DNA from: Bacteroidales bacterium
GTDB taxonomy: Bacteria > Bacteroidota > Bacteroidia > Bacteroidales > P3
Assembly: GCA_017480785.1 (NCBI GenBank)
Contig: JAFURZ010000015.1
Location: 1 to 47,374, forward strand
DNA length: 47,374 nt
Direction: 5' to 3'
The translations under genes were made by a program, and so were the position numbers. This document shows positions 1 through 47,374 of this stretch, piece by piece (position 1 is the stretch's first letter; the number at the start of each line of letters is the position of its first letter). The notes under the pieces were generated by a model that had not been told where the DNA came from, did no database searches, and saw nothing but the letters and a program-made list of their open reading frames with translations.

Positions 1-1
1 G

Positions 2-163
2 GCGACCATCCGTCCCGAAAGCCAGTGGATGATTCCCAAACGATTTCATCCTCATGCCAAGGTACTCACTTCCCACAACAAGAAATGGAGCATCATTTTT
101 CATTTGGATAACGGCTATGCCATTGTCGACCGACTGATACCATCGTGCATGATAACCTATTGA
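2..163 (+). CDS. C-terminal end of an unknown protein (partial)
   Basis: An open frame enters from the left edge and runs 53 codons to a TGA at 161-163. The visible part contains IRPESQWMIPKRFHPHAK and ends in PSCMITY, a plausible protein end rather than a shadow. No family was recognised. It lies in the AT-rich left island just before the structured leader at 208-364, so it may belong to an accessory segment. The upstream part is outside the window, so function cannot be assigned. Confidence 0.45.
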   Translation, partial: ATIRPESQWMIPKRFHPHAKVLTSHNKKWSIIFHLDNGYAIVDRLIPSCMITY

Positions 164-207
164 AAATATAAACGAAAACAAAAATATATGGCATAAACAA
201 AAAGAAT

Positions 208-364
208 AGTATAAACATAAAGACATATTGAGCGGACGCTCTTGTTCTCCTTGGATAAACGGTCTGGAAAACTTTTATCACGTAAACGAGAATAGGATTG
301 CGAAAGTTCACGCTTGGGCGTGAATCCATTTCGAACCCTTATTGTTTACGAGGTATTCCAGACC
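208..364 (+). ncRNA. Structured RNA-like leader, copy 1
   Basis: No credible ORF covers this stretch. A 5' box (AGTATA, ACAT, AAGACATATTGA; 208-231) is nearly identical to the box at 35951. A small hairpin (GAGC/GCTC, about 230-241) follows, then a long compound stem: GGTCTGGAA 261-269 with TTCCAGACC 356-364, CGTAAAC 281-287 with GTTTACG 344-350, an imperfect stem near 291-296/336-343, and the terminal hairpin TTCACGC-TTGG-GCGTGAA 307-324. The copy at 35951 has the same order of stems with different bases, which supports a selected RNA fold. I saw no clear TAnnTTTG box directly upstream. It may be a leader of the P-loop gene at 481 or an independent small RNA. Confidence 0.6.
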
Positions 365-374
365 ACCCTTCCAA

Positions 375-458
375 GAATAAGCGGCTACCAAATGAAAGGA
401 TTTACGCCTTTCTTATTGCCCTTAAACATCGGCTTCCGGCTCAATGCTGGGAGCCGAT
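375..458 (+). other. Hairpins between leader copy 1 and the P-loop gene
   Basis: Two hairpins follow the structured leader. AATAAG/CTTATT (375-380 with 412-417) encloses GAAAGG/CCTTTC (394-399 with 407-412), and ATCGGCT/AGCCGAT spans about 428-458. Neither is followed by a strong T tract, so they may be part of the leader fold or weak terminators rather than clear intrinsic terminators. Confidence 0.35.
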
Positions 459-480
459 AATCATTTAAAATACACATAAT

Positions 481-936
481 ATGGAGTTAATCATTATCAG
501 AGGTCGTCAGAACGACGGCAAAACAACGACAGCGACAATGCTGCACAATGAATTGGTCGCACACAGCAATGCGGTACGACTGCTAAAAACCAACGGAGAT
601 TACTTACCCGTCGGCAATGAGGTGAGAGATTTCCGTTCGGTAATCGACATCAAAGAGAAACGCATTGCAATTATCTCGGCAGGCGACGTGGACGATGTTC
701 TCAATGAAGAAATGAAAGAACTAATCTATGAGTATCGCCCTGACATCTTGATTGTATGTGCAAGAGCACAGGACAGAGAAGGCTCTGCCTATCGGATGCT
801 GAAAGAAAACTACGCTGACCTCATCAAAGAGGAAAACGAGTTTTGGACAGAGTGGACTGATAATCCAAACGATGCAATGACCACGAAACAGAAAGTGGTT
901 GATAGAATTGTAACCAGAATTATGACCATAAAATAA
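481..936 (+). CDS. Small P-loop NTPase-like protein
   Basis: 151 aa. The N-terminus MELIIIRGRQNDGKTTT has a hydrophobic strand followed by a Walker A-type loop (GRQNDGKTT, fitting GxxxxGKT), so it probably binds a nucleotide. A hydrophobic strand RPDILIVCARAQD near residues 84-96 could be a Walker B-like or switch strand. No helicase, kinase or ParA signature was recognised, and the biochemical role is unknown. It is followed after 8 bp by the secreted protein at 945, so the two are probably cotranscribed, and it is preceded by the RNA-like leader. The AT-rich codon use differs from the core genes further right and suggests an accessory origin. Confidence 0.75.
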   Translation: MELIIIRGRQNDGKTTTATMLHNELVAHSNAVRLLKTNGDYLPVGNEVRDFRSVIDIKEKRIAIISAGDVDDVLNEEMKELIYEYRPDILIVCARAQDREGSAYRMLKENYADLIKEENEFWTEWTDNPNDAMTTKQKVVDRIVTRIMTIK

Positions 937-944
937 TAACAGCG

Positions 945-2294
945 ATGAATACAATCCTTAAAGAAGCATTGCTGCTTGCAGCAGCAACAATGGCCACCAT
1001 TTCCGTATCGGCGCAGACGGAAGAACTATGGCTTGACAAGTACGAAACCAAATCTATTATCGACACAGTAGCAGCCGATTCTCTCGATGCTGTAAAAAAT
1101 GCAGCTTACAATGCCAAGCAAAGGGATTACCATTTCCAAGCATACGCAGGGCGTTATCTTGCAGAAATAGCGCTGTTAGACCAGCTAATCACAGCAGAAG
1201 AAAATGAGCAATCACTCGAACCAATATCCAGTGAAAACAGAATACTATATGCCAAGCTGAGGGAATTCGACAATAAGGATGGTGTGACTAAAAAAGACCT
1301 TAAAACCATACAAAAGTACAAGGTTCCCAAAGGTTTTAGCGAAAAAATATTAAAACCAGCCAAAGCAGCCCTGCAGGAAAAGATAGACCAGTTTGAACCA
1401 CCAACAGAAGAAATAAGATATAATTGGAGAAAACACATGAGAGGAGGAAATCCTCCCCAAAAAGAAATACAGATACACACTCGCGTTCCAAACCCCGAAT
1501 GTCGCGACAATTACTTCAATGGAAATCTTAGCCCAAAGGATGCGTACAAAGAGAATCGTTGGGACGAAGCCCAGCAGTCAAAAGGTTGGGAATGGGTAAA
1601 CAGGGATGAAATGAAGAACAAGGAAGTGTTTTTCCCTCAAAAGATATCCTATATGGTTCATCCGTCACATCCCGAATACCGCTTCACCTACTATCATCCT
1701 GGTTTTTGTCCTCGTCTCAACGCATATAATGAAAACGGCAAACTGGTAAGGGCAGACAATGTCGTCGGAAAACAAGACTATAGAGATATAGAGAAGAAGG
1801 TGATGGAGGCCATCTGCAAACGCGATTTCCTGGCCAACAAATACGACATCAACAAGGCAGAAAAGAAAACCCTCGATGCTCTGCGCATCCGATTCGGAAT
1901 AGTGGATGGTGTGGATGAACGCTTCAAGAAATACAAGGAAATGTACATTGCAAGTCGGTACGCGATGGTGAATGCATTAACGCCAGAAGAGTACGGTCAA
2001 GCACTGGCGATGCACGATGCATCGTTGAAAGTGATGAAAGAATACGCGCTAAAGCAATTCGACAACCAAGCCGACAACTATGTCAAACAGCTGGAAGCTG
2101 ACCATAACGGAGAACTCGCATATATCTACAAGATAGAACGAGTCGACAACGTCACTTTCAAGATATACTATGTGAACGATAATATGGAATGCAGTTGTAT
2201 AGCATTGATGAAATGGAGCAATAGTGATGAGCCATATCAATGCGAATATGAGATTGAACTGCTTCCGTGCGAGACGATAACGATTAGACGATAA
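945..2294 (+). CDS. Secreted protein of unknown function
   Basis: 449 aa. The start MNTILKEALLLAAATMATISVSAQT is a typical signal peptide ending in the Bacteroidota-style SAQ cleavage region, so the protein is probably periplasmic or exported. The rest is Lys/Glu/Asp-rich and mostly helical in character (for example residues 120-150 and 300-390), with a cluster of aromatics around residues 225-270 (HPSHPEYRFTYYHPGF). No known domain or catalytic motif was recognised. It sits 8 bp after the P-loop gene and ends just before a rho-independent terminator, so 481-2294 looks like a two-gene unit. Composition is AT-rich like its partner. Confidence 0.75.
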   Translation: MNTILKEALLLAAATMATISVSAQTEELWLDKYETKSIIDTVAADSLDAVKNAAYNAKQRDYHFQAYAGRYLAEIALLDQLITAEENEQSLEPISSENRILYAKLREFDNKDGVTKKDLKTIQKYKVPKGFSEKILKPAKAALQEKIDQFEPPTEEIRYNWRKHMRGGNPPQKEIQIHTRVPNPECRDNYFNGNLSPKDAYKENRWDEAQQSKGWEWVNRDEMKNKEVFFPQKISYMVHPSHPEYRFTYYHPGFCPRLNAYNENGKLVRADNVVGKQDYRDIEKKVMEAICKRDFLANKYDINKAEKKTLDALRIRFGIVDGVDERFKKYKEMYIASRYAMVNALTPEEYGQALAMHDASLKVMKEYALKQFDNQADNYVKQLEADHNGELAYIYKIERVDNVTFKIYYVNDNMECSCIALMKWSNSDEPYQCEYEIELLPCETITIRR

Positions 2295-2315
2295 TATGGC
2301 TTTTTGTACTATGTT

Positions 2316-2342
2316 AAGGCGGGCATTTTGTCCGCCTTTTCA
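2316..2342 (+). terminator. Rho-independent terminator after the 481-2294 unit
   Basis: AAGGCGG (2316-2322) pairs with CCGCCTT (2332-2338) around a 9-nt loop and is followed by TTCATTTTTATTTT. It closes the P-loop/secreted protein unit and lies just before the HU promoter. Confidence 0.75.
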
Positions 2343-2349
2343 TTTTTAT

Positions 2350-2380
2350 TTTGCCGTGTCGAAAAGATTGCGTACCTTTG
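2350..2380 (+). promoter_or_regulatory. Bacteroidota-type promoter of the HU-like gene
   Basis: TTTG (2350-2353) and TACCTTTG (2373-2380) match the Bacteroidota -33 (TTTG) and -7 (TAnnTTTG) consensus with a 19-bp spacer. The start codon at 2426 is 45 bp downstream. Its presence argues that the longer open frame beginning at TTG 2351 is not the real start. Confidence 0.75.
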
Positions 2381-2425
2381 CAGCCGAAATCAACTCACGT
2401 ATCATCAATCAAAAAAAACAAAATT

Positions 2426-2833
2426 ATGGCAATCTTTTTCAACAAAGTGCAGCGGGTCAACCCACGCGACCCGCGCAGCGGCGAACGCAAATGGTACCCC
2501 GTGCTGAAGAGCATCGGGAAGGTGAACGAGCACGACCTCGCGGTGATGATTGCCGACGAGACGACGCTCAACCCCAAGGAGGCGGAAATGGCCATCTACC
2601 AGCTGGAGAAAGTGGCCACGCGGCTGCTGCTCGACGGCCACACGGTGCAGCTCGGCGACCTCGGCACGTTCAACCTCACCATCAAGGCCACGCCCGAGGC
2701 CGAGAGCGATAAGGTGACGGCGGACAACATCAAGAAGGTCAACCTGCGCTTCCGCATCTCGAAAACGATGCGCGACGCGCTCGACAAGGCCCTCTTCAAG
2801 CCCGTGGAGAGCCTCGCCGCCCGCAGAAGATAG
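2426..2833 (+). CDS. HU/IHF-like DNA-binding protein
   Basis: 135 aa, starting MAIFFNKVQRVNPRDP. The order of elements (short N-terminal lead, helical dimerisation part, then VQLGDLGTFNLTIKA and NLRFRISKTMRDAL) fits the HU-related DNABII proteins common in Bacteroidota, which bend and package DNA. The GDLGTF turn corresponds to the conserved G-x-G-x-F of HU near the base of the DNA-binding arm. ATG 2426 is preferred because the promoter box ends at 2380 and the next in-frame start upstream would overlap it. It is transcribed alone and is followed by two large hairpins and a convergent radical SAM gene. It is probably one of several HU paralogues in the genome. Confidence 0.88.
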   Translation: MAIFFNKVQRVNPRDPRSGERKWYPVLKSIGKVNEHDLAVMIADETTLNPKEAEMAIYQLEKVATRLLLDGHTVQLGDLGTFNLTIKATPEAESDKVTADNIKKVNLRFRISKTMRDALDKALFKPVESLAARRR

Positions 2834-2848
2834 GCACAAGGTGCAAGG

Positions 2849-2928
2849 AAGTTGAGCAACTCGTTCCGTCGAGTTGCTCAACTTGTGTTATATGAGTTGC
2901 TCAACTCGCGAAAGCGAGTTGAGCAACT
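2849..2928. repeat. Two adjacent hairpins built from one 13-15 bp arm
   Basis: The arm AGTTGAGCAACTCG occurs four times in alternating orientation. Hairpin 1 pairs 2849-2863 with 2870-2884 (15 bp, loop TTCCGT). Hairpin 2 pairs 2895-2909 with 2914-2928 (15 bp) around a GAAA tetraloop. The arms of the two hairpins are also mutually complementary, so alternative pairings are possible. There is no T tract, so it is not a standard terminator. It lies between the convergent HU and radical SAM genes. Confidence 0.75.
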
Positions 2929-3105
2929 TCCGAAAGCGGGATGGGCATAAGAATTCGCGGCGGTGGTTTAAGGAGAAAAAACACTGTAAATCGACCGCCG
3001 ACACACCGCCGAAGGGTCGCTGAGTGATGGTGCTGGAAATCAGCGCTTTGGTTGGTTTATATGGCAATTTATGGATTGTGCTGGTTTTCAATACTTTCGT
3101 AAGGG

Positions 3106-3149
3106 AATCGAAGAAGGATCGAAGAACCTACGAAGAACCCACGCCGAAG
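3106..3149. repeat. 11-bp-period tandem array
   Basis: Four degenerate 11-bp units (AATCGAAGAAG, GATCGAAGAAC, CTACGAAGAAC, CCACGCCGAAG) lie just downstream of the radical SAM gene. A similar CGAAGAAC pair recurs near 47175-47200. It belongs to the dispersed 11-mer class of this window. The rest of 2930-3167 shows no gene I can support. Confidence 0.6.
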
Positions 3150-3167
3150 GCAGATGATGTGTGTGCA

Positions 3168-4211
3168 TCAATCCTGACGGACAATTTCTTTCCAACATTG
3201 CGGGTCGGGGGCGAGCCAGGAGCGGTGGTAGCCATAGGCCACGGCGGGGCAGCCCCGGCAGAAACGCAGCAACTCGCAGCGCGAGCATTTCTCCATCCGC
3301 TCTTGCTGGCGGTAGAAGTCCATCTTCGGGCCTGTCCACACGTCGTACATGGGTTCTTCGACGCTGCCCACACGGCTTTCCATCCTGCGGCAGGCCATCA
3401 GTCGGCCTTCGGCCGAGATGGTGAAGTGGCAGTGGGCGCAGTTGCATCCGTCGTAGATGGTGTCTTCGGCAAGTCCTTCGGGTATCTTGAAGAGGCCGCG
3501 CTCGTGGAGGTAGAGCGTCCAGAGGTGGTCTTTCAGGTTGAAATAGGTGCCGCTGTCCTTGTACTGTTCATATTTCCGCCAGCAGCGGTCAAGCAGGTCG
3601 CGGTATCGCAGCGGCTCGATGTGCCAGCCACGGTCTGCCTTTGCCTTGTCCTCGCTGGTGGGGCAGTAGCGACCGAAAGCGAAGATGTCGGCGCGGTGTT
3701 CCACCACTATGTCTATCAGGTCGGGTATCTCGTCGATGTTTACGCCGCTGACGGTGGTCATCACCGCGCTGTCGATACCCGCCCGGCGCAGCGTGGCCAA
3801 TGCCTTCAGCGTGGCATCGAACGAACCCGGCTTGCGGAAGGCGTCGTGCGTCTCGCGCAGGCCGTCCAGCGAAAGCTGATACTTGCGGCAGCCCAAGGCT
3901 TTGAGCTTTGCACACACCTCGTCGGTGAGGTGGAACGGGTTGCCCATCAAGCAAAACGCAATATTGCGTCGGTGCACTTCCTCCATCAGGTCCCAGAAGC
4001 GACTGTGCAGGATAGGGTCGCCGCCGGTGATGTAGAGGTACGGCAGTCGCCCGATGCGGCGGGCCATATCCTCGATGTTGTCAAGCACACGCAGACATCT
4101 CCCGAAGGGCATCTCAACCAGTTGAGGATGCCCTTCTGAAAAGATGTAACAATGCTTGCAACGTTGGTCGCAAGCATCGGTGATGTGCCACTGGAATGCG
4201 AAGTAGTCCAC
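3168..4211 (-). CDS. Radical SAM/SPASM peptide maturase of an ACG-repeat RiPP
   Basis: 347 aa from GTG 4211. The radical SAM cluster motif CDQRCKHC (CxxxCxxC; Cys 14, 18 and 21) binds the [4Fe-4S] that cleaves S-adenosylmethionine. YITGGDP is the usual SAM-contact motif. The last about 100 residues hold a Cys-rich SPASM domain (CNCAHC, then CRRM, then CSRC, FCRGC and a final Cys) for auxiliary clusters. GTG is chosen because it lies 4 bases after the precursor stop; upstream codons in this frame only translate the precursor's repeats in another frame. The gene almost certainly acts on the adjacent Cys-repeat peptide. From memory this matches the NCBIfam 'radical SAM/SPASM, ACGX system' name. 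The modification is unknown, but thioether formation is plausible by analogy. Confidence 0.88.
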   Translation of the reverse strand: MDYFAFQWHITDACDQRCKHCYIFSEGHPQLVEMPFGRCLRVLDNIEDMARRIGRLPYLYITGGDPILHSRFWDLMEEVHRRNIAFCLMGNPFHLTDEVCAKLKALGCRKYQLSLDGLRETHDAFRKPGSFDATLKALATLRRAGIDSAVMTTVSGVNIDEIPDLIDIVVEHRADIFAFGRYCPTSEDKAKADRGWHIEPLRYRDLLDRCWRKYEQYKDSGTYFNLKDHLWTLYLHERGLFKIPEGLAEDTIYDGCNCAHCHFTISAEGRLMACRRMESRVGSVEEPMYDVWTGPKMDFYRQQERMEKCSRCELLRFCRGCPAVAYGYHRSWLAPDPQCWKEIVRQD

Positions 4212-4215
4212 GGGC

Positions 4216-4476
4216 TCACTTCTTGTCGCCAGCACCACAGGCACTGCCGCAGGCGGCAGGCTTTTCCTCTTTGGGCTTGTCGCCAGCACCACAAGCACTA
4301 CCGCAGGCGGCAGGCTTTTCCTCTTTGGGCTTGTCGCCAGCGCCACAAGCGCTACCGCAAGCGGCGGGTTTCTCGGCGGGCTTCTCGCCAGCGCCACAAG
4401 CAGTGCCACAAGGGGTGGCAACTGTGCGAATCATTCCCTGGGCCGTGTGGGCCATGTTCCAATCTGTACGTTTCAT
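4216..4476 (-). CDS. Cys-repeat RiPP precursor peptide (ACG repeats)
   Basis: 86 aa from ATG 4476 (MKRTDWNMAHTAQGM...). After a leader of about 22 residues come four repeats of [A/P]CG[S/T]ACGAG, separated by linkers such as DKPKEEKPA. This gives eight Cys in CxxxC pairs with Lys/Glu/Pro spacers, and the peptide ends GDKK. At DNA level the unit is about 54 bp. It lacks a signal peptide. It is translated just ahead of the radical SAM gene (stop TGA 4218-4216, GTG 4211), which is the usual substrate/maturase arrangement. The number of repeats may vary between strains. The mature product and any export system are not visible in the window. Confidence 0.82.
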   Translation of the reverse strand: MKRTDWNMAHTAQGMIRTVATPCGTACGAGEKPAEKPAACGSACGAGDKPKEEKPAACGSACGAGDKPKEEKPAACGSACGAGDKK

Positions 4477-4512
4477 CTTGTTGTGTTTTAAATGGGTTTG
4501 TGATTTCGAGTG

Positions 4513-4520
4513 CAAAGATA
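4513..4520 (-). promoter_or_regulatory. -7 box of the RiPP operon
   Basis: TATCTTTG on the minus strand fits TAnnTTTG and lies 36 bp before ATG 4476. A TTGG at about 4546-4543 could serve as the -33 element, but its spacing (about 23 bp) is longer than ideal. Confidence 0.6.
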
Positions 4521-4666
4521 CATGTTTTTCTGCAACTAATAACCAACTAACCTTTTGGAAAGTAGTGTTTTCAAGGCTAGGTGACGGAAACAGATTGCAT
4601 TCAAAAAAAAACTTTAACAATAATTAACAACCAGGTTGCGCTTTGTCATACAGGTTGTTCGTTGGG

Positions 4667-5296
4667 TCAGAGGTGCCCCAGGTAGGTGCTGGGCGAGCAG
4701 TGGCCATCTACGTCCTGCACCCAGCCGTAGAGCTGCATGGCGGCGTCGGCCCAGAGGCGCGGCTTGGCCAGCGTCACGCGGTCGGCATGACGGTAGACCG
4801 GCGGCGCCAGCACGCCCTGCCTAGCCTCGGGGCAGTAGGCGTAGAGGTGCACCGTGTCGTAGCACGAGGCGGGCCCCTCGGCTGAGCTGGCGGCGAAAGG
4901 GACGCTCACCGTGCCGGGCGCCGTGGTTTCCACCGACCCGAACAGCACCGGCGCCACCGGTCCCTCGGCCACCGTCAAGCTGCCGTAGTCCACCGTCAGC
5001 GTCCCGTCCTGCCAGCCGAAGTGCTGCCGGTTGAGACGGATGAAGTAGTTTCCCTCGGTCATGTGCTGCGCCAACGAGCTGTGGTGCAGCCCCTGCCGCA
5101 GGGCGGCCTTCATGTGCGACGCCAGCCGCACCGCCGCCGTGAACCATCCGCGTGCAGCTGTCTGCTTTTCTGTGTGCGGGTCGTTTGTACAACGGGGTCT
5201 CGCCCGCGTACACCACTGCCCCCGCCAGTTGTAACCCACGACGGTGCCGACTGTTCCCTGATAGCCTCCGTTGATTCCATTGTTCTGCTTTGCCAT
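4667..5296 (-). CDS. DUF6266 family protein
   Basis: 209 aa. The N-terminus MAKQNNGINGGYQGTVGTVVGYNWRG is characteristic of DUF6266, a Bacteroidota family with many paralogues per genome and no established function. No signal peptide is apparent. The N-terminal Gly-rich opening is followed by a region with Arg and Cys (WCTRARPRC) and a beta-rich C-terminal half (TLTVDYGSLTVAEGPVAPVLF, written here only as residues about 98-120). It is flanked by non-coding DNA on both sides and appears to be a single-gene unit. A CAAAGACA at 5350-5357 gives TGTCTTTG on its strand, a near-consensus -7 box 53 bp upstream. Confidence 0.82.
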   Translation of the reverse strand: MAKQNNGINGGYQGTVGTVVGYNWRGQWCTRARPRCTNDPHTEKQTAARGWFTAAVRLASHMKAALRQGLHHSSLAQHMTEGNYFIRLNRQHFGWQDGTLTVDYGSLTVAEGPVAPVLFGSVETTAPGTVSVPFAASSAEGPASCYDTVHLYAYCPEARQGVLAPPVYRHADRVTLAKPRLWADAAMQLYGWVQDVDGHCSPSTYLGHL

Positions 5297-5567
5297 AATC
5301 TTTTCCTTTCTTTTTAATTGGATTAAACATTCATTCCTGCCTCCGATGCCAAAGACATGTATATATATTAATAAAATAAGCGTTAAAATCGTTTTAACAC
5401 TTTTTTTAACTATAATTTAACTTTTCCCCTCGTGGTACCGTGGGGTGCCAATCCGCGACAAATCGTAGTTAATCTACTGAAAACCAAACTCGAACATGTT
5501 ATTCAAGGTTGGTTGACACATGCTATGACTCTAAATGATTGAAATATAGCCAACAATAAAACTTTTC

Positions 5568-5633
5568 GACTACCACCATGGTAGTCGGTGGTAAGTCCTT
5601 GGTAAGTCGATGGTAAGTCGATGATAAGTCGAT
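5568..5633. repeat. Palindrome plus 11-bp tandem array, copy 1
   Basis: GACTACC/GGTAGTC forms a small palindrome around ACCAT. It is followed by four 11-bp units: GGTAAGTCCTT (5590), GGTAAGTCGAT (5601), GGTAAGTCGAT (5612) and GATAAGTCGAT (5623). A second copy with the same head and tail is at 13995-14059. It lies in the 455-bp divergent gap between the DUF6266 and membrane acyltransferase genes. The rest of that gap is AT-rich with no gene I can support. Confidence 0.75.
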
Positions 5634-5751
5634 GGTCGTCCGGGAGGGTGGGGTGGAGTATCATTATATGTTTTATGGCGGCTGCAATGATGCGTCTTTT
5701 TTTTGCGGAATGGATACAATAATCTGCCGGCGACGGCGTTTTTGTCAAAGC

Positions 5752-7362
5752 ATGGGTAAGGAAAACGTACATAGTCCGCGACGCGGCATGACGTCGATGT
5801 TCGTGCGCAGCGGCACGGGCTTGGTGGTGCTTTGGCTCTGCATGGTGGTGGCCGAGTGGCTGACGGGGAACCCGTTCTTCGGCGCGCTGGTCTATCTGGC
5901 AGCCAATGTTGTGGTCACGGCCCTGAGGCTGGGTGGCACGAGCGACGGCGGTTTTATGGAGGTGAGCTCCTACCGTATGTTTTCACGCATGCGGCTCCAC
6001 GCCACGGTGGCAGTGGAGCTGGGCATGATGATGATGTTCTGCCATGTGGTCATCACCCAGGCCACCATGCCGATGATGCACAAGTACCTCTTGATGCTGG
6101 GCTGGGTGGTGGTGCTCTACACTTTCGGCATCCTCTACTCGCGCTTTGCCGTCAAGCGGTGGAAGGGTAGGGCGCTGGTCGAGTTTGTCGCCGGTGCCGT
6201 CATCTGGGTGCTGGGCGATGTCTTCATGCTTGGCGCCACGTCGACCCTGACGAGTCTGGTGTGGACTGCCGTGTGGGCTTCCGGCATCGTGTTGATATTC
6301 TTGTCGCTGGATGATTTCTCGAGCGATTTTGCCGCTCTTGGTTCCATCGCCGGCGAGGGGTACGACGAGCGCGCCCTTGCCGGCAGCAACCGCCGCCAGC
6401 AGCAGCTGGCGTCGCTGGTGTCGGCGGGCGTGACGCTGCTGGTGATGGTGCTGTGGACCTTCCGCGGCAGTGCCGTGCTGGCCACACAGAGCACCCCCAG
6501 GGTGCTGCACGTCACCATGATGCAGCTGCCGGTGCTGTTCATGCTGGTGGCGATGTTCTATGCCGTCAAGCAGCCTTTCGACAGCCGCAACCGCGAGAAG
6601 CTGATGCTCTATATCGACTCGAAGACCGACAACGAGCGTGTGCGCGCCAGCCTGCGCCACCAGCTGGTGCAGGGTCAGCGGGTGAACTTCTGGGCACGGC
6701 TGCTCTGCTGGGTGGCGATGCCTTTCTTCCGCCACAAGGTCAGCGGCCGTGAAAACCTTCGCAAGGGCGAGTATCCTTCGGTGCTGGTGTGCAACCATGG
6801 GTTCCTGTACGGTCCTATAGTGGCGACGCTGTTCCTGCCTACCTACTTTCGTCCGTGGATACACGACCGCATGTTGCGCGAAGACCTGGCCGAGCGCGAG
6901 ATATCGATGTCGTTCCCGTGGGTGAAGAAACTGCTGGGCAAGCGCATGGGGACGGCATTGACATCGCTGGCCGCGAGGCTTACGTGCCGGATGCTGCTCA
7001 CCTTCCGTCCCATAGCGGTGGTGCGCGGTGCCTCGCGCGACACCATGACGACCTTCGACGAGAGTCTTGCTGCCCTTGCCGACGGCGACAATCTGCTTAT
7101 CTTTGCCGAGAAGCCCAAGCGGCTCAACACGGGCGACAACCCCGACCTGCGCAACCTCTATACCGGTTTCGCCCACCTGGGCAAGCTGTACCACGACGCC
7201 ACGGGGCGGCGGTTGCTGTTCTATCCCGTCTATGCCCGTCACGACAGGCGCACCATCAGCATCGGCGAGCCCGTGCAGTACGACCCCTCGCTGGCGCCGC
7301 GCGATGCCAAGCAGGCTGTGGCCGAGGAGCTGCAGCGCCGCATGGAGGCGCTAGCCCACTAA
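5752..7362 (+). CDS. Integral membrane protein with C-terminal PlsC-like acyltransferase domain
   Basis: 536 aa from ATG 5752 (MGKENVHSPRRGM). The N-terminal half carries about seven to eight hydrophobic segments. The C-terminal about 220 residues resemble the lysophospholipid acyltransferase (PlsC/LPLAT) fold: VLVCNHGFLYGPI takes the place of block I, FRPWIHDRML follows, and FAEKPKRLN stands near block III. In block I the usual HX4D Asp is a Gly (NHGFLYG). That may be normal for this membrane-fused subfamily or may indicate altered catalysis. The likely role is acyl transfer to a lipid or glycolipid at the inner membrane, but the substrate is unknown. The longer frame from 5632 is rejected because it reads through the repeat-rich gap. 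It overlaps the convergent NSS gene by 12 bp. Confidence 0.72.
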   Translation: MGKENVHSPRRGMTSMFVRSGTGLVVLWLCMVVAEWLTGNPFFGALVYLAANVVVTALRLGGTSDGGFMEVSSYRMFSRMRLHATVAVELGMMMMFCHVVITQATMPMMHKYLLMLGWVVVLYTFGILYSRFAVKRWKGRALVEFVAGAVIWVLGDVFMLGATSTLTSLVWTAVWASGIVLIFLSLDDFSSDFAALGSIAGEGYDERALAGSNRRQQQLASLVSAGVTLLVMVLWTFRGSAVLATQSTPRVLHVTMMQLPVLFMLVAMFYAVKQPFDSRNREKLMLYIDSKTDNERVRASLRHQLVQGQRVNFWARLLCWVAMPFFRHKVSGRENLRKGEYPSVLVCNHGFLYGPIVATLFLPTYFRPWIHDRMLREDLAEREISMSFPWVKKLLGKRMGTALTSLAARLTCRMLLTFRPIAVVRGASRDTMTTFDESLAALADGDNLLIFAEKPKRLNTGDNPDLRNLYTGFAHLGKLYHDATGRRLLFYPVYARHDRRTISIGEPVQYDPSLAPRDAKQAVAEELQRRMEALAH

Positions 7363-8694
7363 CTGGCTGATGAAGATGACGGCAATGGCCAGGGGTGCGA
7401 TGTAGCGGATGATGAAGTAGATGGCCTTGCGGATGCCGGCCTTGAGCGTGCCGCTGTTGGTGAGCTCGTCCATGGCGTCGGCACGCTTCATGCGCCAGCC
7501 GACGAAGAGGACGATGAACAGGCCGCCGAGGGGCATGAAGTAGAGGGCGGTGATGTGGTCGAGCAGGTCGAAGAACGAGCGGCCGGCGATGTGCAGGGGG
7601 CTTCCGGTGCGGAAACTGAGGGTGGCCAGCACCCCGATGACGGCGGTGCCGAGTGCGCCGACGATGGCGGCCTTGGTCCGCGAGAGGTGCATCTCCTCGG
7701 TCAGCGCGGCCACGATGACCTCGAGCAGCGAGATGGTGGAGGTGAGGGTGGCGATGACGAGCAGGAGGAAGAAGATGAGGCAGAAGAAGTAGCCGCCGGT
7801 CATCTGCTGGAACACCATGGGGAGGGTGGTGAAGGCGAGCGAGGCGCCGGCTTCGGGCTGTATGCCGAAGCTGAAGGCGGCGGGGAAGATGATGACGCCG
7901 GCCAGCACGGCCACCAGGGTGTCGGCCAGTACCACGCCTATGGCGCTGGAGGTCATGTTGTCCTGCTTGCTGATGTAGGAGCCGTAGGTGATGAGCGCGC
8001 CCATGCCGATGGAGAGCGAGAAGAAGCTCTGCCCGAGGGCGCTGATGAGCACGCGGCCGTTGATTTTGCTGAAGTCGGGGCTGAAGAAGAACTTCAGGCC
8101 CTCGGAGGCACCGCTGAGGGTGAGCGACTTGACGCAGAGCACCACCATGATGACCAGCAGCAGGGGCATGAGTATCTTGGAGTATTTCTCGATGCCGTTC
8201 TTCACTCCGCGGGCCACCACGAAGGCCGTGAGGGCGAGGAATGCCAGCTGGCACACCAGCGGCCACCAGGGATGGCTGGTGAAGGAGGAGAACTGGACCT
8301 GTATCTGCGCGAGGTCTTGCCCGTTGAAGTGGCCGGCGATGCTTTTGCCCAGGTAGCCGAGGGTCCATCCGGCGACGGTGGTGTAGAAGGCGAGGATGAG
8401 GAAAGCGCATCCGACGCCGAGGTAGCCGACGATGGGCCAGGCGCTGCCTTGCCTGGTGAGGATGCGGAAGGCGCCGATGGGGTTGCTGCGGGAACGGCGT
8501 CCGATGATGAATTCGGATATCATCAGCGGGGTGCCGATGGCGAGGGCTATGACGAGGTAGACGATGAGGAATGCCCCACCGCCGTTGGCGCCCGCCTCGC
8601 AGGGGAAGCGGTAGATGTTGCCCAGCCCCAGTGCCGAGCCTGCCGTGGCCATGATGATGCCCAGTTTCGAGCCGAAGTTTTCGCGTTGTTTCAT
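7351..8694 (-). CDS. Sodium-dependent NSS/SNF-family transporter
   Basis: 447 aa with about 11-12 membrane segments. The N-terminal signature GSALGLGNIYRFPCEAGANG (residues about 19-38) is the unwound TM1 substrate/Na+ site of neurotransmitter:sodium symporters, so it probably imports an amino acid or related solute with sodium. The length fits bacterial members of the family. The start ATG 8694 overlaps the stop of the upstream coiled-coil gene (ATGA), so the two are translationally linked. It is the last gene of a minus-strand run that begins with the TerC gene at 12788. Confidence 0.92.
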   Translation of the reverse strand: MKQRENFGSKLGIIMATAGSALGLGNIYRFPCEAGANGGGAFLIVYLVIALAIGTPLMISEFIIGRRSRSNPIGAFRILTRQGSAWPIVGYLGVGCAFLILAFYTTVAGWTLGYLGKSIAGHFNGQDLAQIQVQFSSFTSHPWWPLVCQLAFLALTAFVVARGVKNGIEKYSKILMPLLLVIMVVLCVKSLTLSGASEGLKFFFSPDFSKINGRVLISALGQSFFSLSIGMGALITYGSYISKQDNMTSSAIGVVLADTLVAVLAGVIIFPAAFSFGIQPEAGASLAFTTLPMVFQQMTGGYFFCLIFFLLLVIATLTSTISLLEVIVAALTEEMHLSRTKAAIVGALGTAVIGVLATLSFRTGSPLHIAGRSFFDLLDHITALYFMPLGGLFIVLFVGWRMKRADAMDELTNSGTLKAGIRKAIYFIIRYIAPLAIAVIFISQLVG

Positions 8695-8909
8695 ATTTCT
8701 TGTTTCATTTTTTCCTGTTCGAGTTGTGCGATGCGTGCGGTGAGCTGTGCCACCTGCATCTGCAGAAAATCGTCGCTGTATTTGCGGTCGCAGAAGCCGT
8801 TGCCGCGGGCCACAAAGGCGTCGTCGTCCTCTTGGTCGACGGCGAGGTCGAGGTAGCTGTTGAGCAGGCGCTGGGCCTCTTCGAGTTGTTGTTCCAGGGT
8901 GGTGTTCAT
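8691..8909 (-). CDS. Small coiled-coil protein of unknown function
   Basis: 72 aa. Two helices rich in Leu, Gln and Glu (residues 3-24 and about 48-70, LQMQVAQLTARIAQLEQEK) suggest a short coiled coil, separated by an acidic stretch DQEDDD. No catalytic motif was recognised. Both ends overlap their neighbours by four bases (ATGA with the HAD gene upstream and with the NSS gene downstream), which argues that it is a real translated gene. It may act as a small partner of one of them, but that is only inference. Confidence 0.7.
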   Translation of the reverse strand: MNTTLEQQLEEAQRLLNSYLDLAVDQEDDDAFVARGNGFCDRKYSDDFLQMQVAQLTARIAQLEQEKMKQEI

Positions 8910-9673
8910 GCGTGGAATATTTGGTTGACGGCGTGTTCGATGCCTTCGTCGTCGACGGTGGTGGTGACGAGGTCGGCGGCCTCTTTGACTATCTGTTCGG
9001 CGTTGCCCATAGCCACCCCGATGCCGGCCCAGCGGAGCATCTCGAGGTCGTTGGCGCCGTCGCCGAAAGCGAGGGTTTCCTCCTGACGGATGCCGAAGTG
9101 GCTGCAGAGTGCTTCCATGCCGGCGGCTTTGCTGTTGCCGGCGGCCACGATGTCGGTGAAGGCGGGATGCCAGCGCGGCAGGCGGCAGTGGGGCAGGAGC
9201 GAGGCCACCTGGCTGTCGAGGGCGGCGGGCATGAGGGCGATGATTTGGTAGGCTTCGTGGCGGCGCATGTCGTCGATGTCGACCACCGGCGGCATGGTGA
9301 ACTCCAGCTGGTCGCGCAGCTTGAGGCCCGTCTCGTTGGGTTGGGCCAGCATCATCCCGTCGGCGGTGAATATCATGGTGCAGAGGTTACGCTGCTTGGC
9401 AAAGTCGAGCCAGGCTTCAAGGTCGGCGGACGGGATGGGGTTGGAGAGGAGCACCTTGTCGGGCGTGAACACATAGCCACCGTTCATGGTGATGTGGGCC
9501 TCGAAGCCGACAGGCATAGGGGGGATGAGCACCATCGGGCGGCCGCTGGAGATGAAGGTGTGGACGCCGTGGCGATGCAGGGTGTCGAACGCGCGCACTG
9601 TGCCCTCCGAGACGCGATGGGTCTGGAAGCTCAGCAGGGTGCCGTCGATATCGAAAAAGGCTGCTTTAATCAT
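8906..9673 (-). CDS. Cof-type HAD-superfamily phosphatase
   Basis: 255 aa. FDIDGTLLS at the N-terminus carries the nucleophile and acid/base aspartates of HAD motif I. SSGRP is motif II, and GDGANDLEML near residue 205 is motif IV. The segment between (residues about 80-190) is the C2-type cap of Cof/YidA-like enzymes, which dephosphorylate sugar phosphates or cofactors in the cytoplasm. The exact substrate cannot be read from sequence. It is part of the minus-strand run, 12 bp after the BASS-type transporter, and its stop overlaps the start of the coiled-coil gene. Confidence 0.9.
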   Translation of the reverse strand: MIKAAFFDIDGTLLSFQTHRVSEGTVRAFDTLHRHGVHTFISSGRPMVLIPPMPVGFEAHITMNGGYVFTPDKVLLSNPIPSADLEAWLDFAKQRNLCTMIFTADGMMLAQPNETGLKLRDQLEFTMPPVVDIDDMRRHEAYQIIALMPAALDSQVASLLPHCRLPRWHPAFTDIVAAGNSKAAGMEALCSHFGIRQEETLAFGDGANDLEMLRWAGIGVAMGNAEQIVKEAADLVTTTVDDEGIEHAVNQIFHA

Positions 9674-9685
9674 TAAGGTGATAGA

Positions 9686-10582
9686 CTATTTTTGCTTTTT
9701 ATTCTGTCTGGCCATCTGCCAGGCGTTGAAGAGGTTCTGGTAGACGCTGTAGAAGGCGAGGAATACGGCCGCCAGCGGGTTGAGGAAGGTGTTGGCCATC
9801 CAGATGCCCATAGCGGAGTTCTTCTGTCCGAGGAGCTGGCCGCCGCCGATGCGGTTGCCGTAGCGGCGTCCTATGAGGCGTCCGGTGGCGAACTGCACGA
9901 CGCAGAAGAGGAGCGAGAGGCCGCCCAGCCAGGCGATGACGTACCAATGGCCTTCGCCGTGGAGGAAGATGAAGTCGATGGTTTGTCCCAGGGTGAGCAG
10001 CAGCGCGACGGCCCAGAGATAGAAGCCTAGGATGTTGAAGCGTGCAATGGCGGCATTGGCTTTCGGCCACCAGAGTTGCAGCGCAAGGGCAAGGAAGAAA
10101 GGTAGGGCAAGGGTGGAGCCAATCTTGGTGAACATGAGCAGGAAGCTCTTCCAGAGACCTATTTCAGGATGGTGCCCTATGAGTGTGAATACGATGGGTG
10201 CCACGAGGGCCACCATCAGGTTACCCACGATGGTGTAGGTGGTCACCGTGGCGCGGTTGGCTCCGAGGAGGCACGAGATGACGGCCACCGAGGAGGCTAC
10301 CGGGCAGAGGACGCCGATGAGGACGCCTTCGGCGATGGTGTTGTCGCCGTCGAAGAGGCGTATGAGGAGGTAGCAGCCGATGCTGACCACCACCTGGAAG
10401 AGCATCAGCCATACGTCGAGCATGGTCAGCTTCAGGCGCCGCAGGTCGACGGCGGTGAAGGTGAGCAGCAGGATGGCGAATATAATGAATGGCACCAGTA
10501 CCGACAGGCGGGCGCAAAAGCTGTGCAGCAACAGCCCAAGCACTATGGCAACCGGAAGAACATAAGGACGGAATCGCTGCAT
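9686..10582 (-). CDS. BASS-type (bile acid:Na+ symporter-like) membrane transporter
   Basis: 298 aa with about nine to ten hydrophobic segments. GVLIGVLCPVASSVAVISCL followed by a charged turn and TTYTIVGNLMVAL fits the crossover region of the bile acid:sodium symporter superfamily, where a GxxxxP-type break precedes a polar TM. The substrate is unknown; members move organic acids, arsenite or bile acids. The start codon is 3 bp after the stop of the bifunctional nuclease gene. The C-terminus is Lys-rich (RQNKKQK), as expected for a cytoplasmic tail. Confidence 0.7.
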   Translation of the reverse strand: MQRFRPYVLPVAIVLGLLLHSFCARLSVLVPFIIFAILLLTFTAVDLRRLKLTMLDVWLMLFQVVVSIGCYLLIRLFDGDNTIAEGVLIGVLCPVASSVAVISCLLGANRATVTTYTIVGNLMVALVAPIVFTLIGHHPEIGLWKSFLLMFTKIGSTLALPFFLALALQLWWPKANAAIARFNILGFYLWAVALLLTLGQTIDFIFLHGEGHWYVIAWLGGLSLLFCVVQFATGRLIGRRYGNRIGGGQLLGQKNSAMGIWMANTFLNPLAAVFLAFYSVYQNLFNAWQMARQNKKQK

Positions 10583-10585
10583 ACT

Positions 10586-11137
10586 TTACCCCCTGGACCT
10601 TAGACTGTCTATCTTGGCTTGTATCTCGGCGGCACGCTCGTAGTTCTCCTCCGCCTCGCATCGCCGCAGTTCCTCCTCCAGCCGTTGCAACTCATCCTCT
10701 CCGCTCTTCGCTCTCCGCTCTCCACTCTCCACTCTCACCCCGCAGTCCTCAATCACCTGCTCGTCGGCATAGATGGGGGCGCCTGTGAGCAATGCCAGGG
10801 TGACGGCGTCGGTGGTGCGGCTGTCGAGTGTCTGGAGGTTGAATCCGTCGGAGATATGCAGGGTGGCGTAGAATACACCCTCCACCACCCGGTCGATGGT
10901 TACCTTCTTGAGGGTCAATCCGTATGAGTGCATCATCTGGACTATCAGTTGATGGGTCATCGGGCGCTTTATCTTCTCGTTCTCCTCCGGGTTCTGGGCT
11001 AGCAGGATGCTCTGTGCCTCGCCTCGACCGATGACTATCGGAATCTGACGGCCCTCTTCCGGCTCGTGCAGCATCAGCAGGTAGCTGCCCGTCTGCGACA
11101 TGCCGCTCTGGATGGTTACAGGGTAGACCTTTTTCAT
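10586..11137 (-). CDS. Bifunctional nuclease family protein (DUF151) with UVR-like tail
   Basis: 183 aa from ATG 11137, which overlaps the rdgB stop (ATGA). The N-terminal about 130 residues (IPIVIGRGEAQSILLAQ, RPMTHQL, SRTTDAVTLALLTGAPIYA) match the DUF151 bifunctional nuclease fold. The C-terminal about 35 residues (LQRLEEELRRCEAEENYERAAEIQAKI, residues about 150-176) look like a UVR helical hairpin. Between them residues about 134-148 (GVRVESGERRAKSGED) are encoded by a heptamer array, so the linker seems to have been made from a repeat. It is in the same run as rdgB and the BASS-type transporter. The DNA/RNA target is unknown. Confidence 0.85.
   Translation of the reverse strand: MKKVYPVTIQSGMSQTGSYLLMLHEPEEGRQIPIVIGRGEAQSILLAQNPEENEKIKRPMTHQLIVQMMHSYGLTLKKVTIDRVVEGVFYATLHISDGFNLQTLDSRTTDAVTLALLTGAPIYADEQVIEDCGVRVESGERRAKSGEDELQRLEEELRRCEAEENYERAAEIQAKIDSLRSRG
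10697..10737. repeat. In-frame heptamer array inside the DUF151 gene
   Basis: Six 7-bp units (CTCTCCG, CTCTTCG, CTCTCCG, CTCTCCA, CTCTCCA, CTCTCAC on the plus strand) with exact 7-bp spacing. Read on the coding strand (GGAGAGT-like units) they contain no stop triplet in the frame used and encode the linker VESGERRAKSGED. Confidence 0.8.
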
Positions 11138-11787
11138 CGTTTCAGGTATTCGGTTAGTTTCCTGACCGCGATACCGCGGTGGCTGATAGTGTTTTTCACC
11201 TCGAGGGGCATCTCGGCGAAACTTAGGGCAAAACGGTCGGGCATAAAGACCGGGTCGTAGCCGAAGCCCTCGCCGTTGGAGTGCCGTTCGGTGAGTATCT
11301 GTCCGTCCACCCGGCCTTCGAAATACTTCGGCATTCCCTCCTCGATGAGGCAGATGACCGTACGGAAGCACGCCTTGCGGTTGGTCTGTCCCTCAAGGGC
11401 TTGCAGTAGTTTATTAATGTTGTCGTCGAAGGAGCAGTGTTCGCCGGCATAGCGTGCCGAATAGACTCCCGGGGCGCCGCCGAGGGCCTCGACCTCCAGA
11501 CCGGTGTCGTCGGCAAAGACCCCGTCATAATCAGTGGGTAGTGGGTAGTGGGTAGTGGGTAGCATTTGTCCTCGTGTGCTATCCACTACACACTGTCCAC
11601 TACACACTCTATCCCACACCCATTGTGCCTTCTGCAAGGCATTGCCCTGCAGGGTGTCGGCGGTTTCGGGTATCTCGCCCTCGAGGCCAGCCTCGGCCAG
11701 GGTCACCACCTCGGCCACACCGTCGAGCGCGGCCCTCACTTCCTCCACCTTGTGCTTGTTGTTGGTGGCAAATATCAGTCTTTTCAT
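11134..11787 (-). CDS. rdgB: dITP/XTP pyrophosphatase (RdgB/HAM1)
   Basis: 217 aa from ATG 11787. FATNNKHKVEEVR is the conserved N-terminal S/T-x-N-x-x-K substrate loop. FADDTGLEVEALGGAPGVYS carries the catalytic ADDSGL-type site, and FGYDPVF and SHRG(I) are the base-recognition motifs. The enzyme removes non-canonical purine triphosphates. A normal RdgB goes from the NALxKA helix almost directly to the ADD(S/T)GL strand. Here about 28 extra residues (59-86, including TRGQMLPTTHYPLPTD) lie between them and are encoded by a palindromic heptamer element. The rest of the fold is intact, so the insertion is probably a tolerated surface loop. Both ends overlap neighbours by ATGA. Confidence 0.93.
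   Translation of the reverse strand: MKRLIFATNNKHKVEEVRAALDGVAEVVTLAEAGLEGEIPETADTLQGNALQKAQWVWDRVCSGQCVVDSTRGQMLPTTHYPLPTDYDGVFADDTGLEVEALGGAPGVYSARYAGEHCSFDDNINKLLQALEGQTNRKACFRTVICLIEEGMPKYFEGRVDGQILTERHSNGEGFGYDPVFMPDRFALSFAEMPLEVKNTISHRGIAVRKLTEYLKR
11533..11608. repeat. In-frame palindromic heptamer element inside rdgB
   Basis: Four units AGTGGGT (11533-11560), a core AGCATTTG...GTGCT, then ATCCACT, ACACACT, GTCCACT and ACACACT (11581-11608). The core and flanking units match the element at 18205-18300 in the tolC-like gene, and both genes read it in the same frame as MLPTTHYPL. The coding (minus) strand has ACCCACT, which has no stop in any frame. Confidence 0.88.
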
Positions 11788-12788
11788 GCTTTCACAGGTT
11801 TCTTGATTAGTACCGACAGAGCTACGCTCACCACCAGGATGCCCAGTATGATGGCCAGCGACACCAGTGTCTCGATGTGCCAATGGAAGAATTCGCCGCC
11901 AATCATCTTCGCTCCAATGAAGAGAAGCAGGGCGCCGAGGCCGTAGTGCAGCAGCCAGAAGCGGTCGGCGATGTCGCTCAGCAGGAAGAACAGGCTCCGC
12001 AAGCCCATGATGGCGAAGATGTTGGAGGTATATACAATCACCGGGTCGGTGGTGACCGAGAAGACCGCCGGAATGGAGTCTACGGCGAAGATGATGTCCG
12101 AGAACTCGATGACCAGCAGCACTAGGAATAGCGGTGTCATCATCACCACCGCCTTCCCATCCCCCCCCGCCGCGGGGACTCGGTGAAAAAAGTCGTGCCC
12201 GTAGCTCTCCTTGGTGACGGGGAAGTGCTTCGAGGCGAAGCGCACCACGGGGTGGTTGGCTGTGTCCACCTGTTCGTCCCCCTTCGGACGGAACATCTTC
12301 ACGCCGCTGTAGATGAGTATCACGCCGAAGACGGCCAGCAGCCAGGAGAATTTGGTCACCAGCGCCCCCAAGGCGAAGATGAAGATGAACCTCAGCACGA
12401 TGGCGCCGAAGATGCCCCAGAAGAGCACCCGGTGGTAGTATTCCTTCTTGATGCCGAAGCTCACGAATATCATTATCATCACAAAGATGTTGTCAATCGA
12501 GAGACTCTCCTCGAGGAAGTAGCCTGAGAGGAACTGCATTGCCGTCTCGTGGCGGTAGGCGTTCAGCTTCGCCACCGTGGCGAAGTCGCCCAGCGGGCGT
12601 CCGTGCACCCATTCGGCGTGGAAGTAGAGCAACACGGCGAACCCCATCGCCAAGGCCACCCACATCAGCGTCTGCAACGCCGCCTCCTTCACGCTCACCA
12701 CATGGTCCTTCTTGTGGAAGACTGTCAGGTCCAGCGTCAGCATCACCACCACGAAGACCATGAAGATGATAAAGAAAAGATTGTTCAT
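11784..12788 (-). CDS. TerC/Alx family membrane protein
   Basis: 334 aa with about nine membrane segments. EESLSIDNIFV and the paired EFSDIIFAVDSIPAVF are the family's acidic intramembrane motifs. TerC/Alx proteins are linked to metal-ion (manganese) efflux and tellurite resistance; Alx-type members respond to alkaline pH. It leads the minus-strand run and its stop overlaps the rdgB start (ATGA). Only 39 bp separate it from the divergent chromate transporter gene, so both promoters must lie in or near that short gap. Confidence 0.9.
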   Translation of the reverse strand: MNNLFFIIFMVFVVVMLTLDLTVFHKKDHVVSVKEAALQTLMWVALAMGFAVLLYFHAEWVHGRPLGDFATVAKLNAYRHETAMQFLSGYFLEESLSIDNIFVMIMIFVSFGIKKEYYHRVLFWGIFGAIVLRFIFIFALGALVTKFSWLLAVFGVILIYSGVKMFRPKGDEQVDTANHPVVRFASKHFPVTKESYGHDFFHRVPAAGGDGKAVVMMTPLFLVLLVIEFSDIIFAVDSIPAVFSVTTDPVIVYTSNIFAIMGLRSLFFLLSDIADRFWLLHYGLGALLLFIGAKMIGGEFFHWHIETLVSLAIILGILVVSVALSVLIKKPVKA

Positions 12789-12827
12789 TTGTGCAATATA
12801 TTAGTCATTTATTAGTTATCACAACAC

Positions 12828-13376
12828 ATGATAACGTATCTTATGGCAAAATATTGTGACATATTCTGGAGTTTTTTCAAGGTGGGCACTTTCACCATCG
12901 GCGGGGGCTACGCCATGCTGCCGCTCATGCAGCGCGAGCTCGTCGACCGGCACGGGTGGCTGAGCGAGGAGGAGTTCCTCGACCAAGTGGCCCTCGCGCA
13001 GGCCATGCCGGGTGTCTTCGCCGTCAACATGGCCTCCCTCACAGGCTTCCGCCTGCGGCGCGGGTGGGGGAGCGTGGCCGCCATCGTGGGCAACGTGATG
13101 ATGCCCATTGTCTTCATCCTCCTGCTGGCCATGTTCTTCCGCGCTTTCCGCGAGAATGTCTATGTCGAGCGCATCTTCCTCGGCCTGCGCCCCGCCGTGG
13201 TGGCCCTCATCGCCGCCCCCGTCTTCACCATCGCCCGCAGCGCCAAGGTCACCTGGTCCAATGTGTGGATACCCGTCGTGTGCGCACTGCTCATCTGGCT
13301 CCTCGGTGTCAACCCCGCCATCGTTGTCCTCGCCGCCGCCCTCCTCGGCCTGCTCTATTCAAAAATTAGAAATTAG
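12828..13376 (+). CDS. chrA: Chromate transporter, N-terminal-type half (short-chain CHR)
   Basis: 182 aa. FKVGTFTIGGGYAMLPLMQRE is the conserved CHR signature, followed by DQVALAQAMPG. About six hydrophobic segments follow. This is half the size of long ChrA, so it is a short-chain CHR that works with the second half at 13400. The pair exports chromate or a related anion. ATG 12843 (MAKYCDIF) is an alternative start. The stop codon TAG lies inside a heptamer array (13365-13399) that also abuts the start of the next gene. Confidence 0.88.
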   Translation: MITYLMAKYCDIFWSFFKVGTFTIGGGYAMLPLMQRELVDRHGWLSEEEFLDQVALAQAMPGVFAVNMASLTGFRLRRGWGSVAAIVGNVMMPIVFILLLAMFFRAFRENVYVERIFLGLRPAVVALIAAPVFTIARSAKVTWSNVWIPVVCALLIWLLGVNPAIVVLAAALLGLLYSKIRN

Positions 13377-13399
13377 CAATTAGAAATTAGAAATCAGAA
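13365..13399. repeat. Heptamer array joining the two chromate transporter genes
   Basis: Five 7-bp units (ATTAGAA, ATTAGCA, ATTAGAA, ATTAGAA, ATCAGAA). The TAG stop of the first gene is inside the array, and ATG 13400 of the second follows the last unit directly. Confidence 0.85.
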
Positions 13400-13975
13400 A
13401 TGATTTTCCTCGAGCTGTTCTACACCTTCCTGCTCATCGGCCTCCTCACCTTCGGCGGCGGCTACTCCATGGTGGCCCTGATACAGGGTGAAGTCGTTAC
13501 GCACCATGGTTGGATGAGTGCCGCCGAGTTCACCGACCTGCTGGCCGTCAGCCAGATGACACCCGGCCCCGTGGGCATCAACACCGCCACCTATGCCGGC
13601 TACACCGCTGTCCTCAACGCCGGCTATCCTCAGTGGGCCGCCGTCGGGGGCTCCCTGCTCGCCTCCTTGGCTGTCATCATCCTGCCCGTAGCGCTGACCA
13701 TGCTGGTGGGCGGCTGGCTGCTGCGCCACAAGGAGCACCCCACCGTTGCCACCGTGATGCGCATGCTCCGCCTCGCCATCGTCGGCCTCATCGCCGCCGC
13801 CGCGCTGGGCCTCGTCTCGGCCGAGAGCTTCGGCATGCCGGGACTCAACCGCCGGTTCATCACCTCAGTGCTCATCTTCGCCGCCGTTTTCCTCCTCTCG
13901 TGGCGCAAAAAAGCGAGTCCGATAGCCCTGATTTTGGCCTCCGGAGTGGCTGGACTCGTAATTTATTCATTTTAA
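13400..13975 (+). CDS. chrA: Chromate transporter, C-terminal-type half (short-chain CHR)
   Basis: 191 aa. FLLIGLLTFGGGYSMVALIQGE repeats the CHR signature (here residues about 9-30), then DLLAVSQMTPGPVGINTATY, with about six hydrophobic segments. It is a separate half, not a frameshifted end of the first, since both have their own start and the same domain. The two halves probably form a heterodimer in the inner membrane. It starts 23 bp after the stop of its partner, directly on the heptamer array. Confidence 0.88.
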   Translation: MIFLELFYTFLLIGLLTFGGGYSMVALIQGEVVTHHGWMSAAEFTDLLAVSQMTPGPVGINTATYAGYTAVLNAGYPQWAAVGGSLLASLAVIILPVALTMLVGGWLLRHKEHPTVATVMRMLRLAIVGLIAAAALGLVSAESFGMPGLNRRFITSVLIFAAVFLLSWRKKASPIALILASGVAGLVIYSF

Positions 13976-13994
13976 GAGTAGATAGACACCTTAT

Positions 13995-14059
13995 GTCTTA
14001 CCACCGTGGTAAGACTTGATAAGGCGTTGGTAAGGCCTTGGTAAGGCGATGGTAAGTCG
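13995..14059. repeat. Palindrome plus 11-bp tandem array, copy 2
   Basis: GTCTTACC/GGTAAGAC forms a palindrome (13995-14015), followed by 11-bp units TTGATAAGGCG, TTGGTAAGGCC, TTGGTAAGGCG and ATGGTAAGTCG (14016-14059). It has the same architecture as 5568-5633. It lies between the convergent chromate transporter and ABC permease genes, where a bidirectional terminator might be expected, but no T tract is present. Confidence 0.75.
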
Positions 14060-14110
14060 ATGACCCCGCCGCAGCCGCTTCTCATGGTCTTGTCGGGCCC
14101 GGCCGCTTCG

Positions 14111-15301
14111 TTATTTTCTCTTGAACAGTTTAATCATCCGCAGGGAGAGGCAGGCGGTGGCGAAGTAGGCCGCTGCCTGAATCCACAGGGCCAGGTATTC
14201 GCCGCGCACCTCGGCCAGCGTGGCGCCCATGGAGGAGATGCGCACAAAGCCCTGGATGCCCGGGGTGGAGGGGAAGAGGTAGCTCAGGGCCAACCAGAAG
14301 CGGGGCATGTTGCTCTGTGGCCATACGAGGCCGCTGAGGAAGAAGAGGATGACAGAGAAGAAGAGTCCGCAGAGGAGGGTGCTCATGCGCTGACGTGAGA
14401 AGAGGTTGCCGAAGGTCATGGCGAAGCAGGCGGTGGCGACGATGAAGGGCAGCAGGAAGAGGAGAATGTCGGCTATGCTGCCCAGCTGCGGGAGTCCGAA
14501 GAGGCGGGGCATAATCCAGAGGTCGAAGAGGGCAATGGGGAAGTAAATGAGGAGGAAGCAGAGGAGGCGTCCGAGGGTGACGCGGTGGATGGAGCGTCTG
14601 CGCAGGTGTGGGGGTATGAGGCGCAGGGCGCGGCGGTTCTCGTTGGCGTCGCCGCAGAGCACGCAGATGCCGAAGAAGAGGGTTTGGTGCACGACGAGCA
14701 GCAGGAGCGCCGGGATGAAGTAGCTGGCATAGCCTCCCGTGGGATTGAAGAGTTTGACATCGTCGTAGGCGATGGGTTGTACCTGCACCTCGGCCTGCTC
14801 GCCGGTGACGCCCTCGGTGGACTGGTGCTGCAGTTCGATACAATGCATCTCGTCGAGCATCACGTCGCTGCCGCCCATGAGGGCGTTCTTGTAGTAGATG
14901 AAGGAGCTGATGTCGCAGAAGCAGGTGACGTGGGCGGTCTTGTCCTGCGCCAGGCAGGCGCCGTAGTCGCGCGGCAGGAGGAAGACGGCTTTCACATTGT
15001 GGTCGGAGAGGAGCCGACCCGCCTCGGCCATCGAGGCACAGCGGTATGCCACCGTCAGTTCCGGGGTGGCGTCCAGCTTGTGCACGAAGCGCTTCGAGGC
15101 GTCGCTGTGCGAGAGGTCCACCACCGCCACCGGCATCTCGTGCAGCGCCTCGAGGTGATATATATAGTAGTATAGGGGAGGGTAGACTACCGTCGCCAGG
15201 AAGAAGATGACGATGGTGGTCTTGTCGCTGAACACACGTCGCACCTCGGCCGCCAGCACATCCCAGATGTCTCTCAGGATGACAGTCACCCGTTTCAGCA
15301 T
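14111..15301 (-). CDS. ABC-2 type permease of an efflux system (second)
   Basis: 396 aa from ATG 15301. One N-terminal membrane segment (residues about 25-50) is followed by a large extracytoplasmic domain (about 50-200) and then five C-terminal membrane segments, the layout of ABC-2/YhiH-type drug or polymer exporters. The motif VAVVDLSHSDASKRFVHKL (residues about 57-75) parallels VGVVDLDGTYLSRRLCHEL in the neighbour, so the two are paralogues and probably dimerise. No ATPase gene is visible in the operon. The C-terminal KLFKRK is cytoplasmic. It overlaps the upstream permease by 7 bp. Confidence 0.85.
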   Translation of the reverse strand: MLKRVTVILRDIWDVLAAEVRRVFSDKTTIVIFFLATVVYPPLYYYIYHLEALHEMPVAVVDLSHSDASKRFVHKLDATPELTVAYRCASMAEAGRLLSDHNVKAVFLLPRDYGACLAQDKTAHVTCFCDISSFIYYKNALMGGSDVMLDEMHCIELQHQSTEGVTGEQAEVQVQPIAYDDVKLFNPTGGYASYFIPALLLLVVHQTLFFGICVLCGDANENRRALRLIPPHLRRRSIHRVTLGRLLCFLLIYFPIALFDLWIMPRLFGLPQLGSIADILLFLLPFIVATACFAMTFGNLFSRQRMSTLLCGLFFSVILFFLSGLVWPQSNMPRFWLALSYLFPSTPGIQGFVRISSMGATLAEVRGEYLALWIQAAAYFATACLSLRMIKLFKRK

Positions 15302-16443
15302 GCCGTCCCCCTTTCGTATTGCCGGTTGAACATCCATGCCCCGACCAGCAGCAGCAGTCCGAAGGCCACCAAGGTGGCCACCTGCGGCCAGCAGACCCCC
15401 AGCCCGTTGCCGAAGAGGGTGACGTCGCGCATCGCCAGGAAGTAGTGCCGCAGCGGGAACATGAGGCTGAAGGCCTGCATCGCCAGCGGCATCGCGTCCA
15501 CCGGGAACGAGAAGCCGCACATGGTGAACGCCAGGGTGCCGTAGGCCGACGTGAGGCTCATCGCCACCGACGGGTCGGGAATGCAGCCCATGAGGAAACA
15601 GCCCGCACACTGTGCCGCCACCACCAGCAGCAGCGAAAGCAGAGCAAGCAGCAGCCAGCTCCCTCCCATCGGGAAGTGCATGGGACCGTACATGATAATC
15701 TCAGCCACCACCAGCAGCCCTGTGTAGTGGAACGTGTAGGGCGCCATCTTGCCCAGGAAGGCCTTCAGGGCGTCGCCGCCAGCCTTGCGCATCCAGTTGC
15801 GCACCGTCCGCTCCTGCCGCTCGCGTCCGATGACGTAGGCCGTGTGCAGCATCGCCATCAGCGCGATGATGCCCGGAATGAGGGTCGTCATCAGGTACAC
15901 CTGGTAGTTGCCCGTCGCGTTGCCCACCGGGTGGGTCTCCAGCGCAATGGGTTGAATCAGGCCCATAATCTTCGCCTCGTCGACACCCTTCTTGCGCAGC
16001 ACCTCGCGTTGCACCGCGCCGGCGGCCAGCTTGCCCATCGTCGCCAGCTGGCGATAGGAGAGGGAGCCCGCCAGCAGGTACGACTGGTTCGTGTAGAGGA
16101 CAAAGTGGGGCGAGCGGAACTGCAGCACCTCGTTGTAGGTGCCCGCCGGTATCTCGTAGAAAGCGAACACCTCGCCCCGCTGCATCGCCTGCCGCGCCTC
16201 CGTGTGGTTCTGGAAGACCGCCTTCACATGCACCGCCGGCGTCGCGTCGAGCTCGTGGCACAGCCGCCGCGACAGGTAGGTGCCGTCCAGGTCCACCACC
16301 CCCACAGGCAGCTCCTGCGGCTGCCCCTCCTCCGTCATCGTGGCGAAGAAGATGAACGAGAAGGCCACCCCCAATGTCAGGATAATCGGGTAGCGCGGCT
16401 TCATCAACATGCGGCGCAACTCCCTATAGGCAACCCTAATCAT
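15295..16443 (-). CDS. ABC-2 type permease of an efflux system (first)
   Basis: 382 aa with one N-terminal TM, a periplasmic domain containing VGVVDLDGTYLSRRL, and five C-terminal TMs. The C-terminal signature SLTSAYGTLAFTMCGFSFP followed by FPLRHYF is typical of the ABC-2 membrane family. It sits downstream of the TolC-like and HlyD-like genes, so the operon supplies outer-membrane channel, periplasmic adaptor and two permeases. That makes a tripartite exporter whose ATPase must come from elsewhere or be absent. ATG 16443 follows directly after a nonamer array. Confidence 0.87.
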   Translation of the reverse strand: MIRVAYRELRRMLMKPRYPIILTLGVAFSFIFFATMTEEGQPQELPVGVVDLDGTYLSRRLCHELDATPAVHVKAVFQNHTEARQAMQRGEVFAFYEIPAGTYNEVLQFRSPHFVLYTNQSYLLAGSLSYRQLATMGKLAAGAVQREVLRKKGVDEAKIMGLIQPIALETHPVGNATGNYQVYLMTTLIPGIIALMAMLHTAYVIGRERQERTVRNWMRKAGGDALKAFLGKMAPYTFHYTGLLVVAEIIMYGPMHFPMGGSWLLLALLSLLLVVAAQCAGCFLMGCIPDPSVAMSLTSAYGTLAFTMCGFSFPVDAMPLAMQAFSLMFPLRHYFLAMRDVTLFGNGLGVCWPQVATLVAFGLLLLVGAWMFNRQYERGTAC

Positions 16444-16486
16444 TTAACCTTAAACCTTTCAAACCTCTCAAACCTCTTAAACCTTA
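16444..16486. repeat. 9-bp-period array between HlyD-like and permease genes
   Basis: Units AACCTTTCA, AACCTCTCA, AACCTCTTA and AACCTTATA with partial flanks. On the coding (minus) strand the array starts with the TAA stop of the HlyD-like gene and ends just before the ATG of the permease gene. Confidence 0.7.
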
Positions 16487-17464
16487 TAACAGTATCGCCG
16501 TCATGCCGGGCTTCAGCCCCTCGATGGGCCCCTGGGGCACCACCTTCACGTCGAACGACTTCACGTCGTACTGACCGTTCACCTTCGTCGAACGCCAGGT
16601 GGCATAGCTCGCCATTGCCTGTATGCGGCGCACCGTGCAGGGGTATGTCTCCTCGCCCAGCGCCGGAATGCGCACCTGCACCGTCGCCCCCGTCGTCAGC
16701 TCGCCCAGCCGGTCCTCCCTCACGGCGAAGTAGAACCACGTGTCGCCCATATCCAGCACGCTCGCCACCGGGCTGCCCGTGCCAATCAGGTCGCCCACCT
16801 TCGCGAACAGCTCCACCACCTCCCCGTCGCACGGCGCCGTCAGGTAGCTCGCGTCCAGGTAGCTCTGCACCTCGGCCACCGCCCCGCCGGCCTGCCCCAC
16901 CAGCGCGGCCGCCGCCGCAATGTCCTCGCTCTGCGCCCCCTCGCGGGCCATCAGGTACTGCTGCTCCGCCGCCGCGCAGTCCGCCTGCGCCACCTTGTAC
17001 TGTGCCTCCACCTCGTCCAGCTTCTGCTGCGCCACCACTCCCTTCTCCTTCAGGGCCTTCACGCGCTCGTAGCTCTTGCCGTACACCTCCTCGGCCGCCT
17101 TCGCCTTCTCCCACACCTGTCGGGCCATCTCCACCTGCTGCCGTCGTGCGCCACCCTGCGCCTTGCGGCTCTGCGCGCTCGCCGCGCTGCGGGCCGACTC
17201 CGCCTGCTGCATCTTCGCCGCCACCTGTGCGCTCGCTATGTGGGCCAGCGTGTCGCCCTTGCGCACACGCGTCCCTTCCTGCACGTAGATGGAGTCGATG
17301 TGACCCGGCACCATGTTGCTCACGCGGTACTCCGAGGCGTCGGCCTCGCCCGCGACAATCTCTTTCTGCGGATGGATGGCCATCAGGCCCACCAATCCCA
17401 CCAGCACCACCGTGGCGATAACCACCGCCAGACCTGCCAGTAACGATTTGTTTGTCTCTTTCAT
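16484..17464 (-). CDS. HlyD-like membrane fusion (periplasmic adaptor) protein
   Basis: 326 aa. An N-terminal membrane anchor (residues about 8-30, LAGLAVVIATVVLVGLVGLM) is followed by a lipoyl/barrel-sandwich half (VPGHIDSIYVQEGTRVRKGD), a long alpha-helical hairpin rich in Ala/Gln/Lys (residues about 80-190), then YLTAPCDGEVVELFAKVGDL and a beta-barrel part. This is the standard adaptor that bridges inner-membrane pump and TolC-type channel. It starts downstream of a duplicated 68-bp repeat and is the second gene of the operon. Confidence 0.92.
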   Translation of the reverse strand: MKETNKSLLAGLAVVIATVVLVGLVGLMAIHPQKEIVAGEADASEYRVSNMVPGHIDSIYVQEGTRVRKGDTLAHIASAQVAAKMQQAESARSAASAQSRKAQGGARRQQVEMARQVWEKAKAAEEVYGKSYERVKALKEKGVVAQQKLDEVEAQYKVAQADCAAAEQQYLMAREGAQSEDIAAAAALVGQAGGAVAEVQSYLDASYLTAPCDGEVVELFAKVGDLIGTGSPVASVLDMGDTWFYFAVREDRLGELTTGATVQVRIPALGEETYPCTVRRIQAMASYATWRSTKVNGQYDVKSFDVKVVPQGPIEGLKPGMTAILL

Positions 17465-17476
17465 TATTTATTCCTT

Positions 17477-17615
17477 ATTTCTAATTTTTGATTTCTAATT
17501 TCTAAGTGGTTTGCGCAGGCAGCGGCAGCCCACTTAGAATTTAGATTTCTAATTTTTGATTTCTAATTTCTAAGTGGTTTGCGCAGGCAGCGGCAGCCCA
17601 CTTAGAATTTAGAAT
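17477..17615. repeat. 68-bp tandem duplication with inverted arms
   Basis: A 68-bp unit beginning ATTTCTAATTTTTGATTT occurs at 17477 and again at 17545. Each unit carries heptamers (TTTCTAA) and a hairpin, CTAAGTGG with CCACTTAG around a GC-rich loop TGCGCAGGCAGCGGCA. The unit ends in TTAGAAT heptamers. It fills the gap between the TolC-like and HlyD-like genes, which are otherwise one operon. Confidence 0.88.
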
Positions 17616-17635
17616 TTAGAAATCATAATTCATTT

Positions 17636-17663
17636 TAAACTGTAAACCTTAAACCTATAACCC
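17636..17663. repeat. Heptamer array at the 3' end of the tolC-like gene
   Basis: Units TAAACTG, TAAACCT, TAAACCT and ATAACCC (plus strand). The TAG stop of the tolC-like gene (17657-17655, minus strand) lies inside the array. Confidence 0.75.
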
Positions 17664-19163
17664 TATTCCCATCGCCTGTTTCAGGTACACCCTGCCCATC
17701 TCAATCTCAATGCGCGCGTCGATCACCTCGCTCTCCGCCTTCATCCAGCCCGTCTGGGCCGCCATCAGGTCGCTGCTGCTGCACGCCCCCGCGCCGAAGC
17801 TCTCCTGCGCCAGCTCCAGGTTGTCCTCCGCCGACTCCAGGTTGCTCTCCGCCTCCGCCAGGTGCTTGTAGGCCAGCTCCAGCTCGCACTGCAGCTTGCT
17901 CACCTGCAACGCTATCAGGCGCTCCGCCTCCTCCATCTGGTAGGCCACCTCCTGCCGCTTCGCCTTCGCCGCCCGCAGGGCATAGATGCCTGCCGGATGC
18001 ACCAGTGGCACATTCACCACCACGCCGGCCGTCCACGTGCCGCCCCACTCATTCTTGAAACCGTCGAATACATTGGGGTTGGTCATCAGGTAGCCTCCCG
18101 TGACCACCACGTTGGGCTTCAGCACGCTGGCAGCCACACGCACCCCTTGTTGTGCCACACTGTCGGCAATGCGCAGCATCTGCAGCTCGTTCCTTCGGCT
18201 ATAGATAGTGGAAAGTGGATAGTGGGTAGTGGGTAGCATTTGCCGACTGCTATCCACTCCCCACTCCCCACTCCCCACTACCCACTCTCCACTCCCCACT
18301 TCAAAGTCAGCCTCCAGCGGCATGCCGCACCGCTCCGCAAGCAGCATCTTCGCCAGCCGCTGGCCGTTGCGCGCCTTCGTCAGCTGCATCTCCGCCTCGT
18401 TGTGCTTCACGCGCACCTGCGCCAGGTCGCCCTTGGTGGCCATCTCGGCCTCCAGCAGCAACTCCACGTGGTGCTCCAAGGTGTCAAGCAGCGCCGCGTA
18501 CTGCTCCGCCAGCGCCTTTTTGTAGCCCACGCTGACCACCTGCCAGTAGGCCTCGTCCACCGCCAGCAGGGTCTCCTGCTGCTTCTGGCTCAGCTCCACG
18601 CCCGCCAGGCGGTGTGTCAGCATTGCCGTGCGGTGCATTGCCAACAGCTTGCCGCCCATGTACACCGGCTGCGTCAGCGTCACCATGCCGCCGCCCATCC
18701 GCCGCGTGTCCGTCTCAAGGTCGGTCACCAACTGCTGGCCGACACTGTTGATGTCCGATGTCAACTGGCTGCCGGACAAGGCATTGCTCAGCGCGTCGGC
18801 CACCGTCGGACCGAAGCCCGCCAGCGGGTCCAGCTGCTCATGCAACGACTGGCTCACATTGGCGCTCACGTTGTCACCCAAATGAGCCAGCCGCTCCTTC
18901 TGCTCTTCGCTCAGCAGGTTCACGCTCTTCTCCATCCACAGGTAGCCGCCGTTGGCGCTCACCTTGGGGAGCATCTGCCACAGGGCGGCGTGCTCCAAGG
19001 CCTCTGTCTCCACCACCTTCATCTCCGCCTGCTTCAATCCAGCGTTGGCTCGCAGGGCCCGTGCACGGCAGCTGTCAAGTGTCACCAGCTCCTGTGCCGT
19101 GAGTGGCAGTTGCGTGGCCATAAGCGTCAGCAGCAGTGCGAGAATTGTTTTTTGTACACGCAT
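17655..19163 (-). CDS. TolC-family outer membrane efflux protein
   Basis: 502 aa from ATG 19163 (MRVQKTILALLLTLMATQLPLTAQE, i.e. a signal peptide of about 23 residues). ATG 19205 upstream would add 14 polar residues before it and is less likely. Long helices rich in Ala, Glu, Gln and Leu in two repeats, with MVTLTQPVYMGGKLLAMH and VVVNVPLVHPAGIYALRAAK as the strand regions of each repeat, fit the TolC channel. About 35 residues around 275-310 (EVGSGEWVVGSGEWG, then SSRQMLPTTHYPLST) have no place in a TolC helix bundle and are encoded by a palindromic heptamer element. First gene of the efflux operon. Confidence 0.9.
   Translation of the reverse strand: MRVQKTILALLLTLMATQLPLTAQELVTLDSCRARALRANAGLKQAEMKVVETEALEHAALWQMLPKVSANGGYLWMEKSVNLLSEEQKERLAHLGDNVSANVSQSLHEQLDPLAGFGPTVADALSNALSGSQLTSDINSVGQQLVTDLETDTRRMGGGMVTLTQPVYMGGKLLAMHRTAMLTHRLAGVELSQKQQETLLAVDEAYWQVVSVGYKKALAEQYAALLDTLEHHVELLLEAEMATKGDLAQVRVKHNEAEMQLTKARNGQRLAKMLLAERCGMPLEADFEVGSGEWVVGSGEWGVDSSRQMLPTTHYPLSTIYSRRNELQMLRIADSVAQQGVRVAASVLKPNVVVTGGYLMTNPNVFDGFKNEWGGTWTAGVVVNVPLVHPAGIYALRAAKAKRQEVAYQMEEAERLIALQVSKLQCELELAYKHLAEAESNLESAEDNLELAQESFGAGACSSSDLMAAQTGWMKAESEVIDARIEIEMGRVYLKQAMGIGL
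18205..18300. repeat. In-frame palindromic heptamer element inside the tolC-like gene
   Basis: Left arm units ATAGTGG, AAAGTGG, ATAGTGG, GTAGTGG, then core GTAGCATTTG...CTGCT, then right arm ATCCACT, CCCCACT (x3), ACCCACT, CTCCACT, CCCCACT. The centre matches the rdgB element (11533-11608), and it is read in the same frame to give MLPTTHYPL. About 96 bp, open throughout on the coding strand. Confidence 0.9.
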
Positions 19164-19294
19164 ATTAGCTTGATATAGAACGGTTAGACGTTTTCTTTTT
19201 AACATTTCAATACCGGATTACAAGCAAAAAGTGTGCCAATGTTCACTTTTTCTCGAAATACTTTCTATCTCGCTTGTTTTCAGTATGTACCATA

Positions 19295-19335
19295 GCTGTT
19301 CTTTTACTTTTCTAAAAGAACAGTAAAAGAACAGC
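19295..19335. repeat. Inverted 11-mer element, identical to 33082-33120
   Basis: GCTGTTCTTTTAC ... GTAAAAGAACAGC forms an inverted repeat. A 39-bp stretch (19295-19333) is identical, in reverse complement, to 33082-33120. Units of CAGTAAAAGAA repeat with an 11-bp period. It lies in the divergent gap between the tolC-like gene and the phosphofructokinase gene; the rest of 19164-19429 shows no gene. Confidence 0.85.
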
Positions 19336-19429
19336 AGAAGAAATACAGAAAAAATTGTTGCGGCAGGGCAATATTATCTCCCCCTATGCGTTGTAGACAT
19401 ATAAAGAATAATTAATAAATACCTGTTCT

Positions 19430-20659
19430 ATGAAAAGCATCGCAATACTGACGGGCGGCGGTCCCGCTCCCGGAATGAACACTGTGGTGGCCTCAGTGGC
19501 CAAAACCTTCCTGCGCGACGGTTATCGCGTCATCGGCCTGCACGGCGGCTACAGCGCCCTGTTCACCGAGTCGCCCCGCATGCAGGACCTTGACTTCCTG
19601 ACGGCCGACGAGATATTCAACAAAGGCGGTTCCATCCTCAAGATGAGCCGTTTCAAACCGACGCCCGAAGACTTCGAGCAGCGTTTCAACCTGAAGCTTT
19701 TCACCGACAACGAAATCAAGTTGCTGGTCACCGTGGGAGGCGACGACACCGCCTCGACGGCCAACCGCATTGCCAAATTCCTGGCCGACAAGCACTATCC
19801 CATTGCCAACATCCATGTGCCCAAGACCATCGACAACGACCTGCCGCTGCCCAACAGCAGTCCCACCTTCGGCTACAACAGCGCGAAGGCGCAGGGTTGC
19901 GTGCTGGCCACCGCGGTGATGGAGGATGCCCGCACGAGCGAGAACTGGTTCGTGGTGAGCGCCATGGGCCGCTCAGCCGGCCACCTGGCCCTCGGCATCG
20001 CCGGTGCCTGCCACTATCCGATGGTCATCATCCCCGAGTTCTTCAACAAGAGCGAGATTACGGTTGACAAGATTATCAACATGGTCATCTCGTGCATCGT
20101 GAAGCGCAAGCTGATGGGCATCAACTACGGCGCCGCCATGATTTCGGAGGGTGTGTTCCACTCGCTGAGCGATGAGGAAATCAAGAACTCGGGCATCCAC
20201 TTCAGCTACGACGAGCACGGCCACCCCGAGCTGGGCAAGGTGTCGAAGGCGCACATCTTCAACGACCTGCTGGAGCGCAAGGTGAAGGAGCTGGGGCTGA
20301 AGGTGAAGAGCCGTCCGGTGGAGATAGGCTACGAGATACGCTGCCACACGCCCATTGCGTTCGACCTCACCTACTGCTCGCTGATGGGCATGGGAGTGCA
20401 CACGCTGTTCAACCAGGGTTGCACGGGCTGCATGGTGTATGTGGACCATCAAGGCAACGCCTCGCCGCTGTACCTGAAGGACCTGCAGGACCCCGTGACG
20501 GGCAAGATACCGCCGCGCTTGGTCAACGTCAACTCGAACAAGGTGATGTCGTATGTGAACGACATCATGGACTACATCACCCCCGCCGACTACGAGGCGG
20601 CCAAGAAGTACTTGCCCAACCCCGAGGAGTATGACTTCAAACGTATTCTGGGCTGGTAA
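19430..20659 (+). CDS. 6-phosphofructokinase, probably pyrophosphate-type
   Basis: 409 aa. ILTGGGPAPGMN is the phosphoryl donor loop, PKTIDNDLP the catalytic loop, and MGRSAGHLALGIA the fructose-6-phosphate site. VTVGGDDTAST has Asp-Asp where ATP-PFK usually has Asp-Gly, a mark of pyrophosphate-dependent enzymes, so PPi is the likely donor and the reaction may be reversible. The length fits the non-allosteric group. The enzyme runs the committed step of glycolysis in the cytoplasm. It may be cotranscribed with the M23 peptidase gene, but a heptamer array separates them. Confidence 0.9.
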   Translation: MKSIAILTGGGPAPGMNTVVASVAKTFLRDGYRVIGLHGGYSALFTESPRMQDLDFLTADEIFNKGGSILKMSRFKPTPEDFEQRFNLKLFTDNEIKLLVTVGGDDTASTANRIAKFLADKHYPIANIHVPKTIDNDLPLPNSSPTFGYNSAKAQGCVLATAVMEDARTSENWFVVSAMGRSAGHLALGIAGACHYPMVIIPEFFNKSEITVDKIINMVISCIVKRKLMGINYGAAMISEGVFHSLSDEEIKNSGIHFSYDEHGHPELGKVSKAHIFNDLLERKVKELGLKVKSRPVEIGYEIRCHTPIAFDLTYCSLMGMGVHTLFNQGCTGCMVYVDHQGNASPLYLKDLQDPVTGKIPPRLVNVNSNKVMSYVNDIMDYITPADYEAAKKYLPNPEEYDFKRILGW

Positions 20660-20672
20660 AGATAGGTATGGA

Positions 20673-20766
20673 ATTGAAAATTGAAAATTGAAAGAATGAA
20701 GATAAGTTATATAAGAGCTCTTGTGTGCGTCAGCATATTTTTCAATTTTCAATTTTCAATTTTCAA
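20673..20766. repeat. Inverted heptamer pair enclosing the start of the M23 gene
   Basis: ATTGAAA x3 (20673-20693) and TTTTCAA x4 (20739-20766) are reverse complements separated by 45 bp. The first abuts the start codon region (ATG 20696). The second lies within the coding sequence and encodes the hydrophobic FFNFQFSIFN part of the signal peptide. Confidence 0.88.
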
Positions 20767-21922
20767 TTCTGCGCAGGCACAGTCGAAGCAGCAGCTGGAG
20801 AAGGACCGCGCACAGGTGGAGCAGGAAATCAAGAAGCTCAATGCCGACCTGGGCAAGGCCAAGAAGAACAGCAAAAACAGCCAGCGCCAGCTGCAGCTGC
20901 TCGAGGAGAAAATCAAGCAGCGCACGCGGCTCATCAACAACATCAACGGGCAGCTGAACATGCTCGACATCCAGATGTCGCAGACGCAGGACAGCATCAC
21001 GCTGATGCGCTCGCAGGTGGACTCGATGAAGCGGGAGTATGCCCACGTGGTGCGCGTGCTCTACGGCGAGCGCGATGCGCTGGACAAGCTGGTGCTGCTG
21101 CTCGACACAAAGAGCTACAACACGGCCTACCTGCGTACCAAGTATTTCCGCGACTACTCGCGCTATCGCCGTCGGCAGGCCGCCTTCATCCGCCAGAAGG
21201 AAGAGGAGTTGAACGAGGTGGGAGTGCAGCTGGCGCGTCAGCAGCAGGAGACCACGTCCCTGTTGGCCCAGGAGCGTCGACAGAAAGACCAACTCTCGCA
21301 GGAACGCAAGGAGCACCAGCAGAGCCTCGACAAGAGCAAGCAGAAGGAAAAACTGCTACAGCAACAGATTGACAAGAAGGAGAAGCAAAAGCGACAGCTG
21401 CAGCAGCAGATACAGAAGATAATCAACGAAGAGATAGCCAAGGCCCAGAAGGAGAAGAAAGCGGCCGCCGGCGCCGGTGCGGGCAAGAGCAGCTCGGCCT
21501 CGACGGCCGACGTGGCCCTCTCGAACGATTTCGCCTCGAACAAGGGACGCCTCCCGTGGCCTGTCTTCTACACCAAGGTGCTGCGCGAATACGGCAAGTA
21601 CACGCACGCCAGCGGCGGACAGAACATGAACAGCGGCATCGACCTGCAGTGCAAGAGCGGCACGTCGGTACAGGCGGTGTTCGGCGGCACGGTGAGTCGT
21701 GTGTTCACCTGCCCCAACGGCACCAAAGGCATCATCGTGCGACACGGCGACTACATGACCGTCTATGCCAACATGGGCACTGTGGCCGTCAAGGAGGGCG
21801 CCAAGGTGGGCACGAAGCAGAACCTCGGCACGGTGTACACCAACGACGAGGGAGTGGGCGAGTTCTCGTTCCAGCTGTGGAAAGGCACCACCTCGCAGAA
21901 CCCGCGCTCCTGGCTGAGGTAA
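20696..21922 (+). CDS. M23 peptidase / EnvC-like murein hydrolase activator
   Basis: 408 aa from ATG 20696. The signal peptide (MKISYIRALVCVSIFFNFQF...AQA) has a hydrophobic core partly coded by TTTTCAA heptamers. Residues about 35-270 form a long coiled coil (Lys/Gln/Glu-rich, KQQLEKDRAQVEQEIKKLN onward). The C-terminal about 115 residues are a LytM/M23 domain (NMNSGIDLQCKSGTSVQAVFGG as a degenerate H-x-G-x-D-type site, here NSGIDL). The His of the first zinc motif is replaced, so it is probably non-catalytic and acts like EnvC by activating amidases at the division site. Confidence 0.88.
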   Translation: MKISYIRALVCVSIFFNFQFSIFNSAQAQSKQQLEKDRAQVEQEIKKLNADLGKAKKNSKNSQRQLQLLEEKIKQRTRLINNINGQLNMLDIQMSQTQDSITLMRSQVDSMKREYAHVVRVLYGERDALDKLVLLLDTKSYNTAYLRTKYFRDYSRYRRRQAAFIRQKEEELNEVGVQLARQQQETTSLLAQERRQKDQLSQERKEHQQSLDKSKQKEKLLQQQIDKKEKQKRQLQQQIQKIINEEIAKAQKEKKAAAGAGAGKSSSASTADVALSNDFASNKGRLPWPVFYTKVLREYGKYTHASGGQNMNSGIDLQCKSGTSVQAVFGGTVSRVFTCPNGTKGIIVRHGDYMTVYANMGTVAVKEGAKVGTKQNLGTVYTNDEGVGEFSFQLWKGTTSQNPRSWLR

Positions 21923-21934
21923 AGGTTATAGGTT

Positions 21935-22699
21935 ATGGAAAAAGCTGTCTACTTCATCTCCGATGCACACCTGGGAAGCGGCAAGGACTCCCGCCAACGC
22001 GAAGTGGAGCTCTGCCGCTTCCTGGACGGCATCAAGGACCGCTGCAAAGCTCTCTTCCTCCTAGGCGATATTTTCGACTTCTGGTTTTCCTATCGCCACC
22101 TTGTGCCCCGCGGGCATACCCGCCTGCTCGGCAAGTTGGCGGCTCTGGGCGACCTGGGCGTGCAGATACACTTCTTCATTGGCAACCACGACATGTGGCT
22201 GTTCGACTATCTGGAGCAGGAATGCGGCGCCGTGATGCACAACGACCCCGAGGTGATGGAGATGGATGGACGTCGTTTCCTCATCGGGCACGGCGACGGA
22301 CAGGGACACCTGGATAGGAACTACAACACCCTGCGCCGCATCTTCCGCTCGCGTCTCAACCAGCGCCTCTTCGCCCTGCTGCCCTCCGGCTGGACGTTTC
22401 CCATCGCCCGCCGCTGGAGCGACAGCAACAAGGCTAGGCATGCACGGCAGGACACTGCCCATTATTTGGGTGACGAGCGCGAGGGTATCGTGCTCTACTG
22501 CAAAGAACGGCTGCAAAAAGAGCACCTGGACTACTGCGTCTTTGGGCATCGGCACACCCCGCTGGTGATGTCACTCGCGGATGGATGCACCTATGTCAAC
22601 ACAGGCGACTGGCTCACCCACCGAAACTATGCCGTCTATTCGCCCGACGACCACACGCTGCGGCTGTTCGACCTTCGGGAAGGCGAGATTACGAAGTGA
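21935..22699 (+). CDS. lpxH: UDP-2,3-diacylglucosamine hydrolase-like metallophosphoesterase
   Basis: 254 aa. The calcineurin-type motifs are clear: SDAHLG (D-x-H), LLGDIFDFW (GDxxD), IGNHDMW (GNHD), HGDG (GH-type) and FGHRHTP (GHxH). The set with FDFW is typical of LpxH/LpxH2-type enzymes, which remove UMP from UDP-2,3-diacylglucosamine in lipid A synthesis at the inner membrane. It starts 12 bp after the M23 gene and overlaps the convergent gene at 22689 by 11 bp. Confidence 0.87.
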   Translation: MEKAVYFISDAHLGSGKDSRQREVELCRFLDGIKDRCKALFLLGDIFDFWFSYRHLVPRGHTRLLGKLAALGDLGVQIHFFIGNHDMWLFDYLEQECGAVMHNDPEVMEMDGRRFLIGHGDGQGHLDRNYNTLRRIFRSRLNQRLFALLPSGWTFPIARRWSDSNKARHARQDTAHYLGDEREGIVLYCKERLQKEHLDYCVFGHRHTPLVMSLADGCTYVNTGDWLTHRNYAVYSPDDHTLRLFDLREGEITK

Positions 22700-23063
22700 T
22701 GCCTTCCTCGCGCCGGAGGGTGCTGAGTGTGGCTACGGCGGCGCTTATGGCAGCAATGGCGAGCGCCGTCGCCGCAGGAAGCATCCGCTGCAACCACAGC
22801 GCCATGCGTGGCAGGTTGGGTGTGGGTTGCGGTATGATGGGGTGCAGCAGGGTGTAGACAACCGCCGCGGCACCGAGCACCGCACCCACCGTGAAGGCCA
22901 CCACCAGACGGTGCCGGTTGAGGCGTTGCCGCTCTTCGGCGTAGCGCTTCACCGCCTCGGCGGCTTTCATACGGGCCTGCAAGTGTTCCATGAAGGCGTC
23001 GCCGTCGCCCAGCGCGGGACGGTAGGCGGCAAACAGCTCGTGCAAAGGGTCTTCTTGTTTCAT
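22689..23063 (-). CDS. Membrane protein downstream of an ECF sigma factor (possible anti-sigma)
   Basis: 124 aa. A charged N-terminal cytoplasmic part (residues 1-50) is followed by two membrane segments (LVVAFTVGAVLGAAAVVYTLL, about 53-73, and about 90-115). The sigma gene upstream overlaps it by ATGA. Position and topology fit an anti-sigma factor or a sigma-associated membrane protein, but no anti-sigma domain (such as zinc HxxxCxxC) is visible, so function is inferred from context only. Confidence 0.65.
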   Translation of the reverse strand: MKQEDPLHELFAAYRPALGDGDAFMEHLQARMKAAEAVKRYAEERQRLNRHRLVVAFTVGAVLGAAAVVYTLLHPIIPQPTPNLPRMALWLQRMLPAATALAIAAISAAVATLSTLRREEGITS

Positions 23064-23536
23064 CTCTTCATCAGTTTTTTCAGGTGGTCGCGGCCGCGCT
23101 TCAACTGCTGTTTAACGGCAATGGGGTTGCTTCCGGTGGCAATTGCAATCTCGCGCAGGCTCTGTTCTTCGAGGTAGTAGAGGCACACGGCGGTGCGCTC
23201 CTTGAGGGGCAGGAGGGCCAGGGCCTGGTGCAGCTCCTCGTAGCGGAAGGCGCTGTCGGCCTGTTCGTCGGCCGGCAGCGTGAGGTCGTCGTCGATGGGC
23301 AGGGGTGGGGGAGTCTGTCGCCGCAGGTGGTCGACATAGGCGCGGTAGGCTATCTTGCAGAGCCATGTGCTGAAACGGTAACGTTCCACATATTCTCCGC
23401 AGGCAAGCCATGCCTTCATCAGCACCTCTTGCGCAAGGTCCTCGGCCAGCTCGCGCCGCCCGCACAGGGCCAGCAGGAAGCGCCGCAGCACCTCCTGCTC
23501 CTCTCTGACCAGCTGCACGAAGCGTTCTTCAGTCAT
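23060..23536 (-). CDS. ECF-type RNA polymerase sigma factor
   Basis: 158 aa from ATG 23536; a GTG at 23548 is an alternative. AEDLAQEVLMKAWLA and FSTWLCKIAYRAYVDHLRR are region 2 (core binding and -10 recognition). LPLKERTAVCLYYLEEQSLREIAIATGSNPIAVKQQLKRG is region 4 (written here as residues about 110-150), with the helix-turn-helix. It redirects RNA polymerase to a regulon, possibly including its own operon. It overlaps the next gene by ATGA and follows a DUF6249-like membrane protein. Confidence 0.92.
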   Translation of the reverse strand: MTEERFVQLVREEQEVLRRFLLALCGRRELAEDLAQEVLMKAWLACGEYVERYRFSTWLCKIAYRAYVDHLRRQTPPPLPIDDDLTLPADEQADSAFRYEELHQALALLPLKERTAVCLYYLEEQSLREIAIATGSNPIAVKQQLKRGRDHLKKLMKR

Positions 23537-23553
23537 CGGGCCCTGCACACTTA

Positions 23554-23994
23554 TTAATCATCGTCTTTCAGTGTGCTTTTCCCTACGAAGTAGGAAATCA
23601 GAAAGCCAATGCCGACACCGAGGGGCAGTGCACCGATGAAGGAAAGGGGACCTACTTCGGTCAACACGTCGTCCCAGTCGTACATCTCGTCTGCGGTGAC
23701 GAGCACCCCGTAGACAAAGGGCATGACAGTCAGCAGCAGACCTGCGATGCTGAGGCACCAGCCCCAGGTGAGGCGGGCGAGGAGGCGTTTGCGTGCGCTC
23801 TTGCGTGGCTTCTGCATGTTGCGGAGCACTTCCTCCGTGTTTTCGCTCTTCTCCAGGGCCCGCATCATGATTTCCGACTCGTGTTCTTCCGCCCGCACTT
23901 TGTAGCGATAGAACAGCCATGCAATAAATCCGATGGCGGCCATCCAGCCTAGGGTCTCGAGCAATCCCTTCAAGGGGTAGATGATGTATTCCAT
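23554..23994 (-). CDS. DUF6249-like membrane protein
   Basis: 146 aa. One N-terminal membrane segment (residues about 16-30), a charged cytoplasmic stretch (RYKVRAEEHESEIMMRALEK), then two C-terminal segments with a short acidic loop (ADEMYDWDD). This topology and its place next to an ECF sigma gene fit DUF6249-like proteins seen in Bacteroidota sigma clusters. It is probably cotranscribed with the sigma gene (17 bp apart from ATG 23536). Function unknown. Confidence 0.65.
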   Translation of the reverse strand: MEYIIYPLKGLLETLGWMAAIGFIAWLFYRYKVRAEEHESEIMMRALEKSENTEEVLRNMQKPRKSARKRLLARLTWGWCLSIAGLLLTVMPFVYGVLVTADEMYDWDDVLTEVGPLSFIGALPLGVGIGFLISYFVGKSTLKDDD

Positions 23995-24034
23995 AATTGT
24001 TGTTTTTAAAAGGTTTCTTTACCCTATTAAACGC

Positions 24035-24077
24035 AACAGCCCCCCGAAAGGTGACATCGGGGGGCTGTTTTTTTTTT
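24035..24077. terminator. Strong terminator hairpin between the lipoprotein and DUF6249-like genes
   Basis: AACAGCCCCCCGA (24035-24047) pairs with TCGGGGGGCTGTT (24057-24069), a 13-bp stem. It is flanked on the plus strand by a long T run. On the minus strand it directly follows the stop of the DUF4369 gene (TAA in the A run), so it can end that transcript. Confidence 0.85.
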
Positions 24078-24829
24078 TACTGTCTTGACAATGCTGACCG
24101 CAGATGCTCGGTGGTGTTCTTGAAGTGGAGCGTGTGGGGATTGTCAGGGTAGCGCTCCTGAAGCCCCTCCAGCACCAGGTCGTACCACTCGATGCTGTTC
24201 GGGTCGCGTGTGTCTATCAGCAATCGGTTGTTGAAAGGTTTGTAGAGCGCTATCAGCGTGGCCAGCGAGCCGCGGTTCTCCTCTAGGAAGCGGCAGATGT
24301 AGTCCTGCTGGTCCAGGAAGGTGGCGGTGTAGATGCTGTCGGTCTCGCTCTTCTTGTCGATTACCTGCTGCTCGGTAATCTGCTTGTCGAAGTACAGCTG
24401 GGCATAGCGGTTGGTGGTATCCACCAGTGCTTGCAACACCTTGTTGCCGTCGTTCGAGAACTGCTGCAGCAGCCACAGCAACCCGCTCTCGGGCGACCCC
24501 TCCACGGTATAGCTCACCGAAAAGTTGTCCCACGAGCCCTCCACCTTCAGGTGCTCGCCGTAGTCGGGCAGGGTGACGATATAGTTGTCCGCCGTCGTGT
24601 GCAGGTTGTACAGCGAGCGATAGGGCATCTTGTATGTGTACTTGAAATGTCCTTTGGCGTCCACCGCAATGCTGTCGATGAACAGCGGCCCGTCGGGGGC
24701 AATCTCTTCGAGCCACAGGGTCTTGCCCGCGCCACCGTCGAGGGTACCGCTGATGGTGAAGGTGTCGCGCTTGCAGCCCGCAAACAAAACAACAAATGCA
24801 AGGCCGATAAACAATATACTTCTCTTCAT
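24077..24829 (-). CDS. DUF4369-type lipoprotein
   Basis: 250 aa. MKRSILFIGLAFVVLFAGCK is a lipoprotein signal with lipobox FAGC at residue about 19. FTISGTLDGGAGKTLWLEEI and FIDSIAVDAKGHFKYTY form the beta-sandwich typical of DUF4369, which usually precedes a thioredoxin-like domain. Here no thioredoxin CxxC follows; the C-terminal part is helical and ends LRSALSRQ. It is thus a domain without the usual redox partner. It follows aroC by 6 bp and probably sits in its operon. Confidence 0.8.
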   Translation of the reverse strand: MKRSILFIGLAFVVLFAGCKRDTFTISGTLDGGAGKTLWLEEIAPDGPLFIDSIAVDAKGHFKYTYKMPYRSLYNLHTTADNYIVTLPDYGEHLKVEGSWDNFSVSYTVEGSPESGLLWLLQQFSNDGNKVLQALVDTTNRYAQLYFDKQITEQQVIDKKSETDSIYTATFLDQQDYICRFLEENRGSLATLIALYKPFNNRLLIDTRDPNSIEWYDLVLEGLQERYPDNPHTLHFKNTTEHLRSALSRQ

Positions 24830-24835
24830 TTCTAG

Positions 24836-25756
24836 CTATAATTGATTAATCAAACACAGCGCCGCCATCGCCTCGACCACCACCGCCGCACGGGCGATAT
24901 GGTAGCGGTCGTGCCGTCCGCCCACCGTCAACGTCTCAAGGTGCCCGTCCTTATGCAGGCACTCTACCGGCTGCGGAAGGGAAACCACCGGATGGAAAGC
25001 CACACGGAACTCCACAGGCATGCCGTTGCTGATGCCACCCTGTATTCCGCCACAGTGGTTCGTCAAGGTAACGTTCTCCGTTCCCACTCCTCCACTCCAC
25101 CTGTCGATATACTCGCTCCCCTTCATCGTGGCGGCCCCGAAGCCGGCACCCATCTCGAAGCCTATCGCCGAGGGGATGCTCATCATCGCCGCGGCCAGTT
25201 GTGCGTTGAGCTTGCCGAAAAGGGGTTCGCCGAGACCTGCCGGCACTCCCTCGATGAGACAAGACACCGTGCCGCCCACCGTGTCGTCGGCCGGCAGCTC
25301 GCCCGCAGAGCTGTATTGCGTGCTGATGGTCACCTCGGACATCAACTGCTGCGCCACCGCTCCCGCCACCACGCGGCACACCGTCTCCCGAGCCGAGGAA
25401 CGGCCGCCGCCCCGATGGTCACGATAGCCATACTTTATATAATATGTATAGTCGGCATGTCCCGGCCGGAAGAAGTGCTCCAGCCGGGCATAGTCGTCGG
25501 GACGGGCGTCCTCGTTGCGTACCAGGAAAGCCAACGGCGTACCCAGCGTGACTCCGTCCTTCAGACCCGAAAGCCACTCCACCTCGTCGCCCTCCTGCCG
25601 CGGAGCACCGTAGCGCCGCCGCTCCAGCTGTCGGCGGATGGCGTCCATATCCAGCGCCACCCCCGCAGGGCAGCCGTCGATAACAGCACCTACGGCGGGT
25701 CCGTGGGACTCGCCGTAGGTGGTTACTCTGAACTTATTGCCGTAAGTGTTGCTCAT
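24836..25756 (-). CDS. aroC: Chorismate synthase, unusually short
   Basis: 306 aa. GESHGPAVGAVIDGCPAG, GYRDHRGGGRSSARET and GGIQGGISNGMPV are the hallmark FMN/substrate motifs of AroC, which converts EPSP to chorismate using reduced FMN. Compared with Bacteroides AroC (about 358 aa by memory), a segment of about 40 residues that normally lies between the RVVAGA helix and the D-T-[IV]-G-G motif, including the RCPD motif, is missing. The other motifs are intact, so the enzyme may be active. The ATG overlaps the stop of the FKBP gene by one base (TAATG). Confidence 0.9.
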   Translation of the reverse strand: MSNTYGNKFRVTTYGESHGPAVGAVIDGCPAGVALDMDAIRRQLERRRYGAPRQEGDEVEWLSGLKDGVTLGTPLAFLVRNEDARPDDYARLEHFFRPGHADYTYYIKYGYRDHRGGGRSSARETVCRVVAGAVAQQLMSEVTISTQYSSAGELPADDTVGGTVSCLIEGVPAGLGEPLFGKLNAQLAAAMMSIPSAIGFEMGAGFGAATMKGSEYIDRWSGGVGTENVTLTNHCGGIQGGISNGMPVEFRVAFHPVVSLPQPVECLHKDGHLETLTVGGRHDRYHIARAAVVVEAMAALCLINQL

Positions 25757-26556
25757 TATTTCGGATTGATTTCCAGCAGTTCCACCTCGAAGACAAGCGT
25801 CGAGCCCGGCGGTATGCTCCCCATCGCCTGCTCGCCGTAGCCCAGGTTGTAGGGGATATAGAGCATATACTTCGACCCTTCATCCATCAGCTGCAGGCCC
25901 TCGGTCCAGCCGGGAATCACCTGGTTCAGCGGGAAGGTGATGGGCTCGCCACGGTCCACACTGCTGTCGAACTTCGTGCCGTCAATCAGCGTGCCCGTGT
26001 AGTGCACCTTCACGCGGTCGGTCATCTTGGGCTTCTTGCCGTTGCCGTCCTTCAGCTTGCGGTACTTCAAGCCGCTCGGAGTCGTGTAGACCGACTTGTT
26101 GTTGCTAATCTGCTGCAGGTACTTGGCCCCAGCGTCGATATTCTCCTGGATGCCGGCGCGCTGCTTGCGTTCAAACTCCATCTGGAAGCGTTGCAGCAGG
26201 GGGTTGGCCTGGGCGTCGGAGAGCTGGCTGTAGCCGTTGGCGTCGTCCAGCATGGCCTGGGCCGCCATCTTCGCGTCGATGCCCAGCTGGCGCTGGGTCC
26301 AGTTCGTGTACATGTCGCGTCCGATGGCATAGGAAGCCGAGTCTGTGAAGGTCTTCATCGTCGGGCGCGCCAGTTTCTTCTCCAGCTCCGCAATGCGGGC
26401 CTTCGCGGCATCCAGCTCGGCAATACTGGCCTTCATCGAGTTGTAATACTCCTCCGACATCGTCACCTTCCCCTTCTTAATCTTCACCTGCTGTTGCTGC
26501 GCACCCGCCGCCGTCACAAGGAGGCAGGCCGCCAGCATGAAAACTATCTTCTTCAT
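25756..26556 (-). CDS. FKBP-type peptidyl-prolyl isomerase, periplasmic
   Basis: 266 aa. Signal peptide MKKIVFMLAACLLVTAAGAQQ. Residues about 75-155 match an FKBP N-terminal dimerisation domain (SYAIGRDMY). The C-terminal about 110 residues are the FKBP fold (VKVHYTGTLIDGTKFDSSVDRG, ITFPLNQVIPGWTEGLQLM, IPYNLGYGEQ), given here in pieces. It speeds proline isomerisation of exported proteins. It is the gene between buk and aroC, and its stop overlaps the aroC start. Confidence 0.92.
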   Translation of the reverse strand: MKKIVFMLAACLLVTAAGAQQQQVKIKKGKVTMSEEYYNSMKASIAELDAAKARIAELEKKLARPTMKTFTDSASYAIGRDMYTNWTQRQLGIDAKMAAQAMLDDANGYSQLSDAQANPLLQRFQMEFERKQRAGIQENIDAGAKYLQQISNNKSVYTTPSGLKYRKLKDGNGKKPKMTDRVKVHYTGTLIDGTKFDSSVDRGEPITFPLNQVIPGWTEGLQLMDEGSKYMLYIPYNLGYGEQAMGSIPPGSTLVFEVELLEINPK

Positions 26557-26601
26557 TTCTCCTTTATTACTTTACTCCTTTATTACTTTTCTACTCTACT
26601 A
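26557..26601. repeat. Roughly 8-16 bp periodic array between buk and the FKBP gene
   Basis: CTCCTTTATTACTTTA is repeated (with a final T) and followed by CTACTCTACTACTTATA. The buk stop (TAG on the minus strand, 26601-26599) is in the array. Confidence 0.55.
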
Positions 26602-27690
26602 CTTATACTCCTTCACCTGCACGCCGTCCAGCACCTCCTTGCCACAGATGGCGAGGGCCAGCATCTCGTTCTCACCCTTGTAAATCTTCACGGGAGCAAT
26701 CCAGCCCACGCGCTGCTCAATCATAGCCATCCAGGGCTTGCTGTAGGCGATGCCGCCGGTGAGGATGATGGCGTCCACCTTGCCGCAGGTGACGGCGGCC
26801 AGACGGCTGATTTCCATCGACACCTGATAGGTGAAGGCGTCGACCAGCAGCTGGCACTTCGCGTCGCCGGCCAGTGCACGCTTCTCCACCTCGTAGGCGT
26901 CGTTCGTGCCCAGATAGGCCACAAAGCCGCCTTCGGCGGTAACCATCTTCTTCAGCTGAGCCTCGCTGTATTTGCCGCTCGTGGCCACCTCGATGAGCTT
27001 CGAGGCATTGATGCTGCCGCAGCGGGTGGGGGAGAAGGCGCCGAGGCCGCACAGGGCGCGGTTCACCTCGGTGACGCGGCCGTGCTCGTGGATGCCCACG
27101 CTCACACCGCCACCCATGTGGGCGATGATGAGGTTCAGCTCCTCGTAGCGCTTGCCCACCTCGCGGGCATACAGCTTCGCGGTCATCTTCTGGTTCAGGC
27201 AGTGCCAGATGGGGCCTTCCTTGCTGGGGTCGAGGTCGAACACGGGGTGGCCGCTGATGCGGGCAAACTCAGGACGCTCGTCCACAATGCCGGGGTCGGC
27301 GATGTAGGCGCACTCCAGGCCGATTTCGGTGGCGATAGAGTCGCTGATGAGGGCGCCCAGGTTGCAGGCATGCTTGCCCTGGATGCCGGCGTGGCACTCT
27401 TCCTTCATCAGCTCGTTCACACGGTAGCAGCCGCTCTCGCAGGGGCGGGTGAGGCCGCCGCGACCCATGACGACGGCAATCTCGTCGGTGCCGATGCCGT
27501 GACGTTTCACCATGTCGAGGATGGCACCCTTGCGGTACTCGAACTGGTCCGCCACCTCGGCATATTTCTGTATCTCCTCGATGGGGTGCGACAAGTTCTC
27601 GGTAAACACTTCGTTTTCACCATCATAAATGGCTGCTTTCGTCGACGTGGCACCCGGGTTGATTACCAACGTGTATTTTCTTTTGCTCAT
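26599..27690 (-). CDS. buk: Butyrate kinase
   Basis: 363 aa. VINPGATSTKAAIYDG is the phosphate-binding loop of the acetate/butyrate kinase (ASKHA) fold. GRGGLTRP, HMGGGVSVG and CGSINASKL fit butyrate kinase closely. The enzyme interconverts butyrate plus ATP with butyryl phosphate. No phosphotransbutyrylase (ptb) gene is beside it, so its partner must lie elsewhere, or the kinase uses branched-chain acyl phosphates. A TATCTTTG box at 27726-27733 is 36 bp upstream. Confidence 0.92.
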   Translation of the reverse strand: MSKRKYTLVINPGATSTKAAIYDGENEVFTENLSHPIEEIQKYAEVADQFEYRKGAILDMVKRHGIGTDEIAVVMGRGGLTRPCESGCYRVNELMKEECHAGIQGKHACNLGALISDSIATEIGLECAYIADPGIVDERPEFARISGHPVFDLDPSKEGPIWHCLNQKMTAKLYAREVGKRYEELNLIIAHMGGGVSVGIHEHGRVTEVNRALCGLGAFSPTRCGSINASKLIEVATSGKYSEAQLKKMVTAEGGFVAYLGTNDAYEVEKRALAGDAKCQLLVDAFTYQVSMEISRLAAVTCGKVDAIILTGGIAYSKPWMAMIEQRVGWIAPVKIYKGENEMLALAICGKEVLDGVQVKEYK

Positions 27691-27725
27691 GTTGATGTAT
27701 TGTTTTAGTTATTATTTTCCGAGTG

Positions 27726-27733
27726 CAAAGATA
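27726..27733 (-). promoter_or_regulatory. -7 box of the buk operon
   Basis: TATCTTTG on the minus strand, 36 bp before ATG 27690. A TTG at 27758-27756 is a possible -33 element with a 22-bp spacer. Confidence 0.6.
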
Positions 27734-27816
27734 GTAAATAAAAATGAATTCCGTACAATATTTTCTAATATTTTATCAACACACCACCCCCAAAGGCCCT
27801 CTCCGGCCCCCTACAT

Positions 27817-27925
27817 CCTCCGCCATTTTTACGGTAGTATTACGCTAGTATTACGGTAGTATTACGCTTTTAAACCGTAATACTACCGTAATACTAGCGT
27901 AATACTACCGTAAAAATGGCGGAGG
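27817..27925. repeat. Perfect 50-bp inverted repeat built of 11-mers
   Basis: Left arm 27817-27866 and right arm 27876-27925 are exact reverse complements of 50 bp each, with a 9-nt loop CTTTTAAAC. Each arm holds 11-bp units (GGTAGTATTAC, GCTAGTATTAC, GGTAGTATTAC). It lies in the divergent gap between buk and the mltD-like gene. No T tract follows. Confidence 0.92.
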
Positions 27926-28026
27926 AAACCCTGGGAGATAAGGGGTTGGAACGGGACGGGGAGGGGAGGGTGCATCTTTTTTTTCGAGAGACATAATAAT
28001 AATTGAAGTTATGCGTTACAGAGGAC

Positions 28027-29265
28027 ATGAAAAGAAAGTTTATCGGGCTGGTCGTGCTGCTGTGCGCGATGCTGTATGTCCTCCCGGCCACAGGGCAGGA
28101 GAGCGATGCAGAGCTGATGACGCGTCGCTACAGCGAGTCGTACGACAGCCTGCTGAATAGCTACTATATGCGTCGTTTCGCGCATTGCAACCTGCGGAGC
28201 AGCAGCTCCTTCTCGGTGGAGGCCTTCGACGCGCTGCCCGATTCGGTGCTCGAGGCGCGGATGCGTGCGCTGCACACGGTGGTGCCCATGGCCTTGAACA
28301 GCGAAGTGCGGGCACACATACGGCTATACCTGCGCATCATGTCGCACCGGCTGGACCTGACGCTGATGCAGAAGGAACGCTATTTCCCGTTGTTCGAGGA
28401 GGCCCTGGACCGCTACTGGGTGCCCGACGAGGTGAAGTACCTGGCCATCGTGGAGAGCGCGCTGAACGCCGAGGCCACGTCGCGCGTGGGTGCCGCAGGC
28501 CTGTGGCAGTTCATGTACAACACCGGCAAGGTGTATGACCTGGAGGTGAACTCGGTGCTCGACGAGCGGCGCGACCCCGTCAAGTCGTCCTATGCCGCGG
28601 CGCGCTACCTGAGCGACCTGCACCGCGTCTTCGGCGACTGGACGCTGGCCATTGCGGCCTACAACTGCGGCCCGGGCAACATCAACAAGGCCATTGCCCG
28701 CAGCGGCGGCAAGCGCGACTTCTGGGAGATATACTACAACCTGCCCCGCGAGACCCGCGGGTATATCCCGTCGCTGATAGCGGTGATATACGTGATGAAC
28801 TACTACGAGGCCCACGGGCTGCGTCCCCAGCGGCTGGAGATGCCGGTGAGGACCGACACGGTGATGGTGCACCGCGATGTGCTGCTGGACTATGTGGCGC
28901 GCGCCACCGGGCTGGAGATGGAGGCCCTGCGGGCCCTGAACCCGCAGTACCGTGTGGGACTGGTGCCCGCCTCGTCGGGACGGCTGGCCCTCACGCTGCC
29001 CACCGCCAAGGTGGAGCCGTTCCTGCGGATGCAGGACAGCATCTATGCCTGGACGGCCGACAGCCTGCTGCGGCGGCCGCTGAAGGTGAGCCCCTCGGGC
29101 AGCAAGAGCGGCGCCAAGGGCGGCAGCGGCCACTACTACACGGTGAAGAAAGGCGACACCCTGTCGAGCATCGCCCGCCGGCACGGCATCAGTGTGGCCA
29201 CCCTGAAGAAGCGCAACGGGCTGAAAGGCGACAATATCCGTGTGGGGCAGAGGTTGAAGGTTTAA
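28027..29265 (+). CDS. mltD: Membrane-bound lytic transglycosylase D-like protein with LysM
   Basis: 412 aa from ATG 28027 (MKRKFIGLVVLLCAMLYVL, a signal peptide). VESALNAEATSRVGAAGLWQFM contains the catalytic Glu of the GH23 SLT fold (residues about 143-164), with AAYNCGPGNINKAI and YIPSLIAVIYV further on. The final about 45 residues are a LysM (YYTVKKGDTLSSIARRHG). It cleaves the glycan strand of peptidoglycan. ATG 28003 is 24 bases upstream in the same frame and less likely. The stop codon TAA is within a heptamer array. It leads a cell-wall run with the next two genes. Confidence 0.9.
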   Translation: MKRKFIGLVVLLCAMLYVLPATGQESDAELMTRRYSESYDSLLNSYYMRRFAHCNLRSSSSFSVEAFDALPDSVLEARMRALHTVVPMALNSEVRAHIRLYLRIMSHRLDLTLMQKERYFPLFEEALDRYWVPDEVKYLAIVESALNAEATSRVGAAGLWQFMYNTGKVYDLEVNSVLDERRDPVKSSYAAARYLSDLHRVFGDWTLAIAAYNCGPGNINKAIARSGGKRDFWEIYYNLPRETRGYIPSLIAVIYVMNYYEAHGLRPQRLEMPVRTDTVMVHRDVLLDYVARATGLEMEALRALNPQYRVGLVPASSGRLALTLPTAKVEPFLRMQDSIYAWTADSLLRRPLKVSPSGSKSGAKGGSGHYYTVKKGDTLSSIARRHGISVATLKKRNGLKGDNIRVGQRLKV

Positions 29266-29279
29266 GGTTTAAAGTTGAC
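29252..29279. repeat. Heptamer array at the 3' end of the mltD-like gene
   Basis: GGTTGAA, GGTTTAA, GGTTTAA, AGTTGAC. The first two units encode the last residues RLKV and provide the TAA stop (29263-29265). The array ends 6 bp before the next start. Confidence 0.75.
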
Positions 29280-29285
29280 TGCTGA

Positions 29286-29567
29286 ATGAAAAAGGTACTG
29301 AAGATTATCACCAACAAGTATGTAATCGCCACGCTACTGTTCGTGGTGCTGATATTCTTCCTCGACGAGTACAACCTGATGGTTACCCACCGGGTGAAGA
29401 ACGAGGTGCAGGCGCTGCATGCCGAGGAGCAGGCGCTGAAGAAAGCCATCGCCGCCGACAGCGTGCACAACGCCTCCCTGCGCGACAACCTGGACGCCAT
29501 CGAACACTACGGCCGCGAGAACTATTACATGAAACGCTCGAACGAGGATATCTACGTCATCAAATGA
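29286..29567 (+). CDS. FtsB/DivIC-like septum formation protein
   Basis: 93 aa. A short cytoplasmic N-terminus (MKKVLKIITNK) precedes one membrane segment (YVIATLLFVVLIFFL, residues about 12-26), then a coiled coil (VKNEVQALHAEEQALKKAIAAD) and a C-terminal motif YGRENYYMKRSNEDIYVI that fits FtsB/DivIC, a link in the divisome. It lies between a lytic transglycosylase and an NlpC/P60 protein, so all three are cell-wall genes. Its end overlaps the next start by ATGA. Confidence 0.87.
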   Translation: MKKVLKIITNKYVIATLLFVVLIFFLDEYNLMVTHRVKNEVQALHAEEQALKKAIAADSVHNASLRDNLDAIEHYGRENYYMKRSNEDIYVIK

Positions 29568-30172
29568 AACGCCTTCCTCACATATTGCTCCTCTCCGCCG
29601 CACTCTTCACCCTCACGGGCTGCGAGATGCTGCGCAACTTCATGGCCCGGGACCTGGAGGACGAGGACTTCATCATCGGGCAACTCTATGCCGACGAGCG
29701 CGTCGACGAGGTACCGGTGATAGCCACCCCCGTGCAGGCCGAGCCGCGGCGCAAGGCCGACGGGAGCGAGTGCAACAACGCGCTGGGTCTGCGTTGCGAG
29801 GACGGCGACAACGCGGTGCTGTACGAGACGGTGAATTCGTGGCTCGGAGTGCCCTACCTCTATGGCGGCACCGACCGTAACGGCATTGACTGCTCGGCCT
29901 TCGTGGGCACCGTCTACAGCCATGTGTACGGCATCACCCTGCACCGCACAGCCAACGACATGCTGCGCGACGTGACGCTGATTGGCAAAGGCGACCTGCG
30001 CGAGGGCGACCTGTTGTTCTTCACCAACAGCAAAGGGAAGGTGTCGCATGTGGGCATCTACCTTAAAGACAACCTTTTCGCCCATGCGTCGACCAGCAAC
30101 GGCGTCAGCGTGAGCCGGCTGGACAATACTTACTGGACCAACCATTTCTACAAGGGCGGCCGGGTGAAATAA
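29564..30172 (+). CDS. NlpC/P60 (C40) peptidase lipoprotein
   Basis: 202 aa. The lipobox LTGC (residues about 17-20) follows MKRLPHILLLSAALFTLTG, so it is membrane-anchored. WLGVPYLYGGTDRNGIDCSAF carries the catalytic Cys of the NlpC/P60 fold (given as residues about 92-112), and SHVGIYL carries the His. It probably cleaves peptide stems of peptidoglycan (gamma-D-Glu type). It overlaps the FtsB-like gene by four bases and is convergent with the ABC-F gene (3 bp apart). Confidence 0.9.
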   Translation: MKRLPHILLLSAALFTLTGCEMLRNFMARDLEDEDFIIGQLYADERVDEVPVIATPVQAEPRRKADGSECNNALGLRCEDGDNAVLYETVNSWLGVPYLYGGTDRNGIDCSAFVGTVYSHVYGITLHRTANDMLRDVTLIGKGDLREGDLLFFTNSKGKVSHVGIYLKDNLFAHASTSNGVSVSRLDNTYWTNHFYKGGRVK

Positions 30173-30175
30173 TAG

Positions 30176-32128
30176 CTACATGAGTTCGTCGAGCTCCAGC
30201 CATCGAAGCTCTTTCTCGTCCAAGAGAGCCATCAGTTCGCCGATGCGGGAGCTGACACGGGTGATTTCGGCGGGGTCGGTCATGGTGCCTTCGGAGAGCT
30301 TTTGTTCCAGGGTGGCTTTCTCTGCCGTGAGGGCTTCAATCTCGGCGGTGAGCGCTTCGTATTCCTTCTGCTCCTTGTAGGTGGGCTTGCGCTTCTCGCT
30401 CTTACTGCGCTCATACTTGGGCTTCTCTGTACGCTGCTGCAGGGTGGTCTCGCGCTGTTGCTGCGCTTTCTGCATACGGTAGGCCGTGTAGTTGCTGTGG
30501 TAGTCCTTTATCTTACCCTTGCCCTCGAAGACAAAGATGTGGTCGACGATGTGGTCCATGAAGGAGCGGTCGTGGGAGACGATGACGAGGCACCCCTTGT
30601 AGGTCTGGAGGAACTGCTCGAGTATCTGCAAGGTGTAGATGTCGAGGTCGTTGGTGGGCTCGTCGAGGATGAGGAAATTGGGGTTGGCCATCAGCACCTG
30701 CAGCAGGTAGAGCCGGCGCTTCTCGCCGCCGCTGAGGTTGCCGAAGTAGTTGTACTGTGTGGTGCCGTCGAAGCCGAAGTAGGTGAGGAACTGGTGGGCC
30801 GACATGCTTTTGCCGTTGTCGAGTTCTATCTCCTCGGCGATGTCTTTCACCAGGTCGATGACGCGGCGGTCGGCGGGTGCCGACATGCCGGCCTGGGTGT
30901 AGTAGCCGAACTGGATGGTCTGGCCCACTATCACTCGGCCCGAGGTGGGCTTCAGCCGCTCGGTGATGATGTTGAGGAAGGTACTCTTGCCCACACCGTT
31001 GGGTCCCACGATGCCTATCTTCTCGCCGCGCTTGAAGACGTAGGAGAAGTCGTCGATTAAAGCCTCACCCCCAGCCCCTCTCCGATTGGAGAGGGGAGTG
31101 GATACCCCTTGCATACTACCCCCCTCTCCAATCGGAGAGGGGCTGGGGGTGAGGCTGATGTTGTAGAGTTCGAGGATTTTTCCGCCGATGCGCTCGGTCT
31201 TGACGGTGAGTTGGGGGCGACTGTCGTCGAAGCGGGTATGGGCCTTGGCTTCGAGTTCGTAGAAGGCGTCGATGCGGGCCTGTGCCTTGGTGCCGCGGGC
31301 CTGTGGCATGCGGCGCATCCACTCCAGCTCGGTGCGGTAGAGGCTGCGGGCCTTCTCCACCTCGGCGCGCTCGTTGGCTTCGCGCTCGGCCTTCTTCTCG
31401 AGGTAATAGTCGTAGTGACCGCGGTAATGATAGAGGCGGGCGTTGTCGAGCTCGTAGATATTGTCGCAGACGTTGTCGAGGAAGTAGCGGTCGTGGGTGA
31501 CCATGAGGATGGCCAGCCGCTGGCGCGAGAGGAAGTCCTCGAGCCACTCAATCATGTCGATGTCGAGGTGGTTGGTGGGCTCGTCGAGAATGAGCAGATT
31601 GCAGTCGTCGATGAGCAGACGGCAGAGGGCCACCTTCTTCTGCTCGCCGCCGCTGAGGGTATCCATCGGCCGGTCGAGCAGGTGGTCCACCTTCATTCGC
31701 GAGAGTATCTCCTCCATGCGCTGCTCGAAGGTCCACTCGTCCTCGGTCTCGGGGCGCTGGACGCTGTAGACTAGGTCTCTGACCAGCCACACCCCCGCCC
31801 CTCTCCGATTGGAGAGGGGAGTGGATACCCCATGCATGCTACTCCCCTCTCCAATCGGAGAGGGGTTGGGGGTGAGGCCGCCTTGCGGCAGATAGGCCAG
31901 CTTCAGGTCGCCGCGGAAGGTTATCTTGCCGCTGTCCTGCAGGGTGTTGTAGCCGCGCTCGCCGTAGGCGGTCATCAGGATATTGAGCAAGGTGGACTTG
32001 CCGTAGCCGTTGCGGGCGATGAGGGCCGACTTCTGTCCGGCGTTGATGCCGAAAGATATGTTTTCAAAGAGGAGCTTGTCGCCAAAACTCTTGGTGAGGT
32101 TTTCTACGGTGAGGAGTGCGTCGGCCAT
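30176..32128 (-). CDS. ABC-F family ATPase (Uup-like) with two repeat-encoded insertions
   Basis: 650 aa from ATG 32128; the TTG at 32134 is not favoured. Two ATPase domains: RNGYGKST, LSGGEQKK, LLILDEPTNHLD; and GPNGVGKST, LSGGEKRR, FLILDEPTNDLD. The C-terminal coiled coil (EYEALTAEIEALTAEKATLEQKL, given as residues about 580-605) is typical of Uup, a soluble protein that acts at the ribosome or on DNA. Residues about 84-115 and a similar stretch in the middle (before LIDDFSYVFKRGE) read [N/S]PSPIGEGxSMxGVSTPLSN and RRGAG. They are encoded by two copies of a 92-bp palindromic element and interrupt normal strand regions of the ATPase. The gene overlaps no neighbour but follows the hexapeptide gene closely. 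Confidence 0.9.
   Translation of the reverse strand: MADALLTVENLTKSFGDKLLFENISFGINAGQKSALIARNGYGKSTLLNILMTAYGERGYNTLQDSGKITFRGDLKLAYLPQGGLTPNPSPIGEGSSMHGVSTPLSNRRGAGVWLVRDLVYSVQRPETEDEWTFEQRMEEILSRMKVDHLLDRPMDTLSGGEQKKVALCRLLIDDCNLLILDEPTNHLDIDMIEWLEDFLSRQRLAILMVTHDRYFLDNVCDNIYELDNARLYHYRGHYDYYLEKKAEREANERAEVEKARSLYRTELEWMRRMPQARGTKAQARIDAFYELEAKAHTRFDDSRPQLTVKTERIGGKILELYNISLTPSPSPIGEGGSMQGVSTPLSNRRGAGGEALIDDFSYVFKRGEKIGIVGPNGVGKSTFLNIITERLKPTSGRVIVGQTIQFGYYTQAGMSAPADRRVIDLVKDIAEEIELDNGKSMSAHQFLTYFGFDGTTQYNYFGNLSGGEKRRLYLLQVLMANPNFLILDEPTNDLDIYTLQILEQFLQTYKGCLVIVSHDRSFMDHIVDHIFVFEGKGKIKDYHSNYTAYRMQKAQQQRETTLQQRTEKPKYERSKSEKRKPTYKEQKEYEALTAEIEALTAEKATLEQKLSEGTMTDPAEITRVSSRIGELMALLDEKELRWLELDELM
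31063..31154. repeat. 92-bp palindromic element inside the ABC-F gene, copy 1
   Basis: The element begins CCTCACCCCCAGCCCCTCTC and ends as its reverse complement. Each arm itself carries CCCCTCTCC and GGAGAGGGG around a GATT/AATC turn, so the RNA could fold as a three-arm structure. It is read in frame on the minus strand. Confidence 0.93.
31787..31877. repeat. 91-bp palindromic element inside the ABC-F gene, copy 2
   Basis: Same arms and core as 31063-31154, with a few changes (for example CATGCATGCTACT in the centre rather than TTGCATACTACC). Same frame, same encoded peptide apart from two or three residues. Confidence 0.93.
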
Positions 32129-32130
32129 GG

Positions 32131-32691
32131 TCAATCGTTATGCTGTGGAAATACGCCTTGTTCCAGGGCCCCTTTGTCGGACAACACACGGGCGGGGATG
32201 CCGCCGATGGTGCAATTGTCGCCAACCGAACTGTTCACCACGGCGTTGGCACCAATGGCCACGTTGTTGCCGATGGTGATGGGTCCGAAGAGTTTGGCTC
32301 CCGGACCGATGTAGACATTGTCGCCTAGGGTGGGGGCGCCGTTGTAGTCGCCGATAGAGGTGGAGGGATGGATGCGGCAGTTGGCACCCACCTTGGCCAA
32401 TGGGCTCACCACCACCGTGCCACGGTGCACCAGGCAGAGGCCGGGACCGAAGACGTTCTTGGGGACAGTGACGCCGAGCCTCACCGCCAGACCGTGGTTC
32501 ATCACCTCGAGCACGGCACGCGACAGGAGGCGCCAGCGGCGGCAGTTGGTCAGGTATTCCAGCCGGCGCAGCCTCAGCTGGAAGCGCAGCTGGTCGATGC
32601 GCAGCCAGTTGTAGAGGCTCACCCGCTGCAGCCCGTAGGCGGCGATGTCGGCCGCCACATAGCGACGGTATTCCTTGCGCGAAGTAATCAT
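32131..32691 (-). CDS. Hexapeptide-repeat acetyltransferase (CysE-like)
   Basis: 186 aa. The C-terminal half has left-handed beta-helix hexapeptide repeats (GANCRIHPSTSIGD, LGDNVYIGPGAKLFG, IGNNVAIGANAVVNSSVGDNC) and HPSTSIG with the catalytic-type His, as in serine acetyltransferase. The N-terminal part is helical and basic. It likely acetylates a sugar or serine; the substrate cannot be told. Its stop is 3 bp before the ABC-F start codon and its start overlaps the DUF1232 gene by ATGA. Confidence 0.85.
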   Translation of the reverse strand: MITSRKEYRRYVAADIAAYGLQRVSLYNWLRIDQLRFQLRLRRLEYLTNCRRWRLLSRAVLEVMNHGLAVRLGVTVPKNVFGPGLCLVHRGTVVVSPLAKVGANCRIHPSTSIGDYNGAPTLGDNVYIGPGAKLFGPITIGNNVAIGANAVVNSSVGDNCTIGGIPARVLSDKGALEQGVFPQHND

Positions 32692-33047
32692 GGTTTAATC
32701 AGTTTGTCGGTCTGTTCCTTGGCCTGACGGTTGATGTCGGGGGTGAGGTGTGTGTTGACTGCCCTCAGGGCAACCATCAAGGCCGTGAGGTCGTCGGTGA
32801 AACCGAGGGCGGGAATAAAGTCGGGGATAAGGTCGGCAGGCAGGATGAGGTAGCCCAGGGCGCCGAGGATGAGGGTCTTGGTCTTGACGGGGACCTCCTT
32901 CGATTGGAGCACGAAGTAGAGCTGCAGGGCAGGGTAGAGCACCTTGGCACCCACCTGGGCGGCGATGCGGCGCACCTTCTTCCAGAAGCCGTCCTCGTTG
33001 TAGTGTTGCTCATACTGCGGCGCCGTTTGCAGAGAGAATTTCTCCAT
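32688..33047 (-). CDS. DUF1232/YkvA-like membrane protein
   Basis: 119 aa. VPVKTKTLILGALGYLILPADLIPDFIPALGFTDDLTALMVAL contains the DUF1232 core (residues about 52-95): a hydrophobic stretch with the DLIPDFIP motif and DD pair. Function unknown. It lies between the reductase and the hexapeptide gene and overlaps the latter by ATGA. Confidence 0.88.
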   Translation of the reverse strand: MEKFSLQTAPQYEQHYNEDGFWKKVRRIAAQVGAKVLYPALQLYFVLQSKEVPVKTKTLILGALGYLILPADLIPDFIPALGFTDDLTALMVALRAVNTHLTPDINRQAKEQTDKLIKP

Positions 33048-33060
33048 CTTCTGTCTTCCT

Positions 33061-33120
33061 CTTTTACAGTTGTTCTATTAGTGTTCTTTTACTGTTCTTT
33101 TAGAAAAGTAAAAGAACAGC
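33061..33120. repeat. 11-mer array with inverted end
   Basis: Units CTTTTACAGTT, GTTCTATTAGT, GTTCTTTTACT and GTTCTTTTAGA (33061-33104), then AAAAGTAAAAGAACAGC in inverse. 33082-33120 matches 19295-19333 exactly in reverse complement. It fills the gap between the DUF1232 and reductase genes. Confidence 0.88.
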
Positions 33121-33136
33121 GGTTAATCAGTTGATT

Positions 33137-35500
33137 TTAAGCAGGGTTTCCCAGTGCCTCCATGATGGCCTTTGCGGCCTTGCGGCCGGCACCCATGGCG
33201 AGGATGACCGTGGCGGCGCCGCTGACGGCGTCGCCGCCGGCGAAGATGAGTTTGCGGCTGGTCTGGCCGTTCTCGTCGGCTTTGATGCCGCCCCAGGGCT
33301 CGCACTCCAGGCCCGGCGTGGTGGTGCGGATGAGGGGGTTGGGACTGGTGCCGAGGGCGGCGACGATGGTGTCGGCTTCCACGTCCACCTCGCTGCCTTC
33401 GATGGCCTTGAAGCTGCGGCGGCCCTTCTCGTCGGGGGCGCCCATCTCCATCTTCACGCAGCGCAGGGCGCGGGCGGTGCCGTCCTCGTTGCCGAGGATC
33501 TCGACCGGCGCGGTCTGGAACATGAACTGCACGCCCTCCTCCATGGCGTGGTGCACCTCTTCGCGGCGGGCGGGCATGTCCATCTCGCCACGGCGGTAGA
33601 CCACCGTCACCTCGCTGCCCAGTCGCAGGGCCGTGCGGGCGGCGTCCATGGCCACGTTGCCGCCACCGACGACGATGACCTTCTTACCGAGGTAGATGGG
33701 AGTGTCGTACTGCTCGTCGTAGCCGTGCATGAGGTTGGTGCGCGTCAGCAGCTCGTTGGCACTGATGACGCCGATGAGGGTCTCGCCCTTGACGCCCATG
33801 AACTTGGGCAGGCCGGCGCCGCTGGCGATATAGACGGCGTCGTATTCCATCTCGCTGAAGAGCTGGTCGATGGTGATGCTCTTGCCGATGATGACGTTGG
33901 TGCGTATCTCGACGCCCAGACGGCGCAGGTTCTCGATTTCGGGCTCCACTACGCGCTGCTTGGGCAGGCGGAATTCGGGGATGCCGTAGACGAGCACGCC
34001 GCCGGCATGGTGCAGGGCCTCGAAGACGGTGACTTGGAAGCCGTGTTTGGCTAGGTCTCCGGCGCAGGTGAGGCCGCTGGGGCCGCTGCCCACCACCGCC
34101 ACCTTGCGGCCGGCGGGGTAGCACTGGCTCTGCGGCTTCGACTGGGCGCGGTGGTTGTCGGCCACGAAGCGCTCCAGGGCGCCGATGGCTATGGGCTCGT
34201 TCTTGACGCCCATCACGCAGCTGCCCTCGCACTGCGTCTCCTGCGGGCAGACGCGGCCGCAGACGGCTGGCAGCGCCGAGTCGTGGCTGATGGTGATATA
34301 GGCCTGGTTGAAGTTCTCTTCCTTGATATTCTGGATGAAGCGCGGGATGTTGATACCCACGGGACAGGCCTCGACGCAGCGCGGCTTCTTGCACTGCAGG
34401 CAGCGGCCCGCCTCGACGATGGCCTGGTGCTCGGTGAGGCCGAAGGAGACCTCGTCGAAGTTATGGGCTCTTACAGAAGGCTCTTGCTCTCTTGGTTTCT
34501 GTCTTTTTTTGTTGCAATCAGAACCATCAGAATTTTCTTTTTGTACTTTTAGTTCTGATTGAGATTTGATTTGCGCATCCACGGCAGGTGCCAGATTGCA
34601 CGTGTGCCCGCTCTCGGCGGTGGCAATGCGGTAGCGCCGCGCGTCCGGGGTCTTCAGCTTGCGGGCGGCCTCGTCGAAGTCCACCAGGTGGCCGTCGAAC
34701 TCAGGTCCGTCGACGCAGCAGAACTTCACCTCGTCGCCGACCCTTACTCGGCAGGCGCCGCACATGCCCGTGCCGTCCACCATCATGCAGTTGAGGCTCA
34801 CGATGGTCGGCAGGTTGTATTTCTTGGTGGTCAGCGAGACGAACTTCATCATCGGCAGGGGCCCGATGGCCACGCAGTGGCTGTACTCTACGCCCTTGGA
34901 GCAGAGCTCGTCCACCTTGGCGGTGACGAGGCCTTGCTCGCCGTAGGTGCCGTCGTCGGTCATGATATGCAGGTTGTTGCAAACGGCCCGCAGCTCGTCC
35001 TCGTAGAAGAGGAGGTCCTTCGAGCGGGCTCCGATGACCACGTCGGTCGGTATGCCGTTGCGGAAAGCCCACTTCACCTGCGGGAACACCGGCGCGATGC
35101 CCACGCCGCCAGCCACGAATAGCAAGCGTTTAATTTTTATGCAATCAGAACTATCAGAACCATCAGAATTTTCTTTTCGTTCTTTTAGTTCTGATTGAGA
35201 TTGAATATTCAGCAATTCGCTGGGCTTGCCCAAGGGTCCCACGATGGTGTAGAGGTCGTCGCCCACCTCCATCGCTGCCAGCTGCCGCGTGGTCTCGCCC
35301 ACCACCTGGAACACCAGCACAATCGACTGCCGCTGGTAGACGATGTCGCTGATGGTGAGCGGTATGCGCTCGCCGTTAGGGTGGGGGATGACGATGACGA
35401 ACTGGCCCGGCTTGCCGCTGAGCGATATCCACGGCGCATGGACCTCCATCTGGTAAATCTCGTGGCTGTTGAGCAGCCGCTTGCTGATAATCTCGTACAT
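33137..35500 (-). CDS. Fused NfnAB/GltA-type flavin iron-sulfur oxidoreductase
   Basis: 787 aa. Residues 1 to about 290 are a ferredoxin-NADP reductase/PyrK-like part: RIPLTIS (FAD), FVAGGVGIAPV (NAD), and CMMVDGTGMCGACRV for a [2Fe-2S] cluster. Residues about 340-787 are the small-subunit-like part: CLQCKKPRCVEACP and CGRVCPQETQCEGSC ([4Fe-4S]), VVGSGPSGLTCAGDLAKHG (FAD) and VVGGGNVAMDAARTALRLG (NADPH). It fits an electron-bifurcating NADH-ferredoxin:NADP oxidoreductase or glutamate-synthase-like fusion. Residues about 98-123 and a stretch near 310-335 (SQSELK, KENSDGSD) are extra and come from two copies of one repeat. Confidence 0.9.
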   Translation of the reverse strand: MYEIISKRLLNSHEIYQMEVHAPWISLSGKPGQFVIVIPHPNGERIPLTISDIVYQRQSIVLVFQVVGETTRQLAAMEVGDDLYTIVGPLGKPSELLNIQSQSELKERKENSDGSDSSDCIKIKRLLFVAGGVGIAPVFPQVKWAFRNGIPTDVVIGARSKDLLFYEDELRAVCNNLHIMTDDGTYGEQGLVTAKVDELCSKGVEYSHCVAIGPLPMMKFVSLTTKKYNLPTIVSLNCMMVDGTGMCGACRVRVGDEVKFCCVDGPEFDGHLVDFDEAARKLKTPDARRYRIATAESGHTCNLAPAVDAQIKSQSELKVQKENSDGSDCNKKRQKPREQEPSVRAHNFDEVSFGLTEHQAIVEAGRCLQCKKPRCVEACPVGINIPRFIQNIKEENFNQAYITISHDSALPAVCGRVCPQETQCEGSCVMGVKNEPIAIGALERFVADNHRAQSKPQSQCYPAGRKVAVVGSGPSGLTCAGDLAKHGFQVTVFEALHHAGGVLVYGIPEFRLPKQRVVEPEIENLRRLGVEIRTNVIIGKSITIDQLFSEMEYDAVYIASGAGLPKFMGVKGETLIGVISANELLTRTNLMHGYDEQYDTPIYLGKKVIVVGGGNVAMDAARTALRLGSEVTVVYRRGEMDMPARREEVHHAMEEGVQFMFQTAPVEILGNEDGTARALRCVKMEMGAPDEKGRRSFKAIEGSEVDVEADTIVAALGTSPNPLIRTTTPGLECEPWGGIKADENGQTSRKLIFAGGDAVSGAATVILAMGAGRKAAKAIMEALGNPA
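34514..34567. repeat. In-frame repeat inside the NfnAB/GltA-type gene, copy 1
   Basis: GCAATCAGAAC...GTTCTGATTGAGATT, with inverted ends CAATCAGAAC and GTTCTGATT(G) and 9-bp CAGAACCAT-like units. The encoded peptide is IKSQSELKVQKENSDGSD. A second copy is at 35140-35205. Confidence 0.88.
35140..35205. repeat. In-frame repeat inside the NfnAB/GltA-type gene, copy 2
   Basis: Same ends and core as copy 1, with one more 9-bp unit (CAGAACTAT, CAGAACCAT). Same frame; the peptide is IQSQSELKERKENSDGSDSS. It falls between the FAD and NAD halves of the reductase domain, where a loop could be tolerated. Confidence 0.88.
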
Positions 35501-35542
35501 ATTGTTGTGTTTTGTTTTTCCCTGATGGTCTCTTTTTTTTCA

Positions 35543-35641
35543 GAATATTCTGAGTACTCTGATTATTCCGATTACTCCGATTATTCTGATTATTCTGATT
35601 ATTCTGATTATTCTGAATCCTCCGATCATTCTGATTATTCT
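35543..35641. repeat. Eleven-unit 9-bp array upstream of the NfnAB/GltA-type gene
   Basis: 99 bp made of units such as GATTATTCT, GATTATTCC, GATTACTCC, GAATCCTCC and GATCATTCT. The unit in reverse complement (AGAATAATC) resembles the CAGAACCAT units inside the gene. It lies 42 bp before the start codon, so it could be in the 5' untranslated region or the promoter. Confidence 0.9.
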
Positions 35642-35650
35642 GATATTCTT

Positions 35651-35674
35651 TGCCCATTTTATACTAAATGGGCA
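35651..35674. terminator. Small hairpin downstream of the 9-mer array
   Basis: TGCCCATTT (35651-35659) pairs with AAATGGGCA (35666-35674) around TATACT and is followed by TCTTTA. It could be a weak terminator or part of the repeat's end. 35675-35870 is AT-rich with no gene I can support. Confidence 0.4.
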
Positions 35675-35872
35675 TCTTTATAACGCCAATCCTCATGAAA
35701 TATTGTGCCCTGTCCCTTTTTTGAATCCAATTATTATAAACACACTAAGACCGTTTATAGATTTTACTCCCCCTTTACTCAAACTCTAATCAAATACTAT
35801 GTCGCTCCCAGATAAAAAGCATGTACCATTGTGATTCCGTATAAGTCTTCTATTGACCATAAAAAAATAAAA

Positions 35873-35904
35873 TTTGGCCACTTGAAAAATAATGTGTATT
35901 TTTG
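35873..35904 (+). promoter_or_regulatory. Promoter of the second RNA-like leader
   Basis: TTTG (35873-35876) and TATTTTTG (35897-35904), spacer 20 bp, match the Bacteroidota consensus. Transcription would start near 35911 and enter the structured leader at 35951. Confidence 0.7.
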
Positions 35905-35950
35905 CACCGTAAAACAAATAACAACATATATGAGATAAAAACGACAGAGT

Positions 35951-36137
35951 AGTATAGACATTAAGACATATTGAAGCGCGTTCGCTTTTCTTTTGCATGG
36001 CTCGGAACCTAGGAAATTTCGATTGCAACATCCCAAGAAAGGAGAAACGCTCGCGGAAAACCGTGAGCTTTCTTGTTGATGTTGCAGGTGATTCCTAGGA
36101 CCTCGAGCTTGAACAAAAAGTTCGCGGTTTTTTTTTA
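35951..36137 (+). ncRNA. Structured RNA-like leader, copy 2
   Basis: The 5' box (AGTATA, ACAT, AAGACATATTGA; 35951-35974) is nearly identical to 208-231. It is followed by a hairpin GAAGCG/CGCTTTTC, then CCTAGGAA 36008-36015 with TTCCTAGG 36092-36099, TGCAACATC 36024-36032 with GATGTTGCA 36078-36086, AAGAAA/TTTCTT (36035-36040 with 36069-36074), and the terminal hairpin GCTCGCGG-AAAA-CCGTGAGC 36049-36068. AGGT(G)ATTCC on the 3' side is shared with copy 1. A GAAC/GTTC hairpin and a run of nine T end it at 36137, which suggests a terminated small RNA or an attenuator 20 bp before the acyltransferase gene. Confidence 0.65.
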
Positions 36138-36157
36138 TCACATAAAATCAACAAAAA

Positions 36158-37264
36158 ATGAAAAATGTAATTCAGTGTTTTGGAAAGACCGTTATGTCAT
36201 TTTCCAAGAAAGAAGCCATACATGATTCCGAATATCAGAAATTCACGGATTCACAATATTGTATAAAACGCGATACGTATTGGGATACGCTGAAATTCCT
36301 GCTCATCTTCCTTGTGGTGCTGGGCCATTTCCCTGGACCTTTCCGCGTTGAGTCGGCAAACACTATCCTTGTCAACTTTGTCTACTTGTTCCACATGCCA
36401 TTGTTTATCTTTATTTCGGGCCGTTTTTCAGTATTGCGAGACCGTACCAAGTACCGTCGCGCGATAGCCCGTATATTGGAGACTTTCCTTGTTTTCCATA
36501 CAATTAAATACATTGGCGGGCATTGGGGTGCGATGTCGTTCACATCCTATCTTCACCCTACATGGACTATGTGGTATCTGCTTTCGCTTGCCTTCTGGCG
36601 CATTATGGTATACGTGGTTCCCGAACGGATAATGAGGCGTAAAGACATTCTCTTGCCGATGTCCATCGCAATCAGTTTGCTGGCAGGCTTTGCCCCCTTG
36701 TCCACACATCTGAGCTTCCAGCGTACAATGGCTTTTCTGCCGTTCTTTCTCCTCGGCTATTATTCCAACGATTTTGACCTTCGTGCCCGCTTGCGAAAGA
36801 TTCCACTTTGGGTTGCTGTCGGCACGCTGCTGTCTGCTTTTGCCATGGTTTGCATTTTCTTCAGCCATACGAACTTGACCACCGACGTGTTGCATGCCAG
36901 CATCCCGTATAGGAATAATCATGCAGCTTTCTTGTGCTTTGCACGTGCACTGTTCCTTGTGTCGGGAACGGTGCTGAGTGTAGCTGTGATGCGTTTGGTG
37001 TCTGGCAATGAAATCGTTGCCCTTTGGGGAAGACGAACGATGTTTGTCTATGTAGCCCATTCTTTTGCTATAACGTTCATCAGGCCATTTATGGCCAATG
37101 GCTTGCTTCCAACTGACACACTTGCCATTGCCGTATATTCCGTGCTACTTACAACACTCCTAACTTACCTGGGCCGTTTCAAAGTTAGCCAATGGATTCT
37201 CAACCCGGTGAGCGGTTTGATCCAAGTACTAAATGTCGGCAAGTCCGACGTTACACCGCGATGA
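36158..37264 (+). CDS. Acyltransferase 3 (OafA-like) membrane protein
   Basis: 368 aa with about ten membrane segments. RDTYWDTLKFLLIFLVVLGHF near residues 38-58 is the typical first TM with the conserved Arg, Asp and His of acyltransferase 3. FHMPLFIFISG is the second signature. It likely O-acylates a surface sugar such as O-antigen, capsule or a glycan. The N-terminal about 37 residues (MKNVIQCFGKTVMSFSKKEA) are an unusual extension. The gene follows directly after the structured leader and its T run, so it may be under attenuation. AT-rich island. Confidence 0.85.
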   Translation: MKNVIQCFGKTVMSFSKKEAIHDSEYQKFTDSQYCIKRDTYWDTLKFLLIFLVVLGHFPGPFRVESANTILVNFVYLFHMPLFIFISGRFSVLRDRTKYRRAIARILETFLVFHTIKYIGGHWGAMSFTSYLHPTWTMWYLLSLAFWRIMVYVVPERIMRRKDILLPMSIAISLLAGFAPLSTHLSFQRTMAFLPFFLLGYYSNDFDLRARLRKIPLWVAVGTLLSAFAMVCIFFSHTNLTTDVLHASIPYRNNHAAFLCFARALFLVSGTVLSVAVMRLVSGNEIVALWGRRTMFVYVAHSFAITFIRPFMANGLLPTDTLAIAVYSVLLTTLLTYLGRFKVSQWILNPVSGLIQVLNVGKSDVTPR

Positions 37265-37306
37265 GCATTTAATATTGGCACATTCGCAATGTCGGTAGTA
37301 GATAAA

Positions 37307-37405
37307 CTACTCCTCATCATCCTTGTCTCTCGGTCCACGGCCGAACCACAGGCACACCGCCGCGATGGCGGCAAGGAGGAGCAGGTATATGGGGTGCATT
37401 GTCAT
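37307..37405 (-). CDS. Small membrane peptide (32 aa)
   Basis: MTMHPIYLLLLAAIAAVCLW then FGRGPRDKDDEE: one hydrophobic segment followed by a charged tail, the profile of a single-pass small membrane protein. It lies 15 bp downstream of the DUF4143 ATPase gene on the same strand, so it may be cotranscribed. The short length makes chance occurrence possible, but the hydrophobic core and strongly acidic end favour a real gene. The plus-strand frame over the same bases is a shadow. Confidence 0.5.
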   Translation of the reverse strand: MTMHPIYLLLLAAIAAVCLWFGRGPRDKDDEE

Positions 37406-37420
37406 ATTGTTATATCGGTA

Positions 37421-38776
37421 TTATGCCATATTGTTGTTCAGAATCTTGTCGAGTTGGCCGACATAATAGAACGGCACGTTGATAAGGCGATAGGCTTTGC
37501 TGTATGGTGCTGGAGTATCGATGTCTTGCACGCCGAACTCTCCGCTCCACACCCTGATGGCGGTGACATGACTTTCGCAATGGTTGACAAAGCTGTGCAG
37601 CGAACGAAAGTGCGAGTTGGTGCCAGCCTTGACTTCTATGGGAACAAGATGCGTTCCTTGCTGCCACACGTAGTCGACTTCTGCCGTTGTACCTTTCTTG
37701 TCCCGTAGCCAGAAATATTGGCCTTCGCGGTAGTGGTTGTCAAGCAATACACGCAACTCTTGTGCCACGATTTGCTCTGCCGCACGACCACGCCAGGTGT
37801 CGAGCAGGTCTTTGCTTTGCATGTATTCAGTCTGTATTCCTGCCGCGAAGTTTGTGATGCCAAGGTCTACGGTTATCAACTTGGGCGAACGTCTTTTGGC
37901 AGGAAGTGCTGGAACAGACGAGGTGGTGACAGGGTAGTCGAGCGAGAGAAGATAGGCTTTTTCGAGGCAGTTCATTGCATCGTGTATTTGAGTACTTGTG
38001 TAACTGCTCCCCCCGAAGCCAGAGAAGGTGACGGTCTCGCCCGCAGAGAACCATGCCGTTTCAAGAATATGGCGGATGATGCGCACCTGCTCCTCGTTCT
38101 TTGCATATCGCTCAACGTCTTCGTTGTAGCCTTTCAAGAGGGAGTTGAAGATGGGCGACAGGCTTACGATGTCGCGGGTATCGGCATAGGTGGCGACGGC
38201 TTCGGGCATACCCCCGACAAGCGCATAGCGGTTAAAGTGTCTCATTAATGCTTCGTGCATCAACGGCGTCACCTGTAGGCTGTTGACGGCATTGGCCCAA
38301 GTATCACCCTCCATGGCCGCAAGGTACTCGCAGAAAGTGAACGGTCGGAGGTTGAGGTATTCGACTCGTGAAACAGGGAATGACACTCTTTTCTTCATAA
38401 GGCTATGCAATCGGCTGCCGGCCGTGATGACATACAGCCACGGCATCTTCTCATAGAAATATCTTAAGTGTCCTACTGCCAGAGGTTCTTCCTGTATTTC
38501 GTCTATGAACAGCAGCATACACTTGTCGGGATTGGACATGGCATGGTTTCTCAGGCACAGGTAGCGCCATATCTCTTCCACATCATCGGTGCGACGGAAG
38601 ATTTCGGCATCGGCAGATACCTCCAGATTGACCTCGATAAAAACATCGAACTCTTTTCCAAATTCGCGCACTAATGTGCTTTTCCCCACCTGTCGCGCTC
38701 CACGAATCACCAATGGCTTGTGCGTTTTCTTATTCTTCCAATTATGTAATTGGTTAATTAATAGCCTACTATACAT
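37421..38776 (-). CDS. AAA_14/DUF4143 ATPase
   Basis: 451 aa. VIRGARQVGKSTLVREF is the Walker A region (residues about 23-39), MLLFIDEIQEEP the Walker B, and VITAGSRLHSLM follows as sensor 1. The C-terminal half is DUF4143 (YALVGGMPEAVATY, then GRAAEQIVAQELR, and EVDYVW and VPIEVKAG with a PD-(D/E)xK-like EVK). This large family is often accessory, and its role is debated (toxin-like or mobile-element related). Three 14-bp repeats and a TATCTTTG box lie just upstream. AT-rich compared with the core genes. Confidence 0.9.
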   Translation of the reverse strand: MYSRLLINQLHNWKNKKTHKPLVIRGARQVGKSTLVREFGKEFDVFIEVNLEVSADAEIFRRTDDVEEIWRYLCLRNHAMSNPDKCMLLFIDEIQEEPLAVGHLRYFYEKMPWLYVITAGSRLHSLMKKRVSFPVSRVEYLNLRPFTFCEYLAAMEGDTWANAVNSLQVTPLMHEALMRHFNRYALVGGMPEAVATYADTRDIVSLSPIFNSLLKGYNEDVERYAKNEEQVRIIRHILETAWFSAGETVTFSGFGGSSYTSTQIHDAMNCLEKAYLLSLDYPVTTSSVPALPAKRRSPKLITVDLGITNFAAGIQTEYMQSKDLLDTWRGRAAEQIVAQELRVLLDNHYREGQYFWLRDKKGTTAEVDYVWQQGTHLVPIEVKAGTNSHFRSLHSFVNHCESHVTAIRVWSGEFGVQDIDTPAPYSKAYRLINVPFYYVGQLDKILNNNMA

Positions 38777-38800
38777 TGTGTATCGTTGTGTTTCTCATTG

Positions 38801-38808
38801 CAAAGATA
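38801..38808 (-). promoter_or_regulatory. -7 box of the DUF4143 ATPase gene
   Basis: TATCTTTG on the minus strand, 24 bp before ATG 38776. TTG at 38833-38831 may be the -33 element (spacer 22 bp). It overlaps the first 14-bp direct repeat, so the repeat could be an operator. Confidence 0.6.
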
Positions 38809-38815
38809 AAAATAT

Positions 38816-38894
38816 TTTCTAAAACATAGGCAACTTTATTAAAAAATCTTTCTAAAACATAGTTAAGGGTGAAGTGTTTTTTTCTAAAACATAG
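38816..38894. repeat. Three direct 14-bp repeats upstream of the DUF4143 ATPase gene
   Basis: TTTCTAAAACATAG occurs at 38816-38829, 38849-38862 and 38881-38894, that is at 33- and 32-bp intervals (about three helical turns). The first copy continues GGCAA, which contains the possible -33 TTG. It looks like binding sites for a regulator. Confidence 0.8.
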
Positions 38895-38939
38895 GCACTG
38901 CTATTGAAAAGTACACAATGTTGTGGACCACAAAATTGT

Positions 38940-38977
38940 GAACCGACACTCTTGCGTATAGGTAAGAGTGTCGGTTC
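38940..38977 (-). terminator. Hairpin terminator after the dipeptidase gene
   Basis: GAACCGACACTCTT (38940-38953) pairs with AAGAGTGTCGGTTC (38964-38977), a 14-bp stem with a 10-nt loop. On the minus strand it is followed by ACAATTTTG. It sits 18 bp beyond the dipeptidase stop. Confidence 0.7.
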
Positions 38978-38995
38978 GTATTGATTGCTAAAGTA

Positions 38996-40348
38996 TTACT
39001 CGGCGAAATACTTGTAGAACAGCGGGATGGTCTCGATGCCTTTGAAGAACTGCTGGAGGGGGTAGTTCTCGTTGGGGGCGTGGATGTCGTCGCTGGCGAG
39101 GCCGAAGCCCATGAGGATGCTCTTCAGGCCGAGGATCTTCTCGAAGCCGGCCACGATGGGGATCGATCCGCCGCTGCGGGTGGGGATGGGGCGACGACCG
39201 AAGGTATCGGTCATGGCTTTCTCTGCAGCCTTGTAGGCCTTCAGCTCCAACGGGGCCACATAGGCGGCACCGCCGTGGCAGGGCGTGACCTTGACGGTGA
39301 CATAGTCGGGAGCCACGCTCTCGAAGTATTCCTGGAACAGGCGGCTGATTTTCTCGAAGTCCTGGTTGGCCACCAGACGGGTGCTGATTTTGGCATAGGC
39401 CTTGCTGGGGAGGACGGTCTTGGTGCCCTCGCCGGTGTGGCCGCCCCAGATGCCGCAGACATCGAGGCAGGGACGTATGCCCGTGCGCTCCTTGGTGGTG
39501 TAGCCCTTCTCGCCCTTGAGGGCGCGGACACCGAGCTCGCGCTTGTACGCTTCCTCGTCGAAGGGGGCCTGGGCCATGAGGGCGCGCTCCTCGTCGCTGA
39601 GAACGAGCACGTCGTCGTAGAAACCGGGGATAGTGATGTGGCCGTCCTCGTCGTGCAGGTCGGCAATCATCTTGCAGAGCACATTGATGGGATTGGCCAC
39701 AGCGCCGCCGAAGATGCCGCTGTGCAGGTCGTGGTTGGCGCCGGTCACCTCCACCTCCCAGTAGCACAGGCCGCGCAGGCCGCTGGTGATGCTGGGCACG
39801 TCGGGGGCGATCATCGAGGTGTCGGAGACGAGGATGATGTCGGCCTTGAGCAGTTCCTTGTTCTTCTCGCAGAAACCGTAGAGGCTGCCGCTGCCGATCT
39901 CCTCTTCGCCCTCGAGCATGAACTTCACGTTGCAGGGCAGGTTGCCCGTGCGGACCATGTACTCGAACGCCTTGGCATGCATGAAACTCTGACCCTTGTC
40001 GTCGTCGGCACCACGTGCCCAGATGTAGCCATCCTTCACCACGGGCTCGAAAGGCTGTGTGCGCCAGAGCTCGAGCGGTGCCACGGGCATCACGTCGTAG
40101 TGGCCATACACCAGCACGGTGGGCTTCGTGGGGTCGATGGTCTTCTCGCCGTAGACGACGGGGTTGCCCTCGGTGGGCATCACCTCAGCCTTGTCGGCTC
40201 CAGCCTCAAGCAGCAGTTCTTTCCAGCGTTCGGCGCAGCGCACCATGTCGGGCTTGTGCTCCTGCTCGCTGCTGATACTGGGGATACGGATAAGAGAGAA
40301 AAGCTCCTCGAGGAAGCGGTCCTTGTTTTGTTCGATATATTGTTTCAT
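38996..40348 (-). CDS. M20-family dipeptidase
   Basis: 450 aa from ATG 40348 (MKQYIEQNKDRFLEELFSLI). YGHYDVMPV is metal site 1 (H-x-D), GADDDKGQ is site 2, and MLEGEEEIGSGSL carries the catalytic Glu pair. EVTGANHDLHSGIFGG lies in the lid/dimerisation domain. It fits a cytosolic carnosinase-like or PepV-like dipeptidase that hydrolyses dipeptides with two zinc ions. The upstream ATG at 40414 would place the start before the promoter box and is rejected. A near-perfect promoter precedes it. Confidence 0.92.
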   Translation of the reverse strand: MKQYIEQNKDRFLEELFSLIRIPSISSEQEHKPDMVRCAERWKELLLEAGADKAEVMPTEGNPVVYGEKTIDPTKPTVLVYGHYDVMPVAPLELWRTQPFEPVVKDGYIWARGADDDKGQSFMHAKAFEYMVRTGNLPCNVKFMLEGEEEIGSGSLYGFCEKNKELLKADIILVSDTSMIAPDVPSITSGLRGLCYWEVEVTGANHDLHSGIFGGAVANPINVLCKMIADLHDEDGHITIPGFYDDVLVLSDEERALMAQAPFDEEAYKRELGVRALKGEKGYTTKERTGIRPCLDVCGIWGGHTGEGTKTVLPSKAYAKISTRLVANQDFEKISRLFQEYFESVAPDYVTVKVTPCHGGAAYVAPLELKAYKAAEKAMTDTFGRRPIPTRSGGSIPIVAGFEKILGLKSILMGFGLASDDIHAPNENYPLQQFFKGIETIPLFYKYFAE

Positions 40349-40366
40349 GGTAGTTATTTTAAAATG

Positions 40367-40397
40367 CAAATATACAACTAAATTGCCAAAGAACAAA
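40367..40397 (-). promoter_or_regulatory. Promoter of the dipeptidase gene
   Basis: On the minus strand TTTG (40397-40394) and TATATTTG (40374-40367) with a 19-bp spacer match the Bacteroidota consensus and lie 18 bp before ATG 40348. Confidence 0.8.
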
Positions 40398-40556
40398 AAA
40401 TATTTTTCATTCACTTTATTTATAGACGGTTAAATGGATGGTGCCAAGTGGATGGAAGGTGTTCTGGAAAGACAATGGCTGTGTTTGTAGTATTTCAACG
40501 CTTTCGGGCATGTATTGTCCCATGCTTAATCCGCTTATATCAACAGGCGTTTTATA

Positions 40557-40608
40557 GCAGTTCTTCAGGAGTTCTTTACGAATTTGTAAAGAACTCCAAA
40601 AGAACTGC
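40557..40608. repeat. Inverted 11-mer element
   Basis: Left arm 40557-40579 (GCAGTTCTT...GTTCTTTAC) and right arm 40586-40608 pair over 23 bp with two mismatches around the loop GAATTT. AGTTCTTCAGG and AGTTCTTTACG, and AAAGAACTCCA and AAAGAACTGCA, show the 11-bp period. It lies between the divergent dipeptidase and argS genes. Confidence 0.82.
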
Positions 40609-40692
40609 ACTTAAACGAATGAAACAGAGGGCAGGGTGATGTGGGTCGGGAGATTTTTGGCATGCATGTGTTTATATGTCCGGATTTTTATG

Positions 40693-40700
40693 TATTTTTG
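40693..40700 (+). promoter_or_regulatory. -7 box of argS
   Basis: TATTTTTG fits TAnnTTTG, 20 bp before ATG 40721. TTTA near 40671 is a poor -33 element. Confidence 0.55.
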
Positions 40701-40720
40701 CATTTAGAAAAACAACAGAC

Positions 40721-42514
40721 ATGAATATAGTAGCAACACTTACACAGACAATTAGCCAGGCTTTGAGGTCTCTTTACGACATCGAGGCCGACGAAAAAAC
40801 GATTGTTCTGCAGGACACCCGCAAGGAATTCAAGGGCGACTACACCTTGGTGGTGTTCCCCTATGTGAAGCAGGCCCGCAAGGCGCCGGAGGCTGTAGCA
40901 CAGGAGATTGGCTCCTATGTGAAGGACAACCTGACGCTCGTCAGTGGATATAATGTCATCAAAGGCTTCCTGAACTTTGAGGTGAGCGACTCCTACTGGC
41001 TGCAGTTTGTGGCCAAGAAGGGTGCCGATACCTCCTTTGGCTTGCAGCAAGTCGACTCCAATGCGGCTCCAGTGGTGGTTGAATACTCGTCGCCTAATAC
41101 AAACAAACCGTTACATTTAGGTCACATCAGAAACAACCTCCTCGGGTGGTCGGTGAGCCAGTTGCTGGCCGCCGCCGGGGCCAATGTCAAGAAGGTGAAC
41201 CTGGTGAACGACCGCGGCATCCACATCTGCAAAAGCATGCTGGCATGGCTGCGCTACGGCAATGGGGAGACGCCCGAATCGTCGGGCATGAAGGGCGACC
41301 ACTTGGTAGGAAAGTACTACGTGGAGTTCGACAAGCACTATAAGGAAGAGGTCAAGCAGCTGATGGAGAGTGGGGTAGAGGAGGAGCAGGCCAAGAAGGA
41401 CGCCCCCCTGATGGTCGAGGCGCAGCAGATGCTGAAAAAGTGGGAAGAGGGCGACCCGGAAGTGCGTTCGCTGTGGGAGAAGATGAATGGCTGGGTGTAT
41501 GCCGGTTTCGACGAGACCTACCGCCGGCTGGGGGTATGCTTCGACAAGGTGTACTATGAAAGCCAGACCTACCTGCTCGGCAAGGAGCTGGTGCAGAAAG
41601 GATTGGATATGGGTGTGCTATTCCGCAAAGACGACGGTTCGGTGTGGTGCGACCTGACGGGCGACGGGTTGGACCAGAAGCTGCTGCTGCGACGCGACGG
41701 CACGAGCGTCTACATGACGCAAGACCTCGGCACGGCACTGCTGCGCCACAACGAATTCGGTGCCGGGCATCTCATCTATGTGGTCGGCAATGAGCAGGAC
41801 TATCACTTTAAGGTACTCAAGTTAATCCTCGGTAAACTAGGATTTTCGTGGGCCGAGAAAGTCTACCACCTCAGCTATGGTATGGTGGAGCTGCCCAACG
41901 GCAAGATGAAGTCGCGCGAAGGTACGGTGGTCGATGCCGACGACCTGATTACCGAGATGGAACAGACCGCCGCCGAGATGAGCCGCGAGCACGGCAAGAA
42001 TGACGAGCTCTCGGAGGAGGAGCAGCGTCACCTGCACCATATTCTGGCATTGGGAGCACTCAAGTACTTCATCCTCAAGGTCGACCCCACGAAGAACATG
42101 CTCTTCAATCCGGCCGAAAGCATCGACTTCAACGGCAACACGGGCCCCTTCATCCAATACACCCATGCACGTATCCGCAGCATCGTGCGCAAGGCGGGCG
42201 AAAACGGAGAATGGAGTGCGGGGAATGGAGAACGGAAAGTGAAATTGAACGACAAGGAGCGTCAGGTTATCAATACCTTACATGCTCTGCCCGAAACCAT
42301 CGCTGCAGCTGCCACGGCCTACAGTCCGGCCATGGTGGCCAACTACGCCTACGAGCTGGCCAAGGCGTTCAACAGCTTCTATCAGGATACACCCATCCTG
42401 CGTGAGGAGGACGCCCAGGTGCGCGCATTCCGCGTGAGCCTATGCGCCATGGTGGCCAACGCATTGAAAAACACGATGAACATACTTGGCATCGAGGTGC
42501 CCGAACGCATGTAA
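40721..42514 (+). CDS. argS: Arginyl-tRNA synthetase
   Basis: 597 aa from ATG 40721. The N-terminal Add-1-like part (ALRSLYDIEADEKTI) recognises the tRNA. VEYSSPNTNKPLHLGHIRNN has the class I HIGH-type motif (HLGH). YHLSYGMVELPNGKMKSREGT has a KMSKS-like motif (KMKSR). The C-terminal DALR anticodon-binding domain ends NILGIEVPERM. Residues about 496-507 (GEWSAGNGERKV) between the catalytic and DALR domains come from a heptamer array. The enzyme charges tRNA-Arg. The thioesterase gene follows by 10 bp. Confidence 0.95.
   Translation: MNIVATLTQTISQALRSLYDIEADEKTIVLQDTRKEFKGDYTLVVFPYVKQARKAPEAVAQEIGSYVKDNLTLVSGYNVIKGFLNFEVSDSYWLQFVAKKGADTSFGLQQVDSNAAPVVVEYSSPNTNKPLHLGHIRNNLLGWSVSQLLAAAGANVKKVNLVNDRGIHICKSMLAWLRYGNGETPESSGMKGDHLVGKYYVEFDKHYKEEVKQLMESGVEEEQAKKDAPLMVEAQQMLKKWEEGDPEVRSLWEKMNGWVYAGFDETYRRLGVCFDKVYYESQTYLLGKELVQKGLDMGVLFRKDDGSVWCDLTGDGLDQKLLLRRDGTSVYMTQDLGTALLRHNEFGAGHLIYVVGNEQDYHFKVLKLILGKLGFSWAEKVYHLSYGMVELPNGKMKSREGTVVDADDLITEMEQTAAEMSREHGKNDELSEEEQRHLHHILALGALKYFILKVDPTKNMLFNPAESIDFNGNTGPFIQYTHARIRSIVRKAGENGEWSAGNGERKVKLNDKERQVINTLHALPETIAAAATAYSPAMVANYAYELAKAFNSFYQDTPILREEDAQVRAFRVSLCAMVANALKNTMNILGIEVPERM
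42206..42240. repeat. In-frame heptamer array inside argS
   Basis: GGAGAAT, GGAGTGC, GGGGAAT, GGAGAAC, GGAAAGT: five 7-bp units on the coding strand, with no stop in the frame used. The unit consensus resembles that in the DUF151 gene. Confidence 0.8.
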
Positions 42515-42524
42515 TCCAAGTCCT

Positions 42525-43253
42525 ATGATATTTTCGCAACACATTGAGATACCGTCGTATCTGTGCGACATCGACGACCGGCTGCATACCTGGGCGGCGG
42601 TGCGCGTGTGCCAGGAGGTGACCGAACACCACGGGAACGCCACAGGGATAGGCTTCTACAAGTTGCTCGAACGCAACCATGCCTGGGTCATCACGCGTTC
42701 GCTGTATAACATCTACCGGATGCCTAACGCCTTCGAGGCTATCGACCTGAATACCTGGTCGAGAGGCAACAACGGACTCATAGCCATGCGCGACTACCGC
42801 ATGACGGGCGCCCACGACGAGCAGCTGCTCACCGGCACCTCGTATTGGGCCATGATTGACATGACAAGCCGTCGCGTGGTGCGATTGACCGACGAGATTG
42901 TGGGCTACGAGAACCACGACATTCTGGCCACCGAACATGCGACGCTCGACAAAATCAAGCTGCCCGACATGTCGGCCGACGCGCCGGCACTGCAGACACC
43001 AGCGTCGTTTGCCATGCTTGACCACACGCGTCACGTGAATAATTCGGAATACATAAAGCTGATATTCGACGTGTTGCACGAGAAAGGCTTAGATACGCAC
43101 CAGCCGTTCACACTGGAGCTGAACTTCAATCTGGAGTCGCGTCTCGGCGAAATGTTGACCATTCATCACCGTCAAGTGGACGATGTGCATTATCTGCAAG
43201 TCGACAATCCACGCGCCCTGAGTGTCTCGGCACGCGTCACTCCACTTAAATAA
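42525..43253 (+). CDS. Acyl-ACP thioesterase (FatA/FatB-like)
   Basis: 242 aa. It shows a tandem hot-dog fold: the N-terminal half contains NATGIGFYKLLERNHAWVITR, and the C-terminal half contains MLDHTRHVNNSEYIKLIFD with the conserved Asn and His pattern of FatA/B. It releases fatty acids from acyl-ACP and sets chain length. ATG 42525 is taken because it lies 10 bp after the argS stop; the frame extends upstream to 42486 inside argS, which is less likely. A terminator follows. Confidence 0.87.
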   Translation: MIFSQHIEIPSYLCDIDDRLHTWAAVRVCQEVTEHHGNATGIGFYKLLERNHAWVITRSLYNIYRMPNAFEAIDLNTWSRGNNGLIAMRDYRMTGAHDEQLLTGTSYWAMIDMTSRRVVRLTDEIVGYENHDILATEHATLDKIKLPDMSADAPALQTPASFAMLDHTRHVNNSEYIKLIFDVLHEKGLDTHQPFTLELNFNLESRLGEMLTIHHRQVDDVHYLQVDNPRALSVSARVTPLK

Positions 43254-43278
43254 CACAAACAAATAATGCAACTCATTT

Positions 43279-43308
43279 ATAGACCGTCCGCTACGGTCTA
43301 TTTTTTTT
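43279..43308 (+). terminator. Rho-independent terminator after the thioesterase gene
   Basis: ATAGACCG (43279-43286) pairs with CGGTCTAT (43294-43301) and is followed by TTTTTTT. It ends the argS/thioesterase unit. Confidence 0.88.
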
Positions 43309-43409
43309 ATAATTATATATCGCCTGATACCGTGATTATGTTAAATAGAATTATTCTTATTCCCTATTTTTTATGTTCAATTCGCACATCATTTGAGTCA
43401 GAATGACGT

Positions 43410-43874
43410 TCAAATAGAATCGATGAAAGCAAGGAAACTGTTGGTGAAACGACGGTCGGACGAGACGTCGGGGCCGAACCAATCCGGCGGAACGAACGCG
43501 TCGGCGACGGCAGTCGACGGGAATTCCACTTCGACAAGGCGTAGCCCTTCGTGCTGCATGTGGAAAATGTCGAGTTCGGCGGTCAAAGTTCCTATGGGAA
43601 TTCTGTAGCGGGTCTTGCGCACCATTTGTCCGTCGCATTTGGATTTCAAACGGTTGTAATTCTCTTCGGTGAGGCGGAATTCCTCTTCCCTGTTGTGGAT
43701 GGCTGTCGACTGGACGGCGGCTTTCTCTTTGACTGTGAGCCAAAAGACGTCGCCCGCCTTGCGGATGCGCACGGTGGGCGACGTACAAAGGTAGCCTTGC
43801 TCTATCTCGGTGTGAGGATATTGGTCGAGGTTTTCCGGAAGCCTGTCGACCAAGTATTTCCTTTCGATTTCCAT
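43410..43874 (-). CDS. CYTH domain protein
   Basis: 154 aa. [10 protein letters not shown] is the ExExK motif of the CYTH (triphosphate tunnel metalloenzyme) fold. EQGYLCTSPTVRIRKAGDVFWLTVK follows with the basic residues that line the tunnel, and LRLVEVEFPS the acidic ones. It probably binds or cleaves an inorganic or nucleoside triphosphate; related YgiF and ThTPase proteins hydrolyse triphosphate. ATG 43874 overlaps the purC stop by one base (TGATG). The last gene of a minus-strand run. Confidence 0.9.
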   Translation of the reverse strand: MEIERKYLVDRLPENLDQYPHTEIEQGYLCTSPTVRIRKAGDVFWLTVKEKAAVQSTAIHNREEEFRLTEENYNRLKSKCDGQMVRKTRYRIPIGTLTAELDIFHMQHEGLRLVEVEFPSTAVADAFVPPDWFGPDVSSDRRFTNSFLAFIDSI

Positions 43875-44821
43875 CAAAGCGAAGCCAGACAGTCGGTGAC
43901 GTTCTTCTCGATGCGTGCTTCCACGTCGGCACAGTCGTCGGCTTTCTGGAAGCGTTCGCCGGTGATGTGCTCGTACAGCTCAATGTAACGGTCCGAGATG
44001 GAGTTCACTATCTCGTCGGTCATCTCGGGCACCTGCTGCCCTTCCTTGCCCTGGAATCCGTTGGCCATGAGCCATTCGCGCACGAACTCCTTGCTGAGCT
44101 GCCGCTGGTGCTCCCCTTTCGCCAGACGCTCCTCGTAGCCGTCGGCATAGAAATAGCGGCTGCTGTCGGGGGTGTGAATTTCGTCGATGAGGTATATCTT
44201 GCCGTCACGTTTGCCGAACTCGTACTTGGTATCGACCAGGATGAGACCTTTGGCGGCGGCAATCTCGGTGCCGCGCTGGAAGAGCTGCAGGGCGTAGCGC
44301 TCCAGCTGGTCGTAGTCTTCCTTGCTGACGAGGCCGGTGCGGATAATCTCCTCGCGGCTGATGTTCTCGTCGTGCCCCTCGTCGGCCTTGGTGGTAGGCG
44401 TCACGATGGGCGTGGGGAATTTCTGGTTCTCGACCATCCCCTCGGGCAGCGGCACGCCGCAGAGCGTGCGGGCGCCGGCCTTGTATTCGCGCCAGGCGCT
44501 GCCGGCCAGGTAGCCGCGCACAATCATCTCCACGCGGAAACCCTCGCACTTGAGGCCCACGGTCACCATGGGGTCGGGCGTGGCGAGCTTCCAGTTGGGC
44601 AGGATGTCGGCGGTGGCGTCGAGGAACTTGGCTGCTATCTGGTTCAGGACCTGCCCCTTGTAAGGGATACCCTTGGGCAGCACCACATCGAAGGCCGAGA
44701 TGCGGTCGCTGACCACCATGGCCATATAGCGGTCGTCGATGTTGTACACGTCGCGCACCTTGCCGACGTACAGGCTTTTCTGTTTCGGGAATTTGAAGTT
44801 GGTTTTTACAACTGCTTTCAT
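43874..44821 (-). CDS. purC: SAICAR synthase
   Basis: 315 aa from ATG 44821 ([11 protein letters not shown]). [11 protein letters not shown] is the nucleotide loop, [14 protein letters not shown] and [16 protein letters not shown] are strong PurC motifs, and [30 protein letters not shown] (given as residues about 195-225) carries the Mg-binding acidic residues. It joins aspartate to CAIR in purine synthesis. An ATG at 44830 would overlap rsmD by eight bases; 44821 fits the family N-terminus better. Confidence 0.95.
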
Positions 44822-44822
44822 A

Positions 44823-45368
44823 TCATTCATCTAATTTATTAGCGAAAAAAGTGAAATTGACCTTGCCATAGGCACGGTGTTGCCAGAAGTGCGGATGCTC
44901 CTCGAAGCTGTACTCGCGCGGGTGCTCGAGGATGAAGATACCGTCGTCGGTGAGCACTCCCCTACCGAACACCATGTCGGGCAGCGAGGCCAGGGCCTCG
45001 AGGGCGTAGGGCGGGTCGGCAAAGACGATGTCGAAACGGCGGTTGGCCCGTTTGAGCAGGTCGAAGACGTCGGCACGCACCACATGCAGGTTGCCCACGC
45101 CGAAGCGGGTGGCGGTGTGCTTGATGAAGTCGGTGCACTGCGCGTTGATGTCGATGGCGGTCACGTCGCGGGCGCCGCGCGAGACGAACTCGAGCGACAC
45201 GGCCCCGGTGCCGGCGAAGAGGTCCATCACCGAGCAGTCCTCATAGTCCACATAGTTGTTGAGGATGTTGAACAGGCTCTCGCGCGCCATGTCGGTGGTG
45301 GGGCGTACGGGCAGGTTCTGTGGTGGGTCGAGGCGGCGGCCTCGCAGTGTTCCGGCGATGATACGCAT
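44823..45368 (-). CDS. rsmD: 16S rRNA (guanine966-N2)-methyltransferase
   Basis: 181 aa. [12 protein letters not shown] and [17 protein letters not shown] are the RsmD N-terminal motifs, [15 protein letters not shown] the SAM-binding motif, and FADPPYAL (DPPY) the catalytic motif. It methylates G966 in 16S rRNA. The DUF3822 gene upstream is the usual Bacteroidota neighbour; purC starts right at its stop. Confidence 0.93.
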
Positions 45369-45376
45369 GGCGGCTC

Positions 45377-46189
45377 CTACATCATTATCAAAGCATGCCG
45401 GTAGGCATGCAGACTATGCAGTTCGGATGAGCGGTCACGGCTGAGGGTGCCGTTGAAGAGGGTCGTCACGGGGAAGTAGGGACGCAGTAGCGCGTAGCGC
45501 TCGCGGTCCACGTCGCCGCACAGCAGCAGCTCGGTGCCGTCCTCCTCGATGCCGTAGGTCTTCATCACCTCAACCAGGTGGTAGACGGCCTCGTTCTCGT
45601 TGGCGAAGCAGAGCGTGTTGCCGTACAGGTAGCGGCCGTCGCGGAAAGCGGCCACGTCCACCCTACCCTTGCGCCAGTGGGCCATCAGCACGGGGTGGTC
45701 GGTGCAGCGGGGTGCCAGCTGGGCCATCTTGGCATGCTGGTGCATCACGGCGATGCCGGGCAGGGCCACCTTGAAGGCGGTCACCACCTGCTCGTTGGCG
45801 GCGAAGACCGCCGTCGAAGCCAGCGCACGGCTGTGGCAGGTCATCACCATGTCGGGCGTGCTGCCCACCAGCCGCAGGTAGTTGCGGTTGGACAGCGACG
45901 AATAGAGCTCGTCGGGGACCCAGGTGCTCTCGTCGCTCAGCACGATGAGCTCCATGGCGCGGTAGCCCAGCGGGCGTATGCCGGCCTCGGCGAAGAAGGC
46001 CTTCACGTCGGCCATCACGCCGGTCATCGTGGCGGCATGGCGCCCCTCGGCCTCACCGAAGGTGAGCAACTCGTCGGCAAGCGTCGCTTCGGTAAAAGAA
46101 AATCCATCGGCCCCGAGGCAAATGGATAATCTTTTTTCGCGCGAAGCAAGCTCGTTACTGGTGTTTATCAGAGTCTTGCAAGCGTACAT
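45377..46189 (-). CDS. DUF3822 family protein
   Basis: 270 aa from ATG 46189 (MYACKTLINTSNELASREKRL); a TTG at 46210 is an alternative. It is recognised mainly by context (directly upstream of rsmD) and by its ASKHA-like layout, LSICLGADGFSFTE at the start and DGRYLYGNTLCFANENEAVYHL in the second half. Function unknown. The gap to rsmD is 8 bp. Confidence 0.82.
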   Translation of the reverse strand: MYACKTLINTSNELASREKRLSICLGADGFSFTEATLADELLTFGEAEGRHAATMTGVMADVKAFFAEAGIRPLGYRAMELIVLSDESTWVPDELYSSLSNRNYLRLVGSTPDMVMTCHSRALASTAVFAANEQVVTAFKVALPGIAVMHQHAKMAQLAPRCTDHPVLMAHWRKGRVDVAAFRDGRYLYGNTLCFANENEAVYHLVEVMKTYGIEEDGTELLLCGDVDRERYALLRPYFPVTTLFNGTLSRDRSSELHSLHAYRHALIMM

Positions 46190-46202
46190 AACAGGTTTGG
46201 TG

Positions 46203-46901
46203 TTACTCAAAGTTACCGTCGGTGATGGCCTGGTTCATGTCGCCCACCTTCCAACCGGCATAGCGACCCACAACCTCTTTCACGCTGGCAATCTTGTTCA
46301 CCACCAGCTGGTGGTCCATGTCGCCCAACAGCACCTCCAGGGGCACCTTGCACTCGAACACGGGCACCTGCAGGCCGCTCTTGTCAAGCATGCCGCTCTG
46401 CAGCTCGAATTCGTTCTTCTCGCCTCTGGGATAAGGCACATAGCGCAGGTTGAGGATTTCCTCGTCGGTCAGCTGGCGCTTGTGGCCGTTGGCGTCGATA
46501 ATGGGCAGCTTGCCGTCCTCGCGGAGCTTAGCAATGGGGTTGACGAAGACCTCCACGCGGGAGATGTAGCCCTTCTTCACAGCCTCGAGCTCGGGCACCT
46601 CGTTGATGTCCACGTCGGCCGGAATCACGCTGTGGTTAATCACCTTGCTGACCACGCGCATGCTGTCCTCGTTCATCAGGCGGCCGAACAGCGTGTCGAA
46701 GCTGCCGCAATAGGTGCCGTAGGTCAGCTTGTAGGCATCCTCCAGCGTACGGATGGCTTTCAGTTTCTCGGCGCAGGCATCGCGGCGCTTCGTGTACTCG
46801 TTGTCGAAACGCATGGGTTTCTGGATGCTGTTGTACAGCACCACGGCGAGGGCCACAATCACGAGACCCAGCACGATTTGAATGATAGTTCTACCTTTCA
46901 T
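46203..46901 (-). CDS. Membrane-anchored protein of unknown function
   Basis: 232 aa. One N-terminal membrane anchor (IIQIVLGLVIVALAVVLYN, residues about 5-23) is followed by a basic, helical part (TKRRDACAEKLKAIRTLEDAYKLTYGTYCGSFDTLF, about 37-72) and a mixed C-terminal part. The first helix after the anchor resembles pseudopilin-like N-termini only loosely. No domain recognised. It is upstream of the DUF3822 gene on the same strand, 13 bp apart, and a TATCTTTG box lies about 98 bp upstream. Confidence 0.78.
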   Translation of the reverse strand: MKGRTIIQIVLGLVIVALAVVLYNSIQKPMRFDNEYTKRRDACAEKLKAIRTLEDAYKLTYGTYCGSFDTLFGRLMNEDSMRVVSKVINHSVIPADVDINEVPELEAVKKGYISRVEVFVNPIAKLREDGKLPIIDANGHKRQLTDEEILNLRYVPYPRGEKNEFELQSGMLDKSGLQVPVFECKVPLEVLLGDMDHQLVVNKIASVKEVVGRYAGWKVGDMNQAITDGNFE

Positions 46902-46998
46902 TGTACTATTGTATTTTCTGTTTTATTCTGTTTATACGTTTGTCTTTCAACGGCTAGCGCCAATTGTCGCCGCCAGCCGTCACTCCTGCAAACGACTG

Positions 46999-47006
46999 CA
47001 AAGATA
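46999..47006 (-). promoter_or_regulatory. -7 box upstream of the anchored protein gene
   Basis: TATCTTTG on the minus strand fits TAnnTTTG. It lies about 97 bp before ATG 46901, so the transcript would have a long untranslated leader. Confidence 0.55.
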
Positions 47007-47059
47007 CGAATAAATTCTTAATCTGTAAATATTTTTTTTCTACTATTCTACACGAGTCC

Positions 47060-47103
47060 GACTTGAGTTCAACTTGATTTCAAGTCGAACTCAAGTTGAA
47101 CTG
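47060..47103. repeat. 11-mer array, GACTTGAGTTC type
   Basis: GACTTGAGTTC, AACTTGATTTC, AAGTCGAACTC, AAGTTGAACTG: four 11-bp units. GTTCAACTTGA and TCAAGTTGAAC within are inverted. Confidence 0.82.
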
Positions 47104-47128
47104 TAGATAAGAGCCTGGGATACAACGG

Positions 47129-47161
47129 TTGTTCTTTTATTGTTCTTTTACTGTTCTTTTA
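47129..47161. repeat. 11-mer array, TGTTCTTTTA type
   Basis: TTGTTCTTTTA, TTGTTCTTTTA, CTGTTCTTTTA: three 11-bp units. The 11-mer matches the arrays at 19295 and 33061. Two CGAAGAAC-type units follow at about 47175-47200, like those at 3106. 46902-47247 has no gene I can support. Confidence 0.82.
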
Positions 47162-47247
47162 CAAAAAGCGTAAAACTACCGAAGAACAACCGAAGAACAC
47201 CCAGAGGATGTGGCGGGTGGAGGAGAGCCCAAGGGGGCGGCGGGGCG

Positions 47248-47373
47248 TCAGCGTTGGAGGATGACGGTGGCGCGGTAGGCGCGGTGGTCGTCGGCGACGA
47301 GGACGAGGATGTATGTACCGTCGGGGCGCGCGGAGAGGTCGGCGGCATAGCGCCCGCCGCCCAGCGGGGTGAC
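47248..47373 (-). CDS. C-terminal end of a probable secreted protein (partial)
   Basis: An open minus-strand frame enters at the right edge and runs 41 codons to TGA (47250-47248). The visible end (RYAADLSARPDGTYILVLVA, then AYRATVILQR) has the alternating strands and D-G-T-Y-I-L pattern of C-terminal sorting or Ig-like tails of Bacteroidota secreted proteins. The rest of the gene is outside the window. Confidence 0.5.
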   Translation of the reverse strand, partial: VTPLGGGRYAADLSARPDGTYILVLVADDHRAYRATVILQR

Positions 47374-47374
47374 C

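Follow-up and report, generated by a model that had tools for sequence, protein, structure and literature searches.

A dispersed palindromic element lying in frame within protein genes of a Bacteroidales genome and its relatives

REPINs are inverted pairs of repeat units with a central spacer, found in many copies per genome, and the best-known palindromes lying in frame within protein genes are those of Rickettsia and a small number of other genomes. Rickettsia palindromic elements (RPEs) and the Wolbachia WPEs are described as palindromes of about 100-150 bp that sit in frame in unrelated genes; at or close to one position, orthologues may carry elements of different types, and the inserts occupy solvent-exposed areas (PMC10969869; PMC3767692). 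A further source describes intragenic GTAG/CGTC REPs in O. terrae, R. conorii, Thauera and others, as single or dimer units that sometimes occur twice per gene; the targets include uvrA (twice in one gene), a UvrD/REP helicase and truB, with TruB named as a palindrome target in R. conorii, and it places most REPs between genes and lists CGTC repeats in Bacteroidetes (PMC3733652). MITEs are characterised as short elements with inverted ends that are able to make in-frame fusions (PMC10969869). We found no report of a coding palindrome family of this kind from Bacteroidales in searches of the open-licence literature.

The window, that is, the whole stretch of 47,374 nucleotides that was analysed, holds an ABC-F ATPase gene that carries two copies of a palindromic element (Table 1); the solved structures closest to its product are those of EttA, both by sequence and by fold, and Uup also scores high. 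The initial annotation had described the two copies as near-identical, strongly palindromic and read in frame, and this is borne out: they lie within 1-2 bases of where it had put them, share 94% identity over 87 nt, have arms that are 97% and 94% complementary, and read without a stop within the ORF. It had also placed one copy in the first ATPase domain and the other before the second; copy 2 lies in NBD1 and copy 1 at the start of NBD2. The coding-strand RNA of copies 1 and 2 is predicted to fold at -94.7 and -81.6 kcal/mol (z-scores -13.5 and -10.9), with none of 200 shuffles as low for either copy.

Table 1. Coordinates, within the window, of the ABC-F gene, its two inserts and other repeats.
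Feature	Position	Strand	Description
ABC-F ATPase gene, EttA/Uup-like, 652 aa	30176-32134	minus	Pfam ABC_tran (2 stretches), ABC_tran_Xtn, ABC_tran_CTD; carries both inserts
Palindromic element copy 1, 94 nt	31062-31155	minus	Start of NBD2 (site 2); encodes SLTPSPSPIGEGGSMQGVSTPLSNRRGAGGEA
Palindromic element copy 2, 93 nt	31786-31878	minus	NBD1, directly after LAYLPQ (site 1); encodes GLTPNPSPIGEGSSMHGVSTPLSNRRGAGVWL
Gene containing second repeat family	33137-35500	minus	Fer4_20, Pyr_redox_2
Second repeat family	34517-34566, 35140-35205		Reads QSELKxxKENSDGSD in frame
Palindrome	27816-27926		55-nt arms, 98% complementary, 1 nt between
Third repeat (TGTTCTTTTACT...)	19295-19353, 33062-33120, 47132-47166		Inverted copies 86-89% alike
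Tandem repeat	4210-4418		~54 nt, 4 copies
Tandem repeat	17477-17612		Two identical 68-bp copies

Several other repeats were noticed in the window (Table 1), among them a second family with 36 overlapping matches in its own genome (E <=0.001), including an array at C8:56004-56588 with a spacing of 105 bp.

Both ABC-F copies consist of two inverted half-units of ~39 nt flanking a short centre, and the 94-bp element as a whole can be written as two half-repeats placed head to head around ~20 nt. The half-repeat unit has the form RGCCTCACCCCCnnCCCCTCTCC-NNNN-GGAGAGGGG, every half-unit has its own hairpin (CCCCTCTCC-GATT-GGAGAGGGG), and the element ends in terminal inverted repeats (RGCCTCAC...GTGAGGCY). 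Most copies are stop-free in the favoured phase and, in an element this near to symmetry, a similar peptide is read in either orientation; for these two reasons it suits insertion into genes. With this near-symmetry, an argument of the initial annotation, namely that two insertions with the same direction suggest selection for the open orientation, is not supported as it was put, because direction here refers only to the ~20-nt centre. Its assumption that the two insertions were independent is also weakened: both carry the hairpin loop common in this genome, and conversion or local copying would fit as well.

Searching the genome with copy 1 as query gave at least 114 matches, counting both strands and overlaps, with 40 of the 49 candidates scored. 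In the scanned parts of the 2.25-Mb genome (24 stretches and the window), 80 half-units merged into 52 places, of which 28 show the inverted-pair arrangement (18 compact pairs, with a spacer of up to 40 nt, and 10 long-spacer pairs) and 24 are single units; one place, C13:15397, is probably a chance match. Elsewhere in the genus, the family is present in at least 22 of the 119 other genomes at E <=1e-6 (at least 23 of 120 including this one), so that the prospect raised by the initial annotation, of an element that occurs nowhere else, can be set aside. The exact pattern CCTCACCCCNNNCCCCTCTCC occurs in 25 of 295 genomes of the order, with the highest count in this genome (53) and the next at 50; the reversed control pattern gave 0 among the order-genome rows listed. 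Phage records held no family match and a plasmid collection yielded a single matching record, a Prevotella replicon with a 39-nt match, and a phage or plasmid carrier was rejected on these grounds. A reading of the inserts as simple native linkers was likewise rejected, the insert DNA being a dispersed repeat.

Compact copies of this family lie nearly all in frame within genes. A place was called in frame when a stop-free frame passed through the element with at least 50 codons on each side and coding-like codon use. Under this strict rule, which breaks up 5 of the 18 compact pairs of this genome into halves and drops places less than 160 bases from the end of a stretch, 12 of 13 compact pairs in this genome were in frame in a gene, as were 15 of 16 from 16 other genomes; looser matching, which admitted spurious half-units, gave 16/18 and 17/19. 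The exceptions in this genome are the C4 ORF and a PagL-like ORF, whose frames are open and whose codon scores are weak, and those elsewhere are one pair each in G098 and G064, called intergenic. An open frame is expected for ~0.19 of random genic insertions and was seen in 27 of 29, far above that figure, with rows that are not independent. Furthermore, where both phases were open, the xLTP phase was used in 18 of 20 cases and ASPP in 2 (13 of 15 for xLTP when counted by gene family); P-values for phase and open frame are illustrative, again given the non-independence of rows. Of the initial annotation's case for selection, the in-frame placement and the preference for one codon phase are supported, and the argument from direction is not.

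Other arrangements are in frame less often. By the strict rule, long-spacer pairs were in frame in a gene in 2 of 6 cases here and 4 of 14 in other genomes (14 of 20 in total were not called genic), and for single units the figures were 20 of 31 and 25 of 54 (which leaves 40 of the 85 half-unit places without a genic call; the rule missed three of four UvrA halves that the alignment puts in the gene). Between the arms of the long-spacer pairs (54-95 nt) lie intergenic stretches or host segments, and in several of the pairs inspected the arms abut start or stop codons. At L024 (3136-3270 and 5254-5386), L203, L219 and L237, for example, the pairs bracket AT-rich intergenic stretches, with a similar centre in the two L024 copies; their half-units abut stop codons or sit near start codons, and at the last three loci one half-unit follows an apparent signal-peptide stretch.

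The initial annotation had suggested a genome-wide count with genic share and frame as a check. In the stretches counted here, 40 of the 52 own-genome places fall in 22 genes (assigned by hand, with the GNAT/YceG region, 3 places, and DUF6266, 2 places, uncertain), and the remaining 12 are intergenic, ambiguous or probably chance. Thirteen genes hold two or more places, compared with a mean of 0.59 under random placement over 1900 genes; leaving out the two uncertain ones, the figures are 11 of 20 genes and 0.45 expected. By Pfam, the targets in this genome are TruB, UvrA (whose gene carries four half-units), an oligopeptide ABC ATPase, a Radical_SAM_N protein (of the YgiQ type), NqrA, a UvrD_C_2/HRDC helicase, DUF6266, TsaD, a transglutaminase, ETF, an SF1-type helicase, a hexosaminidase-like protein, CobW, PagL, GH2, CinA, A2M, a glycosyltransferase, a PKD/Por_Secre_tail protein and ABC-F; the GNAT/YceG region carries the element in an uncertain frame, and the C4 ORF has no Pfam match. 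In relatives, the 38 ORFs scanned include MutS2, CinA, TsaD (2 genomes), RsgA, D-ala-D-ala ligase, a PrmC-type methyltransferase, an MsbA-like ABC protein and M20 peptidases, together with several that lack a family match.

Where position in the protein was considered, in three proteins, the inserts fall in disordered segments of a model (ABC-F) or at variable loops in alignments (TsaD, UvrA), and in most relatives the insert is absent or a short loop stands in its place. The ABC-F alignment comprised 81 rows, reduced to 70 by dropping 11 duplicates, of which 4 could not be read at site 1 and a further 2 were unreadable for site 2, in part probably from trimming; the named relatives closest by this protein (80 best kept) are Bacteroidales MAGs, many of them from ruminants. 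Of the 66 rows that can be read at site 1, only the one from this genome shows the element there. The second site (LELYNI to LIDDF) has a short linker in most of 68 readable rows and is a hot spot: several sister species have other insertions there, and L044 has a peptide of the same kind as the palindrome insert. Among the sister-species rows, different insertions fill the site 2 linker in L045-L048, L116, L123 and L148, some of them repeat-like (CVNASMRQC..., VVQGVQ...CTPCTPRT). At both sites, the inserts take the place of linker residues and are not simply added. The AlphaFold model (41 sequences; mean pLDDT 82, pTM 0.68) has three segments with pLDDT <50, at residues 87-111, 331-353 and 572-577, and the first two, which are the long disordered segments of the predicted structure, fall within the inserts. 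The TsaD loop holds palindrome-like inserts in this genome, in G004 and G135 and, judged by peptide, in G007; G001 has another insertion there, and most other relatives have a few residues; each of the four UvrA inserts is within a variable loop. The initial annotation had put forward a comparison with ABC-F genes of sister strains; sister species carry related or other insertions at the same positions in both ABC-F and TsaD.

Our preferred reading, to which we assign a probability of roughly 0.8, is that the palindrome is a non-autonomous dispersed element built of half-repeats, copies of which insert into genes and are retained chiefly if their codon phase and position permit the ribosome to read through them as an unstructured protein loop rich in Pro, Gly and Ser. 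In ABC-F, two copies would have replaced short variable linkers, one in NBD1 and one at the start of NBD2. Such a history would involve transposition-like copying by a trans-acting enzyme, the removal of out-of-frame copies by purifying selection, translation of the insert peptides and modified proteins that keep their normal function.

A tentative alternative, which we think possible, is that these are old, vertically inherited coding palindromes that no longer move and are homogenised in place by gene conversion, so that copies drift to a common loop. Across ten sets of element-bearing genes, sites are shared between species in CinA (this genome and G004), the glycosyltransferase (with G001, G004 and G137), the transglutaminase (with G001) and TsaD (with G004 and G135), and in the hexosaminidase-like gene the left half is present in 6 of 6 at one site. 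Given that many sites are shared, much of the pattern may be old, and at the transglutaminase and one hexosaminidase site the sequence between the halves is host protein common to the species, which argues for descent there. The hairpin loop is GATT in 56 of 75 own units, whereas other loops occur in most units of most relatives, even at shared sites (CinA, TsaD). On the other hand, re-insertion at tolerant loops would give the same picture, and the TsaD copies use different codon phases; some sites are not shared (oligopeptide ABC site 1, the GH2 sites), the ABC-F site 1 copy is peculiar to this genome among the readable rows, and GATT also occurs in G137 (4/12 units) and G010 (1/1). Correction between the arms of a hairpin was considered and found weak, as loops match within 6 of 24 pairs in other genomes, where shuffling gives 3.1 on average and reaches that number in 38 of 2000 runs. 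Judged from these sequences, shared sites with genome-specific loops would reflect either homogenisation within a genome or re-invasion of tolerant loops. A more speculative and rather doubtful reading is that the coding palindromes of the genus evolve in concert, with the same protein loops occupied across species and each genome overwriting or re-seeding its own hairpin variant, such that peptide tags in unrelated proteins change together; truB, uvrA and uvrD-like genes being hit by unrelated palindromes in Rickettsia, in other bacteria and here might then point to a common insertion route through genes, beyond tolerance alone.

It is rather unlikely that the element is of the REPIN type without the usual tag and is moved in trans by a Y1 (HUH, RAYT-like) transposase of the genome. 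The genome has three Y1_Tnp genes, each with other inverted repeats nearby, and REPs, too, are described as having neighbouring units of opposite orientation (PMC3733652). But of the 33 Y1_Tnp loci covered here, drawn from the genome and its relatives (out of 37 matches; some of the loci short), not one is flanked by the element; occasional loose matches to portions of the unit were judged to be chance, and a RAYT link was looked for and not found. Moreover, 7 of 22 element-bearing relatives, some of them incomplete genomes, gave no Y1_Tnp match, including G064, which is 94% complete and has the element at at least 7 places, and the conserved tag is absent: among 93 own unit matches, GTAG occurs in 15 at the inner and 2 at the outer side, and CGTC in 0 and 1. 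The three loci (L081, L082, L083) have inverted repeats of their own close by, of the types GCCCCG(T/C)AGGGGCGA and CCGTGGG...CCCACGG at L082 and L083, and their transposases may be RAYTs with their own REPs. Of the REP- or MITE-like mobile origin proposed in the initial annotation, the dispersed repeat is supported and membership of either class, as stated, is not: the tag is lacking, no Y1 gene among the 33 loci is flanked by the element, no target-site duplication was identified, and in ABC-F linker residues were replaced. That the inserts have been co-opted, as selected loops that tune the host protein, seems quite improbable: some sites do persist across species and the same loop is used by different insertions in ABC-F and TsaD, yet the ABC-F peptides are predicted to be disordered, the peptide changes as the DNA family does, and an insert is missing from most orthologues compared. 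Ribosomes might instead bypass the mRNA hairpins, in a manner likened to byp-like hopping, so that no peptide is made; the hairpins are very stable (-81.6 to -94.7 kcal/mol), but bypass needs neither the preserved frame nor the freedom from stops that compact copies show in the frame used, and we regard it as highly improbable. Finally, an assembly or binning artefact, for which one could cite a draft genome of 19 contigs, was rejected and has a negligible chance of being correct, since the copies have sequence differences and unrelated flanks, and the family occurs in other genomes of the genus, in part at identical sites.

With its many sequenced species, this Bacteroidales genus of ruminant-gut type lends itself to broad comparisons on the entry of selfish DNA into proteins, on tolerant loops and on the possible use of inserts. 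There is also a practical side for annotation: homology searches can be led astray by the insert peptides, which turn up in proteins unrelated to one another.

Compared with known systems, the family resembles MITEs in being short and having terminal inverted repeats, and may differ from them, as no parental IS (the search covered Y1_Tnp only), target-site duplication or empty site at the DNA level was identified. Like REPINs, it has units in inverted pairs and many copies; unlike REPIN/RAYT systems, it flanks no Y1 gene in the loci examined. With the GTAG/CGTC REPs it has in common short palindromic units, single or paired, and hits in uvrA, a UvrD-type helicase and truB, whereas its compact pairs are nearly all genic and REPs are described as mostly intergenic (PMC3733652). 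In contrast to RPEs, the present family belongs to an unrelated host group, is GC-rich and 94 bp long, and has modular half-units and a genome-specific loop; the ATGAC/GTCAT motif (ATGAC of RPE-4/6/7) is found in 0 of 93 own unit matches and 1 of 124 in other genomes. The likeness lies in a palindromic repeat in frame in unrelated protein genes, with TruB as a target in both. Intragenic REPs and RPEs appear to be the closest kind, the similarity to RPEs being judged from descriptions, and we consider the case for RPE-like coding palindromes outside Rickettsia to be real and well supported.
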